A DNA stretch of 64,000 bases from Deltaproteobacteria bacterium HGW-Deltaproteobacteria-18 (GTDB lineage: Bacteria; Desulfobacterota; Desulfovibrionia; Desulfovibrionales; Desulfomicrobiaceae), in NCBI GenBank assembly GCA_002841885.1, contig PHBE01000013.1:1-64000 (forward strand), read 5' to 3'. Each line of letters begins with the position of its first letter. Within the stretch, counting starts at the first letter, position 1. Shown piece by piece: positions 1 to 64,000 of the stretch. Below the pieces are notes generated by a model. That model did no database searches. It was not told the origin of the DNA and saw only the letters and a list, made by a program, of their open reading frames with translations. A program made the translations under genes and the position numbers.

Positions 1-174
1 GGCCCGCTGTCGTCATGGCCTTGAGACCCGCCGGAACTCCTTCGCTGGCCTCGTAGAGTTGAGTCGTTGCGTGCAGGGCGGATACTTCAGGCAGCGCACG
101 GGCAACGACTCAACAAACGATGCCTGGCTCAGTCAGACAGCCGACGCGCCTCAAGACCATGCCGACAGCGGGCC
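1..174 (+). repeat. 174-bp structured repeat, copy 1 (nested inverted repeats)
   Basis: The outer arms 1-25 and 150-174 are inverted repeats matching at 23 of 25 positions. An inner pair, GTTGAGTCGTTGC at 58-70 and GCAACGACTCAAC at 102-114, is perfect. Between the stems lie block A (30-55) and block B (113-145). The same two blocks recur at 60848-60873 (24 of 26 identical) and 60935-60967 (30 of 33 identical) inside an element of identical length whose stems have unrelated sequence. The copy touches the window edge, so its left boundary could extend further. It could be a structured RNA or a palindromic mobile element; no coding frame is apparent. Confidence 0.75.
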
Positions 175-294
175 TTGAGATCTGCCGAAATGCTCTCAGA
201 ATTCTTATTGGCTTGAGTCTCTATGGATAAAGTGCAATAGGCAAGTCGCGGGGAATTAAAGCGTAAAACCTAACACTTAAAACCTAAAACAAAA

Positions 295-310
295 AAAGTG
301 CTTGCACTTT
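295..310. promoter_or_regulatory. Dyad in the rubrerythrin promoter region, possible operator
   Basis: AAAGTGC-TT-GCACTTT is a perfect 7-bp dyad about 65 bp upstream of the rubrerythrin start, in an AT-rich stretch. A second, looser AT-rich segment at 331-350 has some resemblance to Fur/PerR-type boxes but is not a clean match. Peroxide-responsive control of rubrerythrin is common in this group, so a repressor site here is plausible; the regulator cannot be named from sequence. Confidence 0.35.
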
Positions 311-375
311 GAGCCTTCATTTATTAGCAAGATGAGAATTATTCCTGATAACAAAAACATCAAAGGAGAATACCG

Positions 376-870
376 ATGAGCAAGACAACTGATAATTTGA
401 AAGAGGCTTTTGCCGGAGAGTCCCAGGCCAACCGCAAGTATCTGGCTTTCGCCAAGAAGGCTGAAGAAGAGGGACTGCCCCAGGTTGCCAGATTGTTTCG
501 GGCTGCGGCTCACGCCGAGACCATCCATGCCCATGCGCACCTGCGTCTCATGAAGGGCATCGGTTCCACGGCCGAGAATCTCAAAGAGGCCGTGGCTGGT
601 GAAACGCATGAATTCAAGTCCATGTATCCGGGCATGATCGCCGACGCCCAGGCCGAAGGTGAAAAGGCTGCCGAAAAATATTTCGTTTTCGCCAACCAGG
701 CCGAGGAATGCCATGCGAACCTCTACTCCAAGGCCGCGGATCAGATGGGCGAGCTGGCGGCAGTGGATTACTATGTCTGCAGCATCTGCGGTCATATCCA
801 CGAAGGCGAGCCCACCGAAAAGTGTCCGATCTGCGGAGCAATGCCCAAGGCATACGGCGTTGTAGCCTAG
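376..870 (+). CDS. rbr: Rubrerythrin (NADH-linked peroxide reductase)
   Basis: Cytoplasmic non-haem di-iron protein that reduces hydrogen peroxide to water, protecting anaerobes from oxidative stress. The 164 aa comprise a ferritin-like four-helix domain (about 1-130) with the expected di-iron ligands E15, E48xxH51, E76 and E110xxH113, then a C-terminal rubredoxin-like domain with C135xxC138 and C150xxC153 for the mononuclear iron site. It is shorter than the classic ~190-aa Desulfovibrio protein but all ligands are present. The start has AAAGGAG 9 bp upstream. It is transcribed alone: an AT-rich promoter region precedes it and two hairpin terminators follow. A thiol peroxidase-ferritin pair about 17 kb away serves the same defence. 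Confidence 0.95.
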   Translation: MSKTTDNLKEAFAGESQANRKYLAFAKKAEEEGLPQVARLFRAAAHAETIHAHAHLRLMKGIGSTAENLKEAVAGETHEFKSMYPGMIADAQAEGEKAAEKYFVFANQAEECHANLYSKAADQMGELAAVDYYVCSICGHIHEGEPTEKCPICGAMPKAYGVVA

Positions 871-898
871 GGGATTTGAGCCCTGCCGATACTGATGG

Positions 899-936
899 AA
901 AAAGCCGCGCTCCCTTTTTAGGAAGTGCGGCTTTTC
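899..936 (+). terminator. Intrinsic terminator after rbr
   Basis: AAAAGCCGC (900-908) pairs with GCGGCTTTT (927-935), giving a GC-rich stem ending in a T run, 30 bp past the rbr stop codon. Confidence 0.8.
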
Positions 937-941
937 AAATG

Positions 942-974
942 AAAAAGGCCATGCATCGCTGCACGGCCTTTTTT
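942..974. terminator. Bidirectional terminator between rbr and the helicase gene
   Basis: AAAAAGGCC (942-950) pairs with GGCCTTTTTT (965-974), with extra TGCA pairing inside. The A and T runs on both flanks make it usable for the convergent helicase gene as well. Confidence 0.75.
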
Positions 975-991
975 GCGTATTTTTTCCGGCG

Positions 992-2584
992 CTATCTTCT
1001 GGGAGCCGGGGCGCTCGGACGGGCCTTGGCCTTGGTGAAGGCCAGTTCCGTGCCTTTGCCCTTGTTGAACATGGCCAGGACCCTCTCGGCATCATGGAAA
1101 GGCAAGGAAACAAAGGCGAAGGTTTCCATGATCTGGATGTCCCAGATTTTCTTGGGCGGAATGTTGCACTTGTCGCCAAGGAAGGTCAGCAGGCGCTTGG
1201 GCGTCATGCCATCCTTGCGGCCTTGGGTTACGAAAAGTCGGGACTTGCCCGTCTTGTCGACCACAAAGGCGTCTCCGATTTCCTTGTAGTTGGAGGCGTC
1301 CAGCTCTTCCTGAAACATGTACTGGAGCAGGGCGGCCAGGGTTTCGCGGGGCTTGCTCTGGTCGAGGAGTTCCTGCGCCATGCCCATGAACTCGAGCTCC
1401 GGCTCCGTGGTCATGATCTCCTGCAGCTCCGCCCGGATGCGTCCCTTCTTCATGTCGATGACATCGGAGACCTTGGGCAGCCGCGCCTTGCGAATGTCCG
1501 TGCGGGCGTGCTTGCTGATGAACTGCAGGCGGCGATACTCGGATGGCGTGATGAACGTGATTGCGATGCCCTGCTTGCCGGCCCGGCCGGTGCGGCCGAC
1601 ACGGTGCACGTAGGCTTCCGGATCGTGGGGCAGATCGAAGTTGATGACGTGGGTCAGGTCGTGCACGTCGATGCCGCGCGCGGCCACGTCGGTGGCGACC
1701 AGGATCGTGACCAGCTTCTTCTTGAACTTGATCAGGATTTTTTCGCGCAGGCTCTGGGACATGTCGCCATGCAGGGTGTCGGCGTCGTAGCCGCGCTCCA
1801 TGAGACGCTGGGACACGGCGTCGGCGTCGACCTTGGTGCGGGTGAAGACCAGTCCGTAGAAGTCCGACTCCATGTCGATGATCCGGCACAGGGCCTCGAA
1901 TTTGTCGCTCATGGCGACTTCGAAGTAGATCTGGTCTGTCTGGGGGGCGGTCAACTGGTTGGATTCGGCCCTGATGACCTGATAGTCGCCCATGTATTTC
2001 TTGGCGATGCGCAGGATTTCAGGCGGCATGGTCGCGGAAAAGAGCATGGTGCGCTTTTCGGTGGCCGTCTGCTCCATGATCTCCAGCACGTCGTCCAGAA
2101 AACCCATGTTCAGCATCTCGTCGGCCTCGTCGAGGATCAGAAAGCGGATGCCCGAGAGATTGAGGCTGCCCCGGCGCAGATGGTCGAGCACGCGGCCCGG
2201 TGTGCCGACAACCACGGATACGCCCTTCTTGAGGCTGCGGAGCTGAATTTCCATGGACTGGCCGCCGTAGATGGGGGCGACGTTGATGGTCCGGCCGCCG
2301 CGCAGGGAGTTGATCTCCTCAGCCACCTGGATGGCCAGTTCGCGGGTGGGGGCCAATACGAGTGCCTGCACGGTGCGGACGTCCGGGTCCAGCATTTCGA
2401 GCAGCGGCAGACCAAAGGCGGCGGTCTTGCCCGTGCCGGTCTGGGCCTGGGCGACGATGTCGTTTTCGCCGGTCATTACGGCCGGAATGGTCTTGATCTG
2501 GATGGGGGTCGGCTCTTCGAACCCCTTGCGGGACAGAGCCTGGAGAGTCAGTTCGGATAAGCCTAGATCAGAAAATGTAGTCAT
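992..2584 (-). CDS. DEAD-box ATP-dependent RNA helicase (DeaD/CsdA-like)
   Basis: RNA helicase that unwinds short duplexes, typically in ribosome assembly, mRNA turnover and cold adaptation. The 530 aa carry the Q motif around Q29, Walker A AQTGTGKT at 47-54, motif Ia PTRELA, TPGRV, DEAD at 152-155, SAT near 184 and the motif VI region HRVGRTGR near 330. The C-terminal ~75 residues (about 450-520) resemble the DbpA/CsdA RNA-binding domain, an RRM-like fold, and the protein ends in a short basic tail. It is longer than the RhlE core type and fits the DeaD/CsdA class. It is monocistronic, convergent with rbr, and read from a promoter at 2776-2804 that gives a leader of about 185 nt. Confidence 0.93.
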   Translation of the reverse strand: MTTFSDLGLSELTLQALSRKGFEEPTPIQIKTIPAVMTGENDIVAQAQTGTGKTAAFGLPLLEMLDPDVRTVQALVLAPTRELAIQVAEEINSLRGGRTINVAPIYGGQSMEIQLRSLKKGVSVVVGTPGRVLDHLRRGSLNLSGIRFLILDEADEMLNMGFLDDVLEIMEQTATEKRTMLFSATMPPEILRIAKKYMGDYQVIRAESNQLTAPQTDQIYFEVAMSDKFEALCRIIDMESDFYGLVFTRTKVDADAVSQRLMERGYDADTLHGDMSQSLREKILIKFKKKLVTILVATDVAARGIDVHDLTHVINFDLPHDPEAYVHRVGRTGRAGKQGIAITFITPSEYRRLQFISKHARTDIRKARLPKVSDVIDMKKGRIRAELQEIMTTEPELEFMGMAQELLDQSKPRETLAALLQYMFQEELDASNYKEIGDAFVVDKTGKSRLFVTQGRKDGMTPKRLLTFLGDKCNIPPKKIWDIQIMETFAFVSLPFHDAERVLAMFNKGKGTELAFTKAKARPSAPAPRR

Positions 2585-2775
2585 TGTAATACCTTGCGGG
2601 CAAGGGCCTCGCGGTCAAAAGAATACCCGGCTCTGGAACCGGGCCCTTACCGTGAGGCCGACTGTCCAAGGCGGGAAACAAGCATTTCGAAAACGTGTGG
2701 AACCGGATCGAAGAGCGAACATGCTCAAGAAAGGTCGTGCGGAAAAGGAGGGATCTCCCCAAGAAATGCTCGGGG

Positions 2776-2804
2776 TATATATATTGTAGTTTCGGGCTTG
2801 GCAA
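2776..2804 (-). promoter_or_regulatory. Probable sigma-70 promoter for the DEAD-box helicase
   Basis: On the minus strand TTGCCA (2804-2799) and TATATA (2781-2776) are separated by 17 bp. Transcription from here would give an untranslated leader of roughly 185 nt before the helicase start, and that leader contains a CCCGG/CCGGG hairpin around 2626-2646. Long leaders are typical of cold-regulated DEAD-box genes. Confidence 0.55.
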
Positions 2805-2832
2805 GAGATTATTTTGAAATATTGGCAGAAAT

Positions 2833-2862
2833 GAAAAAGAGGGGCGAATTTCGACTCGCCCC
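2833..2862 (-). terminator. Terminator after the TrmO-aldolase gene
   Basis: Minus-strand stem GGGGCGA/TCGCCCC (2862-2856 with 2847-2841), followed by TCTTTTTC at 2840-2833. It lies 18 bp after the stop codon. Confidence 0.8.
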
Positions 2863-2879
2863 CGATTCGGACATCTGGC

Positions 2880-3854
2880 TCAGCGCTGCATCGCGATTCC
2901 GGCCAGGCTCTCCAGTTCTTCGGAGAGGCCCAGCGCCTGGATTATGGATTCCCCGCGGCAGACGAGGCCGTGGTTGTCCATGAACACTGCCTCGAATTCC
3001 CGGCTGGCCAGTCCTACGGCCTGTCCCAGTTCAGGCGTGCCGGGGTGATGGGCGGGCACGCGGGTCAGCTTGTCGGCGAAGACCCGGCCTTCGAAGAGTG
3101 GCAGATCAAGAAGAGGGATCTCGCCGCGCAAAGACAGGGCCAGCAGCTTCGGCGGGTGGGTGTGCACGATGGCCTGCGCCAGGGGCTGATTGCGATACAC
3201 TTCGAGGTGCACCGCAAGCTCCGAGGATGCCCGCGCCGATGTCAGCGGCGCGCCAGTGGCCAGGTCGACCACTGCCAGATCCCGGGGGGCGAGATGCCCC
3301 TTGGCGCTGCCGGTGGCCGTGATCACGACGCGTTCTCCCTGGCGCATGCTCACGTTGCCGTTGAATCCGGCGAAGAGTCCGCGCAGCCAACCGTCGCGCC
3401 CGGCGTCGAGAATGGCCTGGCCCGTTTCGGGGTTTACCAGGGACGAGAATTCGGCCTTGGCCGGGGAAGGCGCGTTGTCGGGCTTTATGTCTATGACGGG
3501 AGTCCCGTTGATGACCTCAAGAGGATGTACCTTGAGGCGCAGCCCCTCGCGACCGATGATGCGTACCGCATGCAGGCCGATGGGCGTGGGACGATCGGGG
3601 GAGCGGGTCGAGAATATGCCGCGCATGGGCAAATCGCGGTTTCCCTGGGGGTGGCAGCGCAGCACGCTCTGGTCGCCCTTGTGCATCCAGGTCAAAACCA
3701 GGATGGCGTCTCCGACCTGAAGATCCGTGGCCGCAGGCTCGAAATCCGGGTTCAGCTCGATCCAGACCGGAGGCATGGAGGCGTCACCGTATTTTGGGCA
3801 TTGATCGCGACTGACGAGATGGGAACGGACGGTGCCGATGACGCGAGGGAGCAT
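2880..3854 (-). CDS. Fusion: TrmO-type tRNA m6t6A methyltransferase domain + class II aldolase
   Basis: Two enzymes in one 324-aa frame. Residues about 4-125 match the TsaA/TrmO (UPF0066) family, which N6-methylates t6A37 of tRNA-Thr using SAM; the family hallmarks FSTRSPDRPTPIGLH (81-95) and EVINGTPVIDIKP (113-125) are intact. Residues about 135-324 are a class II aldolase/adducin domain with the zinc ligands at fuculose-aldolase spacing: E212, H231, H233 and H295. The open frame extends upstream to 3923, but the ATG at 3854 has AAGGA at good spacing and the family N-terminus begins there. It is transcribed alone. How a tRNA modifier and a sugar-phosphate or phosphorylated-thiosugar aldolase would cooperate is unknown; a substrate for the aldolase half cannot be assigned. 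Confidence 0.85.
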   Translation of the reverse strand: MLPRVIGTVRSHLVSRDQCPKYGDASMPPVWIELNPDFEPAATDLQVGDAILVLTWMHKGDQSVLRCHPQGNRDLPMRGIFSTRSPDRPTPIGLHAVRIIGREGLRLKVHPLEVINGTPVIDIKPDNAPSPAKAEFSSLVNPETGQAILDAGRDGWLRGLFAGFNGNVSMRQGERVVITATGSAKGHLAPRDLAVVDLATGAPLTSARASSELAVHLEVYRNQPLAQAIVHTHPPKLLALSLRGEIPLLDLPLFEGRVFADKLTRVPAHHPGTPELGQAVGLASREFEAVFMDNHGLVCRGESIIQALGLSEELESLAGIAMQR

Positions 3855-4080
3855 GAGAATATCCTTGCTGCGGTTTTTTGACCTTGGAAGAGCATGCTTA
3901 CCGCCCGTCATTTTGCCCGTCAAATGCAGGGTGTTTCCGAATTATCCGTTCCATGCCTTCTGCTGCTTCTCGGGCAAAAATTTCAGGGATGTTCCCTAGT
4001 GAATTTTGGGGCGATGCTTGTATTGAAATTGCGAAAAGGGTAGCACTTGAGACGTTTTCAACCATAACATCGGAGCGCGC

Positions 4081-4932
4081 ATGAACCGCTTCTCCACCAG
4101 TCTCCTGGGTGAAGCCAAGACCCTGCTTCTGGCCACGGACGGCTCCATTTTCAGTGATGGGGCGCTGCAGGAGGCCATTTTTTTCGGCCAGGCCTGCGGT
4201 GCCCGACTGATCGTCCTGCACGTGGTCAAGATCGATGTCGAATCTCTCAAGTCCGCCAACTCCAAGGTCACCCGCGCCCAGCAGGAGATCGCCCCGTACA
4301 TGGAGGACGTCCGCAAGATGGCCAGGGACAGCGGAGTGGAATGCGAGACCGTGGTGGTCGGGTCCTCGGTGCCCGAGCACGCCATCGTCGAACAGGCCAG
4401 GATGCGCGAGGCCGATGTCATCCTCATGGGTCGACATGGCCGGGCCGGAAGGTTGTTTCTCATGGTGGGCAGCATGACGTCGAAGGTCATCGGACTCGGG
4501 TTTCCCATGGTGCTCATGCTCCCCAAGGATTTCACGATGACCGGGGCCCATGTGCTGGTGGCCGTGGATGATTCGGCAAACAGCCGCCTGGCCGTCGAGG
4601 AGGCCCTGAGCCTTGGGCTTTGCTGCGTGACCCTGGAGCGGCTGATCTTCGTGGCTGTCGCGCGGCGGGAGAGCGGTCTGGTTGAGGCCAGGAAAATGGT
4701 CGAGGACATTTGCGCCCGAGGCCGGGAAAAATGGCCGCACGTTCAGTTCGAGGCCGTGGCCGGAGTCGGGCATGCCTCGAACATCATCGTGCGGGCCGCC
4801 GAGGAGCGCCATGTGGATATGATCATGATCGGCGGCATGGTTTCGGGGCCTCTGCCCAGGATGTTCGGAGGCCGGGTGACCAAGGAGGTTTGCGGTTGGG
4901 CGCACTGCGCCGTACTGGTAGTCACCGCCTAG
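4081..4932 (+). CDS. Tandem universal stress protein (two UspA domains)
   Basis: Cytoplasmic stress-associated nucleotide-binding protein of 283 aa made of two consecutive UspA folds (about 10-148 and 155-283). The first domain has the ATP-binding loop pattern GRHGRAG...GS followed by a hydrophobic strand; in the second domain the corresponding loop, GGMVSGPLPRMFGG, is degenerate, so only the first half is likely to bind ATP. Each domain begins with the usual hydrophobic strand and Asp (LLLATDGS; VLVAVDDS). Single gene, flanked downstream by a dense repeat block and then the SulP gene. No promoter motif is clear. The exact stress it answers to cannot be read from sequence. Confidence 0.9.
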   Translation: MNRFSTSLLGEAKTLLLATDGSIFSDGALQEAIFFGQACGARLIVLHVVKIDVESLKSANSKVTRAQQEIAPYMEDVRKMARDSGVECETVVVGSSVPEHAIVEQARMREADVILMGRHGRAGRLFLMVGSMTSKVIGLGFPMVLMLPKDFTMTGAHVLVAVDDSANSRLAVEEALSLGLCCVTLERLIFVAVARRESGLVEARKMVEDICARGREKWPHVQFEAVAGVGHASNIIVRAAEERHVDMIMIGGMVSGPLPRMFGGRVTKEVCGWAHCAVLVVTA

Positions 4933-5056
4933 GAGCCCGTCCAAAATCCGTTCTGGACTGCGTTGCTCCCCGATTCTGAAGGGCTCATGTAGGCCGCTAC
5001 ACATCGCCCTTCAGAATCGGCTCGCGCCTTGCCAGAACGAATTTTGAACGGACTCC
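4932..5056. repeat. Imperfect palindromic intergenic repeat
   Basis: The segment starting GGAGCCCGTCCAAAATCCG at 4932 is matched in inverted orientation by the segment ending at 5056, with about 55 bp in each arm and the best pairing at CGATTCTGAAGGGC (4971-4984) against GCCCTTCAGAATCG (5006-5019). It is non-coding and has the form of a chromosomal palindromic repeat unit. Its left end overlaps the last base of the stress-protein stop codon. Confidence 0.7.
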
Positions 5057-5228
5057 GGCTTCAATGGAAAATTTAACTGAGCGGCAGGTGCTTTCTTTGT
5101 TCCTCGCATCTCACCGTTGTGGAACAGCCTGGGCGTTGTAATTATTGAACAGTCAGCCAAGCGTACCTCCCAGGACGAATTTTGAACGGACTCCGGTTTC
5201 AATAGGAAAATTTGACTGAGCGGCAGGT
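5037..5228 (+). repeat. Pair of direct repeats of about 53 bp
   Basis: 5037-5089 and 5175-5228 are near-identical (differences at three substitutions plus one inserted base) and both run from ACGAATTTTGAACGG to GAGCGGCAGGT. They are separated by 85 bp of unique sequence. The first copy is also the right arm of the 4932-5056 palindrome, so the second looks like a partial duplication of that element just upstream of the SulP gene. Confidence 0.75.
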
Positions 5229-5276
5229 ACGGCCTTGGGGTTTTCTTTTTCGAATCTTCTGACAAGGAATGGTCTC

Positions 5277-7397
5277 ATGTCGGTCAGGCTTTTGCGATTC
5301 TTTCCCTTTCTCGCGTGGTTCCCGTTCGGCGCGCTGGTGGTGCGGGCCGATCTGATGGCCGGGATCACAGGCGCTCTGGTGCTTGTTCCCAAGGCCATGG
5401 CCTACGCCCAGCTGTCGGGCCTGCCCCTGTATTTCGGGCTGTACACGGCCTTCGTGCCGGCCATCGTCGGGGCCCTGTGGGGATCGTCCAGACAGCTGGC
5501 CACGGGGCCGGTCGCCATCGTCTCGCTCATGACCGCAGCTGCGGTAGCTCCGCTCGCAGTCTCAAACACGCCTGAATACATCGGTTTCGCCCTTCTTCTG
5601 ACCCTTCTGGTTGGTCTCGTGCAGCTCTTTTTGGGAGTGGTCAAACTCGGGACCATCGTCAATTTCGTGTCCCACCCGGTCATCCTCGGGTTCATGAACG
5701 CGGCCGCCATCATCATCGGGCTGTCACAGCTGGACCTGCTGCTGGGCATCCCCAAGGGCCGCAGCGATTTTTTTCTGGGAGATGTCTGGGAGATGCTCCG
5801 GCTGATCCCGCAGACCCATTTGCCGACCCTGGCCATGACCTTCTTTGGACTGGCCCTCATTCTCGTTATCAAGAGGATTCCGGCGCTGTCCAAGGCCAGC
5901 GTTCTTGTCGCAGTGGTCATCACCATATTGGTCAGTGCTGCCGTCGGTTACGATCAGCGCGGAACCGCCGTGCTGGACGATCTGGCAACTCCCCGGGCCC
6001 GGGAGCTGGTGGTCCAGTACGAAGAGAGTCTGCGGCGGATGGAACATCTGGGCGGCGAGGTGACCGATCTTTCCGCGCGGCAGCGGCAGGCGGAAAAGGA
6101 AGGCTCCGTGTGGATGGCCGCAGGGCTGCGGCATCAGACCGAGTTGGCCCGTCTGGACATGCGCTCCCTGGAGCGGCGACACAACGAGCTTCTGCGTGGC
6201 GTGCGGCAACTGCGCTTCGTGCGCCCCGAGGGCGAGATGACTGGGCGTCTGTACCTGCTGGGCGAAATCCCGGCGGGCATGCGGACCGATGATCGCGCCT
6301 GGCACATCAAAAGCGTCGATCATGGCGTCATGAAGCTGATCGGCGGAGGGGATGTTGTCGGACCGGTCCCGGCGGGACTGCCGGCCCTGACCATCCCGAC
6401 GCTCAGCCTCGACGCCGTGATGCAGCTGCTGCCTTCGGCCCTGATCATCGCACTGGTCGCCTTCATGGAGTCCATCTCCATGGCCAAGGCCCTGGCCAGC
6501 AAGGCGCGGCAGCATGTCGACCCCAACCAGGAACTCATCGGTCAGGGCCTGGCCAACATCGGCGGGTCTTTTTTTCAGGCCTATCCTGCCTGCGGATCCT
6601 TCACCGGCTCGGCCATCAACATGCAGTCTGGGGCCAAAACGGGACTGGCCATGGTCTTCAACGGCATTTTCGTGGCCGTGACCCTCATGTTCTTCACGCC
6701 CCTGCTTTACCATCTGCCCAAGGCCGTGCTGGCCGTGATCATCGTCATGGCGGTCACCAGCCTGATCACGCCCCATGCCTTCATGCACACCTGGAGGGCA
6801 AACCGCGGAGACGGAGTTGTCGCCCTGGTGACCTTTGCCGTGACGCTGCTCGCCGCACCGCATCTGGACAAGGGCATCATGGCCGGCGCGGCCCTGTCCA
6901 TCGGCCTCTATCTCTATCGCACCATGGCTCCGCGCGTGGCGGTGCTCGGGCGCTATACCGACGGAACCCTGCGGGACGTGAGCGTGCACCATGCCCTGGC
7001 CACCTCGACCCTGGTCACCGTGATGCGTTTCGACGGCTCCTTGTATTTTGCCAATGTGACGTATTTCGAGGACATGGTGCTGAAGGCCGTGGCCGATCAC
7101 AAGGAATCGAAATTTCTGCTTGTGGTCGGGGACGCCATCAATTCCATGGATTCATCGGGGGAGGAGATGCTGCAGAATCTTGTGGGGCAACTGCGCGAGA
7201 CCGGAGTGCAGATCGTCTTTTCGGGGCTCAAGAAGCAGGTTCTCGACGTGATGCGGGCCACCGGGCTTTATGATCGCATCGGGGACGAAAACGTCTTCGC
7301 CACGGAATGTCAGGCCCTGAAGGCCATCTTTGCCCGGCTTGGTCAGGAAGTGGAGGACGACGCGCTTTTCGCCTATGTCAAGGTCATGGTCTGCTGA
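5277..7397 (+). CDS. SulP-family anion transporter with STAS domain and internal insert
   Basis: Inner-membrane carrier for sulfate, bicarbonate or a related anion; 706 aa from the ATG at 5277, which has AAGGA 8 bp upstream (an in-frame TTG at 5235 lacks a ribosome site). The N-terminal SulP signature is clear (AGITGALVLVPKAMAYAQLSG, then GLYTAFVPAIVGALWGSS), with further transmembrane segments through about residue 555 and a C-terminal STAS domain at about 580-700. Unusually, about 130 residues (roughly 228-358) sit between a transmembrane segment ending near GYDQRG and the conserved VPAGLP loop. They are charged and helical, predicted coiled coil, where most SulP proteins have a short loop. 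The ion specificity cannot be read; sulfate import would suit a sulfate reducer. Confidence 0.88.
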   Translation: MSVRLLRFFPFLAWFPFGALVVRADLMAGITGALVLVPKAMAYAQLSGLPLYFGLYTAFVPAIVGALWGSSRQLATGPVAIVSLMTAAAVAPLAVSNTPEYIGFALLLTLLVGLVQLFLGVVKLGTIVNFVSHPVILGFMNAAAIIIGLSQLDLLLGIPKGRSDFFLGDVWEMLRLIPQTHLPTLAMTFFGLALILVIKRIPALSKASVLVAVVITILVSAAVGYDQRGTAVLDDLATPRARELVVQYEESLRRMEHLGGEVTDLSARQRQAEKEGSVWMAAGLRHQTELARLDMRSLERRHNELLRGVRQLRFVRPEGEMTGRLYLLGEIPAGMRTDDRAWHIKSVDHGVMKLIGGGDVVGPVPAGLPALTIPTLSLDAVMQLLPSALIIALVAFMESISMAKALASKARQHVDPNQELIGQGLANIGGSFFQAYPACGSFTGSAINMQSGAKTGLAMVFNGIFVAVTLMFFTPLLYHLPKAVLAVIIVMAVTSLITPHAFMHTWRANRGDGVVALVTFAVTLLAAPHLDKGIMAGAALSIGLYLYRTMAPRVAVLGRYTDGTLRDVSVHHALATSTLVTVMRFDGSLYFANVTYFEDMVLKAVADHKESKFLLVVGDAINSMDSSGEEMLQNLVGQLRETGVQIVFSGLKKQVLDVMRATGLYDRIGDENVFATECQALKAIFARLGQEVEDDALFAYVKVMVC

Positions 7398-7432
7398 CGG
7401 GCATCCGAAAGTTCCGGCCACGAGATCAAAGC

Positions 7433-7466
7433 GGGGCGCATCCGACGGATGCGCCCCACTTTTTTA
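7433..7466. terminator. Terminator between the SulP and UvrD-like genes
   Basis: Perfect 11-bp stem GGGGCGCATCC (7433-7443) and GGATGCGCCCC (7447-7457) with a 3-nt loop, followed by ACTTTTTTATT on the plus strand. It overlaps the stop codon of the convergent helicase gene, so it could also slow transcription arriving from that side. Confidence 0.85.
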
Positions 7467-9638
7467 TTCCAGCTCAACAAAATCCTCGATGATCAGCTTG
7501 AGCCCGAATCCGGGGAAGTTGATCTTGTATTTGTTGGGCTCCACGCGCTGGACGACCTTGCCGCGGCCGAAGATCTTGTGCCGGCAGTAGGTGCCCTGCA
7601 CCGGGGTTTGGGTGCTGGATGCGGATCTTGGCGCTGGGGCCGCGAAATCGTCGCCCAGCCCCGGGCGGGAGATCTGGGGCGATGCGCTCTCGGGTGTGCG
7701 GCGGGGCGTGGGCAGAGTCTGCAGGCCGACGCCGCCCGTGAACTGCTCGCGGTAGCGGGACAGCAGGTGGGCCGGGATGTCCTGCAGGAAGGGGCTGACC
7801 CTGGCCGGGGTGGTGGCCGAAAGCTCACGGCTGTAGAGGGTCTCGGGGGAGAAGAGGGTCAGACTGTCGCGGGCGCGTGTGCAGGCCACGTACAGAAGGC
7901 GCCGCTCCTCCTCGAAGTCGTCGTTGTCGTTCATGGCGTGGCGCGAGGGGAAGCGGTCCTCCACCAGATCGATGACCAGCACGGCATCCCACTCCAGGCC
8001 CTTGGACGAATGGACCGTGGACAGAGTCACGGCCTGGCCCCGGTCCTCTTCCGCGTCGGGGCTGTCCAGGCTCAGGTCGCCCAAAAACGCCGGGATATCG
8101 TCATAGCTCAGGGAAATCTGGGTCAGCTCCTCGAGCCCTGCCTCGCGGCGCGGGTAGTCGTCGGGAAATTTTTCGCGCAGGACCGGCAGATAGTATTCGA
8201 GCACGAAGGTGATGGCCGTGGAAGGGCGCATGACCTGGGTGCGCAGGGTGTCGAGCACGCGCAGGAGGTCGTCGAGGGCCGGACGCTTGGTGCGCTGTGC
8301 CTTGATAAAGGCCTGGTCGTTGATCATGGCCGCGTGATGGATTTTCTGCGCGCTCTTGGGGCCAATGCCCGGCACATTGCCCAGTATCCGCTGCCAGGCC
8401 GGGAGGTCCGAGGTGTTCTGGCTGAGCCTCAGACAGGCCAGGACATCCTTGATGTGCGCGGCGTCCGAGAATTTTATTCCGCCGAATTTGCGAAAGCCGA
8501 GCCCGATCTTGTTCAGCTCCACTTCCACATGGTACGATTGATACCCCGCCCGGAAAAGAACGGCGATCTGGTCGAGGGGGTAGATGCGCGAAAGCTCCAC
8601 CACCTTGGCCGTGACCAGGCGGGCCTGGCTGCGGTCCGAGAAGGGCAGTATGTGTTCGGGCAGGCGGGTGTCGGTGCGCTCGGAGAAGAGGCGCTTGGCG
8701 AACTTGTCGCGGAAGCCGTCCAGGATGGCGTTGGTCAGTTCCAGGATGGGCTGGGTGGAGCGGTAGTTCTGCTCCAGCTTGATGACGCGGGTATCCTGAA
8801 ATATCTTGGGAAAATCGAGAATGTTGCGCACGTTTGCGCCGCGAAAGGCATAGATGGACTGCGCGTCGTCGCCCACGGCCATGACGTTGGGGCTGGTGTC
8901 GCCGGGCTTGGTCAGAAGTCGCACCAGCCGCGCCTGTACGAGGTTGGTGTCCTGGTACTCGTCGACCATGATGTGGGAGATGGACGAGGTCACCGCTTCA
9001 CGGATGTGCGGGTGCTCGGTCAGCAGGCGCTCCAGCAGGAAGAGCAGGTCGTCGTAGTCGAGGAGCCCGCATTCGCGCTTGATGCGCTCGTACTCTTCGA
9101 GGAGACGGGTCAGGTCGTCCTCGTAGGCCCCGAGATGATAGGCCTCCTGGCGCAGCACCTGTTCGAGGGTCAGTTCCTTGTTGCGGCTCTTGCTGTAGAG
9201 CCCCAGCACCGTGGCCCGCTTGGGAAATTTGCGGTCGCCCTTGCCGATCTTCAGACGGTCTTTGGCCTGGCTCAGTATCTCCTCGCCGTCGGAGCGGTCC
9301 ATGACCGTGGCTCCGCGTTCGAATCCCAGCAACCCCGCATGCTGCTTGAGCAGGGAATAGGCGAAACCGTGGAAGGTTCCGCCGCGCACGTGCCCCAGAC
9401 CCTGGTTCCCCAGCAGGCCTTCGGCGCGGTGCAGCATCTCCGAGGAAGCCTTGCGGGTGAAGGTCAGGAGCAGGATCTCGGCCGGGGACACGCCGGATTC
9501 GACCAGCCGGGCCAGGCGGTAGACGATGGTGCGGGTCTTGCCCGAGCCGGCTCCGGCGATGACCAGAATCGGTCCGTCCAGGGTGGTCGCGGCTTCGTAT
9601 TGGGCTGGATTCAGATCGTTTTGATAGTCGATGCGCAT
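7464..9638 (-). CDS. UvrD/PcrA-family ATP-dependent DNA helicase
   Basis: Superfamily 1A 3'-5' DNA helicase of 724 aa, used in repair and replication restart. Motifs in order: Q-motif region NPAQYEAATT, Walker A AGAGSGKT (near 30), motif Ia TFTRKAS, Walker B DEYQDT, motif III GDDAQSIYAFRGA, motif IV region QNYRST, motif V TVHSSKGLEWDAV and motif VI YVACTRARD. The C-terminal ~45 residues resemble the PcrA/UvrD Tudor-like tail that contacts RNA polymerase (CRHKIFGRGKVV). The size is normal for UvrD/PcrA. Its first 28 bp overlap the end of the phosphodiesterase gene, so the two are co-transcribed and probably translationally linked. uvrD, pcrA and rep cannot be separated confidently here. Confidence 0.92.
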   Translation of the reverse strand: MRIDYQNDLNPAQYEAATTLDGPILVIAGAGSGKTRTIVYRLARLVESGVSPAEILLLTFTRKASSEMLHRAEGLLGNQGLGHVRGGTFHGFAYSLLKQHAGLLGFERGATVMDRSDGEEILSQAKDRLKIGKGDRKFPKRATVLGLYSKSRNKELTLEQVLRQEAYHLGAYEDDLTRLLEEYERIKRECGLLDYDDLLFLLERLLTEHPHIREAVTSSISHIMVDEYQDTNLVQARLVRLLTKPGDTSPNVMAVGDDAQSIYAFRGANVRNILDFPKIFQDTRVIKLEQNYRSTQPILELTNAILDGFRDKFAKRLFSERTDTRLPEHILPFSDRSQARLVTAKVVELSRIYPLDQIAVLFRAGYQSYHVEVELNKIGLGFRKFGGIKFSDAAHIKDVLACLRLSQNTSDLPAWQRILGNVPGIGPKSAQKIHHAAMINDQAFIKAQRTKRPALDDLLRVLDTLRTQVMRPSTAITFVLEYYLPVLREKFPDDYPRREAGLEELTQISLSYDDIPAFLGDLSLDSPDAEEDRGQAVTLSTVHSSKGLEWDAVLVIDLVEDRFPSRHAMNDNDDFEEERRLLYVACTRARDSLTLFSPETLYSRELSATTPARVSPFLQDIPAHLLSRYREQFTGGVGLQTLPTPRRTPESASPQISRPGLGDDFAAPAPRSASSTQTPVQGTYCRHKIFGRGKVVQRVEPNKYKINFPGFGLKLIIEDFVELE

Positions 9639-10951
9639 GATGTCTTTAAGGCCCCAAAGGTGGCGGCGGGGATGTCGAAGTGGTCCAGAATTGCCTGGCC
9701 GACCTCTGTCGGTGTGCGGGCGGATGCGCCCATGGAATCGTAAAAAAACACGTCGTCGGCCGTATGCATGCCCTGGCGGCCGAAATGGCCGAACATGCCG
9801 GTGCGGCCGAACTTGCCCTTCAGGTCGAACCCGGGCTCCGGGACCAGCACCAGGTCCGGGGCGAGATGGGCCATTGAGCCATGATAGAGGTCCCGGCCCA
9901 GGTGCGCGTGGCGGATGATCTTGCGGCCGTCGTGGGTCAGGCCGGACAGGGCGCGGATCAGGTTCCGGCCGAGTTGGTCCGCCTCGGCGCAGGAGAGGCT
10001 GCCGCGGGCAAAACGCTCCTTGGTGTGCAGGTAGATGCGCCCCGGGTCAAGGGCAAAGGCCCGCGTGGAATGGGCCATGGCCTGCGTGTCCCACTCGCTG
10101 GCGGGCTGGCGGGAGAGGTGCAGAAGCCCCTGGTCGCGCAACCACACATTGAGGTCCACCTCCTGCGTGAGGGTCGTGAAGCCGTGATCGGCCATGATCA
10201 GCAGGCGCTTGGGATCCGGCAGGTCATGATAGCGTTCGAGGAATTTTCCGATGAGGCGGTCCCAGGCGGCCATGAAGCGCAGGGCTTCGGAGCTCCAGGG
10301 GTGATAGGGCTCGACCAGGGCGGGAAAGAGAAAATGGCCGAGGCGATCGGTCTCCGTCAGCACGAAGAAGAAGAGATCCCAGGCCAGATCCGGCCACAGG
10401 AGGTCAAGGGCCTTTTCGCGGCAGGCCAGGGAGCGATGCAGGTCCTTGAGCAGAAAGCCCGGGTCCGTGGCCCCGCGCACGGTGTCGGCCTCGATGGTGT
10501 ATTCGTGGTCGGCCAGGATGCCCGCCAGGGCTTGGGGATGCACGGAAGTTTGCAGGTCCTGCGCGGGGAACCCTGCCACGAGCATGGCCCGCATGGGGCG
10601 CACCGGAGCCAGGTTGGGCATGTTAACGGCCTTGGCGAAGAGGCCTTTGTCCGCCAGTCGCTCGAAGATCGTGGCCCCGTGCACATGGGTGAAGTCCGTA
10701 AACTGAAGTTCATAGCTTTGAGGGTCCATGTGCGTGAACCCGAAAACCCCGTGTTCGCCGGGGCTTGAGGCGGTGAAGAGGCTGGTCCAGTTCACGGGCG
10801 AGAGTTCGGGCAGCTCGGCCCGGATGGCCCGGCACCCGGAAGATCCCGCGATGGTGGCGAGGCTCGGAAGCAGGCCTTGGGCGCAGAGATTTTGGGCCAG
10901 CGACCACGGCAGGCCGTCAAGGCCGAGAAAAACCAGTCGGGGAGCGTGCAT
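9611..10951 (-). CDS. Alkaline phosphatase-superfamily phosphodiesterase/nucleotide pyrophosphatase
   Basis: Metal-dependent phosphodiesterase-like hydrolase of 446 aa (type I phosphodiesterase/nucleotide pyrophosphatase family). Two-metal-site landmarks are visible: GLDG near the N-terminus with the metal Asp, the nucleophile region SPVNWTSLFTASSPGEHG, TETDRLGHF in the middle, ADHGF, and a late GMH motif. No signal peptide is present, so it is probably cytoplasmic. Related genes in Desulfovibrionales are often simply called nucleotide pyrophosphatase; the natural substrate is unknown. It sits immediately upstream of, and overlapping by 28 bp, the UvrD-like helicase gene on the same strand. 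Confidence 0.82.
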   Translation of the reverse strand: MHAPRLVFLGLDGLPWSLAQNLCAQGLLPSLATIAGSSGCRAIRAELPELSPVNWTSLFTASSPGEHGVFGFTHMDPQSYELQFTDFTHVHGATIFERLADKGLFAKAVNMPNLAPVRPMRAMLVAGFPAQDLQTSVHPQALAGILADHEYTIEADTVRGATDPGFLLKDLHRSLACREKALDLLWPDLAWDLFFFVLTETDRLGHFLFPALVEPYHPWSSEALRFMAAWDRLIGKFLERYHDLPDPKRLLIMADHGFTTLTQEVDLNVWLRDQGLLHLSRQPASEWDTQAMAHSTRAFALDPGRIYLHTKERFARGSLSCAEADQLGRNLIRALSGLTHDGRKIIRHAHLGRDLYHGSMAHLAPDLVLVPEPGFDLKGKFGRTGMFGHFGRQGMHTADDVFFYDSMGASARTPTEVGQAILDHFDIPAATFGALKTSCASTIKTI

Positions 10952-11043
10952 GGGGGGCGGTGTAGCAGGGAGCGTGCCGGTTGGCCAGCAGGCCGTGGCA
11001 GGTGGAGACTGGCCTGAGGATAACCTTGCCAGCGTCTTGAAAA

Positions 11044-11062
11044 GTCATGTACAGAACATGAC
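11044..11062. promoter_or_regulatory. Operator-like dyad between divergent genes
   Basis: GTCATGT and ACATGAC form a perfect 7-bp dyad with a 5-bp spacer. It lies in the 257-bp gap between the phosphodiesterase gene (leftward) and the exported-protein operon (rightward), 147 bp upstream of the latter's ATG. A TATATT at 11074-11079 lies just downstream and could be a -10 element. Otherwise the gap holds no gene that can be supported. Confidence 0.4.
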
Positions 11063-11208
11063 AAATCCAGACATATATTGGACGCTTCGACCTGTGGAAA
11101 TAAAGCATCGCCTTGGACAAAGTCCATGCTTGCTGCAAAAGGCCGTCGCTTATGATTTATGCGTTGCAATGAAAGGTCCCAGCACCGGGCAAGGGTCGGA
11201 GGAGAAAG

Positions 11209-12027
11209 ATGAAAATCAAATCGTGCGAATGGCTTGTTTTCGTGTCTTTCTTTTTTTTCTTGGCTACAGCCCGGCCTGCCCAAGCATTGGAGTTCTTGGG
11301 AGAGGAGTTTCCGTCCGACGAGGTTGATGCCGTGGTCGTGGAGGTCGGTGCTGCCCATGTGGTGGGAATTGAAGTTTCCAGGACGGATTTTCTGCATCCC
11401 GGAGATCGGGTCGAGATTATGTATCAGGCCGATCTTATGCCCATGATCCTTGGAGTCTACGAAGTCGTAACCGTGCAGGGGAAAAGAATCACCGCCCGGC
11501 CGCTGACCCTGACTTCCGAACCGATGCGGGGCATGCAAGTGCGTGTGGCGCGGAAGGGGGACGGACAAGATCGTCCCTCGGATGCGGCTTCCGTAAAGAC
11601 GCACGAGGATCATGTTTATGGTCATGGTGACGAAGCTAGCCAGGCCGGGTTGATTTTCAACGACACTCCCGCGCCGGAGATTCTGACCGGAATCGTGGAC
11701 GAAGTGCGGGGCCAGGAAATTGTCGTCGCTCTGCCGCAGGGGGAGGGCGTTCACGCCCGCCCCGGCCAGACGGTGGAGGCATTTCTGGTGCTGAGTTCGG
11801 GCAAGGAACTTGGGGCTGGAAAATGGAAAGTGTCGGCGGTGGAGGGAGACCGCACGATCTGCGCACCGGATGGGCCGGTGCGTCCGCGCAAGGGGCTCAA
11901 GGCCGTCATCAGGACCGTCGGACCGGCATCGTCCCTGCCTCCGGATCTCGAAGGCGCGGCGAGATTTCTTGAGACATTCGATCGCTCCGGGTCGCTCTTT
12001 GACCCGGACATGAAGGTTGCCCCATGA
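11209..12027 (+). CDS. Exported protein of unknown function with two beta-rich repeats
   Basis: Family not recognised. The 272 aa start with a typical Sec signal peptide: a basic start, a Phe-rich hydrophobic core and a likely cut after AQA near residue 26. The mature part appears to contain two copies of a similar beta-rich unit (about 35-105 and 155-235), each with a VDAVVVEV or GIVDEVRG-like strand, then a GDRVEI or GQTVEAF turn, then a GVYEVVTVQGKRI or GKWKVSAVEGDRT strand pair. The repeated plan suggests a periplasmic sensor or binding role rather than an enzyme. GGAGGAG precedes the start by 6 bp. The stop overlaps the next gene's ATG by four bases (ATGA), so the two are translationally coupled. 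Confidence 0.75.
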   Translation: MKIKSCEWLVFVSFFFFLATARPAQALEFLGEEFPSDEVDAVVVEVGAAHVVGIEVSRTDFLHPGDRVEIMYQADLMPMILGVYEVVTVQGKRITARPLTLTSEPMRGMQVRVARKGDGQDRPSDAASVKTHEDHVYGHGDEASQAGLIFNDTPAPEILTGIVDEVRGQEIVVALPQGEGVHARPGQTVEAFLVLSSGKELGAGKWKVSAVEGDRTICAPDGPVRPRKGLKAVIRTVGPASSLPPDLEGAARFLETFDRSGSLFDPDMKVAP

Positions 12028-15000
12028 CGCGGTGCAGCGAGGCCGGAGACATGCCATTTGGAAGCACAGGGGACAGGTGTTTTTGTCGAAAGCAGAGGTT
12101 GGTAGCGATCCTGTTTTTTTATTTCCTGTTTTTTGCGGCGGGATCCGTTACCGTTTTTTGTGCCCAAAAGTCGGAGCAGGAAGACGGCTTATGGTGGGAG
12201 ACGCTGCGTTTTACCGCGCGAGGCAGCGATCAGGCGACCTCTCCGGCTCCGGACCTGCTTCCGTACAAATGGGTCAAGGAACGGGCCGGCGAGCTGCTGA
12301 GCGGTATTTCAAAGTTTTCGCGGCTGGGCGCTATTGACGCTGCTCCTTCGCTCGGTACGTCCGGGTGGACGTATCGTCAGGTCGACAACTCCTTGATCAA
12401 CGTCTGGCGCGATAGAAATGTCCAAGGCGTGCGTGATTATGTCCGCAGAAATTATCCTCGAACACCGACTGAGCTTGGAGCCCTGGAGAATCGGGGTGGG
12501 CCCCCGGGCGGAAGGGATGTCGCTGTCGTGCAGGGGCAGCTGAAGCCGATCAGGGCTCCCCGGCTGACTTTTGCTCAGGTTGCGGAGCCGGTGCTTAAAA
12601 AACAGCTCGACCCGAACGACCATGTTGGCAAACTCAAGCTCTTGAATACGTTGCAGGCATTGCAACATTTGATCAACTGTCAGGCGCAAGGTCAGGCTGT
12701 GACCCAATGCGCCAAGGATTACGGCCTGAGTTTCGCCATGTCCAAGGCCGTGATGGAATTGCTGGCGACCATGGGACAACAGCTCGGATGGCATTTTCTG
12801 AAGGATGCGGCTCTGGGGGAATTGATCGTGGGCAGTACGGCCACGATCGGATATCTGGCCTATGCCGACTACGTGGCAATCCAGGAAATACACGCTCTTT
12901 TGCAAGAGCTTTCGAAATCACATGAGGACGCTCTGAGCAACCAACGCATGGCAGAGCACAATGCCGTCGCCGGAAGGGAAAATTGGGACGGCTCCATGAG
13001 AGGGCTGCAGATACGGCTTGATCTCTTCAGGCAGCAGTTTGACAAGCAACTCTTGGTGGCCGGAGAAGACCTGTTCCAGGCCTGGGGGGACGCCGACGAG
13101 TCCTATCTGAAGGCGCGAAGCAGCAGGGAAGCGCTGGGCAAGGCCCTGGATTCCTTTCTGGCCCCCGCCTGGGTCCAGCAAAGGCTGGCCGAATTCTGCA
13201 GGAATGCAGGGGAGGCGGGGGCCCGGAATGGTGAAGCAGCTTTGCGGGATGAATTGAGGCAAGCACTGATGCGCGCCAGCCAATGCGGTTCATTGCGGGA
13301 GGCTGGCGACCTTTGGAGCGTGTATGTCCAGCTGGATACGAAATTGCGTTTGCTCCCGTCGTATGGGCCGTGGCTCGCCCTGCTTGATGATGCACGACAG
13401 GCCAGGGAGCTTCAAACACTGTATGGCTCTTTTGATGACACGTATCAGGATGCTGTCATGAGCGCCTGGGCGGCAAGGATGGCCTACGAGGATTATCGGA
13501 AGACCTTGCAGGTATTCATGGCCCGTTGGCGACGATTCGAGCTTTTTTTGCGAGAAAGGGCGCAGGACGGGCTTCCTCAGGATGCCCGGGACAAAGCCTT
13601 GGAGATGATTTCTTCCGTTGGGCAGTACATTGCCGCCTTCCAGCCTCGGCGGATGCCGGGCAATCATCCGGGTGATTACGAAGACCGCCTCGGAGCCATT
13701 GAACGGGAACTCATGTACATGGATGGCGTCGGGCAAAAGCTCGGTGATGAGATTTCCCGCCGGCTTGCCGGATTGGCGGAGATCAGGCTGGATTGTCCCG
13801 TCGATGCCGGTCGGGGCGGGGGGCAGACATCCCTTGTGGCGCAGTTGTTTCAGTTGCGAGGGCTGGTGGAGACCTGCGCCTTGCATGGCCTCCCGTCACA
13901 TGAGGAGGAAGCCCGCCGATTGGCGGTCGAAGTCCAGGCTCGATGCCGGGAGGGGCTGGCCTTGATTGGTGAACTGGAGCGACTGCTCGGAGCGGATGAG
14001 CAGGTGCTTGATCAGTGGGAACAGCCGGGCTCGCGGCCGGTCGGTGATGACGTAATGCCGACCATGCAGATTCTGCAATCCGCTCACAACAAGGCCGAAA
14101 TCATCACCGTGCGCGTGGGCGACTCCAGTGTCGAAGCCAAGAACCGGGCCGCGGCGTTGTGTCAGCGCCTCCTTGGGCTGAAAGCGCAGGTGTCCGGGGA
14201 AGACGTGAACCGCGTTACGAAGGAGATAAACCGCGATTTTGAACAGCTTGCGGGCCTGATTGCGGATTCGGATGCGGATATGGACAGAATGGATTCCCTT
14301 GTGCGCGAGGCCAGGGAAGCCTGGACCGGCCTTGAAAAGAGCAACGCTCAGGGCAAGCCTGATGCGCGGCCCAAGCCTCCTCTGGTCGAAGCGCGCCGTC
14401 AGGAGGTACTTGCCCGACTTGCCGGCATTGTCGGGGTTGTCCGGCTAACGTTGGATCAACTCTGGGAGATGGTATATGAGGTCGAGGATATTGCAGATGC
14501 CCTGTTCATAAGCGCGAATGAGGCCGATGAGGGTCTCGCCAAAGCGGAAGCTCTGGTGGAGCGGATCGAGGAGCATCTGGCCGATGCGTCCGCTTGTCCT
14601 GATGTCATCGCGAACAGGCTTGAGGAGCTTCGCCGGCGCGATGCTGCGCTCAGAGCCCGCTTCACGGGAGAGCCTGCGGCTGTACCCACGGAATCACCGG
14701 CGCTTGATGAGGCGCGCGAAAAGCTGGAACTGATCATGTTTCTCCTGGAACTGGCCGAGACATACAGGGGCCGAATTCAGGAGGCTGTGAACGATGCAGG
14801 CGTCTGCCGCAACCAGGCCGCCGAGTTTGCGGCTTCAAGAAATTGCAATTTGCTGCGTGCCCGATATCAGCAAGCCCTGCAGCAGGGCGGCATTGAACAG
14901 GCCCGCGAAATAGTCCGACAGGCTGCAAATTGCGGCTGGGCTGCAGAGGCCGGAAGAGAAATCGAGACGGCGCGCTGTCAGCGGTTGGGGCAGGCGCTCT

Positions 15001-15587
15001 TTGACGCGTGCCAGGGCAACAACGTGGAGCGGGTTCGCGCCCTGCTCGGACAGTTCGAATCTTCCTCATGTAGGATCAACGCTGATCTCATGACTCGTGC
15101 GCGCGCCCTGGCCAGTGGAAATGCGACGCCGGATGCTCCAGCGCCTGAAATGCTGCGCGGCAATCTGGACCCGGAGGCGAGGTCCAGCCTTCTGGACAAG
15201 CACCTGAGGAGCAAAAAACTGCAGTCGATCTCCTTCGATAGCTCCGATGTGGCGGTGGCCCGAGGCGCGAGCGGGCAGTGGGAACTGACTGGTCCGGTCC
15301 AGTGCGTGATCAGGCTTGACTGGGGCGCAGGGTATGTTCAGGGGCTTGCCTCGTACAGCAAGATATATACGCTGAATTTCAGGCCTGTCCGAGGTCTGGA
15401 AGCCTTGCTTGAAATCGGCACGCTCACGGAATCCGTGAGCGTGAGCGGTTCGCGCAAGCAGACCCGCCAGACGTCCAAGGCGAAGACGGTGCAGGGAGCC
15501 CTTTCGCAACAGGGCGATGGCTGGGTGCTGGGACTTCCCAACGGCATCGCCGGGGTTATCGGCGACGTGCCTTACCGTTTGCGGTAA
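12024..15587 (+). CDS. Large exported, mainly helical protein of unknown function
   Basis: 1187 aa, not recognised. After a basic stretch there is one hydrophobic segment (about 25-47, ending in VTVFCAQ) that could be a signal peptide or N-terminal anchor; a start at the internal ATG 12051 would make a more usual signal length. The rest is Ala/Leu/Glu/Arg-rich and predicted helical, with coiled-coil-like stretches, scattered Cys (for example in the about 925-1010 region), and ends in about 130 residues of beta-rich sequence with no enzyme motif. It is coupled to the preceding exported protein by an ATGA overlap. A structural or scaffold role in the periplasm is a guess. It converges on the ankyrin-protein gene 8 bp downstream. 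Confidence 0.75.
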   Translation: MTRCSEAGDMPFGSTGDRCFCRKQRLVAILFFYFLFFAAGSVTVFCAQKSEQEDGLWWETLRFTARGSDQATSPAPDLLPYKWVKERAGELLSGISKFSRLGAIDAAPSLGTSGWTYRQVDNSLINVWRDRNVQGVRDYVRRNYPRTPTELGALENRGGPPGGRDVAVVQGQLKPIRAPRLTFAQVAEPVLKKQLDPNDHVGKLKLLNTLQALQHLINCQAQGQAVTQCAKDYGLSFAMSKAVMELLATMGQQLGWHFLKDAALGELIVGSTATIGYLAYADYVAIQEIHALLQELSKSHEDALSNQRMAEHNAVAGRENWDGSMRGLQIRLDLFRQQFDKQLLVAGEDLFQAWGDADESYLKARSSREALGKALDSFLAPAWVQQRLAEFCRNAGEAGARNGEAALRDELRQALMRASQCGSLREAGDLWSVYVQLDTKLRLLPSYGPWLALLDDARQARELQTLYGSFDDTYQDAVMSAWAARMAYEDYRKTLQVFMARWRRFELFLRERAQDGLPQDARDKALEMISSVGQYIAAFQPRRMPGNHPGDYEDRLGAIERELMYMDGVGQKLGDEISRRLAGLAEIRLDCPVDAGRGGGQTSLVAQLFQLRGLVETCALHGLPSHEEEARRLAVEVQARCREGLALIGELERLLGADEQVLDQWEQPGSRPVGDDVMPTMQILQSAHNKAEIITVRVGDSSVEAKNRAAALCQRLLGLKAQVSGEDVNRVTKEINRDFEQLAGLIADSDADMDRMDSLVREAREAWTGLEKSNAQGKPDARPKPPLVEARRQEVLARLAGIVGVVRLTLDQLWEMVYEVEDIADALFISANEADEGLAKAEALVERIEEHLADASACPDVIANRLEELRRRDAALRARFTGEPAAVPTESPALDEAREKLELIMFLLELAETYRGRIQEAVNDAGVCRNQAAEFAASRNCNLLRARYQQALQQGGIEQAREIVRQAANCGWAAEAGREIETARCQRLGQALFDACQGNNVERVRALLGQFESSSCRINADLMTRARALASGNATPDAPAPEMLRGNLDPEARSSLLDKHLRSKKLQSISFDSSDVAVARGASGQWELTGPVQCVIRLDWGAGYVQGLASYSKIYTLNFRPVRGLEALLEIGTLTESVSVSGSRKQTRQTSKAKTVQGALSQQGDGWVLGLPNGIAGVIGDVPYRLR

Positions 15588-15595
15588 GCCTCTGC

Positions 15596-16414
15596 TTACT
15601 TTTCCAGCAGGGCCTCGACCTCGTGTGATCCCCTTTTTCGGGCGATGGCCAGCGGAGTGTCTCCGTCAGCATTGGGGAGATCCCTGCGCGCGCCCAGGGC
15701 GAGCACGGCCCGGGCCAGCGGGGCGTTGTCGTTGCCTGCCGCGTCGTGCAGCAGGCCGTAGCCCTGGTTGTCCCGCGCGTCGATGTCTGCTCCCGCGCGG
15801 ACCAGCATGCCCAGAAGTTTTCGTCCCTGTTCATAATCCCGGAATTCGATGAATACGACCTTGAGGAGGTTCAGCATCGTCTGTCCGTCGGCGTTTCGGG
15901 CCTGTACATCGGACCCGCCCGCCAGGAGAATCGGGACGATCTCCACGGCGCGGTCATGGGTCACGGCGTGGTGCAGGGCCGTGAAGCCCTGGCTGTCGGC
16001 GGCATCGGGATGCGCTCCTGCGGTCAGGAGCATTTTCGCAGCTTCGGGGCTCTGGACCTGCATGAGAGGCGTGAGCCCCTGTCCGAGATCCAAGTCTGCA
16101 GCGAAACCCTCGGCTCGGCCTTGGGGACCCAGGAAGCGGGCCAGGGTCTCAAGGTCGTCCTGGCCCAGGGCCTGGGACATGATCCCGGCGATGCGCTGGC
16201 CGGGGTCAAGGAGGGAATCCGGTTCCTTGCTTCTCAGTTGCGGCGTGCCGTTGCCGGCCTGATTGAGTATCGAGAACAGGCTGGGGTCGGTGGCGCCGCC
16301 GACAGGCGTTTTGGGGCTGGTGACGACGAGGTCCGAGGCCGCGCAGGGACATGCCGCGATCAGGGCCATGATCATGCCGAGAAATACTGTGGAAAAGCGG
16401 CGCATGGGCTTCAT
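15596..16414 (-). CDS. Exported ankyrin-repeat protein
   Basis: 272 aa from the ATG at 16414, which has AGGAGG at ideal spacing; the frame stays open further upstream but encodes nonsense there that overlaps the neighbours. The N-terminus is a signal peptide, and IAAC near residue 21 fits a lipoprotein box, though cleavage after CAAS is also possible. The C-terminal half has about five ankyrin repeats (TALHHAV, LLHDAA, TPLAIAR cores with A-G-A/N-P turns). Ankyrin repeats mediate protein binding. It is the last gene of a three-gene operon with a macro-domain protein and a small membrane protein, 8 bp downstream of the latter, and converges on the 1187-aa gene. Confidence 0.8.
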   Translation of the reverse strand: MKPMRRFSTVFLGMIMALIAACPCAASDLVVTSPKTPVGGATDPSLFSILNQAGNGTPQLRSKEPDSLLDPGQRIAGIMSQALGQDDLETLARFLGPQGRAEGFAADLDLGQGLTPLMQVQSPEAAKMLLTAGAHPDAADSQGFTALHHAVTHDRAVEIVPILLAGGSDVQARNADGQTMLNLLKVVFIEFRDYEQGRKLLGMLVRAGADIDARDNQGYGLLHDAAGNDNAPLARAVLALGARRDLPNADGDTPLAIARKRGSHEVEALLEK

Positions 16415-16422
16415 GGTGCCTC

Positions 16423-16764
16423 CTAGTCGATGAAGTGGATATCGATGGTAAACGGCGCGAGCCATGCGGCGGCCTGCCACATGCTGCAGGACAGCAGCCA
16501 GCCGAACTGCAGGACCGCGGCCAGAACGGCGGTATCCGCCTTCTGGCGGGTGCTGATGACGCCCGTGACCAGGAGGCCCGGCACGACGGTTGAGATCTGC
16601 AAGGCCAGGGGCGCTCTCCAGAACAGGGCCGTGAGGGCCGGAAGGCTCGGGTCCGGGGGCAGCAACGCATTCAGGATGCCTGCCGCCATGCCGGTCAGGA
16701 TGACATGGCCCGCCGTCGCGGCTATGACGGTAGCGGCCAGCAGGACGCGGGGGACGATGTTCAT
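16423..16764 (-). CDS. Small multi-pass membrane protein, unknown
   Basis: 113 aa from the ATG at 16764, preceded by GGGAGG; the open frame reaches further upstream only as overlap with the macro-domain gene. Three hydrophobic segments are visible (about 5-30, 45-70 and 80-105), so it should be an integral inner-membrane protein. No family is recognised. Its ATG overlaps the stop codon of the macro-domain gene (ATGA), and the ankyrin-protein gene follows after 8 bp, so all three are probably made together. Nothing indicates a transported substrate or enzymatic site. Confidence 0.7.
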   Translation of the reverse strand: MNIVPRVLLAATVIAATAGHVILTGMAAGILNALLPPDPSLPALTALFWRAPLALQISTVVPGLLVTGVISTRQKADTAVLAAVLQFGWLLSCSMWQAAAWLAPFTIDIHFID

Positions 16765-17258
16765 GGCCTGCCTCCCTGTCGGTTCGCTCTGGTGGACTTC
16801 TCGAATCGTACGATGCGTACCTCTCCCTCGAATTCGCATCGGCCCAGTTCATCCAGCATGATCGCTTCGATCTCGGTCGCGTTCCCGCTGCCGGACCCGG
16901 CGCCGATCAGGGGCATGGCCACGGAGAAATAACCCTTGTCCCGGGCGATGGCCAAGGCGTTGCGGACGCTGTCTCGGACGGATTTCGGCGAGGAGCGCCA
17001 CCACATGTTGATGCCCGCGACGTGGATGATCGCACGGAAGGGCAGGCGGCCGGCCGAGGTGGCCACTGCGGAGCCCAGTGGCATGGCCCCGTGGCGCGCG
17101 AGTTCGCGGAAAGGGCCGGTCCCGGCGCGGCGCTTGATGGCGCCGGACACGCCCTGGGGCAGGAGCAGCCACCACGGGATGATGTTGCGGTTCCACGCGT
17201 TGACGATGACCTCGACATCCTGGTCGAGGAGGTCTCCGGCGACAATCTTGAGATGCAT
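16761..17258 (-). CDS. Macro-domain protein (ADP-ribose-binding, possible deacetylase)
   Basis: Cytoplasmic macro-domain protein of 165 aa that would bind ADP-ribose derivatives, for example O-acetyl-ADP-ribose. Visible family features are the N-terminal strand KIVAGDLLDQDVEVIVNAWN with N20 in the ligand-binding position, a Gly/Pro loop PQGVSGAIKRRAG, the strand-turn AIIHVAG, and the late loop PLIGAGSGSGN that wraps the phosphates. GGAAGG lies 9 bp upstream of the ATG. It heads a coupled operon with a membrane protein and an exported ankyrin protein, an unusual association. Whether it hydrolyses or only binds ADP-ribose cannot be decided. Confidence 0.85.
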   Translation of the reverse strand: MHLKIVAGDLLDQDVEVIVNAWNRNIIPWWLLLPQGVSGAIKRRAGTGPFRELARHGAMPLGSAVATSAGRLPFRAIIHVAGINMWWRSSPKSVRDSVRNALAIARDKGYFSVAMPLIGAGSGSGNATEIEAIMLDELGRCEFEGEVRIVRFEKSTRANRQGGRP

Positions 17259-17422
17259 GTACAGTAACCTTCCCGTGGAAAGAACTTCCGGGTTGCGGAC
17301 CTGGATGAACTGGGCTGCCCTTGCGCTGCATGCTTTTCAAGTTGAATCTCATGCACGATTGCCATGCAAAAGCAAGAACGCGCTCGGAGGGCGCAATATT
17401 TGGAAAAAATGTCTCCTGCCCC

Positions 17423-17450
17423 TTGCGTGAATGGATGCGAATCTTAGATT
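17423..17450 (+). promoter_or_regulatory. Possible promoter for tpx-ferritin
   Basis: TTGCGT (17423-17428) and TAGATT (17445-17450) with a 16-bp spacer lie 83 bp upstream of the tpx start, within the 274-bp gap after the divergent macro-domain gene. No other feature in the gap can be supported. Confidence 0.4.
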
Positions 17451-17532
17451 GCAAACTGCTACCGATAAACCGGCCGGATCGGTCTCGCCGTGGAGGGCCA
17501 CGGCGCCGAGGCCTCAAACAATGGAGCTCGCA

Positions 17533-18048
17533 ATGAACAAAAGAGATAACGTAGTGACGATGAAGGCGAATCCCCTGACCCTGCTCGGCCCGGAGATCGC
17601 TCCCGGCATGGCTGCTCCCGATTTTACCGTGGTCAACAATGATCTTGGCCCCGTGTCCCTTTTCGATTTCAAGGGCAAGGTAGTGGTTATTTCCGCAGTT
17701 CCTTCGCTGGACACTCCGGTCTGCGACATGGAGACCCGGCGTTTCAATCAGGAAGCCCAGAATCTTGGCGACAAGGTCAAGATCCTGACCGTGAGTATGG
17801 ACCTGCCTTTTGCCCAGAAACGCTGGTGCGGCAGCGCGGGCGTTACGAACGTGCAGACTGTTTCCGATTATCAGACCGCGTCCTTTGGTCAGGCATACGG
17901 CGTGCTCATCGACGGCTTGCGCCTGCTGGCCCGGGCGATCTTCGTGGTCGATGCAGGCGGCAAGGTGGCCTACGTCCAGGTCGTGCCCGAACTGACGAAC
18001 GAGCCCGACTATGCGGCGGTGCTCGAAGCGGTCAAAAAGCTGGTCTAA
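17533..18048 (+). CDS. tpx: Thiol peroxidase (2-Cys peroxiredoxin, Tpx type)
   Basis: Thiol-dependent peroxidase that reduces lipid and hydrogen peroxides, usually with thioredoxin as partner. The 171 aa show the Tpx peroxidatic motif SLDTPVCDMETRRFN with C64 and the resolving cysteine C99 in KRWCG, the atypical 2-Cys spacing typical of Tpx. The start at 17533 has GGAG six bases upstream; the ATG at 17521 and an upstream extension in the same frame lack one. The ferritin gene follows after 29 bp, so both are probably in one transcript, pairing peroxide removal with iron storage. Normal length for the family. Confidence 0.93.
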   Translation: MNKRDNVVTMKANPLTLLGPEIAPGMAAPDFTVVNNDLGPVSLFDFKGKVVVISAVPSLDTPVCDMETRRFNQEAQNLGDKVKILTVSMDLPFAQKRWCGSAGVTNVQTVSDYQTASFGQAYGVLIDGLRLLARAIFVVDAGGKVAYVQVVPELTNEPDYAAVLEAVKKLV

Positions 18049-18077
18049 TTTCAAACAGTCTTCAAGGAGAGTTCCCG

Positions 18078-18584
18078 ATGATTAGTGCCAATATGGAAAA
18101 AGCGATCAACGATCAGATCAACGCGGAAATGTTTTCCGCCTATCTCTACCTGGCCATGGTGGCCTATTTCAAGGACAAGAACCTGAGCGGCTTCGCCAAC
18201 TGGATGACGGTTCAGAACCAGGAAGAGACCTTCCACGCCATGAAGTTCTTCGATTACTTGAGCGAGCGAGGCGGACGGGTTACCCTCCAGCCCATCGAGA
18301 AGCCTCAGTTCGAGTGGGAGAGCCCTCTGGCGGCAATGGAAGCCGCCCGTCAGCACGAAGCATACATCACGAGCCGCATCAACGACCTGATGAATCTGGC
18401 CATCGAGGAAAAGGATCACGCTACGGCCAGTTTTCTGGGATGGTTCGTGGCAGAGCAGGTCGAGGAAGAGGACAGCGTGAACGAAGTGGTGCAGAAGCTG
18501 CGCCTTCTGGGTTCCGACGGCGGCGGCCTCTTTATGATGGACAGGGACATGGCCACCAGAGTGTTCACTCCTCCTGTGGCATGA
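18078..18584 (+). CDS. ftnA: Ferritin (non-haem iron storage)
   Basis: Iron-storage protein that oxidises Fe(II) at a di-iron ferroxidase centre and mineralises it inside a 24-subunit shell. The 168 aa fit bacterial FtnA in length; the ferroxidase ligands E17, E50 and H53 are in place on helices A and B, and a second Glu pair follows on helix C (YITSRINDLMNLAIEEKDHAT and EQVEEED regions). AAGGAGA sits 8 bp upstream of the ATG. It is downstream of tpx with 29 bp between them, and is followed by a strong terminator, which suggests a two-gene oxidative-stress/iron operon. No haem-binding feature of bacterioferritin is seen. Confidence 0.93.
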   Translation: MISANMEKAINDQINAEMFSAYLYLAMVAYFKDKNLSGFANWMTVQNQEETFHAMKFFDYLSERGGRVTLQPIEKPQFEWESPLAAMEAARQHEAYITSRINDLMNLAIEEKDHATASFLGWFVAEQVEEEDSVNEVVQKLRLLGSDGGGLFMMDRDMATRVFTPPVA

Positions 18585-18589
18585 GGTTG

Positions 18590-18617
18590 GGGGCAGGTCG
18601 GTCCTGCCCCTTCTTTT
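18590..18617 (+). terminator. Terminator after ferritin
   Basis: GGGGCAGG (18590-18597) pairs with CCTGCCCC (18603-18610), loop TCGGT, then TTCTTTT. It directly follows the ferritin stop codon. Confidence 0.85.
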
Positions 18618-18721
18618 GCGCCACCGTCGGGGCCGGGCGCGGCGCGGATTGAAATGAATTGACAATCCGCACGGACGGGCAATACATCGACGACGAAGGT
18701 TACTTGCATACGCCGAAAACC

Positions 18722-18754
18722 AAGGCAGGTTGGATGTTCCAACTGCCTTTTTTT
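18722..18754 (+). terminator. Second hairpin terminator upstream of the DUF2062 gene
   Basis: AAGGCAG (18722-18728) pairs with CTGCCTT (18743-18749), with an inner TTGGA/TCCAA pair, followed by TTTTT. It ends only 11 bp before the DUF2062 ATG. The stretch 18618-18721 before it has no supportable gene. Confidence 0.75.
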
Positions 18755-18764
18755 ATGTGGATTC

Positions 18765-19274
18765 ATGGAAAGACTCTGGGTTAAAATTGCGCGCCTCGGC
18801 CGCTACACATACCTGCGCGTCGTGCGCATCAAGGCCCCCGCCGAGTCCATCGCGCTGGGGCTGGCCCTGGGCGTGTTCGCCGGCGCACTGCCGTTCCTGT
18901 CCCTGCAGATGGCCATAGCCGTGGCCCTGGCCCTTGTTCTGCGCGGCAACGTCATCGCCGCCGCCCTGGGCACCTGGTGGAGCAATCCCTTCAACTGGGC
19001 CTTGATTTTTCCATTGCTGTACATGCTGGGCAAGGTTTTCGTGCCGATGGACGTTGCGCATCTGAGCATCCACGAGTTCGTGAACCTTCCGCTTCTGGAG
19101 CTTCTGCAGCGTAGCTGGAAGTGGTTGCTCATCACTACCCTCGGCGGATTCATCGCCGGCATCCCGCTGGCCATGGTCACGTACTTCGTCACGCTGCGCG
19201 CGGTGCTAATCTATCATGACCGCCGCGCCAAGCGTCGGCTCGAACGGCAACGACGGATGCCCCGCCGTGGATAG
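18765..19274 (+). CDS. DUF2062 membrane protein
   Basis: Integral membrane protein of 169 aa in the DUF2062 family, whose function is unknown. It has the family-typical N-terminal motif with ALGLALGVFAGALPF, then TWWSNPFNW (the conserved NP-W core) and three to four hydrophobic segments (about 25-65, 75-95, 115-145), ending in a very basic tail RRAKRRLERQRR. The Shine-Dalgarno match is weak. The end overlaps the rsmA frame, so the two are probably co-transcribed. The terminator-like hairpin immediately upstream could limit read-through from the ferritin side. Confidence 0.85.
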   Translation: MERLWVKIARLGRYTYLRVVRIKAPAESIALGLALGVFAGALPFLSLQMAIAVALALVLRGNVIAAALGTWWSNPFNWALIFPLLYMLGKVFVPMDVAHLSIHEFVNLPLLELLQRSWKWLLITTLGGFIAGIPLAMVTYFVTLRAVLIYHDRRAKRRLERQRRMPRRG

Positions 19275-20100
19275 ATCATCCTTTTTCGCCCCCAAGCGCT
19301 CCCTTGGACAGAATTTTCTCTCCGATCCCAACATCTGCAGGCGCATTGTCGCCAGCCTTGAGCTCGCACCGGGAGACCCGGTGCTGGAAATCGGCCCGGG
19401 CAGAGGGGCCCTGACGCGCATTCTGGCCGGCCACGACGGCCCGGTCATGGCACTTGAAAAGGATTCGGAGCTGGTGAGCTGGATCAAATCGGAGTTCCCC
19501 GGCGTTGGCGTGGTTCATGCCGACGGACTGGATTTTTGCTGGGAAGGAACACGACATCTGCCCGGTCTGTCCCTGATTGGAAATCTGCCCTACAACGTGG
19601 CCTCGCCCATGATCTGGGAGATGGTCAGCCGTTGCCGGTCCTGGAGAAGCATGCTCTTCATGGTTCAAAAGGAGGTCGCCCTGCGCCTGACGGCCAGGGA
19701 GGGGAGCCGGACGTACGGGGCTCTTTCGGCATGGGTTGGAAACTTCGTGCGGGGCGAATACGTGTTCACGGTTCCGCCCCACGTCTTTCGCCCGCAGCCC
19801 AGGGTCGATTCGGCCATTGTGCGCTTTTTGCCCAGGCCCGATCCGGCCTGGGAAGACGCTGCAGCCCTGTCCTGGACGGTGAAGATTCTTTTCCAGCAGC
19901 GCCGCAAGCAGCTGGGCACAATCCTGAAGGCCCATTGGTCCGAGGCGGTCGAGGCGTGGTGCGGGGAACTGGGCGTTGACAGGCGAATCCGCCCCGAAGA
20001 ATTGGGCCCGGATGCGTTGCGATCCCTGGCGCGAGTTCTAGACCCCAAAAAAGAGTGGCCAAGAAGCCCGAAACGCCCGTCAGAGCAGGGTTTCCCGTAG
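19216..20100 (+). CDS. rsmA: 16S rRNA (A1518/A1519-N6) dimethyltransferase RsmA/KsgA
   Basis: SAM-dependent enzyme that dimethylates two adjacent adenines near the 3' end of 16S rRNA during late 30S assembly. Motifs: RSLGQNFLSD near the start, the SAM loop VLEIGPGRGALT, and the catalytic NLPYNV, followed by the C-terminal small helical domain with FQQRRKQL. The 294-aa frame given starts at ATG 19216 and overlaps DUF2062 by 59 bp; an in-frame GTG at 19267 would shorten the overlap to 8 bp and begins closer to where the family usually starts. Neither has a strong ribosome site. The gene is followed by 258 bp with no supported gene, containing a repeated GCCAAGTGTT (20182 and 20276), before HU. 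Confidence 0.92.
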   Translation: MTAAPSVGSNGNDGCPAVDRSSFFAPKRSLGQNFLSDPNICRRIVASLELAPGDPVLEIGPGRGALTRILAGHDGPVMALEKDSELVSWIKSEFPGVGVVHADGLDFCWEGTRHLPGLSLIGNLPYNVASPMIWEMVSRCRSWRSMLFMVQKEVALRLTAREGSRTYGALSAWVGNFVRGEYVFTVPPHVFRPQPRVDSAIVRFLPRPDPAWEDAAALSWTVKILFQQRRKQLGTILKAHWSEAVEAWCGELGVDRRIRPEELGPDALRSLARVLDPKKEWPRSPKRPSEQGFP

Positions 20101-20358
20101 TATTTTTGAAAATAAGCTTGACTTTGCATCTGAAATTCTGTTTGCCTGCCGACTGAGCGTTTGCGCCGGAAAGGGCGGTGGGCCAAGTGTTAAAGCCCTA
20201 TGGACATGTTTCTATCCTTCCAGTAGGAAGTGTCGCAGCCGTTGTCCGGGAAATTTCAAGATCAGGCTGAATGTGCCAAGTGTTGACGGCTGTGAGCCAT
20301 GAGACTTCTGGAGAGTTTCACGCACCCGTTGGTAATTTACTGCAAAGGAGGAAGACTG

Positions 20359-20631
20359 ATGACGAAAGCTGAATTGGTTGCAAAGATGGCGGAAAAGGCT
20401 GGATTGACCAAAGCGAATGCCGAGCGCGCCTTGACCGAATTTCTGAAGGCCGTCCAGGAAACCCTGGTGACCGAAAAGAAGATGACCCTTACCGGCTTTG
20501 GAACGTTCGTGGTTGAAGAGCGTCAGGCTCGCACCGGACGTAATCCCCGCACCGGCGAAGAACTGAAGATTCCCGCTTGCAAGGTTGTCAAGTTCCGGCC
20601 CGGCAAGGAACTCAAAGACGCAATCAAGTAA
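20359..20631 (+). CDS. hup: DNA-binding protein HU
   Basis: Histone-like nucleoid protein that bends DNA as a dimer. The 90 aa match the HU/IHF family exactly in length: the helical half MTKAELVAKMAEKAGLTKANAERALTEFL, the beta core MTLTGFGTFVVEERQARTGRNPRTGEELKIPA with the proline-tipped arm, and the closing VVKFRPGKELKDAI helix. The frame extends upstream to 20299, but the ATG at 20359 has AAAGGAGG at ideal distance and gives the conserved N-terminus. The HU/IHF type cannot be fixed further, but the arm motif is more HU-like. A small membrane-protein gene follows after 18 bp. Confidence 0.95.
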   Translation: MTKAELVAKMAEKAGLTKANAERALTEFLKAVQETLVTEKKMTLTGFGTFVVEERQARTGRNPRTGEELKIPACKVVKFRPGKELKDAIK

Positions 20632-20649
20632 TTACCGCGAGGGGGACCT

Positions 20650-20823
20650 ATGCTGCATGGGGAAACTGTTCAGAGCCCGCTGCCCCAGGATTTGCCTTGG
20701 TGGCAGCCTGATCATGCCATTTTTTTCGGAGTGCTCTACGCTGTGCTGCTCATCATAGGCAGCGGAGTTGGCGTGGTTATCCTGAAGTCTCTGGCCGACA
20801 CCGTTAAGGAAAAGCTTTCCTAG
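20650..20823 (+). CDS. Small single-pass membrane protein (57 aa)
   Basis: An ATG at 20650 with GAGGGGG about 7 bp upstream opens a 57-codon frame ending at TAG 20821-20823. The predicted protein has a polar, Trp-containing N-terminal part (PWWQPDH near 16-22), one hydrophobic helix (about 24-45: FFGVLYAVLLIIGSGVGVVIL) and a short charged tail KSLADTVKEKLS. It sits 18 bp after HU and right before a terminator, so it is likely the last gene of the hup transcript. No family is recognised; this fits the many small conserved membrane proteins of the group. Coding support rests on the ribosome site, position and a sensible membrane protein. Confidence 0.65.
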   Translation: MLHGETVQSPLPQDLPWWQPDHAIFFGVLYAVLLIIGSGVGVVILKSLADTVKEKLS

Positions 20824-20844
20824 CCTGATTTTCATGATGCTTTG

Positions 20845-20875
20845 AAAAGGGGTTGCATGAGCGCCCCTTTTTTTT
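20845..20875 (+). terminator. Terminator of the hup transcript
   Basis: AAAAGGGG (20845-20852) pairs with CCCCTTTT (20864-20871), followed by further T, 21 bp after the small membrane-protein stop. Confidence 0.8.
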
Positions 20876-20977
20876 GCCCTGATTTTTCTTGCCATGCCTT
20901 CAAGGTTTGCATAAAAGACTAAGTTTCCTGCTCGCCGCCAGGTGGCAGGACCAGATCGAGAACGGGAGGTGATCCGT

Positions 20978-21178
20978 TTGCCAGGTGTATACATGGGTGA
21001 CAGCGATACTTTTGACTACTCCCTGCGTAAGTTCAAGAAGCAGGTAGAGAAGGCCGGTATCCTTTCCGAGTTGAAGAAGCGTCAGCATTTCGAAAAACCC
21101 AGCATCCAGAAGAAGAAGAAGGAAGCTGCGGCCAAGAAAAGACTGCTGAAGAAGATTCGTAAAATGCAGGTGATGTAA
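20978..21178 (+). CDS. rpsU: 30S ribosomal protein S21, TTG start
   Basis: Small basic 30S subunit protein involved in translation initiation. The frame could run from 20942, but the Shine-Dalgarno GGGAGGTGAT at 20964-20973 points to the TTG at 20978, giving 66 aa beginning [10 protein letters not shown], the usual start for this group's S21. The conserved core [24 protein letters not shown] and the Lys/Arg-rich tail are intact. It heads a macromolecular-synthesis operon: the stop TAA shares a base with the yqeY ATG. A weak start codon on the first gene of an operon carrying dnaG and rpoD could help keep S21 synthesis in balance. Confidence 0.93.
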
Positions 21179-21624
21179 TGAGTCTTTCTGTTCGTCTTGA
21201 AAAGGACTATGTGACCGCATTCAAGGCCAAAAAGACTGAAGAGGTGGCTGTCTTGAGAATGCTCAAGGCAGCCGTCAAAAACAAGCAGGTCGATCTCCGT
21301 CGCGAGTTGACCGATGGCGAGATTCTGGACGTAGTGGCCAAACAGGTCAAGCAGCGTCAGGAATCCATCGACCAGTTCCGCGCCGCGGGACGGATCGATC
21401 TTGCTGAAATCGAGGAGCGCGAGCACCTCATTTTGCGCGCCTACCTCCCCACGGCCCTTTCCGTGCAGGAATTGGAAGAGGCTGTGACCATGACCATCCA
21501 GAACATCGGTGCTTCCGGCATGAAAGACATGGGCAAGGTCATGAACGCCATCCTGGGCGAACATGCCGGCCGTGTTGACGGGAAGGAACTCAGCGCGCTG
21601 GTGCGCGCCAAGCTTTCGTCGTAA
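21178..21624 (+). CDS. yqeY: GatB/YqeY-domain protein
   Basis: Helical protein of 148 aa of the YqeY family, related to the tRNA-binding tail of the GatB amidotransferase subunit. Function is not settled, though a link to tRNA or translation is usually proposed. The family pattern [41 protein letters not shown], the KQRQESIDQFRAAGR core and the DMGKVMNAI tail are all present, and length is standard. Its ATG overlaps the rpsU stop (TAATG) and mutS2 starts only 4 bp after its end, so it is translationally coupled in the operon. Confidence 0.93.
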   Translation: MSLSVRLEKDYVTAFKAKKTEEVAVLRMLKAAVKNKQVDLRRELTDGEILDVVAKQVKQRQESIDQFRAAGRIDLAEIEEREHLILRAYLPTALSVQELEEAVTMTIQNIGASGMKDMGKVMNAILGEHAGRVDGKELSALVRAKLSS

Positions 21625-21628
21625 TCCT

Positions 21629-23926
21629 ATGGATTCAAGAACATTGCAGCTGCTGGAATATCCAAAGGTCCTGCAGCATCTTTCGCACTTCGCGGTCAGT
21701 GAGGCGGGCAGGGATGCCTGCCTTTCGCTTTTGCCAGAAACCGATCCTGTCCGCATCGTCGAGCGTTCGGCCCTGGTGCGGGAGGCTATTCATTTTTCCG
21801 CCAGCAAGGATGTGCGCCTGTCGGTTTTTCCCGATGTGGCCGGGGTATTCGCGTATCTCGCCAACCCGCTGGCCTTTCTGGACGTGGACGGCCTGATCGG
21901 ACTCTGGGAGATGCTTAAAGCGGCCGCCGCCCTTGTGGAGCGCCTCGGTCCCGCCGACGCGGAGCGCTATCCTGGCCTGGCTGCCCTGGCTGCGGGGCTG
22001 ACCCTGCCTCCCAAGACCTGGTCCGGACTGTCGCGCTGTCTCGCCCCTGACGGGACGATTCGTGACGAAGCCTCGCCTGAGCTCTATTCCGTGCGTCAGG
22101 AGATCCGACGCGTGCACCAGATGTGCACCCGCAAAGTTCAGGATTTCTTTCAGAACAAGGATCTGCAGTTCATCTTGCAGGATGAATTCCTGACCATCTC
22201 CTCGGACCGCTATGTCCTTGCTCTCAAAAACAATTTCAAAGGGCGCCTCAAGGGCATCGTACACGACTATTCCCAGACAGGGGAAACCTGTTATTTCGAG
22301 CCGCTTTTTCTGGTCGAACTCAACAACGACCTGCAGGAATACAAGCAGGAGGAGCGCGCCGAAGAGCAAAAGGTCCTGCGCTTTTTGAGCGAACTTGTCC
22401 GCGCCGAACAGGCCGCCATCGAACGCACCTTCGACGGGCTGATACGCTTTGACCAGCTGCTGGCCATTTGCCAATTTGCCCGCCACACCGATGCTCATGT
22501 CGTCGATATCGCCCCCGACGCGCCGTTGGCCCTGAACCAGGCAAGGCACCCACTCCTGGTTTTCGGGCAGGACAATGTCGTGCCTGTTGATCTTGAGTTG
22601 CAGCAGGGGCAGCGAGTGCTCATCATCACCGGCGGCAACGCGGGCGGCAAGACGGTCTGTCTGAAGACTCTCGGGCTGCTCGGCCTCATGGCCCATGCCG
22701 GACTGCCCGTCACCGCGGCAGAGGGCAGCACACTGCCGCTGTGGGACAAATTTGTGGTATCCATGGGCGATGAGCAGTCCATCGAACAGAGCCTGTCCAC
22801 CTTTACGGCTCAGATTCGTCATTTCAGCGAGGTCTGGCCGAAGATCGACGAGCGTACTCTGGTCATTCTTGACGAATTCGGAGTCGGCACCGATCCCAGT
22901 CAGGGCGCAGCCCTGGCTCAGGCCGTGGTCGACGGGTTGCTCGAGCGTCAGGCCTGGGTCGGCGCGGCGACGCATTTTCCCGCGCTCAAGGCTTACGGGC
23001 TTTCCAAGGACGGGGTTCGCGCGGCTTCGGTCATTTTTTCGCCGGACACCAGAAAGCCGCTCTTCAAGCTCGGCTACGATCAGGTTGGCGCCAGCCGGGC
23101 CCTTGATGTGGCCCGGGAGCAGGGGTTGCCCGAGTCCATTTTGGCGCGGGCCCAGGATTACCTGTATCTGGATGCGGGCGACGCCGAAGAGATTTTCGAG
23201 CGCCTCAACCGCCTTGCGGCAGCCAAGGAAGAAGAACTGGACAAAGCCAGGGCCCGTACCCGGGATCTTGAACTCAGGTTTGCCCGCAAGCTGGAGAAGC
23301 TCGATCAAGAGAAAAGTCGCATGCAAAAGGAACTGCGCGAGGCCTCTCAGGAGATCATGCGTCAGTGGCGTGAAGGCCGCTTGGGCCGCAAGGAGGCCCT
23401 GAAAGAGGTCGCCAGGTTGCGTGACAGTGTGGCTCAAACGTCGCAAACGGACGAGACGATCCATAAACTTTCCATCCAGGCCATTGCCCAAGGGCAGGTC
23501 CTGCTTTATCTGCCCTGGAACAAAACGGGCCTGGTGCGGGAAATCGACGGCAAGAAAGAGCGAGTGCGCCTTGATGTGGGCGGTGTTTCGCTGTGGGTTG
23601 GCCTTGCTGATGTGCAGGTTGCGGCGAAGGACAAGTCCGATGGCGGAAAGGTCGTGCTGAGGAGCGCGCCTGCACCGGTGCCCCCCCTGCGACTCGATCT
23701 GCGGGGAATGAGAGCCGATGAGGCCGAATCGGAGCTGTCCCGGTTTCTGGACAAGGCGCTGCTTGCAGGCCGGACCGAAGTCGAGATCATACACGGGATG
23801 GGCACGGGAGCCATGCGCCGGATGGTGCACGAGCACCTCAAAAGGTCCAGGGCTGTCGGCGATTTTCGTCTGGGCAACGCGGATGAGGGTGGTGACGGCG
23901 TAACCAAGGTGGCCCTGGCAGATTAA
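21629..23926 (+). CDS. mutS2: MutS2 family ATPase/endonuclease
   Basis: MutS-type clamp ATPase that limits homologous recombination or rescues collided ribosomes in the better-studied members; 765 aa. An ATG at 21629 follows yqeY by 4 bp; upstream in-frame codons are inside yqeY. Visible: N-terminal MutS2 core, Walker A GGNAGGKT (about 335-342), the MutS2-type motif GDEQSIEQSLSTFTAQI, Walker B LVILDEFGVGTDPSQG, a coiled-coil middle stretch (about 530-620) and a C-terminal Smr nuclease domain (about 688-765) starting LRLDLRGMRADEAE with HGMGTGAMR. The DNA mismatch-recognition domain of true MutS is absent, as expected. It lies between yqeY and dnaG in the rpsU operon, not a common position. 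Confidence 0.95.
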   Translation: MDSRTLQLLEYPKVLQHLSHFAVSEAGRDACLSLLPETDPVRIVERSALVREAIHFSASKDVRLSVFPDVAGVFAYLANPLAFLDVDGLIGLWEMLKAAAALVERLGPADAERYPGLAALAAGLTLPPKTWSGLSRCLAPDGTIRDEASPELYSVRQEIRRVHQMCTRKVQDFFQNKDLQFILQDEFLTISSDRYVLALKNNFKGRLKGIVHDYSQTGETCYFEPLFLVELNNDLQEYKQEERAEEQKVLRFLSELVRAEQAAIERTFDGLIRFDQLLAICQFARHTDAHVVDIAPDAPLALNQARHPLLVFGQDNVVPVDLELQQGQRVLIITGGNAGGKTVCLKTLGLLGLMAHAGLPVTAAEGSTLPLWDKFVVSMGDEQSIEQSLSTFTAQIRHFSEVWPKIDERTLVILDEFGVGTDPSQGAALAQAVVDGLLERQAWVGAATHFPALKAYGLSKDGVRAASVIFSPDTRKPLFKLGYDQVGASRALDVAREQGLPESILARAQDYLYLDAGDAEEIFERLNRLAAAKEEELDKARARTRDLELRFARKLEKLDQEKSRMQKELREASQEIMRQWREGRLGRKEALKEVARLRDSVAQTSQTDETIHKLSIQAIAQGQVLLYLPWNKTGLVREIDGKKERVRLDVGGVSLWVGLADVQVAAKDKSDGGKVVLRSAPAPVPPLRLDLRGMRADEAESELSRFLDKALLAGRTEVEIIHGMGTGAMRRMVHEHLKRSRAVGDFRLGNADEGGDGVTKVALAD

Positions 23927-23946
23927 ATTTTTTTCATCGGAGCCGG

Positions 23947-25650
23947 ATGAGCACGTTCGACCAAGGACTGATCGCCCAGATTAAGGCCCGCCTGCGGATC
24001 GAGGACGTGATCGGAAGACACGTGGAGCTCAGGCCCTCCGGCACCAGACTGGTCGCTCCGTGTCCGTTCCACCAGGAAACCAAGCCGTCCTTTTCGGTCA
24101 ATCCGGAAGGGGGCTTTTATTATTGTTTCGGATGCCAGGCCTCCGGCGACATCATCGAGTTCTACCGCGCCATAAATGGCCTGGAATTCGGCGAAGCTGT
24201 GGAGGCGCTTGCGCGAGAAGCGGGCCTGGAGGTTCGCAAACGCCCCGAATACCGGGCGCCGGGAGAAATTTCCCGCTCCGAGTGTCTGGATATGCATGCC
24301 CTGGCGGCGGTCTTCTACAAGGAGATGCTGGGGCGCGGACCGGGCAAGACCGCACGCGAGTATATCGAGGCGCGTGGCCTGGCTTCGGGGATCGTGGATC
24401 GTTTCTGTCTTGGCTGGGCTCCGGCCGCATGGAACGAGCTGCGCGACCATTTGCGCGGGCGCGGGTTTTCCGAGATCCTTGCCGAAAAGGCGGGTCTGGT
24501 CAGCAAGTCGGCCAAGGGTTCCTATTACGACCGGTTCCGCGAGCGGCTCATTTTTCCGATCATGAACCTGTCGGCCCAGACCGTGGCCTTTGGCGGTCGC
24601 AGCCTGGTGGACGGGGACGGACCGAAATACCTGAATTCGAGCGAGACGCCCATCTACACCAAGGGTGAGCATCTCTACGGACTGTATCAGGCCCGACGCG
24701 CCATGTCGCACTCCAAGAGCGTGCTCCTGACGGAAGGGTACGTGGACGTTCTGAGCCTGCATCAGTTCGGCTTCGAAAACAGCTGCGGGGTGCTCGGCAC
24801 GGCGCTCACTCCCGAGCAGGTGCACCGTCTTTCAGGCCTGGTCGGGCAGGTCGACCTTGTTTTCGACGGGGACAATGCGGGCCGCAAGGCAGCCTTGCGC
24901 AGTGCGGAGATGATCCTGGCGCAGGGACTCAAATGCCGGGTGCTGTGTCTGCCCGATGGTGAGGACGTTGACTCCGTGTTGCAGAAGAACGGTAGGGAGA
25001 GCCTGCTGGAGCTTTCATCCCAGGCCGCGGACGGACTTGATTACTGCCTGCGGCAGCTGTCCGCCAATCACTCTCCCAAGGACGTGCTGAACTGGGCCGT
25101 CGGTTTCATGTCCCGGCTTGGCAAGCTGGACTGGAAGTCCTTTTATCTGCCCAAATTGGCTGCGGGTCTGGGACTGTCGGAAACCGAATTGCGTCGCACG
25201 CTGGAAGAAAAAGGCCCGGGAACGGCCACGTCCGTTCCGGCACGGCTGGAGCAGTGCAAGCCCTCCCAGCTCGACAGGAATCTGTTGGCCTTTGCCGTGC
25301 GTTTTCCCGAATATCACGGGCAGTTGCACGAGCTTGGGCTTGGCGAGGCCCTGGCCACGGAACGGGGAAAAATTTTCTGGAAAAAGATTTTCGGGGTCAG
25401 CCCGCATGAAGTCCTGAACCGTATGGATCAGGGCGAGAAGCAGTTTTATGTTCAGTGCCAGATGCGTACCGACGTCACGGTTGATGACGGCAGGAGCGAA
25501 TGGGACGAGGTTCAGGATTTCTTGCGTCAGACCTGCCAGCGCCGTGAGTTGGAGAGTCTCAACTTTGGGTTGCGCAAGGCCCGGCAGAGCGGGGATTTCC
25601 AGGAAGAGCTTCGTCTTTTGGCCTTGATACAGGCCAAGACACAGTGCTGA
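23947..25650 (+). CDS. dnaG: DNA primase DnaG
   Basis: Synthesises RNA primers at the replication fork with DnaB helicase. The 567 aa have the CHC2 zinc-binding domain (C39, H42, C60, C63), the RNA polymerase core with a catalytic Toprim segment around 262 (EGYVDV followed by DGDNAG), and a C-terminal helical domain for helicase contact. The start ATG 23947 has a weak CGGAG site 20 bp after the mutS2 stop. It precedes rpoD by 55 bp in the classic rpsU-dnaG-rpoD arrangement, here with yqeY and mutS2 inserted. Length is normal for a bacterial primase. Confidence 0.97.
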
Positions 25651-25705
25651 GAAAGGATTTTCACGTCGGCGGGCGAAAAGTTTTTATCAACTTTGGGGGG
25701 AACGG

Positions 25706-27472
<1,767 letters not shown>

Positions 27473-27494
27473 GCTGAACGCGATCAAAAATCCC

Positions 27495-27525
27495 AAGGCA
27501 ACCTCCAGGGTTGCCTTCTTTTTTT
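27495..27525 (+). terminator. Terminator after rpoD
   Basis: AAGGCAACC (27495-27503) pairs with GGTTGCCTT (27509-27517), then C and seven T. It marks the end of the operon and lies inside any longer reading of the next frame, which fixes the nuclease start downstream of it. Confidence 0.88.
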
Positions 27526-27539
27526 GGCCGGCGGTTCGG

Positions 27540-28184
27540 ATGTTTGTTGTCGCCCTGGCGCTGCTCTTTTCGGCACAGGCCGCTCTGGCCCAGTCGTGGC
27601 GCGTCGGGGTTACAGCTGTTCTTGACGGTGACACTGTGATTCTTGACGGCGGTGAGCGCCTGCGGCTGCGCGGCATCGATGCGCCCGAGGTTTCGCACAG
27701 ATACAAGCCCGGGCAACGTTACGGTCGGCAGTCCCGAGACAAGCTTTTTTCCCTGGTTTCCGGCCGGATTCTCGAACTGGACAAAAAGGAGCTGGGCCGG
27801 GACCGTTATGGACGCTTGGTCGGACTCGCGCGGCTTGCCGACGGGCGGGTGGTCAACCTGCTCATGATTGAAGAAGGTGCGGCTTTCGTCTATCCTCACC
27901 CGTCGGACAAGGACAGGGCGCTGTTCACCAGGATGCTCGCCGCCCAGAACGTGGCCATGGAGCAGGGCAAGGGCTTTTGGCCCGTGGTCCTGAATGGCTC
28001 CGCTGCGAAGGCCCGCTATGTGGGCACGAAGAGCAGCAAACGTTTTCATACCCTGTCCTGCGCGCAGGGGCAAAAGGTCGGCGCCTCCAACCGGGTATAT
28101 TTTTCCTTCTTGCGGGAAGCTTTCTCGGCCGGTTATGCACCGGCTCGGGAATGCACTCCCTGGCCCGTGAAGACGGACCGCTAG
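27540..28184 (+). CDS. Exported thermonuclease-like nuclease (SNase fold) with C-terminal metal-binding-like domain
   Basis: Secreted or periplasmic nuclease. The 214 aa start at ATG 27540, after the rpoD terminator, with a clear signal peptide (cut after AQAALA, near residue 17); the ribosome site is weak. The SNase core runs to about residue 145 with GVTAVLDGDTVIL, LRLRGIDAPE, the DRYGRLVGLARLADG strand with the catalytic Arg pair and NLLMIEEGAAFVY. The last ~50 residues (RYVGTKSSKRFHTLSC...ASNRVYFSFLREAFSAGYAPAREC) resemble an Ada-type zinc-binding segment seen fused to other SNases. An upstream ATG at 27464 in the same frame overlaps rpoD and is unlikely. Confidence 0.85.
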   Translation: MFVVALALLFSAQAALAQSWRVGVTAVLDGDTVILDGGERLRLRGIDAPEVSHRYKPGQRYGRQSRDKLFSLVSGRILELDKKELGRDRYGRLVGLARLADGRVVNLLMIEEGAAFVYPHPSDKDRALFTRMLAAQNVAMEQGKGFWPVVLNGSAAKARYVGTKSSKRFHTLSCAQGQKVGASNRVYFSFLREAFSAGYAPARECTPWPVKTDR

Positions 28185-28208
28185 CTTACCAAAACCGGAG
28201 CGATTTGC

Positions 28209-29567
28209 TTGAAAGCCATTATTGTCGGAGCAGGGGAAGTCGGATTTCACATTGCCAAACGACTGGCCGCCGAAAACAAGGATGTTGTGGTCATCGACCG
28301 CAACCCTGCCGTTCTGCAGCGCATTCTCGAACACATGGACGTGCAGGTGCTTGAAGGCTCCGGCTGCAGTCCGCTTGTGCTTGGCGAAGCCGGCATCACC
28401 AAGGCCGACATGTTGCTGGCCGTGACCGACAGCGACGAGATAAACCTCATGGCCTGCACTTTTGCCAACATGCTTGCCCCGGGGCTGACCAAGCTGGCCC
28501 GAATCCGCAACGACGAGTACACGGCCTATGGGCAGCAGCTGGCCAAAGGCATCGGTATCGGGATTATCATCAACCCGGAGGTCGAGGTGGTGCGGACCAT
28601 CGAGCACATGCTGCGCGCCCCCGGAGCCGTCGATATCTGCGACCTTGCTGGCGGACGGATCAAGATCGTCGGAACCTGGATTACTTCCGGCAATCCGATG
28701 GCCGGGACCAGCCTCATGGAATTGCGCCGCAAAGCCGGAGACATGCAGCTTATCGTCGCAACGATCGTACGTGACGACAAGGTCATTGTGCCTACGGGCT
28801 CCGATGAGATTCTTGAAGGGGATCTGGTCTATTTTGTCTGTGAGGACAGCCAGTTGCAGTCGGTGTTTTCTTTTCTGGGCAACCGCTCCGGCAAAAAGAG
28901 CAGTGTGCTGATCATCGGAGGCGGTAACATCGGCCTGCGTCTGGCTCGCGCCCTGGAAAAAAAGCCCATCCACGTCAAGCTGATGGACAAAGACCCCGAG
29001 CGATGCGCGGTGCTGGCCGGAGAGTTGGACCGGACCGTGGTCCTGGTCGGTGACGGCACTGACCAGGAGGCTCTGCTTGAAGAAAACATTGGCGCCATGG
29101 ATGTGGTGGTGACCATGACAGGCAACGAGGAGAGCAATATTCTGGCCTCGCTTTTGGCCAAGAAGCTTGGCACGCCCATGGCCATCACCCGGCTGAACAA
29201 GATCGAGTACATGCCGCTGGTGCGGGCCATAGGCCTTGAGCATATCGTAAGTCCCCGGCTTTCGGCGGTGAACAGTATCTTCAAGCATGTGCGCAAAGGC
29301 GGCGTGCTCTCGGCCGTGGCCATCAAGGACGGGGCGGAAGCCCTGGAAGCGCTGGTCGGCCCTGAGTCAGATCTTGTGGGCAGGGCTTTGAAAGACCTCA
29401 CTTTTCCCAAGGGCGTCCTTGTCCTTTGCATCATGCGCGCCGACACGGTGCTCATCCCGTCCGGATTTGACGTGATCCAGCGCGGCGACCGGCTCTTCAT
29501 TCTGAGCGTGACCGAGTCCATTCCCGGAGTCGAGCGGATGCTGTCCCGAGGACAGGAGAAGGGCTGA
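28209..29567 (+). CDS. trkA: Trk potassium uptake regulator TrkA, TTG start
   Basis: Cytoplasmic NAD/NADH-binding subunit that gates the TrkH potassium channel. The 452 aa consist of two similar halves, each with a Rossmann NAD-binding core (GAGEVGFHIAKRLA near 6 and GGGNIGLRLARAL near 237) and a C-terminal RCK_C segment. The TTG at 28209 is used as start: GGAG lies at 28197-28200 and the family sequence begins MKAIIVGAGEVG there. The stop overlaps the trkH ATG by one base. The two genes form a complete Trk K+ uptake unit. Confidence 0.94.
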   Translation: MKAIIVGAGEVGFHIAKRLAAENKDVVVIDRNPAVLQRILEHMDVQVLEGSGCSPLVLGEAGITKADMLLAVTDSDEINLMACTFANMLAPGLTKLARIRNDEYTAYGQQLAKGIGIGIIINPEVEVVRTIEHMLRAPGAVDICDLAGGRIKIVGTWITSGNPMAGTSLMELRRKAGDMQLIVATIVRDDKVIVPTGSDEILEGDLVYFVCEDSQLQSVFSFLGNRSGKKSSVLIIGGGNIGLRLARALEKKPIHVKLMDKDPERCAVLAGELDRTVVLVGDGTDQEALLEENIGAMDVVVTMTGNEESNILASLLAKKLGTPMAITRLNKIEYMPLVRAIGLEHIVSPRLSAVNSIFKHVRKGGVLSAVAIKDGAEALEALVGPESDLVGRALKDLTFPKGVLVLCIMRADTVLIPSGFDVIQRGDRLFILSVTESIPGVERMLSRGQEKG

Positions 29568-31012
29568 TGCGCTGGACCATCGCCCTGCACGTAACCGGGC
29601 TCATTCTGCTTTGCGTGGGCCTGTGCATGTTTCTCCCCCTTGCTTGCGGCTGGTACTACCACGACACCTCCGTCGCACCGCTTTTTTTGTCCCTGTGCGC
29701 GACGGTCCTGGCCGGGGCCTTTCTCATGTTTTCCTTCAAGCGTCCGAAGCCCTTGGTGATCAACCACCGTGAGGGAATGGTCATAGTCTCTCTTGGGTGG
29801 GCCGCGTGCGCCTTTTTTGGCGCCCTGCCTTTTGCACTGGGCGGATTTCCATCCTTCACAGACGCATTTTTTGAATCCGTCTCAGGTTTTACCACCACGG
29901 GCGCGTCCATCCTGACCAACATCGAAGCCCTGCCAAAGGGGCTCCTCTTCTGGCGCAGTCTGACGCACTGGCTGGGCGGCATGGGGATCATCGTCCTGAC
30001 CATCGCCATCCTGCCTTTTCTGGGTGTGGGCGGCATGCAGCTCTACAAGGCCGAGGTGCCGGGTCCCGTGGCCGACAAGCTCCAGCCCCGGATCAAGGAT
30101 ACGGCCATGAGCCTTTGGAAGGTTTACGTGTTCTTCACCGTAGCCCAGGTCATGCTCCTGATGTTTGGCGGAATGGATCTCTTCGAAAGCATCTGCCACG
30201 CTTTCGGGACCATGGCCACGGGCGGTTTCTCGACGCGCAACACCTCCATCGCGGCCTACGACTCCGCATACATCGATGGCGTGATCACGTTTTTCATGCT
30301 TGTGGCCGGAGTCAATTTCGCCCTTCATTTCCAGCTTTTTCGCGGCAGGCCCCTGGCCATCTGGCGGGATCCGGAATTTCGTTTTTTTGCGATTTTTTTC
30401 CTGCTGCTGACCGCCGTAGTGACCTTTTCCATCCACAACTCAAGTTACTCCTCCTGGCCTGAAGCCCTGCGCTTCGGATCGTTCCAGGTCGCCTCCATCC
30501 TCACCACCACCGGCTACGCCACGGCAGACTACGAACTCTGGCTGCCCCTGTCGCAGGGGGTGCTGCTCCTGTGCATGTTCATCGGCGGCTGTGCCGGTTC
30601 CACGGCGGGCGGGATCAAGTGCATGCGGGTCATGCTGCTCTTCAAACATGCCTACCGCGAACTTTTCCGGCTTGTGCATCCCCGGGCCGTGCTCCCGCTG
30701 AAGTTCGGCCCCAAGCTGGTCAAGGAAGAGGTGCTGACGAGTATCTGGGGTTTTTTCGTTCTTTTCATCGTCCTTTTTGTTCTCTCGGGGCTGGCCCTGG
30801 CCGCAATGGGGGTGGACGTGCTGACCTCTTTCGCGGCAGTGGTGGCCTGCATCGGCAATATCGGTCCCGGTCTTGGCGAGGTCGGCCCTGTGGACAATTA
30901 TGCGGCGATCCCGACCCTGGGCAAATGGGTGCTGAGTTTTTGCATGCTGCTTGGGCGTCTTGAGATTTATACGGTATTGGTGTTGTTCGTGCCTGAATTC
31001 TGGCGAAAATAG
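29567..31012 (+). CDS. trkH: Trk potassium channel subunit TrkH
   Basis: Integral membrane K+ channel subunit, 481 aa, built from four repeated M1-P-M2 units. Selectivity-filter-like segments are visible: SVSGFTTTGAS in the first, GTMATGGFSTRN in the second, STGYAT-like TTTGYATADYELW in the third and GNIGPGLGEVGP in the last. About ten hydrophobic segments are seen. It starts one base overlapping trkA, so both are made together. It is followed by a 63-codon gene after 19 bp. Substrate K+ is expected from the family; Na+ symport cannot be excluded. Confidence 0.92.
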   Translation: MRWTIALHVTGLILLCVGLCMFLPLACGWYYHDTSVAPLFLSLCATVLAGAFLMFSFKRPKPLVINHREGMVIVSLGWAACAFFGALPFALGGFPSFTDAFFESVSGFTTTGASILTNIEALPKGLLFWRSLTHWLGGMGIIVLTIAILPFLGVGGMQLYKAEVPGPVADKLQPRIKDTAMSLWKVYVFFTVAQVMLLMFGGMDLFESICHAFGTMATGGFSTRNTSIAAYDSAYIDGVITFFMLVAGVNFALHFQLFRGRPLAIWRDPEFRFFAIFFLLLTAVVTFSIHNSSYSSWPEALRFGSFQVASILTTTGYATADYELWLPLSQGVLLLCMFIGGCAGSTAGGIKCMRVMLLFKHAYRELFRLVHPRAVLPLKFGPKLVKEEVLTSIWGFFVLFIVLFVLSGLALAAMGVDVLTSFAAVVACIGNIGPGLGEVGPVDNYAAIPTLGKWVLSFCMLLGRLEIYTVLVLFVPEFWRK

Positions 31013-31031
31013 ACATCCCTGGGAGAAAATC

Positions 31032-31223
31032 ATGACCGAATGGGTAGAGGTGGGAAAATTTGCCGAGCTTGATGAAGCTGCGCAGAAAGAGGCTGGCCGA
31101 CTGGCGGAATACGCGCTGGATGTGGCCCTGGATCCAGCCAAGGTGATTCGTTTCGAGGAGACCGACAACGGCTTCAGGCTTCTCATCGACGAAGATCTGT
31201 ACAAGTTTTATCAGGGTCTTTGA
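31032..31223 (+). CDS. Small acidic protein of unknown function (63 aa)
   Basis: A 63-aa frame from ATG 31032, with GGGAGAAA upstream; longer in-frame extension lies inside trkH. It is rich in Glu/Asp and Ala and has no membrane segment, cysteines or recognisable motif. Likely cytoplasmic. The stop overlaps the next gene's ATG by one base, so it is translationally coupled to the HD-domain hydrolase and follows trkH by 19 bp. The conserved-looking context argues that it is real; its role is unknown. Confidence 0.7.
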   Translation: MTEWVEVGKFAELDEAAQKEAGRLAEYALDVALDPAKVIRFEETDNGFRLLIDEDLYKFYQGL

Positions 31224-31990
31224 TGGATCAGGCCGTGTTGCGGGGGATGCGCGCCCGTTTTGTCAGGATGGCCGGCGAGTATGCCGAGCGTCTGGGTGAA
31301 CGGCGTGAGCACATCATCCTGAAGCGCGACCATTCCCTGCGAGTGCACGCCCTGGCCGCGAAGATCGTGGCCAGGGAGAGCATCGCTCCGGCCGCACCGT
31401 ATCTGGCAGCGGCGCTCGTGCATGATATCGGGCGGTTTTCGCAGTTCGAGAGGTTTGGCACCTACCGCGATGATCAGTCCGTCGATCACGGCGAGGAGGG
31501 GGCCGATCTTCTGCGCGGCGGAGACTTTCTGTCGGCTTTCGAGCCGCAGGTCCGGGATTGCATCACCCTAGCGGTGCGGCTGCACAACAAGCGTGAAGTG
31601 CCGAACGACATGGATCCGCTGAGCAGAGCGCTGTGCATCGTGGTCCGGGATGCGGACAAGCTCGATATCGTGCCCGTGGTGCTGGCCAAGCTCAGGGCGT
31701 CCGGGCCGCGCGATCCGGTGGTCACCCTTGGACTCAAGGACGAGCCGGAGGCCTGGACCGAGTCCATCGCCGAAGCCGTGGCCAGGGGCGAGAGCCCTGC
31801 TTACGGGGACCTTCGCTATATAAACGATTTCAAGCTGCTGCTGGCCTCATGGGGCCCGAAACTGGCCCACGGCGCAAGCCGGTGCATTTTTTCCAGGCGC
31901 GGCTATCTGGACAGCCTCTTCGCCCTGCTTCCGCAAACCGCCGGTTTCCTGAAGCTCAAGAGCTGCCTTGCCGGTCATCTTGAGCGCTGA
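31223..31990 (+). CDS. HD-domain phosphohydrolase
   Basis: Metal-dependent phosphohydrolase of the HD superfamily, 255 aa. The HD motif is in AALVHDIGRFSQFE (about 70), with the earlier metal-ligand His in HSLRVHALAAKI (about 40) and later conserved segments VDHGEEGADLL and RDADKLDIVPVV. The substrate, possibly a nucleotide, cannot be inferred. It begins one base overlapping the small acidic gene. Its last 35 bp overlap the convergent BPL_N gene, an unusual 3' overlap, so transcripts from both sides run into each other. Confidence 0.88.
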   Translation: MDQAVLRGMRARFVRMAGEYAERLGERREHIILKRDHSLRVHALAAKIVARESIAPAAPYLAAALVHDIGRFSQFERFGTYRDDQSVDHGEEGADLLRGGDFLSAFEPQVRDCITLAVRLHNKREVPNDMDPLSRALCIVVRDADKLDIVPVVLAKLRASGPRDPVVTLGLKDEPEAWTESIAEAVARGESPAYGDLRYINDFKLLLASWGPKLAHGASRCIFSRRGYLDSLFALLPQTAGFLKLKSCLAGHLER

Positions 31991-33200
31991 ACTGCAACCA
32001 TAGCAATTCGTCCAGGGTGCGCAGAATCTCTCCGTACAGCCCTCCGTATCCGGGAAACTTTCCGAAAAGCTCCTGCTTGCGGCGTTGCAGGCCAGGCGAG
32101 GCGCTGGCTTCAGGCGAGGATGGAGACGTGGCCAGGATGCGGCGCTCCTGCAGCAGGTAGCCGCGGGTCTGCGTGCAAAAATCCCGACATATTTGGCTGC
32201 ATTTGGCTCCGTGATCGGCCCAGTATTCCCTGGCCGGTGCGGTGGCCACGCTGTGTCTGGCCTGCCAGACCATGGCCAAAAGGAAATTGATGGGCGAGCC
32301 GGGAACCCCGCGCCTCCAGCCCAGCAGCCAGGGGTTGCGCCAGGAGAGCAGAAAATGACCCTGTCCGAAAGCTACGAGATCGGCCAGGTCTGCGTGGATG
32401 TCGCGCAGTGTTTCGTCATCCCACAGCGGTTCTTCCTTGCACAGGTCCCAGCTTGGCACCGGGGCCTGCGTCCCGATTCCGAGCAGATTTGAGAGCAGGG
32501 CGTTGGCCTGGGGCGAGGCCGGTGTCTCCAGATGGACATAGCTGAGTATGAAGGAGCCCTGGCCATATTCGCCCCTGACGATGCAGGGTTCGTGGCGGAG
32601 CCGCTGCGGATCAAGGTTGATGCCATAAAGCTCTTCCCATTGTCCGACTTCCGAGGCCGCGATGCTGGACCAATCCAGGTCGGCTGACCAGAAATCAGGC
32701 CCTGGGGTTTCGTAGCGGGCCAGCACTTCGAGGTTCTCCTCGCCAGGCTCGAATTGCGATGGCCACCAGACCGGCAGGGCTGCCTCGTAATTCGTTCCGC
32801 CCTCGCTTACGAGGCACTGCAGATGTCCGCTGAAATTGGGCAGGCGTTTTTTCGCCGCCTTGCGCGACCAGGAGCACAGATCCAGAAAGGGCGCGCCGCG
32901 TTCCGAACCAAGCGCCAGGCCCGCGCCTCCGCAGAAACCCAGATACTTGCCGCCGCCGCGCACATGCTGGCGGATTTCCCGGCGTCCGTCCTCGCCCAGG
33001 GCCAGGGATTTGAGCCTGGCCCAGCCTCCAGGGACGAGCAATGTCGACGGGCCGATGGCACGCAAGGCTCCGGTGCGAACCTGTTCGGCTTTGAGCAGGG
33101 TCACAGGGACGCGCAGGGCGTTCAGGGCGCGCAGGAGCAGTAATACCCACAGGTGCGATTCGTCCCACAGCAGGACCAGAGGCGGGAGGTGTCTGTGCAT
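31956..33200 (-). CDS. BPL_N-domain (biotin-protein-ligase N-terminal-like) protein
   Basis: 414 aa from ATG 33200; the frame opens further upstream only with a TTG. The first ~210 residues match the BPL_N family, a class I glutamine amidotransferase-like fold: PGGWARLK, then GGGKYLGFCGGAGLALG containing the nucleophile-like Cys of the elbow, and later segments EYGQGSFILSYVHLETP with a His. The C-terminal ~200 residues are unrecognised and include a CSQICRDFC stretch. It lacks any biotin-ligase catalytic domain. Related stand-alone proteins occur in Desulfovibrio, function unknown. It converges on the HD gene (35-bp overlap) and diverges from valS. Confidence 0.8.
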   Translation of the reverse strand: MHRHLPPLVLLWDESHLWVLLLLRALNALRVPVTLLKAEQVRTGALRAIGPSTLLVPGGWARLKSLALGEDGRREIRQHVRGGGKYLGFCGGAGLALGSERGAPFLDLCSWSRKAAKKRLPNFSGHLQCLVSEGGTNYEAALPVWWPSQFEPGEENLEVLARYETPGPDFWSADLDWSSIAASEVGQWEELYGINLDPQRLRHEPCIVRGEYGQGSFILSYVHLETPASPQANALLSNLLGIGTQAPVPSWDLCKEEPLWDDETLRDIHADLADLVAFGQGHFLLSWRNPWLLGWRRGVPGSPINFLLAMVWQARHSVATAPAREYWADHGAKCSQICRDFCTQTRGYLLQERRILATSPSSPEASASPGLQRRKQELFGKFPGYGGLYGEILRTLDELLWLQFSAQDDRQGSS

Positions 33201-33286
33201 GACCGACGGCCTAGCAGGAAGCACGCTGACGGGCAAGTCGGGCTTGATTTTTGGGGTGTGCCCCAGTAGTCATTTTTGTTTCCGCA

Positions 33287-33311
33287 GCGCCGGGCATCCC
33301 GGCGCTTTTTT
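33287..33311 (+). terminator. Intrinsic terminator in the valS leader (possible attenuator)
   Basis: GCGCCGGG (33287-33294) and CCCGGCGC (33298-33305) form a perfect 8-bp stem with a 3-nt loop, followed by six T. It is 33 bp before the valS start. No plus-strand gene lies just upstream (the previous one ends at 31990), so it would cut valS transcripts in their leader unless they start after it. A weak promoter-like TTGATT/TAGTCA pair is at 33244-33272. Confidence 0.65.
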
Positions 33312-33344
33312 GCCGCAAACAGCTCATTATCCGGAGTTCATCAT

Positions 33345-36008
33345 ATGGCCAACGAGACGCTTTCCAAGGGATACGAACCAGCCGACGTGGAAGAACGGTG
33401 GCTTGAGTACTGGAAGACGCACCAGAGCTTCACCCCCGACGCGGCCAAGGCCGCGACTCACGTCAAGGACAACTACTCCATCGTCATCCCGCCGCCCAAC
33501 GTCACGGGGGCCCTGCACATGGGGCATGCCCTCAACCTCACCCTGCAGGACATCATGTGCCGTTACATGCGCCAGCAGGGAAAGACCGTACTCTGGGTGC
33601 CGGGCACGGACCATGCGGGCATCGCCACCCAGAACGTGGTCGAGCGCAAGCTCCTGACCGAAGGCAAGAAACGGGAGGACCTGGGCCGCGAAGAGTTCAC
33701 AAATCGCGTCTGGGAATGGAAAGAGGACTATGGCGGGCGCATCCTGAACCAGATCCGGCGCATGGGCGCCAGCGTGGACTGGACCCGGGAGCGTTTCACC
33801 ATGGACGAGGGCCTGTCCAAGGCCGTGCGCGAGGTTTTCGTCACCCTGTACGAGCAGGGGCTTGTCTATCGCGGCAAGTACATCATCAACTGGTGCACCC
33901 GCTGCCACACGGCTCTGGCCGATGACGAGGTCGAATACGCCCCGGCCAAATCCACCCTCTACCATCTGAGCTATCCCCTGGAGGACGGTTCGGGCTCCCT
34001 GACCGTGGCCACGGTGCGCCCTGAAACCATGCTCGGCGACACGGCCGTGGCCGTGCACCCCGAGGACGAACGCTATCAGTCCATGATCGGCAAGCACGTC
34101 ATTCTGCCGCTGGTGGGCCGCCGCATCCCGGTCATCGCCGACGCCTACGTGGATCGGGAATTCGGCACCGGATGCCTCAAAATCACTCCGGCCCATGACA
34201 TGAACGACTGGGAACTGGGCCGCAAATACGGTCTGGAGGCGGTCAGCGTCATCAATGACAAGGGCTGCATGAACGACAACGCGCCCGAGGCGTATCGTGG
34301 TCTGAGCGCCGCCGACTGCCGCACGCTCATCGTCCAGGATCTGCGCGCCTGCGGGGCGCTCACAGCCGAGGAACCCTACGAGAACAAGGTCAACCAGTGC
34401 TATCGCTGCAAGACCACCATCGAGCCTTTCGTGTCCGAGCAGTGGTTCGTTTCCGTCAAGCCTCTGGCCGAAAAGGCCCGCCTTGCCGTGGAGGACGGAC
34501 GCACGACCATCTGGCCCGCGCAGTGGAACAAGACCTATTTCAATTGGCTCGACAATATCCGCGACTGGTGTATTTCGCGCCAGCTGTGGTGGGGGCACCG
34601 CATCCCGGTGTGGACCTGCCAGGACTGCGGCGAGCTTATCGTCGCCCGCCAGGACCCCTCGGCCTGCAAGTGCGGGAGCGCGAATCTGGTGCAGGACGAG
34701 GACGTGCTCGACACCTGGTTCTCTTCGGCCCTGTGGCCGTTCTCGACCATGGGCTGGCCGGAGCAGACCAACGAGCTCAAGGCGTTCTACCCGACATCGC
34801 TGCTGGTCACGGGTTTTGACATCCTCTTTTTCTGGGTCGCCCGCATGATGATGATGGGGCTGCAGTTCATGGACAACGTGCCCTTCAAGGATGTCTACAT
34901 CCACGCGCTGGTCCGCGACGAGCACGGCAAGAAGATGTCCAAATCCACGGGCAACGTCATCGACCCCCTGGAAATGATCGACAAGTACGGCTGTGATTCG
35001 CTGCGTTTCACCCTGACCTCGTTTGCGGCCATGGGCCGGGACATCAAGCTGTCCGAGGCACGCATCGAGGGATATCGGCATTTCATCAACAAGATCTGGA
35101 ACGCGGCCCGTTTCGCCCTCATGCATGTGGACGGCAGCGAGCCGGAGTTCGACCCCACAAGACTGTCCGGGCTGCACCATCGCTGGATTCTGCATCGTCT
35201 GGAGACGCTCAAGAAAGAGCACGCCGCCCAGATCGAGGGCTACCGCTTCAACGAGGCGGCCCAGGGCCTCTACGGATTCGTCTGGCGCGAGTTCTGCGAC
35301 TGGTATCTGGAGCTGATCAAGCCCGAGCTCTATGGCGAGGACGAGGCGGCCAAGGCTGCGGCTCGTTCGTGTCTGAAGCATGTGCTGTCCGAGATCATGG
35401 TCATCGCCCATCCGGTCATCCCCTTTGTCACTCAGGAGATCTGGTCCTGCATCCCCTCGCTGGACGCCGAGAGCCTGGCCGTGCGTCCCTATCCCAAGGT
35501 CCGCCCCGAGTGCGAGGACGAGGCGTCCGTGCGCGACATGGAGTTCCTGCAGGGCGTCATCGTGGCCGTGCGCAACATCCGCTCCGAACTGGGCGTTGCG
35601 CCGGGCGTGCCCCTGACGGTCATGGTCCGCGCAGGCGGCGAGGATCAGCGGTTCCTGCAGGCGCACGAAACGGAGATAGCGGCCCTGGCCCGGGTCGGGA
35701 CCCTGACGGTGGGCGCGGACATCGAGCCGCCCCGGGGCTGCGCCTCGGCCGTGGTGCGCGGGTGCGAACTCTTCGTGCCCCTTGAGGGCGTGGTTGACTT
35801 CGTGGCCGAACTGGCCCGCCTGGACAAGGAACTGGGCAAGATCAGCAAGGAACTCGATTTTGTGACCAAGAAGCTTGGCAACGAGAGTTTTGTCAGCAAG
35901 GCTCCCGAGGACGTGGTGGCCAAGGAAAAGGCCAAGGCGGAGAGCTTCGCCGAGAAGAAGGCCACCCTGGAACAGCTGCGGGCCAGGATGCAGGAATTTG
36001 TTGGCTGA
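33345..36008 (+). CDS. valS: Valyl-tRNA synthetase
   Basis: Charges tRNA-Val; class I synthetase of 887 aa. The HIGH-type motif is in PPPNVTGALHMGHALN (about residue 50), the KMSKS loop reads KKMSKSTGNVIDP (about 530), and between them the CP1 editing domain carries the TVRPETMLGDTAVAVHPED segment. Also present are the ValS-type WCTRCHTAL and CQDCGELIV...CKCGSANL zinc-like knuckles, a tRNA-binding helical domain, and a C-terminal coiled-coil tail (about 820-887). The start ATG 33345 has CCGGAG 9 bp upstream and gives the usual MANETLSKGYEP N-terminus. It is transcribed alone behind a hairpin terminator. Confidence 0.97.
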   Translation: MANETLSKGYEPADVEERWLEYWKTHQSFTPDAAKAATHVKDNYSIVIPPPNVTGALHMGHALNLTLQDIMCRYMRQQGKTVLWVPGTDHAGIATQNVVERKLLTEGKKREDLGREEFTNRVWEWKEDYGGRILNQIRRMGASVDWTRERFTMDEGLSKAVREVFVTLYEQGLVYRGKYIINWCTRCHTALADDEVEYAPAKSTLYHLSYPLEDGSGSLTVATVRPETMLGDTAVAVHPEDERYQSMIGKHVILPLVGRRIPVIADAYVDREFGTGCLKITPAHDMNDWELGRKYGLEAVSVINDKGCMNDNAPEAYRGLSAADCRTLIVQDLRACGALTAEEPYENKVNQCYRCKTTIEPFVSEQWFVSVKPLAEKARLAVEDGRTTIWPAQWNKTYFNWLDNIRDWCISRQLWWGHRIPVWTCQDCGELIVARQDPSACKCGSANLVQDEDVLDTWFSSALWPFSTMGWPEQTNELKAFYPTSLLVTGFDILFFWVARMMMMGLQFMDNVPFKDVYIHALVRDEHGKKMSKSTGNVIDPLEMIDKYGCDSLRFTLTSFAAMGRDIKLSEARIEGYRHFINKIWNAARFALMHVDGSEPEFDPTRLSGLHHRWILHRLETLKKEHAAQIEGYRFNEAAQGLYGFVWREFCDWYLELIKPELYGEDEAAKAAARSCLKHVLSEIMVIAHPVIPFVTQEIWSCIPSLDAESLAVRPYPKVRPECEDEASVRDMEFLQGVIVAVRNIRSELGVAPGVPLTVMVRAGGEDQRFLQAHETEIAALARVGTLTVGADIEPPRGCASAVVRGCELFVPLEGVVDFVAELARLDKELGKISKELDFVTKKLGNESFVSKAPEDVVAKEKAKAESFAEKKATLEQLRARMQEFVG

Positions 36009-36040
36009 GGCCTTTCGCTTTTGAGGGCGAGGGCAAAGGC

Positions 36041-36154
36041 ATGGATTGCCACGTCGAAGACTCCCACGCAGAGCCTGGCTTCTCGCAATGACGCACTGCC
36101 AAATCCGTCATTGCGAGCGCAGCGCGGCCAAATCAGGCTCCGCGTGAAATCCAT
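36041..36154. repeat. Palindromic intergenic repeat (CGTCATTGCGAGCG type)
   Basis: CTCGCAATGACG (36082-36093) and CGTCATTGCGAG (36106-36117) form a perfect central stem, and the flanking arms extend the match outward to ATGGATT (36041) and AATCCAT (36148-36154). The core resembles a widespread intergenic repeat of bacterial chromosomes built on CGTCATTGCGAGCG with flanking GGATTGCC. It is downstream of valS and upstream of cobA-hemD. Confidence 0.75.
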
Positions 36155-36218
36155 CTTCGTACCGAATTGCTGCGACGGGCGTAAACTATCTCGGAATATG
36201 TAAACCAAAGGATAAATC

Positions 36219-37727
36219 ATGGCCAAAGCATATCTCATCGGCGCGGGTCCCGGCGACCCGGGCCTCATCACGGTCAAGGGGCAGCGTCTCATGCAGGAAT
36301 GCGAGGTCGTCATCTACGATTACCTTGCCAGCAAGAGCTTTCTGTCCCTGTGCCGTCCCGACGCCGAGATCATTTATGTCGGCAAGAAGGGCGGCGACCA
36401 CACCCTGCCTCAGGATCAGATTAACGACCTGATCGTGGCCAAGGTCAGGGAAGGCAAGAACGTGGCCCGCTTGAAGGGCGGCGATCCCTACATTTTCGGA
36501 CGCGGAGCCGAAGAGGCCGAAGAGCTGCTCGAAGCCGGGCTCGAATTCGAGGTCGTGCCCGGCGTGACCTCGGCCGTGGCGGGCGCTGCCTACGCGGGCA
36601 TTCCGCTCACGCATCGCAAGTACGCTTCTTCCGTATCGCTGATCACCGGCCACGAGGATCCGACCAAGCCCGATTCCGCCCACAACTGGCCGGCCCTGGC
36701 CACCGCGGCCAGCACCCTGTGCTTCTACATGGGCGTGAAGAATCTGCCCTACATCTCGGCCAAGCTGATGGAAAACGGGATGCGCGCGGACATGCCCGCC
36801 GCCCTGGTGCGTTGGGGCACGACAAGCGAGCACCAGTCCTGGGTCTCGACCATCGGCGAGATCGCGGCCATGGCCGAGCGCGAAGGGGTCAAGGCCCCGT
36901 CCATGCTGGTCGTGGGCGAGGTGGTGCAGCTGCACGACACCCTGAACTGGTTCGAGAAGCTGCCCTTGCACGGCAAGGGCGTGGTCGTGACCCGGGCCCG
37001 GGAGCAGGCCAGCGGTCTCAAAGACACCCTGGAACGTCTGGGCGCCGCCTGCTACGAGTTTCCGACCATCACCATCGTGCCCCTTGAAGACTACGCCCCG
37101 GTTCGCGAGGCCATAGACAGGCTGCCGGACTACGACTGGGCCATTTTCACTTCCGTCAACGGCGTGCGCCACTTCTGGAACCAGCTCGAACTCGTGGGCA
37201 AGGACGCCCGGGCTTTCGGCGTCATGCAGATCGCGGCCATCGGTCCGGCCACGGCCGAGGCGCTCCTGGAGCGCGGCATCCGCCCCGATTTCATTCCGCC
37301 CAAGTACGTGGCCGAGTCCGTGGTCGAGGGGCTGCTTGAGCGCGGCATCGCCGGCAAGCGCGTGCTCATCCCCCGCGCCAGGGTCGCCCGCGAAGTGCTG
37401 CCCGAGGAGCTGGCCAAGGTCGCGGCCCGGGTGGACGTGCTTCCGGTTTACGAGACGCAGCTGACCCAGGAGGACGGAGCCGAGATCATCGATCTTCTCG
37501 AAAAGGGCAGGCTCCATTACCTGACCTTTTCCAGTTCTTCCACGGTGGAGAACTTCTTCGCCCTGGTCCCGGCGGACACCCTGCGCCCCTATGTCGGCCA
37601 TGGGCTGAAGATCTGCTGCATCGGACCCGTGACGGCAGGCACCTTGAAGGATTACGGGTTCACTCCCGACATCATGCCCGAAGACTACACCATCCCGGCC
37701 CTGGTTGAAGCATTGGTGAAGGGTTAA
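36219..37727 (+). CDS. cobA-hemD: Fused uroporphyrinogen-III C-methyltransferase / uroporphyrinogen-III synthase
   Basis: Bifunctional tetrapyrrole enzyme of 502 aa. Residues about 1-245 are a SUMT (CobA) methyltransferase that makes precorrin-2 from uroporphyrinogen III: GAGPGDPGLIT, KGGDPYIFGRGAEEAE, VPGVTSAVAGAAYAGIPLTHR and LCFYMGVKNL. Residues about 250-502 are HemD, which closes hydroxymethylbilane to uroporphyrinogen III: VVVTRAREQASGL, then FPTITIVP, FTSVNGVRHF, AIGPATAEAL and TFSSSSTVENF. The fusion suits the precorrin-2/sirohaem-linked haem route of sulfate reducers and the need for sirohaem in dissimilatory sulfite reductase. AAAGGA precedes the start. purN follows after 4 bp. Confidence 0.95.
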   Translation: MAKAYLIGAGPGDPGLITVKGQRLMQECEVVIYDYLASKSFLSLCRPDAEIIYVGKKGGDHTLPQDQINDLIVAKVREGKNVARLKGGDPYIFGRGAEEAEELLEAGLEFEVVPGVTSAVAGAAYAGIPLTHRKYASSVSLITGHEDPTKPDSAHNWPALATAASTLCFYMGVKNLPYISAKLMENGMRADMPAALVRWGTTSEHQSWVSTIGEIAAMAEREGVKAPSMLVVGEVVQLHDTLNWFEKLPLHGKGVVVTRAREQASGLKDTLERLGAACYEFPTITIVPLEDYAPVREAIDRLPDYDWAIFTSVNGVRHFWNQLELVGKDARAFGVMQIAAIGPATAEALLERGIRPDFIPPKYVAESVVEGLLERGIAGKRVLIPRARVAREVLPEELAKVAARVDVLPVYETQLTQEDGAEIIDLLEKGRLHYLTFSSSSTVENFFALVPADTLRPYVGHGLKICCIGPVTAGTLKDYGFTPDIMPEDYTIPALVEALVKG

Positions 37728-37731
37728 GTCC

Positions 37732-38400
37732 ATGACCATCGCGCTGGGCGTCCTCGTTTCCGGATCCGGGTCCAACCTGCAGGCCATACTGGACCGGGTG
37801 GCTGACGGCAGCCTCGACGCCGACATCCGCGTCGTCATCGCCAACAAGCCCGATGCAAAGGGGCTTGAGCGGGCTCGGGAGGCGGGCATCGCCACTGCCT
37901 GCGTGCGCCATGAGGCGTTTCCCGAGCGTGTGGCCTTCGATGGGGAGCTGGTCCGGCTGCTGCAGGAGGCGGGTGTAGAGCTGGTGGCCCTGGCCGGGTT
38001 CATGCGCATTCTGACGCCTGCGTTCTTGACGCCCTTTGCCGGGCGCGTGGTCAACATCCATCCCGCCCTGCTCCCGGCCTGTCCCGGCCTTGGCGCACAG
38101 GGGCAGCAGGCGCAGCACGGGGTGCGTCTGGCCGGGTGCACCGTGCATTTCGTGGACGAAAAGATGGACCATGGCCCGATCATCATCCAGGCCGCCGTGC
38201 CCGCCTATCCGGACGACGACGAGACCACGCTGGGCGAACGTATCCTGGCGATGGAGCATCGCGTCTATCCACAGGCCCTGCACTGGATTGCCCAAGGCCG
38301 TGTGCAGGTCACGGGCCGGCAGGTCGTGGTCCGGGACGCGTCCAGAGCCATGGGCCCGCTATGGACCAACCCGCCTTTGGAACCGCCTTTTGATTCTTGA
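37732..38400 (+). CDS. purN: Phosphoribosylglycinamide formyltransferase PurN
   Basis: 10-formyl-THF-dependent GAR transformylase, third step of purine synthesis. The 222-aa protein shows the N-terminal phosphate-binding loop VLVSGSGSNLQAILD, ALAGFMRIL, the NIHPALLPACPGLGAQ catalytic His region, and the HFVDEKMDHGPII stretch with the catalytic Asp. An insertion-like QGQQAQ lies after GLGA. It starts 4 bp after cobA-hemD with no clear ribosome site of its own, so translation is probably coupled. The AMMECR1 gene follows after 12 bp. The cluster joins tetrapyrrole and purine metabolism only by position. Confidence 0.95.
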   Translation: MTIALGVLVSGSGSNLQAILDRVADGSLDADIRVVIANKPDAKGLERAREAGIATACVRHEAFPERVAFDGELVRLLQEAGVELVALAGFMRILTPAFLTPFAGRVVNIHPALLPACPGLGAQGQQAQHGVRLAGCTVHFVDEKMDHGPIIIQAAVPAYPDDDETTLGERILAMEHRVYPQALHWIAQGRVQVTGRQVVVRDASRAMGPLWTNPPLEPPFDS

Positions 38401-38412
38401 AGGAGGCAACGC

Positions 38413-38964
38413 ATGAATACATTCGAGCTGTTTCTGACCGCTGAGGAGAAGCGTTTCTGCAAGGACCTCGTGGTCTGGGTCATCCGGGATCATCTCGGCC
38501 TGGCATCCGAACCGCGGCCGATTCTCGAGTCCAGGACCTTGGGCGAGGAATTGGGCGCTTTTGTGACTTTGAAGCGCGAGGGACGCCTGCGCGGCTGCAT
38601 CGGCAACATCGTCGGCAACGGTCCGCTGGTCGCCACCATCGAGCGCATGGCCGGTGCGGCGGCCTTCGAAGATCCGCGGTTCCCTCCCCTTACGGCAGAG
38701 GAGCTTGCCGATCTGGACATCGAAGTTTCGGTCATGGGACCGCTGACTCCCTGCCCCGACCCGGAGCTGGTCGAGGTAGGACGGCACGGGCTCTATATCC
38801 GCAAATCCATGCATTCCGGCCTGCTGTTGCCGCAGGTGGCCACGGAGTGGGGCTGGGACCGGGAAACCTTTCTCGACCAGACCTGTGTCAAGGCCGGGCT
38901 GCCCAAAGGCTCCTGGCGCAAACCCAAGACGGAGATCTGGTGGTTTGAAGCCGTCATTTTTTAA
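38413..38964 (+). CDS. AMMECR1-domain protein (AmmeMemoRadiSam system A-type)
   Basis: Conserved protein of 183 aa of the AMMECR1 family, known by the LRGCIG hexapeptide, present here as LRGCIGNIV at about 58-66 with Cys. Further family marks are DPRFPPLTAEEL and EVSVMGPLTP. It has been grouped with Memo and radical-SAM proteins, but no such partners are nearby, so the usual system assignment is not supported by context. AAGGAGG sits at 38400-38406, 6 bp before the start. It lies between purN and a periplasmic prolyl isomerase. Function unknown; nucleotide or redox roles are guesses. Confidence 0.92.
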   Translation: MNTFELFLTAEEKRFCKDLVVWVIRDHLGLASEPRPILESRTLGEELGAFVTLKREGRLRGCIGNIVGNGPLVATIERMAGAAAFEDPRFPPLTAEELADLDIEVSVMGPLTPCPDPELVEVGRHGLYIRKSMHSGLLLPQVATEWGWDRETFLDQTCVKAGLPKGSWRKPKTEIWWFEAVIF

Positions 38965-38976
38965 AGGAAGGAAAGT

Positions 38977-39531
38977 ATGCGTAAGATTTTTTTCACTTTG
39001 ATTCTGGTTTGCCTGTTTTCGTCCACAGCCCTTGCGGATGGGGCAAAAGTGTCCCTGACCACCAATAAGGGCATCATCGTCATTGAACTCGACGAGGCCA
39101 GGGCCCCGATCTCGGCACAGAATTTTTTGACCTATGTGAACGAGGGCTTTTATGACGGGACGGTATTTCACCGCGTCATCAAGGGGTTCATGATCCAGGG
39201 CGGCGGCATGGATACGGCCATGAACCAGAAGCGCGGCCACGCACCCATCAAGAACGAGGCCGACAACGGGCTCAAAAACGACAAGTACACAGTCGCCATG
39301 GCCCGCACGGGCGAGGTTGATTCCGCCACGTCCCAGTTTTTCATCAACACGGCGGACAACACATTCCTGAATCACGGTACACGTGATTTCGGGTACGCCG
39401 TTTTCGGCAGGATCGTCGCGGGCAAACGCGTGGTGGACCTGATCGAGGCCGTGAACACGGGCTCCAAAGGCATGCACGGTGATGTTCCGGTCGAGCCTGT
39501 CATCATTGAAAAGGCTGAATTGATGCAGTAA
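38977..39531 (+). CDS. Periplasmic peptidyl-prolyl cis-trans isomerase (cyclophilin)
   Basis: Folding enzyme that isomerises proline peptide bonds, exported by a Sec signal peptide (MRKIFFTLILVCLFSSTALA, likely cut after residue 20). The cyclophilin core has NFLTYVNEGFYDGTVFHRVIKGFMIQGGG with the catalytic Arg, AMARTGEVDSATSQFFIN, and FGYAVFGRIVAGKRVVD. Of 184 aa the mature part is about 164, normal for PpiA. AAAGGAAGGAAAG precedes the ATG. It lies 12 bp after the AMMECR1 gene and ends with a strong terminator. The convergent TRAP transporter genes begin downstream. Confidence 0.95.
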   Translation: MRKIFFTLILVCLFSSTALADGAKVSLTTNKGIIVIELDEARAPISAQNFLTYVNEGFYDGTVFHRVIKGFMIQGGGMDTAMNQKRGHAPIKNEADNGLKNDKYTVAMARTGEVDSATSQFFINTADNTFLNHGTRDFGYAVFGRIVAGKRVVDLIEAVNTGSKGMHGDVPVEPVIIEKAELMQ

Positions 39532-39550
39532 GACTCTCGCAGAGTTCGCA

Positions 39551-39589
39551 AAAAAAGGGGCGGTCCGGTCAGGATCGCCCCTTTTTTTT
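39551..39589. terminator. Terminator between the prolyl isomerase and dctM genes
   Basis: AAAAAAGGGGCGGTCC (39551-39566) pairs with GGATCGCCCCTTTTTT (39572-39587) apart from one bulged position. The A and T tracts on both sides suit both convergent genes. Confidence 0.85.
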
Positions 39590-39605
39590 GGTGCTTCGTT
39601 GTACT

Positions 39606-40880
39606 CTAGCGCAGCAGGCTGGGCAGGATGGTGGTGATGATCGGGAACAGGGTCAGGATCAGCAGCGTGACCAGCAGCGCGAGCAGGTAGGGCACGGCGG
39701 CCTTCATGACCTTTTCAAGGGGCACCTTGGTGATGGCGCTGGCCACGAAGAGGTCCAGGCCCACCGGCGGGGTGATGCAGCCGATGGCCAGGTTGCAGAC
39801 CATGAGCACGCCGAAGAAGAGCGGGTCGATTCCGAGGCTCTTGGCCACAGGCAGGAAGATGGGCGTGAGGATGACCACGGCGGCCGAGGCGTTGACCATG
39901 GTTCCGATGAACAGCAGCAGCACGTTCATGGCCAGCAGGAAAAGGACCGGGGACGAGGTCAGGCTGGCCACGAAGGCGCCGACATGGTGGGGGATCTGCA
40001 GGTTGGTCAGGAGCCAGCCGAAGACGTTGGCCGCGCCCACCAGGAACATGATGATGGTCGTGCCGATGACGGCCTGGAAGATGATCTTGGGGAAGTCCCT
40101 GAACTTGAGTTCCTTGTAGATGAAAAGGCCCACCAGGATGCCGTAGACGGCGGCCACTGCCGCGGCCTCGGTAGGGGTGAAGATGCCGCCGTAGATGCCG
40201 CCGATGATGATGACCGGGGTCATGAGGGCGAAAAAGGAGTCCTTGAAGGACGTCCACAGCGCCGAGGTGGAGAATGTGCCCTCGGGCTTCAGCCCGCGTT
40301 TCTTGGCCAGATACCAGCTCACCAGCATCATGGACAGGCCCATGAGGATGCCAGGCAAAAAGCCGCCCACGAACAGGTCGCCGATGGAGGTGTCGGCGAT
40401 GACGCCGTACACGACCAGGGTGATGGATGGCGGAATGACGATGCCCACGGTGCCGCCGGCGGCGACGATGCCCGTGGCCCATTCGCGCGTGTAGCCCTTT
40501 TTCTCCATCTCGTTGACCATGGTCGAGCCCAGCGCGGCAGTGGTGGCGGCTGACGACCCGGAGATGGCGGCGAAGAACATGCCCGAAACGGCCACGGCCT
40601 GGGCCAGTCCGCCGGTGAAGGAACCGACCAGGGCCTGGGAGAAGTTGACCAGCCTGCCGGTCACGCCGCCTGCGGACATGAACGATCCGGCGAGCATGAA
40701 AAAGGGCACGGCCATGAAGGAAAACGAGTCGATGCCCGAGTACATCATCTGGGAAACCATGACGAGGGGCATGTTCATGAAAAAATGCAGGACGGTGGCG
40801 GCGGCCAGACACAGGGCAAAGGCCACGGGCACGCCAAGGGCGGTCAGGCCCAGAAAGACGAAGAGAAGTACGTATTCCAT
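39606..40880 (-). CDS. dctM: TRAP transporter large permease subunit (DctM type)
   Basis: Multi-pass inner-membrane subunit of a tripartite ATP-independent periplasmic transporter that imports dicarboxylates or similar acids with a cation gradient. 424 aa from ATG 40880, with GGAGGGAT upstream; the open frame beyond it overlaps dctQ. About twelve hydrophobic segments and the DctM-family sequences SGSSAATTAALGSTMVNEM, GIVIPPSITLVVYGVI and NLAIGCITPPVGLDLFVAS are visible. It is the last of three genes dctP-dctQ-dctM; dctQ ends 2 bp before it. The substrate cannot be told from the permease alone. Confidence 0.95.
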   Translation of the reverse strand: MEYVLLFVFLGLTALGVPVAFALCLAAATVLHFFMNMPLVMVSQMMYSGIDSFSFMAVPFFMLAGSFMSAGGVTGRLVNFSQALVGSFTGGLAQAVAVSGMFFAAISGSSAATTAALGSTMVNEMEKKGYTREWATGIVAAGGTVGIVIPPSITLVVYGVIADTSIGDLFVGGFLPGILMGLSMMLVSWYLAKKRGLKPEGTFSTSALWTSFKDSFFALMTPVIIIGGIYGGIFTPTEAAAVAAVYGILVGLFIYKELKFRDFPKIIFQAVIGTTIIMFLVGAANVFGWLLTNLQIPHHVGAFVASLTSSPVLFLLAMNVLLLFIGTMVNASAAVVILTPIFLPVAKSLGIDPLFFGVLMVCNLAIGCITPPVGLDLFVASAITKVPLEKVMKAAVPYLLALLVTLLILTLFPIITTILPSLLR

Positions 40881-40882
40881 GG

Positions 40883-41377
40883 CTATCCCTCCTGCCTGGC
40901 GCGAGATTTGGAAATGTCCCTGACGATGCGCAGGGTCTCCCTGAACAGGTACATGAGCATGAGCACGCAGCTGACGGGGATGATGACATAGACCCAACTC
41001 ATGGGGATATCGAGACCCGGCGCGCGCTGGAAGGTCATGATGGAGGTCATTTTCCAGCCCTGGGTCAGGAGCAGGATGATGAACACGTATCCGCAGGCGT
41101 TGATGATGATGTCCAGAAAGGTGCCGAAACGGGTGCCCTTGAATTTGTCCGGCAGAAACTGCACGGCCAGATGTCCGGTTTCTCCCATGATCAGCGCCGA
41201 GCCCAGGAAAACGACCCAGACAAAGAGGAAACGTGCCAGCTCCTCGGACCATTCAGGGGTATATCCGAACATGTAGCGGGTCACGACCTGGGCAAAGATG
41301 ATCAGGAGCATGATCGACATGGCGACGACGGAAAATCCGTACAGTACCGAGCGCACGCCCTTGAGGAGCTTGTCCAT
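40883..41377 (-). CDS. dctQ: TRAP transporter small permease subunit (DctQ type)
   Basis: 164-aa membrane partner of DctM with four transmembrane segments. The family signature is around the second: RYMFGYTPEWSEELARFLFVWVVFLGSA, followed by HLAVQFLPDKFKG. It lies between dctP and dctM on the same strand, 2 bp before dctM and 69 bp after dctP, where an intrinsic terminator sits. That terminator would let the binding protein be made in excess over the permease, as is usual for binding-protein-dependent systems. Normal length for DctQ. Confidence 0.93.
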   Translation of the reverse strand: MDKLLKGVRSVLYGFSVVAMSIMLLIIFAQVVTRYMFGYTPEWSEELARFLFVWVVFLGSALIMGETGHLAVQFLPDKFKGTRFGTFLDIIINACGYVFIILLLTQGWKMTSIMTFQRAPGLDIPMSWVYVIIPVSCVLMLMYLFRETLRIVRDISKSRARQEG

Positions 41378-41402
41378 GGAATCCTCCTAGAAATGTGATG
41401 AT

Positions 41403-41434
41403 AAAAAAACCCGCCCGGGCTAATCGGGCGGGTT
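41403..41434 (-). terminator. Intercistronic terminator between dctP and dctQ
   Basis: On the minus strand AAACCCGCCCG (41434-41424) pairs with CGGGCGGGTTT (41416-41406), then more T. Since dctQ and dctM lie beyond it on the same strand, it probably causes partial termination and excess DctP. Confidence 0.8.
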
Positions 41435-41446
41435 TGCGGGAATGAG

Positions 41447-42418
41447 CTATTTGCCGAGGGCCAGCACCTTGTCGATGTTGTCCTGCCCGACTGTGGGGGC
41501 GAATTCCTTCCACACGGGCTGGGTCGCTTCCATGAACGGAGCGCGGTCGACTTCGATGACCTCGATCTTGCCTGTGGCCTTGATCTTGTCCCAGTACTCG
41601 TTGTCCTGCTGGGTGGAGAGTTCGCGCTGCCAGGCGACGGCCTCGGTGGCGGCTTCCTGGATGATGGCCTTTTCGGCGTCGTTGAGCTTGCTCCAGGTGA
41701 TCATGGAGATGAGTACCGGTTCCGGGGCGTAGGCGTGGGCGGTCATGGATGCGTACTTCTGCACTTCAAAGAAGCGTTTGGTGTAGATGTGGGCACTGGG
41801 GTTTTCCTGTCCGTCGACAGTGCCCTGCTGCATGGCGGAATAGAGTTCGCCAAATGCCATGGGCGTGGGGGAGCCGCCCAGGGACTTGATGGTCTCGATG
41901 TAGATCTTGTTGGACATGACGCGGATCTTGAGACCGGCCATGTCGGCCGGAGTGGCCACGGGACGGACGTTGTTGGTCAAGTGGCGGATGCCGTTCTCCA
42001 TGTAGCCCAGCAGCTTCAGGCCACGGGGCTCAAGCTCCTTGCCCAGTTCCATGCCCACGGTGTCCAGGGCCTTGTAGGCATGGGCGCGGTCCTTGAACAG
42101 GAAGGGCAGGTCGAAAAGGGACATCTTGGGCTGGAACTGCCCCAGGTCGGCGGTGCCGGTCAGGACCATGTCGATGGTGCCGTAGATGAGGCCTTCGGTC
42201 ATGTCCTTCTGGCTGCCGAGCTGGGAGGACGGGAAGACCTGGACTTCCATTTCCCCGCCGGATTTTTCCGCGACCAGCTTGGCGAAATGGTCGGCGCCCT
42301 TGGCGTAGGGATGGCTGACTTCGGCGATATGGCCGAGCTTGAGCACTGTTTTGGCAAAGGCCGGGATGGTCAGGGCTACGGCGATCACAATGACTGCACA
42401 CATGAAGAAACGTTTCAT
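41447..42418 (-). CDS. dctP: TRAP transporter periplasmic solute-binding protein (DctP type)
   Basis: Exported substrate-binding protein, 323 aa from ATG 42418 with GGAGGAG at good spacing. The signal peptide MKRFFMCAVIVIAVALTIPAFA is followed by the DctP start TVLKLGHIAEVSHPYAKGADHFAKLV, then FPSSQLGSQKDMTEGL, the LKIRVMSNKIYIETIKSLGGSPTPMAFGELYSAMQQGTVDGQENP region with the conserved Arg, and EVQKYASMTAHAYAP. This fits C4-dicarboxylate/sugar-acid TRAP binding proteins of the DctP family. No sigma-54 site is clear in the 210 bp upstream. A CitA/DcuS-type two-component system lies immediately upstream on the same strand and probably controls it. Confidence 0.93.
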   Translation of the reverse strand: MKRFFMCAVIVIAVALTIPAFAKTVLKLGHIAEVSHPYAKGADHFAKLVAEKSGGEMEVQVFPSSQLGSQKDMTEGLIYGTIDMVLTGTADLGQFQPKMSLFDLPFLFKDRAHAYKALDTVGMELGKELEPRGLKLLGYMENGIRHLTNNVRPVATPADMAGLKIRVMSNKIYIETIKSLGGSPTPMAFGELYSAMQQGTVDGQENPSAHIYTKRFFEVQKYASMTAHAYAPEPVLISMITWSKLNDAEKAIIQEAATEAVAWQRELSTQQDNEYWDKIKATGKIEVIEVDRAPFMEATQPVWKEFAPTVGQDNIDKVLALGK

Positions 42419-42628
42419 GACTCCTCCGTCAACAAAAAACGTTATGGGCGCGGACGCGCGGGGAAGGGACCTCAAGTTTTACTTAGGCCAGGATATGACG
42501 GGGAGAGAAAAAAATACGGTTTGGAACGTAAAAAGAGAAAGCGCCATTCTGCGAATTAAGCGCATTTTGTTCACGGCGTCCGAGATGACATCTTGGAAGG
42601 GTCTTATGAGCGGGGCATGAAGCCCGCT

Positions 42629-43312
42629 TTAGCGGCCGAAATAGCGGCGCTCGGGCCTGCCTACACTGCCGTAGACCACATCGGCGTAGAGCGTACCTTC
42701 GGAGATGAGGAATTCAAGATACCTGCGCGCTGTCGATCGGCTGATGCCAATCAGTTCGGCCACATCCTCCGCGCTGCGTCCGGCAGGTTCGGGTTGCTCG
42801 AAAACGCTGCGGACCTTGGCCAGGGTAAGCCCGTCGATGCCTTTGGGCAGGCAGCCGCTGCCCATGGGCGGACAGGGATTGCCCGGATGCAGCAGCGTGT
42901 CCACGTCGCGTTGTTCGATGGCGCTTCCAAGGCCCAGGCGCTCACGGTAGGCACAGAATTTTGTCAGGCATTCATGGAAGCGTTCGGCGGAGACGGGCTT
43001 TATCAGATAGTCGAAAACTCCGCCGCGCAGGGCCTCTTTCAAGGTCCCGATCTCGCGCGCGGCGGTGATCAGGATGACGTCGATCTCCAGGTTTTTGGCC
43101 CGGATTTCGCGCAGGAGATCCGTGCCCGGGCCTTCGGGAAAATAGAGGTCCAGCAGGATGAGATGCGGTTCCAGGGCCTCGGCCATGTCCCGCGCGTCAG
43201 CCAGGCGATGGGCGATGCCGACGACCTCGCAGCCCTGGACCCGTTCGGTGAAGCGGCGGTGCAGATCCGCGATGCGTACGTCATCTTCGACAATAAGTAC
43301 TCTGGTAATCAT
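42629..43312 (-). CDS. CitB/DcuR-type response regulator
   Basis: DNA-binding response regulator, 227 aa from ATG 43312. The receiver domain (1-~125) has D9/D10 in VEDD, the phospho-acceptor D55 in LILLDLYFPE and the Lys of LIKPVSAERF. A central linker and a C-terminal helix-turn-helix (about 175-210: SAEDVAELIGISRSTARRYLEFL) follow, as in DcuR/CitB. Its start overlaps the sensor kinase stop by four bases, so they are coupled. It lies directly upstream of dctPQM on the same strand, which suggests that it activates the TRAP genes in response to a carboxylate. Confidence 0.92.
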   Translation of the reverse strand: MITRVLIVEDDVRIADLHRRFTERVQGCEVVGIAHRLADARDMAEALEPHLILLDLYFPEGPGTDLLREIRAKNLEIDVILITAAREIGTLKEALRGGVFDYLIKPVSAERFHECLTKFCAYRERLGLGSAIEQRDVDTLLHPGNPCPPMGSGCLPKGIDGLTLAKVRSVFEQPEPAGRSAEDVAELIGISRSTARRYLEFLISEGTLYADVVYGSVGRPERRYFGR

Positions 43313-44931
43313 GCCTGCTCCTTGGGAATGACCACGGTAAAAAGGGCACCGTCCAGGCTGCCGCGGCTGACCATGACCTGGCCGCCAAGCTCGTCCAAAC
43401 GCTGACGGACCAGATACAGTCCGACTCCGCGCCGTCCCCGGCCTTTGGATGAAACCCCTTTCTCGAAAATCCGCTCGTACTGGTCCACGGGAACTCCCGG
43501 TCCGGCATCCTCGATCTCGAAAACGATGTCGTTGCCAAGATCCGTGAAGGACATTTCGACCATGCGCAGGTGCTGCGGCTGCTTCATGACGGCGTCGAAG
43601 GCGTTGTCCAGGAGGTTGCCGACAATGGTCACGATTTTTTCCTGGCGAATCCATTTGGGCACGTCGGCCATGGTGCTGTCCCGGTCGATGGCGAAATTGA
43701 TCCGCAGCTCCTTGGCCCTGTTGTACTTGCCGAGGATGATGGCGGCAATGACCGGATGAGGGACGGATTCACCGAGGAAGCGTATGAATTCCTCGTAGCC
43801 CGTGGATTCGGTGACTACCAGTTCCAGGGCTTCGCGGTAGGCTTCGATCTGGATCAGCCCGGCGATGGTATGCAGCTTGTTCGAATATTCGTGGGTCTGA
43901 ACGCGCAGCAGTTCGGAGTATTCCTGCACTCTTGAGAGCTCCGCCGCCAGGAGGTCAAGCTCGTCCTTGCGCCTGAAACTGGCTACGACGCCCTGAATTT
44001 TCTGGTTCTGGAAGACGGGTACGATGTTGAAGATGAGTTCCTGGCCATTGACAGTCCGTTCCTGGTCAAACTCGGAGAGTCCCGTGTGCAGGGCATGTCC
44101 AAGTCCCGCTTCCGGGATGATGGCGGATGCGGGCTTGCCTGCAAAGTGTTCGTCGAGGCTCAGACCCGCGTAACGCCGGGCAGCCTGGTTGGCCATGCGG
44201 ATGTTTCCGTGATGGTCAATGGCCAGGACTCCCTCGCGGATCGTTTGCAGGACCGCGACGCGTTCCAGATAAAGGTTGGTGATTTCCGAAGGCTCAAGCC
44301 CCAGGGTCAGCTTCTTGAGCCGACCGGCGATGACCACGGCGCTGAGGATGCCGACCACGCTCATGCCGAGGATGTACATGAGCGGCTTGTCCAGATGTGC
44401 AGAGATGGATTGATGAATGCTTTCGGAAAGATAGCCGACGGATACGAAGCCGATGATGGCATTGTCCTCGTCCAGGATAGGGGTCATTCCGCGCAGGGAT
44501 CTGCCCAGGGTGCCCACGGCTTCGGAGACATAGGACTTGCCTTCCAGCAGGGCCGGTCCCGTGTCTCCCCCGACAAAGGTTTGGCCTATGCGTTCGGGCA
44601 CCGGGTGCGAATAGCGCTTCTGGGCGCTGTCGCCGATGACCACGAAGGATGCGCCGGTCTGGGTGCGGATGTTCTCGGCCAGAGTCTGAATTTCCCCTTG
44701 CGGGTCGCCTTCAAGCAGCGCCTGCCGGATGCGCGGAATCTGGGCGATGGTTCTGGCCGTCTGCAGGGCCGTCTGGCCGATTTGCTCGTGCAGCATCTCC
44801 TCGGTCAGTCCGGAGATGACGTGCCAGCTGACGGCGATCTGGATGACGACCAGCGCCAGCACCATGTGGATCAGGTGTGCCTGGATGGTGGCGGGCCGCA
44901 GACGGCTGATTATGTGGAGCCAGGGTCGCAT
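43309..44931 (-). CDS. CitA/DcuS-type sensor histidine kinase
   Basis: Membrane sensor of 540 aa. The N-terminal helix (about 20-40) and another near 183-203 flank a periplasmic PAS/sCache-like domain (about 40-180) that binds the ligand. A cytoplasmic PAS domain (about 222-320) is followed by the DHp-type SpoB_a segment with H347 in QTHEYSNKLHTIAG, the CitA/DcuS phospho-acceptor, and an HATPase domain with NLLDNAFDAV, DAGPGVP and GRGRRGVGLYLV. The architecture is that of tricarboxylate/C4-dicarboxylate sensors. It is coupled to the response-regulator gene by ATGA and diverges from the small Cys-containing gene. Confidence 0.93.
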   Translation of the reverse strand: MRPWLHIISRLRPATIQAHLIHMVLALVVIQIAVSWHVISGLTEEMLHEQIGQTALQTARTIAQIPRIRQALLEGDPQGEIQTLAENIRTQTGASFVVIGDSAQKRYSHPVPERIGQTFVGGDTGPALLEGKSYVSEAVGTLGRSLRGMTPILDEDNAIIGFVSVGYLSESIHQSISAHLDKPLMYILGMSVVGILSAVVIAGRLKKLTLGLEPSEITNLYLERVAVLQTIREGVLAIDHHGNIRMANQAARRYAGLSLDEHFAGKPASAIIPEAGLGHALHTGLSEFDQERTVNGQELIFNIVPVFQNQKIQGVVASFRRKDELDLLAAELSRVQEYSELLRVQTHEYSNKLHTIAGLIQIEAYREALELVVTESTGYEEFIRFLGESVPHPVIAAIILGKYNRAKELRINFAIDRDSTMADVPKWIRQEKIVTIVGNLLDNAFDAVMKQPQHLRMVEMSFTDLGNDIVFEIEDAGPGVPVDQYERIFEKGVSSKGRGRRGVGLYLVRQRLDELGGQVMVSRGSLDGALFTVVIPKEQA

Positions 44932-45127
44932 TTGTTTACCTCCGCGCTTGCGTCTTGGTCATCGCGGATTGCGGATGCCATGGCAAGGCGCTTCGTGCGG
45001 GTCATGCATGCGCAAGGAGCGTGAAAACGCCATTCGGCGTTGCCCCGGCTTCTCCTCCCGAGACAGAAATGAGTCATACATCTTGCCGGATTTGCGTACG
45101 GCATTAATTACACAATAACAGTTTTCA

Positions 45128-45155
45128 TTGACGATATCGGATTTTGGCGTATATT
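45128..45155 (+). promoter_or_regulatory. Sigma-70 promoter for the 126-aa Cys-containing protein
   Basis: TTGACG (45128-45133) and TATATT (45150-45155) with a 16-bp spacer, 35 bp before the ATG at 45191, in an AT-rich stretch within the 259-bp gap between this gene and the divergent sensor kinase. This is one of the best housekeeping-type promoters in the window. Confidence 0.7.
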
Positions 45156-45190
45156 TTATCCCAAACATCAAACTCTTATTGGAGGCACTT

Positions 45191-45571
45191 ATGGTAAACA
45201 TGGATTATCCGGGACCTTGCCTTTCCTGTTCCGCTATTGAAAATTGTGCGACTGAAGAAGCAAAAAAATTGGCCGTCAAAGGCTATTGTAAAGGTGTTGA
45301 GCGAGAGCTGAATGCATGGAAAGCCACACTTTATGACGTCATGGTCGGCTTTCTGGACCTCGGAGACAAGGATCGAGGCGCTTTGGTTGACGCTGTCGCC
45401 GAGATAAAGGCACTGGTACGCGAGATTGAAGCGAAAACAGCCCAGCTTGAAGCGGAGTGTCCGCTGGAGATGGGACCGGTCGAGAAGGATCTGGGCGACA
45501 AGATGGGGCAGCTTCGTGTGCACTACAGCAAGGCCATGGAAGTGATCGGGGCTGGTTCGTTCGGAGGCTGA
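45191..45571 (+). CDS. Small helical protein with N-terminal cysteine cluster, unknown
   Basis: 126 aa from ATG 45191 (GGAGG 6 bp upstream; the frame extends upstream without a ribosome site). The N-terminus carries C10, C13, C19 and C33 in PGPCLSCSAIENC...GYC, which could bind metal or an iron-sulfur cluster; the rest is a charged helical stretch. No family is recognised. It is cytoplasmic by appearance. It has a good sigma-70 promoter and its own terminator, and its expression looks independent of neighbours. It diverges from the TRAP two-component system, but no functional tie can be shown. Confidence 0.75.
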   Translation: MVNMDYPGPCLSCSAIENCATEEAKKLAVKGYCKGVERELNAWKATLYDVMVGFLDLGDKDRGALVDAVAEIKALVREIEAKTAQLEAECPLEMGPVEKDLGDKMGQLRVHYSKAMEVIGAGSFGG

Positions 45572-45604
45572 AAAGAGTCCTGCTTTTTGATAACAAAATG
45601 ATAG

Positions 45605-45632
45605 CGCCCGGTGTTTGGCACCGGGCGTTTTT
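45605..45632 (+). terminator. Terminator after the 126-aa gene
   Basis: CGCCCGGTG (45605-45613) and CACCGGGCG (45619-45627) form a perfect 9-bp stem, loop TTTGG, followed by five T. Confidence 0.88.
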
Positions 45633-45760
45633 GTTCTCGGGGCCCGTCAGAGGGCGGGAGTTTCTTGTGGAGATGGATACGGCGCCTATGCGTAATACCT
45701 AGTCAAAGGGCGCGGCAGGCTCCGGAGGGCAAGATCTGCAATCAGGAAGGAGGTATGGGC

Positions 45761-46168
45761 ATGAATCCGTTTTTTTGGTTCAAACTCTATCTTTTCACCA
45801 TCCCTGTCTTTTTCGCCATCGACATGGTCTGGCTGGGTTTCGTGGCCAGAAATTTTTACAAGACCAACTTGAGCCACCTTCTGAGCCCCGAGGTCAATTG
45901 GCCTGCCGCGTTCATTTTTTATTTCATTTACATCGCGGGAATCCTTCTTTTTGCCGTCCGTCCCGGCCTGGAAGCGCAGTCTCTGGCCCGGGCCTGCATG
46001 TTTGGGGCGCTCTTCGGTTTTTTCACCTATGCGACGTATGATCTGACCAACCTTGCGACCTTGCGGGACTGGCCGGTTTTGGTCGTGGTGGTCGACATAG
46101 CCTGGGGCACGATCCTGTGCACCCTGGTCGCCGGAGGCAGTTATCTCATCGGGGTGCGGCTGAGCTAA
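45761..46168 (+). CDS. DUF2177 membrane protein
   Basis: 135-aa membrane protein of the DUF2177 family. ATG 45761 has AAGGAGG at ideal distance; another ATG at 45755 is too close to it. Four hydrophobic segments are seen, with the family-like FAIDMVWLGFVARNFY in the first and AALFGFFTYATYDLTNLATL in the third. Its family members often accompany cyclopropane-type methyltransferase and FAD oxidase genes. It is first in a tight operon: DUF1295 follows after 23 bp, then the FAD oxidase and the methyltransferase fusion, both overlapping. A role in membrane-lipid modification is inferred from context only. Confidence 0.85.
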   Translation: MNPFFWFKLYLFTIPVFFAIDMVWLGFVARNFYKTNLSHLLSPEVNWPAAFIFYFIYIAGILLFAVRPGLEAQSLARACMFGALFGFFTYATYDLTNLATLRDWPVLVVVVDIAWGTILCTLVAGGSYLIGVRLS

Positions 46169-46191
46169 AAACCCCAGGGAGGCGAAAGCCC

Positions 46192-47004
46192 ATGACAGTC
46201 GTATTGCTTGGTGCAGCCGTGGCGCTGTTTTTGACCATGAACACAATGTTCGTCATCGGGACAAGAGCTCACGACAACAGTCTCATCGACATCGCCTATG
46301 GCCCGGCCTTTGTGCTGGCCTGTCTTGGGGGCTGGCTCGCAGGGGGGATGGAAATGCATTTCAGGCCGCTGCTCATGTTTGGCCTGCTTTGTCTTTGGGC
46401 CGTGCGGCTGGCGGTGCACATAGGCGTGCGTCATCGGGGGCGCGGCGAGGATTTCCGCTACAGAAATTTTCGCGAACAGTGGGGAGAGGCCTTTGTCTGG
46501 CGCAGTTTCCTGCAGATCTACATGCTGCAGGGGCTGGTCGTGTTTCTGGTCGCCATGCCCGTTCTTATGACCATGGCCAAACCCGGCCCCGGACTTGTCT
46601 GGACCGATCTTTTGGGCGTGTTCCTTTTTGCGGTGGGCTTTTTCTTCGAGGCGGTGGGCGACTGGCAACTGACCCGTTTCAAAAGGAGCCCGGCCGCCAA
46701 GGGCAGAATTATGACCACGGGCCTGTGGCGTTACACCCGTCATCCCAATTATTTTGGCGAAGCCGTGCTGTGGTGGGGCTTTTTTTTCCTGGGCCTTGGT
46801 TCCGCGTACGGCTGGTATGGTCTGGTCAGCCCCGTGCTCATCGGGTTTTTGCTGCTTAAAGTCTCAGGCATTCCCATGCTGGAGGAGAAGTACAAGGGGC
46901 AACCTGAGTTCGAGGCCTATAAAAATGCCACCAGCGCCTTTTTTCCCTGGCCTCCGCGTTCCATGAAAACCCGCCCAAGCGGCGACGATTCGGAGTTTGC
47001 ATGA
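46192..47004 (+). CDS. DUF1295 (steroid-5-alpha-reductase-like) membrane protein
   Basis: 270-aa integral membrane protein related to the C-terminal domain of steroid 5-alpha reductases, so it may reduce a lipid double bond with NADPH. ATG 46192 has AGGGAGGCG upstream. About six hydrophobic segments are seen; the C-terminal family core is GLWRYTRHPNYFGEAVLWWGFFFLGL and the closing MLEEKYKGQPEFEAYKNATSAFFPWPP. The stop overlaps the FAD-oxidase ATG by four bases. It is part of the lipid-modification operon. The lipid acted on is not known. Confidence 0.88.
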   Translation: MTVVLLGAAVALFLTMNTMFVIGTRAHDNSLIDIAYGPAFVLACLGGWLAGGMEMHFRPLLMFGLLCLWAVRLAVHIGVRHRGRGEDFRYRNFREQWGEAFVWRSFLQIYMLQGLVVFLVAMPVLMTMAKPGPGLVWTDLLGVFLFAVGFFFEAVGDWQLTRFKRSPAAKGRIMTTGLWRYTRHPNYFGEAVLWWGFFFLGLGSAYGWYGLVSPVLIGFLLLKVSGIPMLEEKYKGQPEFEAYKNATSAFFPWPPRSMKTRPSGDDSEFA

Positions 47005-48275
47005 ATACAGAAAGGGCGAACACCCAAAAGACGGTAGCCGTAATCGGCGGAGGCGTGGCCGGTATCGTGGCTGCGCATCTCCTGCAGGACAGCCGCGCAG
47101 TGACCATCTTCGAGAAGGAAAATTATCTGGGCGGTCACACCCACACCGTCTCGGTTCCGGACGGCCCGGACGAAGGGACGCCAGTTGACACGGGTTTCAT
47201 CGTCTTCAACGAGGCCACCTATCCTCTGTTCATCAAATTTCTGGAAGAGCTTGAAGTCCCGTCCAGGGAAACGCAGATGTCGTTTGGATTTCATTGCGAG
47301 CGCACCGGACTTACCTATGCCGGGACGGACCTGGCCGGTCTTTTCGCCCAGCGCTCCAATTGGTTTTCGGTGCGCTACTACCGTTTTCTGTTCGAGGTTG
47401 CCCGTTTTTGCCATCAGGGCAAGGCGGATCTGCAGGACGGGCAGGAGCTTGGCACTCTTGATGATTACGTACGTCGCCGCGGCTTTTCGCCCTTCATGGT
47501 CGAGAACTATCTTCTGCCCATGGCTGCGGCCATCTGGTCGACTCCGGCCGGGCAGGTGGGGCAGTTCCCGGCCCTGTCCTTTCTGCGATTTTTCAACAAT
47601 CACGGACTCCTCTCCCTCCTTGACCGTCCGAGTTGGAGAACTGTTTCAGGCGGTAGCTGCAGCTACGTCCGGGCATTTCTGCGCCGTTTTCGCGGGGAGG
47701 TGAGGCTTGAAGCGCCCATTGAGGAGATCCGACGTACGTCTTCCGGGGTCAGCGTGAAGGTTGCCGGCGAGGAACCGCGCATTTTTGATGACGTGTTCAT
47801 CGCGGCCCATGCCGATCAGGCCCTGCGTCTCTTGGGCGACCCTTCGCCGGATGAGACGCGGCTTCTCGGCGCCTGGCGTTACGAGGAAAACATGACCGTC
47901 CTGCACACCGATGTCTCGGTGTTGCCGCCCAAGCCCACGGCCTGGGCCTGCTGGAATTTTCGGAGGGAGGCCGAGGAAGGCGCGCGGGTTTTTGTCACCT
48001 ATGCCATGAATCTTCTGCAGGGCCTGGCCGCAAGAAAGCAGTATCTGGTCACCCTCAATCGACCGACTCCCCATGACGAGGCCAAGATCCTGGCCAGCCT
48101 CGTTTACCATCATCCGGTGTACACCAGGGAATCCATGGAAACGCAGGGCTCTCTTGCGTCTTTGAACGGGCACCGGAACACGTATTTCTGCGGCAGCTAT
48201 TTTGGATTCGGATTTCACGAAGACGCGGTTCGCTCCAGTCACGAGGCCGTGCGTAAATTCAGGAGGGAGGAATGA
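47001..48275 (+). CDS. FAD-dependent oxidase/desaturase (NAD(P)-binding amine oxidase fold)
   Basis: Flavoenzyme of 424 aa with an N-terminal FAD-binding motif VAVIGGGVAGIVAAHLL and EKENYLGGHTHTV, and the substrate domain VSGGSCSYVRAFLRR. It belongs to the amine-oxidase-like proteins that accompany cyclopropane-type methyltransferases; a member of that group (UfaD) desaturates methylated fatty acids in furan fatty-acid synthesis in Rhodobacter, and this gene keeps the same company. The overlap with DUF1295 (ATGA) and with the next gene (ATGA) makes it translationally coupled. Oxygen-linked chemistry would be surprising in a strict anaerobe, so another acceptor may be used. Confidence 0.83.
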   Translation: MNTERANTQKTVAVIGGGVAGIVAAHLLQDSRAVTIFEKENYLGGHTHTVSVPDGPDEGTPVDTGFIVFNEATYPLFIKFLEELEVPSRETQMSFGFHCERTGLTYAGTDLAGLFAQRSNWFSVRYYRFLFEVARFCHQGKADLQDGQELGTLDDYVRRRGFSPFMVENYLLPMAAAIWSTPAGQVGQFPALSFLRFFNNHGLLSLLDRPSWRTVSGGSCSYVRAFLRRFRGEVRLEAPIEEIRRTSSGVSVKVAGEEPRIFDDVFIAAHADQALRLLGDPSPDETRLLGAWRYEENMTVLHTDVSVLPPKPTAWACWNFRREAEEGARVFVTYAMNLLQGLAARKQYLVTLNRPTPHDEAKILASLVYHHPVYTRESMETQGSLASLNGHRNTYFCGSYFGFGFHEDAVRSSHEAVRKFRREE

Positions 48276-50248
48276 ATTCGCGGATTTATGTCGGAACTCT
48301 GAGCCATGAGCGTACTCATGAGGTTAAGCATGGCTTTGATTACGATCTGCATCTGTATGCTTTGGATATTGACGAACTTGATCAATTGGAGCGCGATACC
48401 ATCTGGTTCGGACACAACCGGCTGCGTCCCCTGGCACTGCATGATCGCGACTATCTGCATCACGGAGACGCGGGACTGCGGGACAAGGTGCTGCGGGCCC
48501 TGCGGGAGAGCGGGGTGGACCTCGTGCCTTCGCGTATCGTGCTGATCACCGCTCTGCGTCAATTTCATTACATCTTCAATCCGGCCAGCTTTTTTTACTG
48601 TTACGACGCGTCGGACCGCCTTGCGTGCGTTCTGGTGCAGGTCAACAACACCTTTGGCGAGACCCACCTCTACGTGCTCACTCCCGGGGGAGAGCAGAGG
48701 AGTTTTGGCGCGGGAAAGGCTTTTCACGTCTCTCCGTTCTTTCCGCGTCGTGGACGCTACGAATTCATGTTCTCCGAACCCGGCGAAGAGCTTGCCGTCT
48801 CCATCACGTATTTTCTCGACGAACAGCCGGCTCTCAAGGCTTCGTTCACTGGCGTGGCACAGCTCATGACCGGGCGCAATCTGGCGCGGATGCTTATCAG
48901 GCATCCCCTGCGGGCGGTCCTGACTGTCCCGCGTATCGTGGCCCAGGCGGCGCGGCTGTATTTCCACAGGAAGCTTGCAGTCCATCCCAAGCCTGAACCC
49001 GTCTCGTCCATGACGATCCGTCAGGCTCCGCCCACGATGCTCGACAAGCTTGGCAAATGGGCGCTGGGGCGCTTCTTGCGACAACTGGATCATGGGCAGC
49101 TGACCCTTGGCCTTCCGGATGGCGGCGAAGAAGTTTTCGGTCTGCCCGGAACGAAGCCCACGGCCGAACTTGTGGTACACAGACCGCGTTTTTTCAGCCG
49201 CGTGATGCTGGCCGGGGACATCGGCTTTGGTGAAGCCTACGTCGACGGAGATTGGAGCAGCCCGGGGCTGGTCCGTCTGCTCTGCCTGCTGGCGCAGCGG
49301 GAGGATGTCCTGAACGACCGGCGTTTCTGGCCAGCCCTGGCGGGCAGAGCGCTCAATTTCGTGACGCATCTGCGCCGCCCCAACACGGTCGCCGGGAGTC
49401 GACGCAACATCGGCGAACATTACGATCTGGGAAATGATTTTTATCGGCTCTTTTTGGATTCGACCATGTCCTATTCTGGAGGCATCTTCAAAGACGTGGA
49501 GGATTCACTTGAAGATTCCCAGCTTGCCAAGATGCACGCCATCATCGACATGGCAGGCCTTGGTCCGGATGATGAGGTGCTCGAGATCGGCTGCGGCTGG
49601 GGCGGTTTCGCCTTGGAGGCCGTGCGGCGCACTGGGTGCCGGGTGACGGGCATCACCATCTCCAAAGAGCAGTTCGAGTGGGCCACGCGCAGGGTGCAGG
49701 AAGAGGGCATGGAGAAAAGCATCAGCATTCTGCTGACCGATTATCGGCACGTGCAGGGCAGTTTCAGCGCCATCGTTTCCATAGAGATGCTCGAGGCCGT
49801 GGGGCACCGCAATCTGCCGTTGTATTTTCAGACCCTTGACCGTCTGCTCGCTGCGGACGGACGGGCCGTGCTGCAGGTCATCACCATGCCTGACCAGAAA
49901 TACCAGGCCTACCGTCTGGGCGCGGACTGGATCCGCAAGCACATATTTCCCGGAGGCCATTTGCCGTCCGTCGGGGCCATGTCCCGGGCCATGGGTACAC
50001 GGAGCCGGCTTGGCATCACGCGCATGGACGACATCGGCCTGCATTACGCTCGCACCCTTGAGCTGTGGCGGCTTGCGCTCATTTCGCGGGGTGAAGAAGC
50101 CATGAAGCTGGGCTTTGATCGGAGGTTTTTGCGCAAGTGGGAATACTATTTCAGCTATTGCGAGGCAGGTTTTCGCAGCCGAACGGTGCGAAATTACCAG
50201 CTTCTGCTTTCTCGCATGGGTGAATCGAACGGGGTTTGCCGCACCTGA
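48272..50248 (+). CDS. Fusion: DUF1365 + cyclopropane-fatty-acid-type SAM methyltransferase
   Basis: One 658-aa frame joins two genes that usually lie side by side. Residues 1-~245 match DUF1365 (IYVGTLSHERTHEVKHGFDY, FGHNRLRPLALHDRDYLHHGD, YIFNPASFFYCYD). Residues ~250-658 are a CfaA-type lipid methyltransferase: GFGEAYVDGDW, NIGEHYDLGNDFYRLFLDSTMSYSGGIF, SAM motif VLEIGCGWGGFALEA, TISKEQFEWA and IEMLEAVGHRNLPLYF, ending in the YYFSYCEAGFR region. It would add a methyl or methylene to unsaturated acyl chains in the membrane. It ends the operon and is coupled to the oxidase by ATGA. The frame is continuous, with no sign of a sequencing join. Confidence 0.88.
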   Translation: MNSRIYVGTLSHERTHEVKHGFDYDLHLYALDIDELDQLERDTIWFGHNRLRPLALHDRDYLHHGDAGLRDKVLRALRESGVDLVPSRIVLITALRQFHYIFNPASFFYCYDASDRLACVLVQVNNTFGETHLYVLTPGGEQRSFGAGKAFHVSPFFPRRGRYEFMFSEPGEELAVSITYFLDEQPALKASFTGVAQLMTGRNLARMLIRHPLRAVLTVPRIVAQAARLYFHRKLAVHPKPEPVSSMTIRQAPPTMLDKLGKWALGRFLRQLDHGQLTLGLPDGGEEVFGLPGTKPTAELVVHRPRFFSRVMLAGDIGFGEAYVDGDWSSPGLVRLLCLLAQREDVLNDRRFWPALAGRALNFVTHLRRPNTVAGSRRNIGEHYDLGNDFYRLFLDSTMSYSGGIFKDVEDSLEDSQLAKMHAIIDMAGLGPDDEVLEIGCGWGGFALEAVRRTGCRVTGITISKEQFEWATRRVQEEGMEKSISILLTDYRHVQGSFSAIVSIEMLEAVGHRNLPLYFQTLDRLLAADGRAVLQVITMPDQKYQAYRLGADWIRKHIFPGGHLPSVGAMSRAMGTRSRLGITRMDDIGLHYARTLELWRLALISRGEEAMKLGFDRRFLRKWEYYFSYCEAGFRSRTVRNYQLLLSRMGESNGVCRT

Positions 50249-50350
50249 GGCGAGAGCTGGCCGGACGACGTGCGGGAAGGAAACGGACCGCACCGGATTA
50301 TCGGGCCGCGCAAGCTGTAAATGCCTAGTCTGCCGGGGGATAATAAAAGA

Positions 50351-50383
50351 AACGCCCAGCGGGAAGCCGCTGGGCGTTTGTCG
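50351..50383 (+). terminator. Terminator of the lipid-modification operon
   Basis: AACGCCCAGCGG (50351-50362) and CCGCTGGGCGTT (50367-50378) form a perfect 12-bp stem with a 4-nt loop, followed by TGTCG and no long T run. It is 102 bp after the methyltransferase stop, in a 407-bp gap that otherwise holds the inverted repeat at 50411 and a possible flagellar promoter. Confidence 0.7.
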
Positions 50384-50410
50384 TGTGCTTCCCATTTTCG
50401 GGGAAGCGAA

Positions 50411-50441
50411 GGATTTTCGGAGAAGCCAGCTCCGAAAATCC
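50411..50441. repeat. Perfect 12-bp inverted repeat between the lipid operon and fliK
   Basis: GGATTTTCGGAG (50411-50422) and CTCCGAAAATCC (50430-50441) with a 7-bp loop, no T run after it. It sits between the operon terminator and the fliK promoter region. It could be an operator or an RNA hairpin. Confidence 0.45.
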
Positions 50442-50613
50442 CGCACTGTCCATGACGCGATAGTCGATTTTTTTTAACATGGGCTGAAGAAAAAAGTAAA
50501 TCAGAAAGGCGTTGTAAGACAGAAGTCGCGGTTTTTGTAGGACGCGTGGTGCGTGTTTTTTCTCTGGGGAAAAGTCCCCTTCCCGGGATGAGGGTTTGTC
50601 GTCGTGTCCGGTT

Positions 50614-50628
50614 TGGCCCGTCTTTTGA
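50614..50628 (+). promoter_or_regulatory. Weak sigma-54-like promoter for fliK-flgDE
   Basis: TGGCCC (50614-50619), 5 bp, TTGA (50625-50628) matches the TGGCAC-N5-TTGC pattern except for the final C, which matters at -12. It lies 28 bp before the fliK ATG, leaving a short leader. The flagellin gene downstream has a better match. Confidence 0.35.
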
Positions 50629-50655
50629 TCTATTGCCTCCAGCAGGAGGTGAAGA

Positions 50656-52701
50656 ATGCAGTTTTTTCCCGCATCCATGTCTGGTGGGGCCCAGCCCTTT
50701 CGGGCGAACAGTCCGTTTGAATTGATGGGCAATCGGTCCGGTCAGGACTTTCATGACCTTTTTTCGGCGCACCTGGATCAGCCGGATGCTGCCTGTACAC
50801 AGCCGCAAGCCGCCCAGCCCCAGCCTTCCGGCAATCATGAGCAGGCTTTTGCGGATGATCACGCCTTTGTCGAAGACGGAAGGGGCAAAGATTACTGCGA
50901 GTCATCTCCGAGTGAAGTAGAGAATGTTTCCGCAAGTCCGGACGCTGCCGACCATGAAGACGGCCGTGTGGAAGAAAACGCAGGAGGAGCGGCAAAAGCT
51001 GCCGTGCAGGAACCTGGCGCCTCGGGCGCTTCCGGGCATGCTGATTTGGCCGGAGAGGCCGGCGCCCGGGACGTGGATAATGCGGAGGAATCTACCGCTG
51101 TCGCGGTGCAGGAGCTGCTGGACAGTCTGGCCGATGAGGTCAAGGCGCGGGCCGCGGATCACGAGGGGTCCGCCATTTCCGAGAAAATCGCGGCCCTGCA
51201 CGAACTTCTTCGACAATTTCAAAAGAGCGATCCCGCGGTCCGCAGCGAGCTTGCCGTGACCCTGGGCGAGCAGATGAGGAGCCTGAAAGCGGAGCTTGCG
51301 GCGACGGGAAAGCGGGCCGAAGGCGACAAAGACCTGGAACACACGAAGGGGAACGCCAAGAACGCCTCCTCCGGTGTTACTCAGAAGATCGATGCCCTGT
51401 TGATCCGTCTGGAGGCGTATCGGATGGCGGGGCATGAAAACGTTAAGGCCGAGAAGGCGTCAGCCGGTACCGGTTCATCCCTTGCCGCCAAGGCAGAGGG
51501 CAAGGCGGGAGAGGAGGGCGGGCGATCGCGTGCCGCAGGTTCCTCGCTCTTGCTGAAGGAAATGGCGCAGAAAGCCGCTGGCAAAGAAGCATTGTCCGGC
51601 AAGCCGGGCTCGGGCTTGGAAGCCGAAGTTACGGTCGCGGCAGAGAGCGGCAAGGGCTCAAAGATTAGCGCCCGTTCGGTCCGGCGCGAGGGTGAAGCAC
51701 CGAACGTGCCTCAAGGTCAATCCGGGAATCGGGTGGCGTCGTCCGAAAATTCCGGCGGAAAAAGCTCCCTGACGCTTGAAGTCCAGGAAGATGCGCCTTC
51801 GCCGCAGGATCGGCAGAATGAGTCCGTGCTCACCGATGCGGATCGAAAACATGCCGCCGCCAAGGATCAGGACGGCGCCGCTCGAAACGTTAGCTCCATG
51901 ACGCGCAACGGCCTGCCTGCGGCTGCGGACAAGGCCGCCATGGCAAAGGACGCTTCCGGTCAGCCCGTATCACAGGATGCCGCCTCCCTGGCGCGTGAGA
52001 GCGAAGCCGCTTCAGCCGCGAGTACGGTAGCCGCGGATTCCAAGGGTGAAAAAAAACAGCCTGATGCCCGTCAGGGTTTCTTCGGTACTCCGGACAGGGA
52101 AAAATCGTCCTCATCCGCCTCCCGCGCCGCCCAGACCGCCGGGAACACGAAGAACTCCTCGGAATCCCAGACCTTGACCCAGACCGCCGCCCAGACTGCC
52201 CAGAACCAGTTTCAGCAGAGGATGGAGGCCCCCGTCAGTGGGCGCAACGCCGAAGTCTACCAGCAGGTCGAGAACGGAGCTTTCCGGAATCTTGGGCAGG
52301 GCGTGAAGCAACTGGTCATCCGTCTTGATCCGGCCGACCTGGGTCAGGTCAGCGTCATCCTGCAGGTACGGGGCAAGGAAGTGCAGGCCGTGCTCAGGTC
52401 CAGCAACCAGGAGACCTCCCTGGCCTTGAACGAGCAGCTGGGGCAGCTGCGCACGCAGCTCGAAGCACAGGGGCTGAAAGTCGGTAAACTCGAAGTGCAG
52501 ACGCAGCTGGCCGACTCCCAGAGCCAGTCGCAGTGGCAGGGCGCCGAGAATCACAACCGCTATCAGGAGAACCAGGAATTGGCCATGTCGGCCAAGCGCT
52601 GGCGCACTCTTGAAAGGGTGGCCCCCGGTCTGGTCCAGGATGTGCACAATAGCGGGCACAGGGAAAAAGTTTCCCAAAGCGGCCTGGATATTTTTGCCTG
52701 A
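50656..52701 (+). CDS. fliK: Flagellar hook-length control protein FliK
   Basis: Controls hook length and the switch of export specificity. The 681-aa protein has a long low-complexity middle rich in Ala, Ser, Lys and Glu (about 60-490), typical of the FliK ruler region, and a conserved C-terminal Flg_hook domain (about 545-630) with QLVIRLDPADLGQVSVILQVRGKEVQAVLRSSN and LNEQLGQLRTQLEAQGLKVGKLEV. CAGGAGG precedes the ATG. flgD follows after 12 bp and flgE after a further 42 bp, the usual fliK-flgD-flgE hook cluster. Confidence 0.92.
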   Translation: MQFFPASMSGGAQPFRANSPFELMGNRSGQDFHDLFSAHLDQPDAACTQPQAAQPQPSGNHEQAFADDHAFVEDGRGKDYCESSPSEVENVSASPDAADHEDGRVEENAGGAAKAAVQEPGASGASGHADLAGEAGARDVDNAEESTAVAVQELLDSLADEVKARAADHEGSAISEKIAALHELLRQFQKSDPAVRSELAVTLGEQMRSLKAELAATGKRAEGDKDLEHTKGNAKNASSGVTQKIDALLIRLEAYRMAGHENVKAEKASAGTGSSLAAKAEGKAGEEGGRSRAAGSSLLLKEMAQKAAGKEALSGKPGSGLEAEVTVAAESGKGSKISARSVRREGEAPNVPQGQSGNRVASSENSGGKSSLTLEVQEDAPSPQDRQNESVLTDADRKHAAAKDQDGAARNVSSMTRNGLPAAADKAAMAKDASGQPVSQDAASLARESEAASAASTVAADSKGEKKQPDARQGFFGTPDREKSSSSASRAAQTAGNTKNSSESQTLTQTAAQTAQNQFQQRMEAPVSGRNAEVYQQVENGAFRNLGQGVKQLVIRLDPADLGQVSVILQVRGKEVQAVLRSSNQETSLALNEQLGQLRTQLEAQGLKVGKLEVQTQLADSQSQSQWQGAENHNRYQENQELAMSAKRWRTLERVAPGLVQDVHNSGHREKVSQSGLDIFA

Positions 52702-52713
52702 GAGGAGACGGCC

Positions 52714-53394
52714 ATGATTGATCAGATTTTGCAGCAGCAGGGCGGTTTTTACGGCGCGGACACGGCATCGAAGAACGATGTCCTCGGCAAGGACGCCTTT
52801 TTGAAGCTTCTTGTGACCCAGTTGCAGAATCAGGATCCCCTGAATCCTCTGGACGACAAGGAATTCATTGCCCAGTTGGCGCAGTTCTCGAGCCTGGAGC
52901 AGATGACCAACATTTCCGAGGGCATCACCTCTTTGACAAACAAGACCGCCCAGCAGGACATGCTCAGCGCCGTCAACTACATCGGCAAGGACGTCACGGC
53001 CTCCGGAGATGGGATCACCAAGAGCGGAAACTACGTGACCCCAGTCTACTTCACCTTGGGTGGCGCCGCCGCACAGGTTTTTGCCAATGTGTACGACGAG
53101 AACAACAACATCGTGCGCACCGAGAAGTTCACTTCCATGCAGGCCGGAGAGTTTGCATTCACCTGGGACGGTCTGGACTACAATGGGAATACGGCCAACA
53201 GCGGCCAGTACAACGTATATTTTTCAGCGGAAAGCCCAACCGGGGCAACGGTTTTTGTTGATACGGAAGTCTCCGGCACCGTGACCGCCCTGGAACAGGG
53301 CGACGGGGAGACGTTCTTCCGCCTGAGCGACGGGCGCAAGATCAGTTTCAGCGACATCAAGAAGGTCATCCAGCCGGTTGTGGCTGAAGAATAA
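52714..53394 (+). CDS. flgD: Flagellar hook assembly scaffold FlgD
   Basis: Cap protein that guides hook subunit polymerisation and is later removed. 226 aa with the conserved N-terminal FlgD motif DAFLKLLVTQLQNQDPLNPLDDKEFIAQLAQFSSLEQM (about 25-62), then a Tudor-like/FnIII C-terminal part with YFTLGGAAAQVFANVYDE and FTWDGLDYNGNTANSGQYNVYFSAE. The start ATG 52714 has GAGAGGAG upstream. It sits between fliK and flgE in the expected hook order. No signal peptide is needed because it is exported by the flagellar apparatus. Confidence 0.95.
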   Translation: MIDQILQQQGGFYGADTASKNDVLGKDAFLKLLVTQLQNQDPLNPLDDKEFIAQLAQFSSLEQMTNISEGITSLTNKTAQQDMLSAVNYIGKDVTASGDGITKSGNYVTPVYFTLGGAAAQVFANVYDENNNIVRTEKFTSMQAGEFAFTWDGLDYNGNTANSGQYNVYFSAESPTGATVFVDTEVSGTVTALEQGDGETFFRLSDGRKISFSDIKKVIQPVVAEE

Positions 53395-53436
53395 GCATTT
53401 CACAGGTCACTGCGGTGAATCAAGAAGGGGGTAGTT

Positions 53437-55125
53437 ATGGGTTTGTCAGCATCACTGTACTCCGGGACCAGCGGTCTCAAGGCTCATGGCGAGGATATGA
53501 CCGTCATCGGCAACAACATCTCCAACGTCTCGACCATAGGGTTCAAGGGCTCGCGCATGTATTTCGAGGATGCGCTGAGCCAGCAGATCACCACCGCTTC
53601 AGGTAGCGGCCAGGTGGGACGTGGCGTGGCCGTGGGAACGGTCATGGGTGATTTTTCCCAGGGCTCCCTGGAGAGCACCACGGAAGCCACGGACCTGGCC
53701 ATAGGCGGCAACGGGTTCTTCATGGTTTCGCCGGCCGGCCAGGAGGTCAACTACTATACCCGCGCCGGAAACTTCCGTTTCGACGAGGAAGGCTATCTGG
53801 TCGATCCCCGTGGTTACCGCCTGCAGGGGTGGGAAGTGCAGCAGGCAAACACGAGTGCGGCGGCCAGCGGGGACACGACCGCACAGACCTCGACCGGCGT
53901 ACAGATTCTGGGTGTGCCCCAGGACGTGAAGCTGGAGAATTTTCAGTCGCCGCCGCAGGCCACGAGCCGGGTCGATTTGATCCTGAACGTGGATTCCAGC
54001 TCCGAGGACAAGTCGGTAAGTCCGACGGATCCGTTCACCGCCCTCTTCGACACCTATGACGCCACGGCTGTGGAGCCGATCGGAGAGGCGAGCTACGCTT
54101 ATCAGACGACGATAAAGGTGTACGACGAAAACGGTTCTTCGCATAACATGACGGTCTACATGGACCCCATCGCAAATGTAGAGGTTACCGGCGCAGCCGC
54201 GGGCAAGCGGTACTGGGAATACATAATTGCCGTGCCGCCCGGTGAGGACAACCGTGAGTTCTGGGGCGCGGGAGACGAGAAGCGCGGAATCCTCATGAGT
54301 GGCACCTTGACCTTCAACGCGGCCGGTGAACTTGAGAACATGTCTGCGTTTACGGTGAATGATCCTGCAGCCGATCCGGAGCTGGCCGCGTCCTGGGTTC
54401 CGGCAAACTTCTCGCAAAATGGCTATCCGATTTGCACCGCCAACTTTCTGGGAACCGCCAATGGCAGTACCACGGGTTCGGGAACACTCTCCGAGAGTGA
54501 AAACACAAAAAATATTGAGATTAACTTTGGTGTGCGAAACAAGACTTCTTCGTGGGAACCGGGGCCCGCTATTCCCCCTGCCGCGGCAACCGGTCAAGAC
54601 AATTTGGGGGACTATCCGACAATCGATACGTCAGGCGCTACGCCTGTACTGGTAGGTAGTCTCGATGCAATAAATGGTTTCGCGTCGACGGAGCTCAGCG
54701 CGCTCTCGTCCACCAACTACAGCACAGGTTCCACGACCATCTTCCAGGCGCAGGACGGTTACACCGCAGGCTTTCTGCAGAACCTCTCCGTCGACCGTGA
54801 CGGGGTCATCACCGGCCGATACTCCAACGGTCAGGTCCTGCAGCTCTTCGCCGTGACCCTGGCCACTTTCAACAACAACTACGCCCTGTTCCGCGAGGGC
54901 GGCAACCTCTTCTCCGAGACCCGCTCTTCGGGGCCGCCCATCACCGGGCTGGCCAACACAGGAGGCAAGGGCAGCATCGCCTCCAACTCCCTGGAGCAGT
55001 CCAACGTGGACCTGGCCACGGAATTCGTAAAGATGATCACCACGGAAAAGGGCTTTCAGGCCAACTCCAAGACCATCACCACCGTCGATCAGATGCTGAC
55101 CGTACTCATACAGCTCAAGCGTTAA
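53437..55125 (+). CDS. flgE: Flagellar hook protein FlgE
   Basis: Structural subunit of the hook, 562 aa. The N-terminal rod/hook motif SLYSGTSGLKAHGEDMTVIGNNISNVSTIGFKGSR and the C-terminal NSLEQSNVDLATEFVKMITTEKGFQANSKTITTVDQMLTVLIQLKR, which form the coiled-coil D0/D1 core, are both clear. The middle (about 130-470) is the variable exposed part, longer than in E. coli FlgE. GAAGGGGG precedes the ATG. It ends at a strong terminator, followed by the convergent flaG. Confidence 0.95.
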   Translation: MGLSASLYSGTSGLKAHGEDMTVIGNNISNVSTIGFKGSRMYFEDALSQQITTASGSGQVGRGVAVGTVMGDFSQGSLESTTEATDLAIGGNGFFMVSPAGQEVNYYTRAGNFRFDEEGYLVDPRGYRLQGWEVQQANTSAAASGDTTAQTSTGVQILGVPQDVKLENFQSPPQATSRVDLILNVDSSSEDKSVSPTDPFTALFDTYDATAVEPIGEASYAYQTTIKVYDENGSSHNMTVYMDPIANVEVTGAAAGKRYWEYIIAVPPGEDNREFWGAGDEKRGILMSGTLTFNAAGELENMSAFTVNDPAADPELAASWVPANFSQNGYPICTANFLGTANGSTTGSGTLSESENTKNIEINFGVRNKTSSWEPGPAIPPAAATGQDNLGDYPTIDTSGATPVLVGSLDAINGFASTELSALSSTNYSTGSTTIFQAQDGYTAGFLQNLSVDRDGVITGRYSNGQVLQLFAVTLATFNNNYALFREGGNLFSETRSSGPPITGLANTGGKGSIASNSLEQSNVDLATEFVKMITTEKGFQANSKTITTVDQMLTVLIQLKR

Positions 55126-55138
55126 TCTTCTGAACTCG

Positions 55139-55187
55139 CACAACAAAAAACCCGCGACGGTAATTCCGGAGCGGGTTTTTTGTTGTG
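55139..55187. terminator. Terminator between flgE and flaG
   Basis: CACAACAAAAAACCCGC (55139-55155) and GCGGGTTTTTTGTTGTG (55171-55187) are perfect 17-bp complements with a 15-nt loop. The A and T tracts on both sides serve both convergent genes. Confidence 0.9.
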
Positions 55188-55200
55188 CAGGAGAAAGTGG

Positions 55201-55584
55201 CTAGAGCGCTCTATCCAGAAAAAGGCCAACCATCTTTTCTATGGATGCCGCCAGATCAAGCATTTCGTCGGCGGGGATCTTGCGGATCAGCTTTTGCGTT
55301 TCGGGGTCACGCACTTCCACCTGAACCTTGTCGGTTTTCTCGTCGATGTTAAACTTCAGGTTCACGCCCAGGGAAGACATGTACGAGTCTACCGCATCGG
55401 TCAGGTTTTGCAGCTTCTGCAAGGAAATTTCTTCCGACTCGTCAGGCGTGGTGCCTTGCGGCCGACCCGGAAGGACGCCCGATTCGGCGCGCTCCGCGTA
55501 TTCGAAATCGGATTTGAGTTGCGTGGTTTGCTCAACGGGCGCCAGCAGGTCCTGGGGCTCGTAGGAGAGAGAGGTGATTTTCAT
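55201..55584 (-). CDS. flaG: FlaG-family flagellar protein
   Basis: 127-aa protein of the FlaG family, associated with flagellin genes and filament length control. The C-terminal family core is LGVNLKFNIDEKTDKVQVEVRDPETQKLIRKIPADEMLDLAASIEKMVGLFLDRAL, preceded by a disordered-looking N-terminal half. The start ATG 55584 follows GAGGAGG on the minus strand. It is divergent from the flagellin gene and carries a sigma-28-like promoter in the shared region, consistent with late flagellar expression. Convergent with flgE. Confidence 0.9.
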   Translation of the reverse strand: MKITSLSYEPQDLLAPVEQTTQLKSDFEYAERAESGVLPGRPQGTTPDESEEISLQKLQNLTDAVDSYMSSLGVNLKFNIDEKTDKVQVEVRDPETQKLIRKIPADEMLDLAASIEKMVGLFLDRAL

Positions 55585-55621
55585 GGCCGAGGCCTCCTCT
55601 TGATAGATGGATTCATCTTTC

Positions 55622-55648
55622 TAATCGTCCAGAGAGGAGAAAACTTTA
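55622..55648 (-). promoter_or_regulatory. Sigma-28 (FliA)-type promoter for flaG
   Basis: Minus-strand TAAA (55648-55645), 15 bp, then GACGATTA (55629-55622), against the consensus TAAA-N15-GCCGATAA, giving 6 of 8 matches in the -10 part with exact spacing. It starts about 38 bp upstream of the flaG ATG. Confidence 0.65.
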
Positions 55649-55734
55649 GGCGTGAGAGGCAATTTTGACCTCTTTGGTGGAATGCCGCTGGCGATCAATT
55701 TCTAACCTGCTGAAAATAAAGGCCAAGCTTTAAA

Positions 55735-55750
55735 TGGCATTCTGCGTGCA
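55735..55750 (+). promoter_or_regulatory. Sigma-54 promoter for flagellin
   Basis: TGGCAT (55735-55740), TCTGC, GTGCA (55746-55750) fits TGGCAC-N5-TTGCA with both invariant GG and GC in place. It lies 36 bp before the flagellin ATG and leaves room for a leader with AAGGAGG at 55772-55778. Confidence 0.7.
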
Positions 55751-55785
55751 ATGTCGCGTGCATACCAGCGTAAGGAGGATCTCAC

Positions 55786-56712
55786 ATGTCTTTGGTCATA
55801 AATCACAACTTGATGGCGATGAACTCCGCCAGGAACCTGTCCAATTCGTACAGCAATTTAGCAACCTCGACCCGGCGCCTATCCTCCGGATTGCGCGTTG
55901 GCACCGCCGCCGACGACGCGGCAGGCCTCGCCATCCGGGAGTTGATGCGCGCCGATATTGCGTCCCTCAATCAAGGTGTCCGCAACGCCAACGATGCCAT
56001 CTCCATGATTCAGACGGCCGACGGTGCCCTGCAGGTCATCGATGAAAAATTGATCCGCATGAAAGAATTGGCCACCCAGGCAGCTACCGGCACCTATGGT
56101 TCGGATCAGCGCCTGATCATCGATTCGGAGTACCAGGCCATGGCCTCGGAAATTACCCGAATCGCCAATGCGACAGATTTCAACGGAATTTATCTGCTCA
56201 ACGGCAATCTTTCATCCTCGTATCAGAATGCCGCCGAATGGAGGCTCGATCACAGCGGTGCCGGCCTGCAGTCCAGAGGGGCACTGAAGATCCATTTCGG
56301 CACCGGCAATGACAGCAGCGAAGACTACTACTACATCGCCATCGGCAATTCCACCGCTTCGGCCCTGGGTGTAGGAAACCAATCCGACCGCAGTATCTCG
56401 AGCGCGGGATTCAGCATCTCCACCCAGCAGGGAGCCCAGGAAGCGCTCGACGCCATCAACACCGCCATTATTTCCAAGGACAAGATCCGGGCCAGTCTTG
56501 GTTCGCTGCAGAACCGGCTGGAGAATACCATCACCAACCTGACCATCCAGGCCGAGAATCTGCAGGCCGCGGAGTCCCGCATCTCCGACGTGGATGTGGC
56601 TCAGGAAATGACGGAATTCGTGCGCAACCAGATCCTGACCCAATCTGCCGTGGCCATGCTGGCTCAGGCCAACCAGCTGCCGCAGATGGCCATGCAGCTC
56701 ATGCAGGGCTAA
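55786..56712 (+). CDS. fliC: Flagellin
   Basis: Filament subunit of 308 aa. The N-terminal D0/D1 helices (SLVINHNLMAMNSARNLSNSYSNLATSTRRLSSGLRVGTAADDAAGLAIRELMRADIASLNQGVRNANDAISMIQTADGALQVI) and the C-terminal counterpart with LGSLQNRLENTITNLTIQAENLQAAESRISDVDVAQEMTEFVRNQILTQSAVAMLAQANQLPQMAMQLM are intact. The variable middle is short, as in many Desulfovibrio-type flagellins. AAGGAGG precedes the ATG and a sigma-54 promoter lies upstream. A terminator follows. The allele name fliC/flaB is by family only. Confidence 0.95.
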   Translation: MSLVINHNLMAMNSARNLSNSYSNLATSTRRLSSGLRVGTAADDAAGLAIRELMRADIASLNQGVRNANDAISMIQTADGALQVIDEKLIRMKELATQAATGTYGSDQRLIIDSEYQAMASEITRIANATDFNGIYLLNGNLSSSYQNAAEWRLDHSGAGLQSRGALKIHFGTGNDSSEDYYYIAIGNSTASALGVGNQSDRSISSAGFSISTQQGAQEALDAINTAIISKDKIRASLGSLQNRLENTITNLTIQAENLQAAESRISDVDVAQEMTEFVRNQILTQSAVAMLAQANQLPQMAMQLMQG

Positions 56713-56748
56713 TCAGGGAATTATCGGCAAAGGCAATGATCAAAGACA

Positions 56749-56778
56749 AAGCCGGGGCTTTTGGCCCCGGCTTGTTTT
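56749..56778 (+). terminator. Terminator after flagellin
   Basis: AAGCCGGGG (56749-56757) and CCCCGGCTT (56765-56773) form a 9-bp stem, then GTTTTC. It lies 36 bp after the flagellin stop and 32 bp before the convergent rnc stop. Confidence 0.85.
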
Positions 56779-56809
56779 CTTGCCATGCCTCTTGCGGGTG
56801 AAGATGGTC

Positions 56810-57538
56810 TTACGCTTCAGGCCCGGAAAGATCGGGAAAGCGTTTCCGCAGCAGCAGCAGAGCCTGTTCGGCCGCGCCCTGTTCAGCCTTGCGCATGCTG
56901 CGCTCCTCCCATTCCACTTCGGTTTTATCCGGCATGGTTACGACGACGGTGTACTGCTTGGCGTGTTCCGGGCCGTGACTGTCGCGCAACGCGTATGAAG
57001 GCCGGGCCTTCCAGATGCGCTGGGTGGCTTCCTGCAACAGGCTTTTGAAGTCACGCGGGCGGAAGGTCTCCGGAGGCGCGGGCCACTGCCCCTCAAACAA
57101 AAAATTGACACATGTGATCGCGGACGCAAGGCCACCATCAAGGTAGACGGCTCCCAGCACCGCTTCCAGGGCATCGCTCAGCACGGAATTTTTTTCTCTT
57201 CCGCCCTGCACATCCTCCCCGCGGCCCAGGAGCAGGCATTCGCCGAGGCGAATCTTTCTGGCCGCCTGCGCCAGCGCGCCCTCACTGACCAGCGCGGAAC
57301 GCATTTTGGTAAGATGGCCTTCCTGCACTTCCGGGAATTTGCGAAATAATTCCTGGGATACAGCCAACTCCAGAACAGCATCACCAAGAAATTCGAGCCG
57401 TTCGTTATGCGGACAGGCGTGTTCATTGGCGTGGGAACTGTGTGTGAGAGCTTGGATTAAAAGCTTGACTTGCTTGAATTCATAATGGATTTCATTCTGC
57501 AGCGCTTGCAGTGCATCCGATGGAACTTCCAGTGACAT
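56810..57538 (-). CDS. rnc: Ribonuclease III
   Basis: Double-stranded-RNA endonuclease for rRNA and mRNA processing, 242 aa. The RNase III signature NERLEFLGDAVLE is at 45-57 (E49 and D53 among the metal ligands) and the second catalytic segment is SDALEAVLGAVYLDGG. A C-terminal double-strand-RNA-binding domain (about 165-235) with SLLQEATQ and KAEQGAAEQALLLL completes it. It starts only 11 bp from the divergent acyl-CoA synthetase gene. Normal length. Confidence 0.96.
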   Translation of the reverse strand: MSLEVPSDALQALQNEIHYEFKQVKLLIQALTHSSHANEHACPHNERLEFLGDAVLELAVSQELFRKFPEVQEGHLTKMRSALVSEGALAQAARKIRLGECLLLGRGEDVQGGREKNSVLSDALEAVLGAVYLDGGLASAITCVNFLFEGQWPAPPETFRPRDFKSLLQEATQRIWKARPSYALRDSHGPEHAKQYTVVVTMPDKTEVEWEERSMRKAEQGAAEQALLLLRKRFPDLSGPEA

Positions 57539-57549
57539 TAAGGTTCTCC

Positions 57550-59643
57550 ATGAGAGACGATTATCTTCACGCCCTATTTTCTCCCCAAGCTATCGCCGTT
57601 GTCGGATCATTCGACAGCGCAGGAGCCTCGGCCCGTGTCGTGCTTTCCAATCTTGAAGGCTGGGGGTATCAGGGGAGGATTGTTCCCGTCAATTGGACCT
57701 CCAGGCAGGCTCCCGGCAATCTTGAAGACCTCAAGGGGATCGACCTTGCGGTGGTCTGCCTTGTCCCTGAGCTTGTGCCCGACGCCCTGGAGCGGATCGC
57801 GGACATGGGCATCAAGGCGGTCATCATCACCTCCGCCGGATTTCGGGAGATCGGAGGGCAGGGCTACTACCTCGAAGAATCCATCATCCAGCTGGCTGAG
57901 CGCCGAAACCTGACCCTGCTTGGCCCCAACTGTCTGGGCGTGGCCTCCTGGGCCGACCATCTGAACGCATCGCTCATCTCCCGGCTGCCCAGCCAGGGCA
58001 ACATCGCCTTTTTTTCGCCGTCCGGATCCATGTGCAACGCAATTCTGGATTGGGCCGCAAGCGAGGATATAGGCTTTTCCAAATTCGCAAGCCTCGGTAA
58101 CCGCGCGGTCATCGATGAAGCGTCCATGCTCCAGTTTCTGGCCGAAGACCCCCAGACCAGCGTTATCATAGGTTACCTTGAGGGCATGAACAACGGCCGT
58201 CGTTTTGCGCGCATCAGCCAGACCATCACCCACGAAAAGCCGGTCATCATGCTGCAGGCCGGTATGACAGAACACGGGCAGAAGGCAATTTCTTCCCATG
58301 TGGGCGCTCTCACTGGATCGGAGCGGGCCTATCAGACGGCCCTGCGGCAGGCGGGCATCATCCAGGTGGACAATCTCTCCACTCTTTTCGACCTGGCGCG
58401 CATGTTCGGAACCCAGTCGCTGCCCAAGGGGCCGAATCTGGCCATCGTCACCAATTCCGGAGGAGCCGGGATTCTGGCCGCCGACGGAATGGCCGGGACC
58501 AGCCTCAACCTCCCGCGCCTTGGCCGCGATACGGCCGCCCGCCTGGCTGACGTTCTTCCCCGCCATGCGCAGACATCCAATCTTGTGGACATAGGCATGG
58601 AAGCCACTCCCGTGCAGTATGCCCAGGCCCTGGACACGGTGCTTCGCGACCGGCAGATTCAGATGGCCTTGCTGGTCATCGCTCCGGGACTTGGCGTGGA
58701 CCTGCAGGCCATCGTGCGCGAACTGGTCGCCTTGCCCAGGCCGGATGGCAAGACCGTTGCGGTCTGCCTGATCGGCCAGGAAGGGGTGATGGAAGAGAAA
58801 CGTTTTCTGCAGCGTCACGGCCTGCCCTGCTATTCCAACCCCAAGGCGGCGCTGGCCAGTTTCGAGGCCATGCTTCGCTATGCCGGGTGGAAGACCAAAT
58901 CCTACCCTGTGGAGGTCTGTTACCGCCGGGACAAGGCCAAGGCCGAGCGTTTTCTGAAGGACTGTCTGGATGTCCGCAAGACCGAGCTGTTCGGCTTTGA
59001 AATGCAGCCCCTGCTCATGGCCTACGAGCTTGGCTTTCCTCGTACGGAGCTTGCCCGCACCAGCAAGAGCGCGGTCAAGATCGCCAAGCGTTTGGCCTGT
59101 TCCGTGGCACTGAAGATTGCATCCCCGCATATCGAGTACAAAAGCGATGTGGGCGGGGTCGAGGTCAACCTGCAGACTTCCGAAGAGGTTCGCCAGGCCT
59201 TTTTGCAAGTGACCTCGCGCGTGCAGCGCCTGCGCAGCGAAGCCTTTGTCTCGGGCTGTCTGGTCCAGGAGATGATTCTGGGCAAACCGGCGGAAGTCTG
59301 CATCCGGGTCCAGCGCGACCCGAAATTCGGTCCACTGATCCGTTTCGGGCTGTCGGGCAGTCAGGCGGACATTTTTCAGGAGTATTCGATGCGCCTTGCG
59401 CCGCTATCCCTGGAAGACGCCTCCGGAATGATGCGCGAGCTCAAGGTCTTCTCTCTGCTCAAGCGGGAGCGCGGGCGCGACGCGCTGGACTTGAGGGCTC
59501 TTGAGGATGTATTGCTTACAGTGTCGCAGATGACTCTGGATTTTCCTGAAATTTACACCCTGGAGTTCGATCCTGTTCTGGTCACGTCGAGGGGGGCCTG
59601 GGTGGCCGGAGCGCGAATGTCTCTTTTGCCTCAGTCTGAATAG
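57550..59643 (+). CDS. NDP-forming acyl-CoA synthetase (fused alpha-beta)
   Basis: Enzyme that couples an acyl-CoA to NDP phosphorylation (acetate:CoA ligase, NDP-forming, type), 697 aa from ATG 57550, with AAGG 8 bp upstream; the frame opens further but there overlaps rnc. The N-terminal half has a CoA-binding Rossmann domain (IAVVGSFDSAGASARV), a ligase-CoA domain with the phospho-His segment SSHVGALTGSE, and the C-terminal ~220 residues have an ATP-grasp domain. It could conserve energy in acetate or other acyl metabolism. A DRTGG-domain protein follows after 49 bp. The acyl substrate is not determined. Confidence 0.88.
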   Translation: MRDDYLHALFSPQAIAVVGSFDSAGASARVVLSNLEGWGYQGRIVPVNWTSRQAPGNLEDLKGIDLAVVCLVPELVPDALERIADMGIKAVIITSAGFREIGGQGYYLEESIIQLAERRNLTLLGPNCLGVASWADHLNASLISRLPSQGNIAFFSPSGSMCNAILDWAASEDIGFSKFASLGNRAVIDEASMLQFLAEDPQTSVIIGYLEGMNNGRRFARISQTITHEKPVIMLQAGMTEHGQKAISSHVGALTGSERAYQTALRQAGIIQVDNLSTLFDLARMFGTQSLPKGPNLAIVTNSGGAGILAADGMAGTSLNLPRLGRDTAARLADVLPRHAQTSNLVDIGMEATPVQYAQALDTVLRDRQIQMALLVIAPGLGVDLQAIVRELVALPRPDGKTVAVCLIGQEGVMEEKRFLQRHGLPCYSNPKAALASFEAMLRYAGWKTKSYPVEVCYRRDKAKAERFLKDCLDVRKTELFGFEMQPLLMAYELGFPRTELARTSKSAVKIAKRLACSVALKIASPHIEYKSDVGGVEVNLQTSEEVRQAFLQVTSRVQRLRSEAFVSGCLVQEMILGKPAEVCIRVQRDPKFGPLIRFGLSGSQADIFQEYSMRLAPLSLEDASGMMRELKVFSLLKRERGRDALDLRALEDVLLTVSQMTLDFPEIYTLEFDPVLVTSRGAWVAGARMSLLPQSE

Positions 59644-59692
59644 TCGGGCCGTGATCGGAAAAATAATTTCGCAGTCCTGATCGGGAGGGAAT

Positions 59693-60754
59693 ATGGTAGG
59701 AATTTATGTAGGGGCGACATCCGGCTATTCCGGTAAAAACATGATTGCCATGGGGATCGGGCTCAAGCTGCAGAAAGAGGGCTACCGGGTCGGATACATG
59801 AAGCCGGTGGGGGCCTTGCCGCAGGAAAAGAACGGAGTGCTGGGCGATGCCGACGCGTTCTTCGTTCAGGACATTCTGGGTCTTTCCGACAACCCCACTC
59901 TGGTCACTCCCGTGGTCGTGGATCAGGATTTCAAGATGAAGGCCTTCACGGGCAAGTGCGAAGACCTGATGCCGCGCATCAAGGCCGCCTATGAAGAGCT
60001 CGGCAAGGACAAGGACGTCATGATCGTGGCCGGTTCCGGAAGCATGTACTCGGGCAAGTACTGCGGTGTGGACGGGATAAGCGTCGTCAAATCGTTGGGT
60101 ATAAAATCCATCATCATTGACCGTTACGTCAAAGAGCTCAATTACGATTATCTCATCGCCATGAAAGAACTGCTCGGCGAGCAGCTGCTTGGCGTGCTCC
60201 TGAACGACATTCCTCCGGTCTTCAAGGAAGAGCTTGATTCGCTTCTGCATCCGTTCATGGAGAGCAAGGGCATAAAGGTTCTGGGCAAGATCCCGTCCGA
60301 TCCGCTCATGGGCGCCATCAAGGTCGCGGATCTGGCCGACCGTCTGGGCGGCAAGGTCATCACCGCCCAGGACAAGTCCGAACGGGTGGTGGAGAATTTT
60401 CTGATCGGCACGATGCAGGTCGAAAATTTCATGACTCATTTCCGCAAGAGCAAGAAGTCCGCGATCATTGTCGGTGGAGACCGCTCCGACGTGCAGCTGG
60501 TGGCCCTTGAAGGGCAGTGTCAGTGTCTGGTGCTGACCGGCAATCTCTACCCCAACGACATCATCATGACCCGGGCCGAGGTCCTCGAAGTGCCCATTGT
60601 GGTTGTTCGTGACGATACCTTCACCGTGGCCAAGAAGATGGAAGCCATCCTGTCGCGGCACAAGTTGCGCGACGTGATCAAGATCCAGCACGGTTCACAG
60701 CTGGTCAGCTCCATCATCGATTTCCAGTACATGAAGGAAAGTCTTGGGATCTGA
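59693..60754 (+). CDS. Phosphotransacetylase N-terminal-like protein (AAA_26/DRTGG)
   Basis: 353-aa protein with an N-terminal P-loop, BioD-like domain (VGIYVGATSGYSGKNMIAMGIG, residues about 2-23, in which the usual GKT/S of the P-loop reads GKN) and a C-terminal DRTGG domain (about 215-325). This architecture is that of the N-terminal part of long phosphotransacetylases without the catalytic domain. It probably regulates acetyl-phosphate or acyl-CoA metabolism, suggested by the adjacent NDP-forming acyl-CoA synthetase. GGGAGGG precedes its ATG. It ends with a strong terminator. Confidence 0.83.
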   Translation: MVGIYVGATSGYSGKNMIAMGIGLKLQKEGYRVGYMKPVGALPQEKNGVLGDADAFFVQDILGLSDNPTLVTPVVVDQDFKMKAFTGKCEDLMPRIKAAYEELGKDKDVMIVAGSGSMYSGKYCGVDGISVVKSLGIKSIIIDRYVKELNYDYLIAMKELLGEQLLGVLLNDIPPVFKEELDSLLHPFMESKGIKVLGKIPSDPLMGAIKVADLADRLGGKVITAQDKSERVVENFLIGTMQVENFMTHFRKSKKSAIIVGGDRSDVQLVALEGQCQCLVLTGNLYPNDIIMTRAEVLEVPIVVVRDDTFTVAKKMEAILSRHKLRDVIKIQHGSQLVSSIIDFQYMKESLGI

Positions 60755-60779
60755 AACTTCGGACCTCAGGCCAAAAGGA

Positions 60780-60810
60780 AAAAGCCCCGTGAAATCGGGG
60801 CTTTTTTTTT
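60780..60810 (+). terminator. Terminator after the DRTGG gene
   Basis: AAAAGCCCCG (60780-60789) and CGGGGCTTTT (60796-60805) with a short loop, then more T. It lies 26 bp after the stop codon and directly before the structured repeat. Confidence 0.9.
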
Positions 60811-60820
60811 TCGGGAGGCG

Positions 60821-60994
60821 CGATCCGGCGCGGGCCAGGCAAGGTCTGCCGGAACTCCCTCGCCGGCCTCGTAATGCTTCCCGGCCTTGAGCTTTGGGTT
60901 GAGGGCAGAGCACTGTCCGTCACGCGGCCGGGAAACAAACGATTCTTGGCTCCGTCAGACAGCCGACAGCCCTTGCCTGGCCCGCGCCGGATCG
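60821..60994 (+). repeat. 174-bp structured repeat, copy 2 (nested inverted repeats)
   Basis: Outer arms 60821-60844 and 60971-60994 are perfect 24-bp complements, unrelated in sequence to the arms of copy 1. The inner arms TTCCCGGCC (60878-60886) and GGCCGGGAA (60926-60934) are perfect, again different from copy 1. Conserved block A lies at 60848-60873 and block B at 60935-60967. Total length, order and orientation equal those of copy 1 at 1-174. It occupies the gap between the DRTGG gene and cimA; with the terminators on both sides it fills most of the 356-bp non-coding stretch. Confidence 0.8.
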
Positions 60995-61011
60995 CTTGCG
61001 GTCGTGTGCAG

Positions 61012-61059
61012 AGTCTGGGAAAAAAAAGCAATGTGTGCAGGGGGTGAGCCCCCCTGCAC
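61012..61059 (-). terminator. Terminator after cimA
   Basis: On the minus strand GTGCAGGGGG (61059-61050) and CCCCCTGCAC (61044-61035) form a 10-bp stem, and a run of eight T follows at 61027-61020. It lies 52 bp past the cimA stop. Confidence 0.75.
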
Positions 61060-61110
61060 GTCGGAGGCATTCTTTTCGGGTGGCTCGTTGCGCATCGGGT
61101 TGCTTTGCCG

Positions 61111-62730
61111 TCAAATCTCCCGGATGGCCTGGGTCAGTTTCTTCTGGTCGTCCTTGAAGAGCTTGTAATTGATGGAATCCTCCAGCGCCTGGCGGCTGGC
61201 CTCGATGATGTTGTAGGATACTCCCACCGTGGTCCATCGGCTCTTCTGGTCTCCTGATTCGATAAGCACCCGCACCACGGCTGCGGTTCCGCCATGCCCG
61301 TCTTCACGAACCGATCCGGTCAGGACGCGCACTTTGAAGTCCAGGAGGTGCATCTCGCCCAGGTTGGGGTAGAAGCGTTCAAGGCCTTTGCGCAGGGCGC
61401 AGTCCATGGCGTTGACCGGGCCCTTGCCAGTGGCCGCCGTGTGTTCGATCATTCCGCCCACGCGCAGCATGACCGTGGCCTCGGTGAAGGGCTCCATCCC
61501 TTCGGTGAAGACCGAGTCCATGATGCGGAAGCTGATCAGCCTGAAATAGTTGCGGGCTCGTCCCAGCACGCGGTTGACCAGCAGTTCGTAGGACGCTTCG
61601 GCAGCGGAATATTCGTAGCCCTGGTCCTCGCGGTTTTTGAGCTCGGTCAGAAGCTCAAGGACAAAGGGATCGCCCTTGTCCAGTTCGAATCCGTACTGCT
61701 TGGCCTTGAAGAGGATGTTGGACTGTCCGGCCAGGTCGGAGAGCAGGATGCGCTGCTTGTTTCCGACCAGTTCGGGTTCGATGTGTTCGTAGGTGCGGGG
61801 GTTGCGGCGCACCGCTGCGACATGCACCCCGCCCTTGTGCGTGAAGGCCGACTGACCTGTGTACGCCTGGCGTTTGAAGCAGCGCAGGTTGGCCACTTCG
61901 GCCACAAAGGCCGAGGTGTCGGTCAGGCGTTCAAGCTTCCCTTCGGGCAGGCAGGAATATCCCATCTTGAGTTCAAGGTTGCCGATGATGGAACAGAGGT
62001 TGGCGTTGCCGCAGCGTTCGCCATAGCCGTTCATGGTGCCCTGGACCTGAATGGCCCCGTGCCTTACGGCCGCCAGGGAATTGGCCACGGCTAGCTCGCA
62101 GTCGTTATGGACGTGGATGCCCAGGGGTGCTTCGGGCAGGCGTGTGCGTACCGCGTCCATGATGGCGGCGATTTCTTCCGGCAGGGTGCCGCCGTTGGTG
62201 TCGCAGAGCACCAGAAGATCCGAACCGGAGTCCAGCGCAGTGCGCAGGCAGGAGATGGCGTAGTCCGCGTTCTTTTTGTAGCCGTCGAAAAAATGCTCTG
62301 CATCGTAGAAGAGTTCTTTGGCGTGGGGGCGCAGGAAGGCGAGGGAGTCGCGGATGAGTTCGAGATTGCGTTCCAGGCTGATTTTCAGGGCATCGGTGAC
62401 ATGGATGTCCCAGGTCTTGCCGAAGATGGTCATTACCGGAGCGCCGGATTCGATGAGCGCGAGCAGATTGGCGTCGTTCTCCGCCGAGACCTTGGCGGCA
62501 TGAGTAGATCCGAATGCCGCCAGCTTGGCCGTGCTGAGCTGGTACTGCTGCATCTCCGCGAAAAAGCGTTTGTCCTTGGGATTGGAGCCGGGCCATCCTC
62601 CTTCGATGTAGGCCACCCCGAGCTGGTCCAGTTTGGTGGCGATGCGTAGCTTGTCCTCTGTCGAGAGATTGAGCTCCTCGGACTGGGTGCCGTCGCGCAA
62701 GGTGGTGTCGTAGATTTGAATGGTATTCAT
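61111..62730 (-). CDS. cimA: (R)-citramalate synthase
   Basis: Condenses pyruvate with acetyl-CoA to citramalate, the first step of the threonine-independent isoleucine pathway. The 539 aa have the IPMS/CMS TIM-barrel start IYDTTLRDGTQSEELNLSTEDKLRIA, the Mn-binding HVHNDCELAVANSLAA and GTMNGYGERCGNANL, FTHKGGVHVAAV, and a C-terminal regulatory domain of the 2-isopropylmalate synthase type (about 420-530), the site of allosteric control. The gene is preceded by an attenuator with an Ile-rich leader peptide. Its length and TTLRDGTQSEE motif distinguish it from LeuA. Single gene with its own terminator. Confidence 0.93.
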   Translation of the reverse strand: MNTIQIYDTTLRDGTQSEELNLSTEDKLRIATKLDQLGVAYIEGGWPGSNPKDKRFFAEMQQYQLSTAKLAAFGSTHAAKVSAENDANLLALIESGAPVMTIFGKTWDIHVTDALKISLERNLELIRDSLAFLRPHAKELFYDAEHFFDGYKKNADYAISCLRTALDSGSDLLVLCDTNGGTLPEEIAAIMDAVRTRLPEAPLGIHVHNDCELAVANSLAAVRHGAIQVQGTMNGYGERCGNANLCSIIGNLELKMGYSCLPEGKLERLTDTSAFVAEVANLRCFKRQAYTGQSAFTHKGGVHVAAVRRNPRTYEHIEPELVGNKQRILLSDLAGQSNILFKAKQYGFELDKGDPFVLELLTELKNREDQGYEYSAAEASYELLVNRVLGRARNYFRLISFRIMDSVFTEGMEPFTEATVMLRVGGMIEHTAATGKGPVNAMDCALRKGLERFYPNLGEMHLLDFKVRVLTGSVREDGHGGTAAVVRVLIESGDQKSRWTTVGVSYNIIEASRQALEDSINYKLFKDDQKKLTQAIREI

Positions 62731-62816
62731 GGAGCTCCTGGCGGTGTCCGCCGGCCGTGCGGCCTGATGTTCATGGTTGCATGCCCGACGGGCCTGATTT
62801 TGTCATTTTTCGCATG

Positions 62817-62916
62817 AAAAAAAGCCCCCGGACCTTGCGGTCGGGGGCTTTGTCATTTTGTGCAAATCCGCTTGTGCAGACGCGTCACTCCCCCGACCGT
62901 GATCCTGGAATCACGG
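62817..62916 (-). promoter_or_regulatory. Transcription attenuator of cimA (1:2, 2:3 and 3:4 structures)
   Basis: Minus-strand leader RNA. Region 1 CCGTGAT (62916-62910) pairs with ATCACGG (62903-62897). Region 2 CGGTCGGGGG (62899-62890) is a perfect 10-bp complement of region 3 CCCCCGACCG (62847-62838). Regions 3 and 4 form the terminator: AAAGCCCCCGACC (62851-62839) with GGTCCGGGGGCTTT (62834-62821), one bulged C, then seven T at 62823-62817. A ribosome stalled at the Ile codons of the leader peptide would cover region 1, free region 2 for pairing with 3, and prevent the terminator. Cells with enough charged tRNA-Ile would terminate before cimA. Confidence 0.8.
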
Positions 62917-62959
62917 AAATGAGAATAATAATGGAAATGGGGGTGACGATGTTTTTCAT
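62885..62959 (-). CDS. Isoleucine-rich leader peptide of cimA (24 aa)
   Basis: A 24-codon frame from ATG 62959 to TGA 62885 with AGGA 7 bp upstream. Ile is at positions 4, 8, 10, 11, 12, 14 and 17 (7 of 24), with Val at 5 and 16 and Leu at 13, so 10 of the 24 residues are branched-chain; three Ile codons are consecutive (10-12). The hydrophobic run is followed by P18, G19 and R21. It overlaps attenuator regions 1 and 2. Its role is to sense charged tRNA-Ile during synthesis; the peptide itself probably has no function. Confidence 0.78.
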   Translation of the reverse strand: MKNIVTPISIIILISVIPGSRSGE

Positions 62960-62977
62960 GTTTGTTTCCTGATCGGT

Positions 62978-63006
62978 TAGATGAACAATGGAGAATCGAT
63001 TGTCAA
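62978..63006 (-). promoter_or_regulatory. Promoter for the cimA leader
   Basis: A perfect -35 hexamer TTGACA at 63006-63001 on the minus strand is followed at 17 bp by CATCTA (62983-62978), a weak -10. The start would fall near 62971, leaving only about a dozen bases before the leader-peptide ATG. It is downstream of the lpxB stop, so cimA has its own promoter. Confidence 0.55.
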
Positions 63007-63065
63007 GCCTGATCTTTGAATTCCCGGGACTGTGACGCATGCGTCGTCTCCAGGGGTGCATGATT

Positions 63066-64000
63066 TTAAGGCCGAAGCATGGTGTCCAGGACGATTTTCG
63101 CCGCGCGCTCCGTTGCCCCGCCGTTGCCGAGCAGTGATGGCAGGGTGCCAAGTTGATCGAGGACGCGAGCTCTGGAGGGCGTCTCCTCGATCCATTGCGC
63201 CACGGCGGCGGCCATGGCAGCAGGGTTGGCGTCGTGCTGCAGGAATTCGGGGAAGACAGGCTCGCCCAGGATGAGGTTCGGCAGGGAGATGAAAGGCACC
63301 TTCACAAGCATGCGCCCCACAAGATAGGTCAGGTTCGAAAATTTGTAGGCCACGGCGGTGGGCACTTCAAGCAGGGCCGTTTCCAGCGTAGCGGTGCCCG
63401 AAGCGGCCATGATGGCCCGGCAGGAGCGCATGAGTTCGTAACGGGCGGAGCTTTCGACCAAGGTGACCGGAGTGTTCGAGACCCAGCAACTGCGGATCAG
63501 CTTCCGGTCCATGCCCGGAGCCACGGGCAATACGAATTCAAGATCCGGATAACGGGCGGCCAGCAGGGCGGCTGCGCGGGAGAAGATGGGCAGCAGGGAC
63601 GTGATTTCGCGTTTGCGGCTGCCTGGAAGGATGCCGATCCGGTTGTCGTGGCGGCGGACGTTCATGATCCGGGGCGTTCTGATGGAATCAAGCAGGGGAT
63701 GACCGACATAATCGATGGACAAGCCGTGCCGGGCGTAGAATTCGACTTCAAAAGGAAGGATGGAGACGAGACGGTCGATGTGGCCGCGCAGGAACGCAAC
63801 CCGGCCCTCCCGCCAGGCCCACAGCTTGGGACTGATGTAATACACGACGGGGATGCCCAGGCTCTGCGCTATTCGGGCTACACGGAAGTGAAAATCCGGA
63901 GCGTCGATGACTACTACAACGTCCGGGCGTGACGTTTCCAGCTGACTCTTCAGGGTGCGCAAAAGGCCCATGATTTTGGGCAGCTGGGCCAATACCTCGG
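63066..64000 (-). CDS. lpxB: Lipid-A-disaccharide synthase LpxB (3' part, cut by window end)
   Basis: Glycosyltransferase that joins UDP-diacylglucosamine and lipid X in lipid A synthesis at the inner membrane. The frame runs off the right edge, so the first ~70 residues are missing; the visible 311 residues have the family parts VVVVIDAPDFHFRVARIAQSLGIPVVYYISPKLWAWREGRV, FPFEVEFY-like PFEVEFYARHGLSIDYVGHPLLD, IGILPGSRKREI, ASGTATLETALLEVPTAVAYKFSNLTY and SLPNLILGEPVFPEFLQ. Active-site Ser/Gly-rich PGSR and EFLQ are intact. The stop is at 63066, just before the cimA promoter. A lipid-A pathway gene fits a Gram-negative chromosome. Confidence 0.93.
   Translation of the reverse strand, partial: EVLAQLPKIMGLLRTLKSQLETSRPDVVVVIDAPDFHFRVARIAQSLGIPVVYYISPKLWAWREGRVAFLRGHIDRLVSILPFEVEFYARHGLSIDYVGHPLLDSIRTPRIMNVRRHDNRIGILPGSRKREITSLLPIFSRAAALLAARYPDLEFVLPVAPGMDRKLIRSCWVSNTPVTLVESSARYELMRSCRAIMAASGTATLETALLEVPTAVAYKFSNLTYLVGRMLVKVPFISLPNLILGEPVFPEFLQHDANPAAMAAAVAQWIEETPSRARVLDQLGTLPSLLGNGGATERAAKIVLDTMLRP

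Follow-up and report, generated by a model that had tools for sequence, protein, structure and literature searches.

A putative isoleucine-specific transcription attenuator upstream of the citramalate synthase gene in Desulfomicrobium and Thermodesulfomicrobium

The citramalate synthase gene cimA of the genome studied here is very probably controlled by a ribosome-mediated transcription attenuator of the his/leu/ilv/trp type, in which charged tRNA(Ile) would govern expression of the gene. We arrive at this reading from the sequence elements in the window (the whole 64-kb stretch of DNA that was analysed) and from a comparison set of 348 genomes of Desulfovibrionales, in 229 of which cimA was located and the upstream regions were compared. 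The genome itself is designated G000, and its relatives are cited by genome code (G003, G020 and so on) and locus code (L038 and so on). The gene occupies positions 62730-61111 of the minus strand and matches TIGR00977 with 725.5 bits (cut-off 450), which confirms citramalate synthase as the downstream target named in the original prediction. The genes downstream of cimA sit on the opposite strand, and lpxB, the upstream gene, ends at 63066.

All elements of the leader lie on the minus strand between these two genes. A -35 hexamer TTGACA (63006-63001), which is present in 18 of the 18 relatives that carry the leader, is followed after a 17-nt spacer by a weak -10 candidate, CATCTA (62983-62978), whose CAT is kept in most Desulfomicrobium. 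The consensus promoter scan did not pick up this -10, and the canonical match of the promoter is limited to the -35. A Shine-Dalgarno sequence AGGAA (62970-62966) precedes an open reading frame of 24 codons (62959-62885) encoding the putative leader peptide MKNIVTPISIIILISVIPGSRSGE and closed by a stop codon at 62887-62885. Seven of its codons specify isoleucine (six ATT and one ATC), at positions 4, 8, 10, 11, 12, 14 and 17. Region 1, CCGTGAT (62916-62910), is the 5' arm of a 7-bp 1:2 hairpin with ATCACGG (62903-62897) as its 3' arm. Within the last leader codons, region 2, CGGTCGGGGG (62899-62890), forms the 5' arm of the antiterminator, a perfect 10-bp helix in which its partner is region 3, CCCCCGACCG (62847-62838), the segment common to antiterminator and terminator. 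The 3:4 intrinsic terminator (62851-62821, or 62851-62817 with its T-run; -23.2 kcal/mol) ends in seven T (62823-62817) and is found in 18 of 18 relatives. The parts that had been listed for this locus, namely the -35, the Shine-Dalgarno sequence, the 24-codon leader with seven Ile codons, the 7-bp 1:2 hairpin, the 10-bp 2:3 pairing and the seven-T terminator, agree with the sequence base for base.

This arrangement is not due to chance. The folding energy of the leader RNA lies 5.3 SD lower than that of dinucleotide shuffles, and at the Ile frequency of the window the binomial chance of at least seven Ile in 23 codons is 5e-5. A search of the 64-kb window for open reading frames coupled to terminators returned the cimA leader and two other frames (three reading starts), each of which resembles the final part of an ordinary gene together with that gene's terminator. 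The Ile codons of the leaders are 68% ATT, as against 16% in the genes of the window; the leader of G000 itself uses ATT for six of its seven Ile codons, although the codon is scarce in the window genes. The promoter region presents a further peculiarity. The stretch TTGACAATCGATTCTCCATTGTTCATC (63006-62980), spacer included, is nearly identical in 11 of the 15 Desulfomicrobium genomes, a conservation beyond the needs of a plain promoter, and a regulator site overlapping the cimA leader promoter is possible.

In the mechanism that we propose, transcription would begin downstream of TTGACA, and a ribosome following RNA polymerase would translate the Ile-rich leader. With ample Ile-tRNA, the ribosome would proceed to the stop codon and cover region 2, the 3:4 terminator would form, and transcription would end at 62817 before reaching cimA. 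When Ile-tRNA is scarce, the ribosome would stall at codons 8-17 and leave region 2 free to pair with region 3; the terminator would be pre-empted and cimA would be made. Without a ribosome, the terminator would be favoured at equilibrium. In the ribosome-free fold, codons 5-7, GTCACCCCC (62947-62939), pair with region 2 and the stop, GGGGGAGTGAC (62894-62884), and CCCCC is kept at this place in 10 of the 15 Desulfomicrobium leaders; the modelled pairing may offer an additional way of hiding region 2.

Folding with a masked ribosome supports this proposal. The mask was moved codon by codon and reached 13 nt past the A-site codon. In these in silico folds, for RNA not yet extended to region 4, the 2:3 helix had a mean probability over 17 genomes of 0.86 for a ribosome positioned on Ile codons and of 0.00 once it had reached the stop. 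The drop falls just past the last Ile codon in most of these genomes. For the full-length leader of G000, the minimum free energy structure was the antiterminator with the ribosome stalled at codon 12, and the terminator with the ribosome at the stop or absent. Folding of the leader RNA, which had been suggested as a check, thus gave the expected alternation, 2:3 for a ribosome stalled on Ile codons and terminator for one at the stop. When full-length leaders were folded at equilibrium with the ribosome stalled on Ile codons, roughly half of the genomes still favoured the terminator over 2:3, so we set equilibrium folding aside as proof of switching; in those genomes switching must be kinetic, with 2:3 forming before region 4. 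The original prediction had invoked the classic geometry, in which a ribosome waiting at codons 10-14 covers region 1. The attenuator itself was supported, but the modelled switch is better described by access to region 2: a ribosome would either stall ahead of region 2 or cover it at the stop.

The status of region 1 in relatives is relevant here. The 1:2 hairpin is a real 7-bp structure in G000 and is kept in most Desulfomicrobium, with 87% of cells paired across the relatives, but it is not universal: in G006, G011, G015 and Thermodesulfomicrobium it is disrupted or has changed shape. It has only 3 nt in common with the 2:3 helix. In the 2:3 helix, 91% of cells are paired. The shuffled value is 87%, with a single shuffle in 500 attaining the observed figure, and sliding the helix gives 34-70%. 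The compensatory changes that were to be looked for in relatives do occur in this helix: with the regions anchored by hand, one position alternates among species between G-C, C-G and U-A, and the next between U-A, C-G and U-G. Native partners of regions 2 and 3 also pair more stably than swapped ones (-23.4 versus -21.4 kcal/mol), with a permutation p of 1e-4 in a test that ignores relatedness. The GGGG/CCCC core of 2:3 is invariant and hence uninformative for covariation, and mismatched 2:3 helices occur in G008, G015 and G016. The 3:4 terminator helix displayed no covariation above shuffles because its core never varies, and it was given no weight in the case for the attenuator.

The taxonomic distribution of the element is sharply bounded. 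In two genera, every genome that has cimA (15 of Desulfomicrobium and 3 of Thermodesulfomicrobium, 18 in all) carries an Ile-rich leader, region 2 and the terminator ahead of it. The leaders have 20-27 residues and very different sequences, yet keep 4-8 Ile. In all 18 genomes the frame closes with a G-rich region 2 and is followed by a strong terminator, which was found in 17 of 17 scanned relatives and in G020. A covariance model was made from all of these genomes but G020 (17 of the 18) and run against the 348 genomes, where it retrieved exactly one copy per genome in the 18, ahead of cimA, including that of G020 at E=2e-9. The next match, in G228 (4e-5), was an ordinary terminator between chemoreceptor-like and Fur-like genes. 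Outside both genera, cimA is mostly found behind lysC and without such a leader (131 loci have a lysC C-terminal motif), and in genus g2 of the same family, represented by two genomes, cimA lies directly behind lysC with no Ile leader. The leader scan of 151 cimA loci beyond the two genera gave two formal matches, one of which (L089) is the end of a lysC gene and the other (L152) a weak hairpin with a chance reading frame. The prediction had staked itself on conservation in relatives, and leader ORF, 2:3 pairing and terminator are indeed kept in 18 of 18 genomes; the wider alignment with other Desulfovibrionales upheld conservation within two genera and not elsewhere, where cimA mostly follows lysC. 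Among the upstream regions compared, the putative attenuator is limited to Desulfomicrobium and Thermodesulfomicrobium.

A simpler account would take the hairpin as a mere lpxB terminator, give cimA a promoter of its own farther downstream, and dismiss the Ile-rich frame as fortuitous. A terminator is indeed expected in a gap that begins with the end of lpxB at 63066, and weak promoter-like matches are present between terminator and cimA in G004, G007, G014 and G010. However, a conserved -35 (18 of 18) and the leader ORF stand between the upstream gene and the hairpin, and region 2, which is inside that ORF, covaries with region 3. The upstream neighbour also varies, being lpxB in one set of Desulfomicrobium, a small gene whose product ends in ...EIKIAQ in others, and other genes in Thermodesulfomicrobium. 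The leader stays linked to cimA, with its terminator, whatever gene precedes it, so the terminator is not the property of one upstream gene. Furthermore, the distance from the T-run to cimA is 24-25 nt in Thermodesulfomicrobium and 35 nt in G006 and G015. A gap of 24-35 nt in these five genomes leaves no room for a separate promoter, and in Thermodesulfomicrobium cimA transcripts must pass through the terminator. A cryptic promoter past the terminator was rejected on the same grounds, its best sites being weak and the gap at most 35 nt in five genomes. We therefore consider the lpxB account very unlikely and retain attenuation.

It could also be argued that the product of the frame has a function of its own as a small hydrophobic peptide, such as a type I toxin of the Ibs kind, and that the frame is not a sensor whose translation is all that matters. 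Hydrophobic Ile-rich stretches are reminiscent of small membrane peptides, and the leader contains one of about 12 residues. Such a peptide is nevertheless hard to reconcile with a length and sequence that vary widely while the Ile codons and the RNA pairing persist, with C-terminal codons that are constrained through that pairing, and with a single copy per genome that occurs only ahead of a gene of the Ile pathway; we regard it as exceedingly improbable. The same slight probability attaches to another leader mechanism acting at this place through the terminator, be it a T-box, a riboswitch or protein-dependent attenuation. These systems share with the cimA leader a terminator and an alternative pairing, but they leave the Ile-rich ORF unexplained. 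Rfam was searched at gathering and relaxed thresholds. No Rfam family, riboswitch and T-box families included, matched in the window at gathering score, and the relevant weak matches, far under cut-off, were His_leader (RF00514) and Phe_leader (RF01859). Both align end to end with the cimA element, over ORF zone, antiterminator and terminator. The element scores 23.7 bits with the first, whose gathering score is 49, and 19.4 bits with the second, whose gathering score is 55; it also has other codons and another target, and is a member of neither family.

The distance between promoter and leader start differs among the genomes in a manner that bears on how an attenuator of this kind would be translated. 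The leader ATG lies 29 nt after TTGACA in Thermodesulfomicrobium (L050, L051, L217), and 30 or 33 nt after it in Desulfomicrobium G008, G006 and G015 (L040, L038, L046). This is approximately where a sigma-70 transcript would start, and the leader peptide may consequently come from a leaderless transcript. We tentatively offer, as a scenario that may well prove wrong, that the Ile-only attenuator arose inside Desulfomicrobiaceae as cimA left the lysC operon, and that the leader ORF is leaderless in Thermodesulfomicrobium and perhaps in Desulfomicrobium G008, G006 and G015. On a leaderless transcript, ribosomes would bind directly at the 5' terminus, and isoleucine would be sensed with no need of a Shine-Dalgarno sequence.

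The metabolic setting is consistent with control by isoleucine. A search of G000 with the ilvA model gave three weak matches, all below cut-off, and the best of them (55.9 bits; cut-off 411) was a CysK/M-CysS fusion. On this evidence from gene content, citramalate is probably the entry to 2-oxobutyrate and isoleucine in this organism. In a frame of the same genome (C2:163082-163660, locus L099), a cysteine synthase domain is joined to a cysteinyl-tRNA synthetase-like domain in a single open frame. The segment of the window that adjoins cimA (57511-60754, plus strand) encodes a 710-aa acyl-CoA ligase of the ADP-forming type, together with a relative of the N-terminal portion of phosphate acetyltransferase. 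No attenuator was seen at leuA, ilvB1 and ilvD of G000. At its second ilvB (C2:71407-73059, locus L095), a leader with a run of Val codons, MNRITANVSASLVVVVVVCVVMDALTL, is followed by a strong terminator, and a Val-run leader with terminator occurs at the second ilvB in at least 8 of 10 such loci of the genus (L095, L196-L200, L202 and L204 among them). This leader is probably a Val attenuator. It has the same architecture as the cimA leader, a leader ORF with a strong terminator, and differs from it in its Val codons, its acetolactate synthase target and its leader sequence.

Leader-peptide attenuation is textbook knowledge for the trp, his, leu, thr, phe and ilv operons. The enterobacterial ilvGMEDA and ilvBN leaders read Ile, Val and Leu or Val and Leu, and the operons under their control are those of acetolactate synthase or threonine deaminase. 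They share with the cimA leader the branched-chain codons in a short ORF and a competing antiterminator and terminator before a biosynthetic gene. Unlike them, the cimA leader is essentially Ile-only, has citramalate synthase as its target, and carries region 2 inside the ORF up to the stop. An attenuator of ilvBNC has been described in C. glutamicum (PMC11857589), as have other actinobacterial ilv leaders (PMC1262725, PMC11857589). These resemble the cimA leader as branched-chain leader-peptide attenuation outside the gammaproteobacteria (PMC11857589, PMC1262725), and differ from it in phylum and target. According to a survey of RNA motifs, the amino-acid attenuators of Rfam were then only those of His, Leu, Thr and Trp, Ile/Val and Phe attenuators being known but outside Rfam, and such motifs may have a gammaproteobacterial origin (PMC3766115). 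Neither citramalate nor isoleucine is mentioned in a survey from 2004 that dealt with regulation in metal-reducing deltaproteobacteria (PMC545781). Our search covered the open-access literature; nothing in it linked citramalate synthase with leader-peptide attenuation, in keeping with the original statement that no described case was known. Within that literature, the mechanism is known, and what seems new is cimA as its target and the Ile-only leader.

The citramalate entry to isoleucine is the route of many anaerobes and a target of biotechnology. The cimA leader would tie transcriptional control of this entry directly to the charging of Ile-tRNA and would extend leader-peptide attenuation to sulfate-reducing Desulfobacterota. 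The distribution of the leader provides a natural before/after comparison, of cimA behind lysC without attenuator and cimA alone with one. Considered alongside the Val leader of the second ilvB, which these cells also carry, the cimA leader suggests that isoleucine and valine are sensed separately at two branch points.
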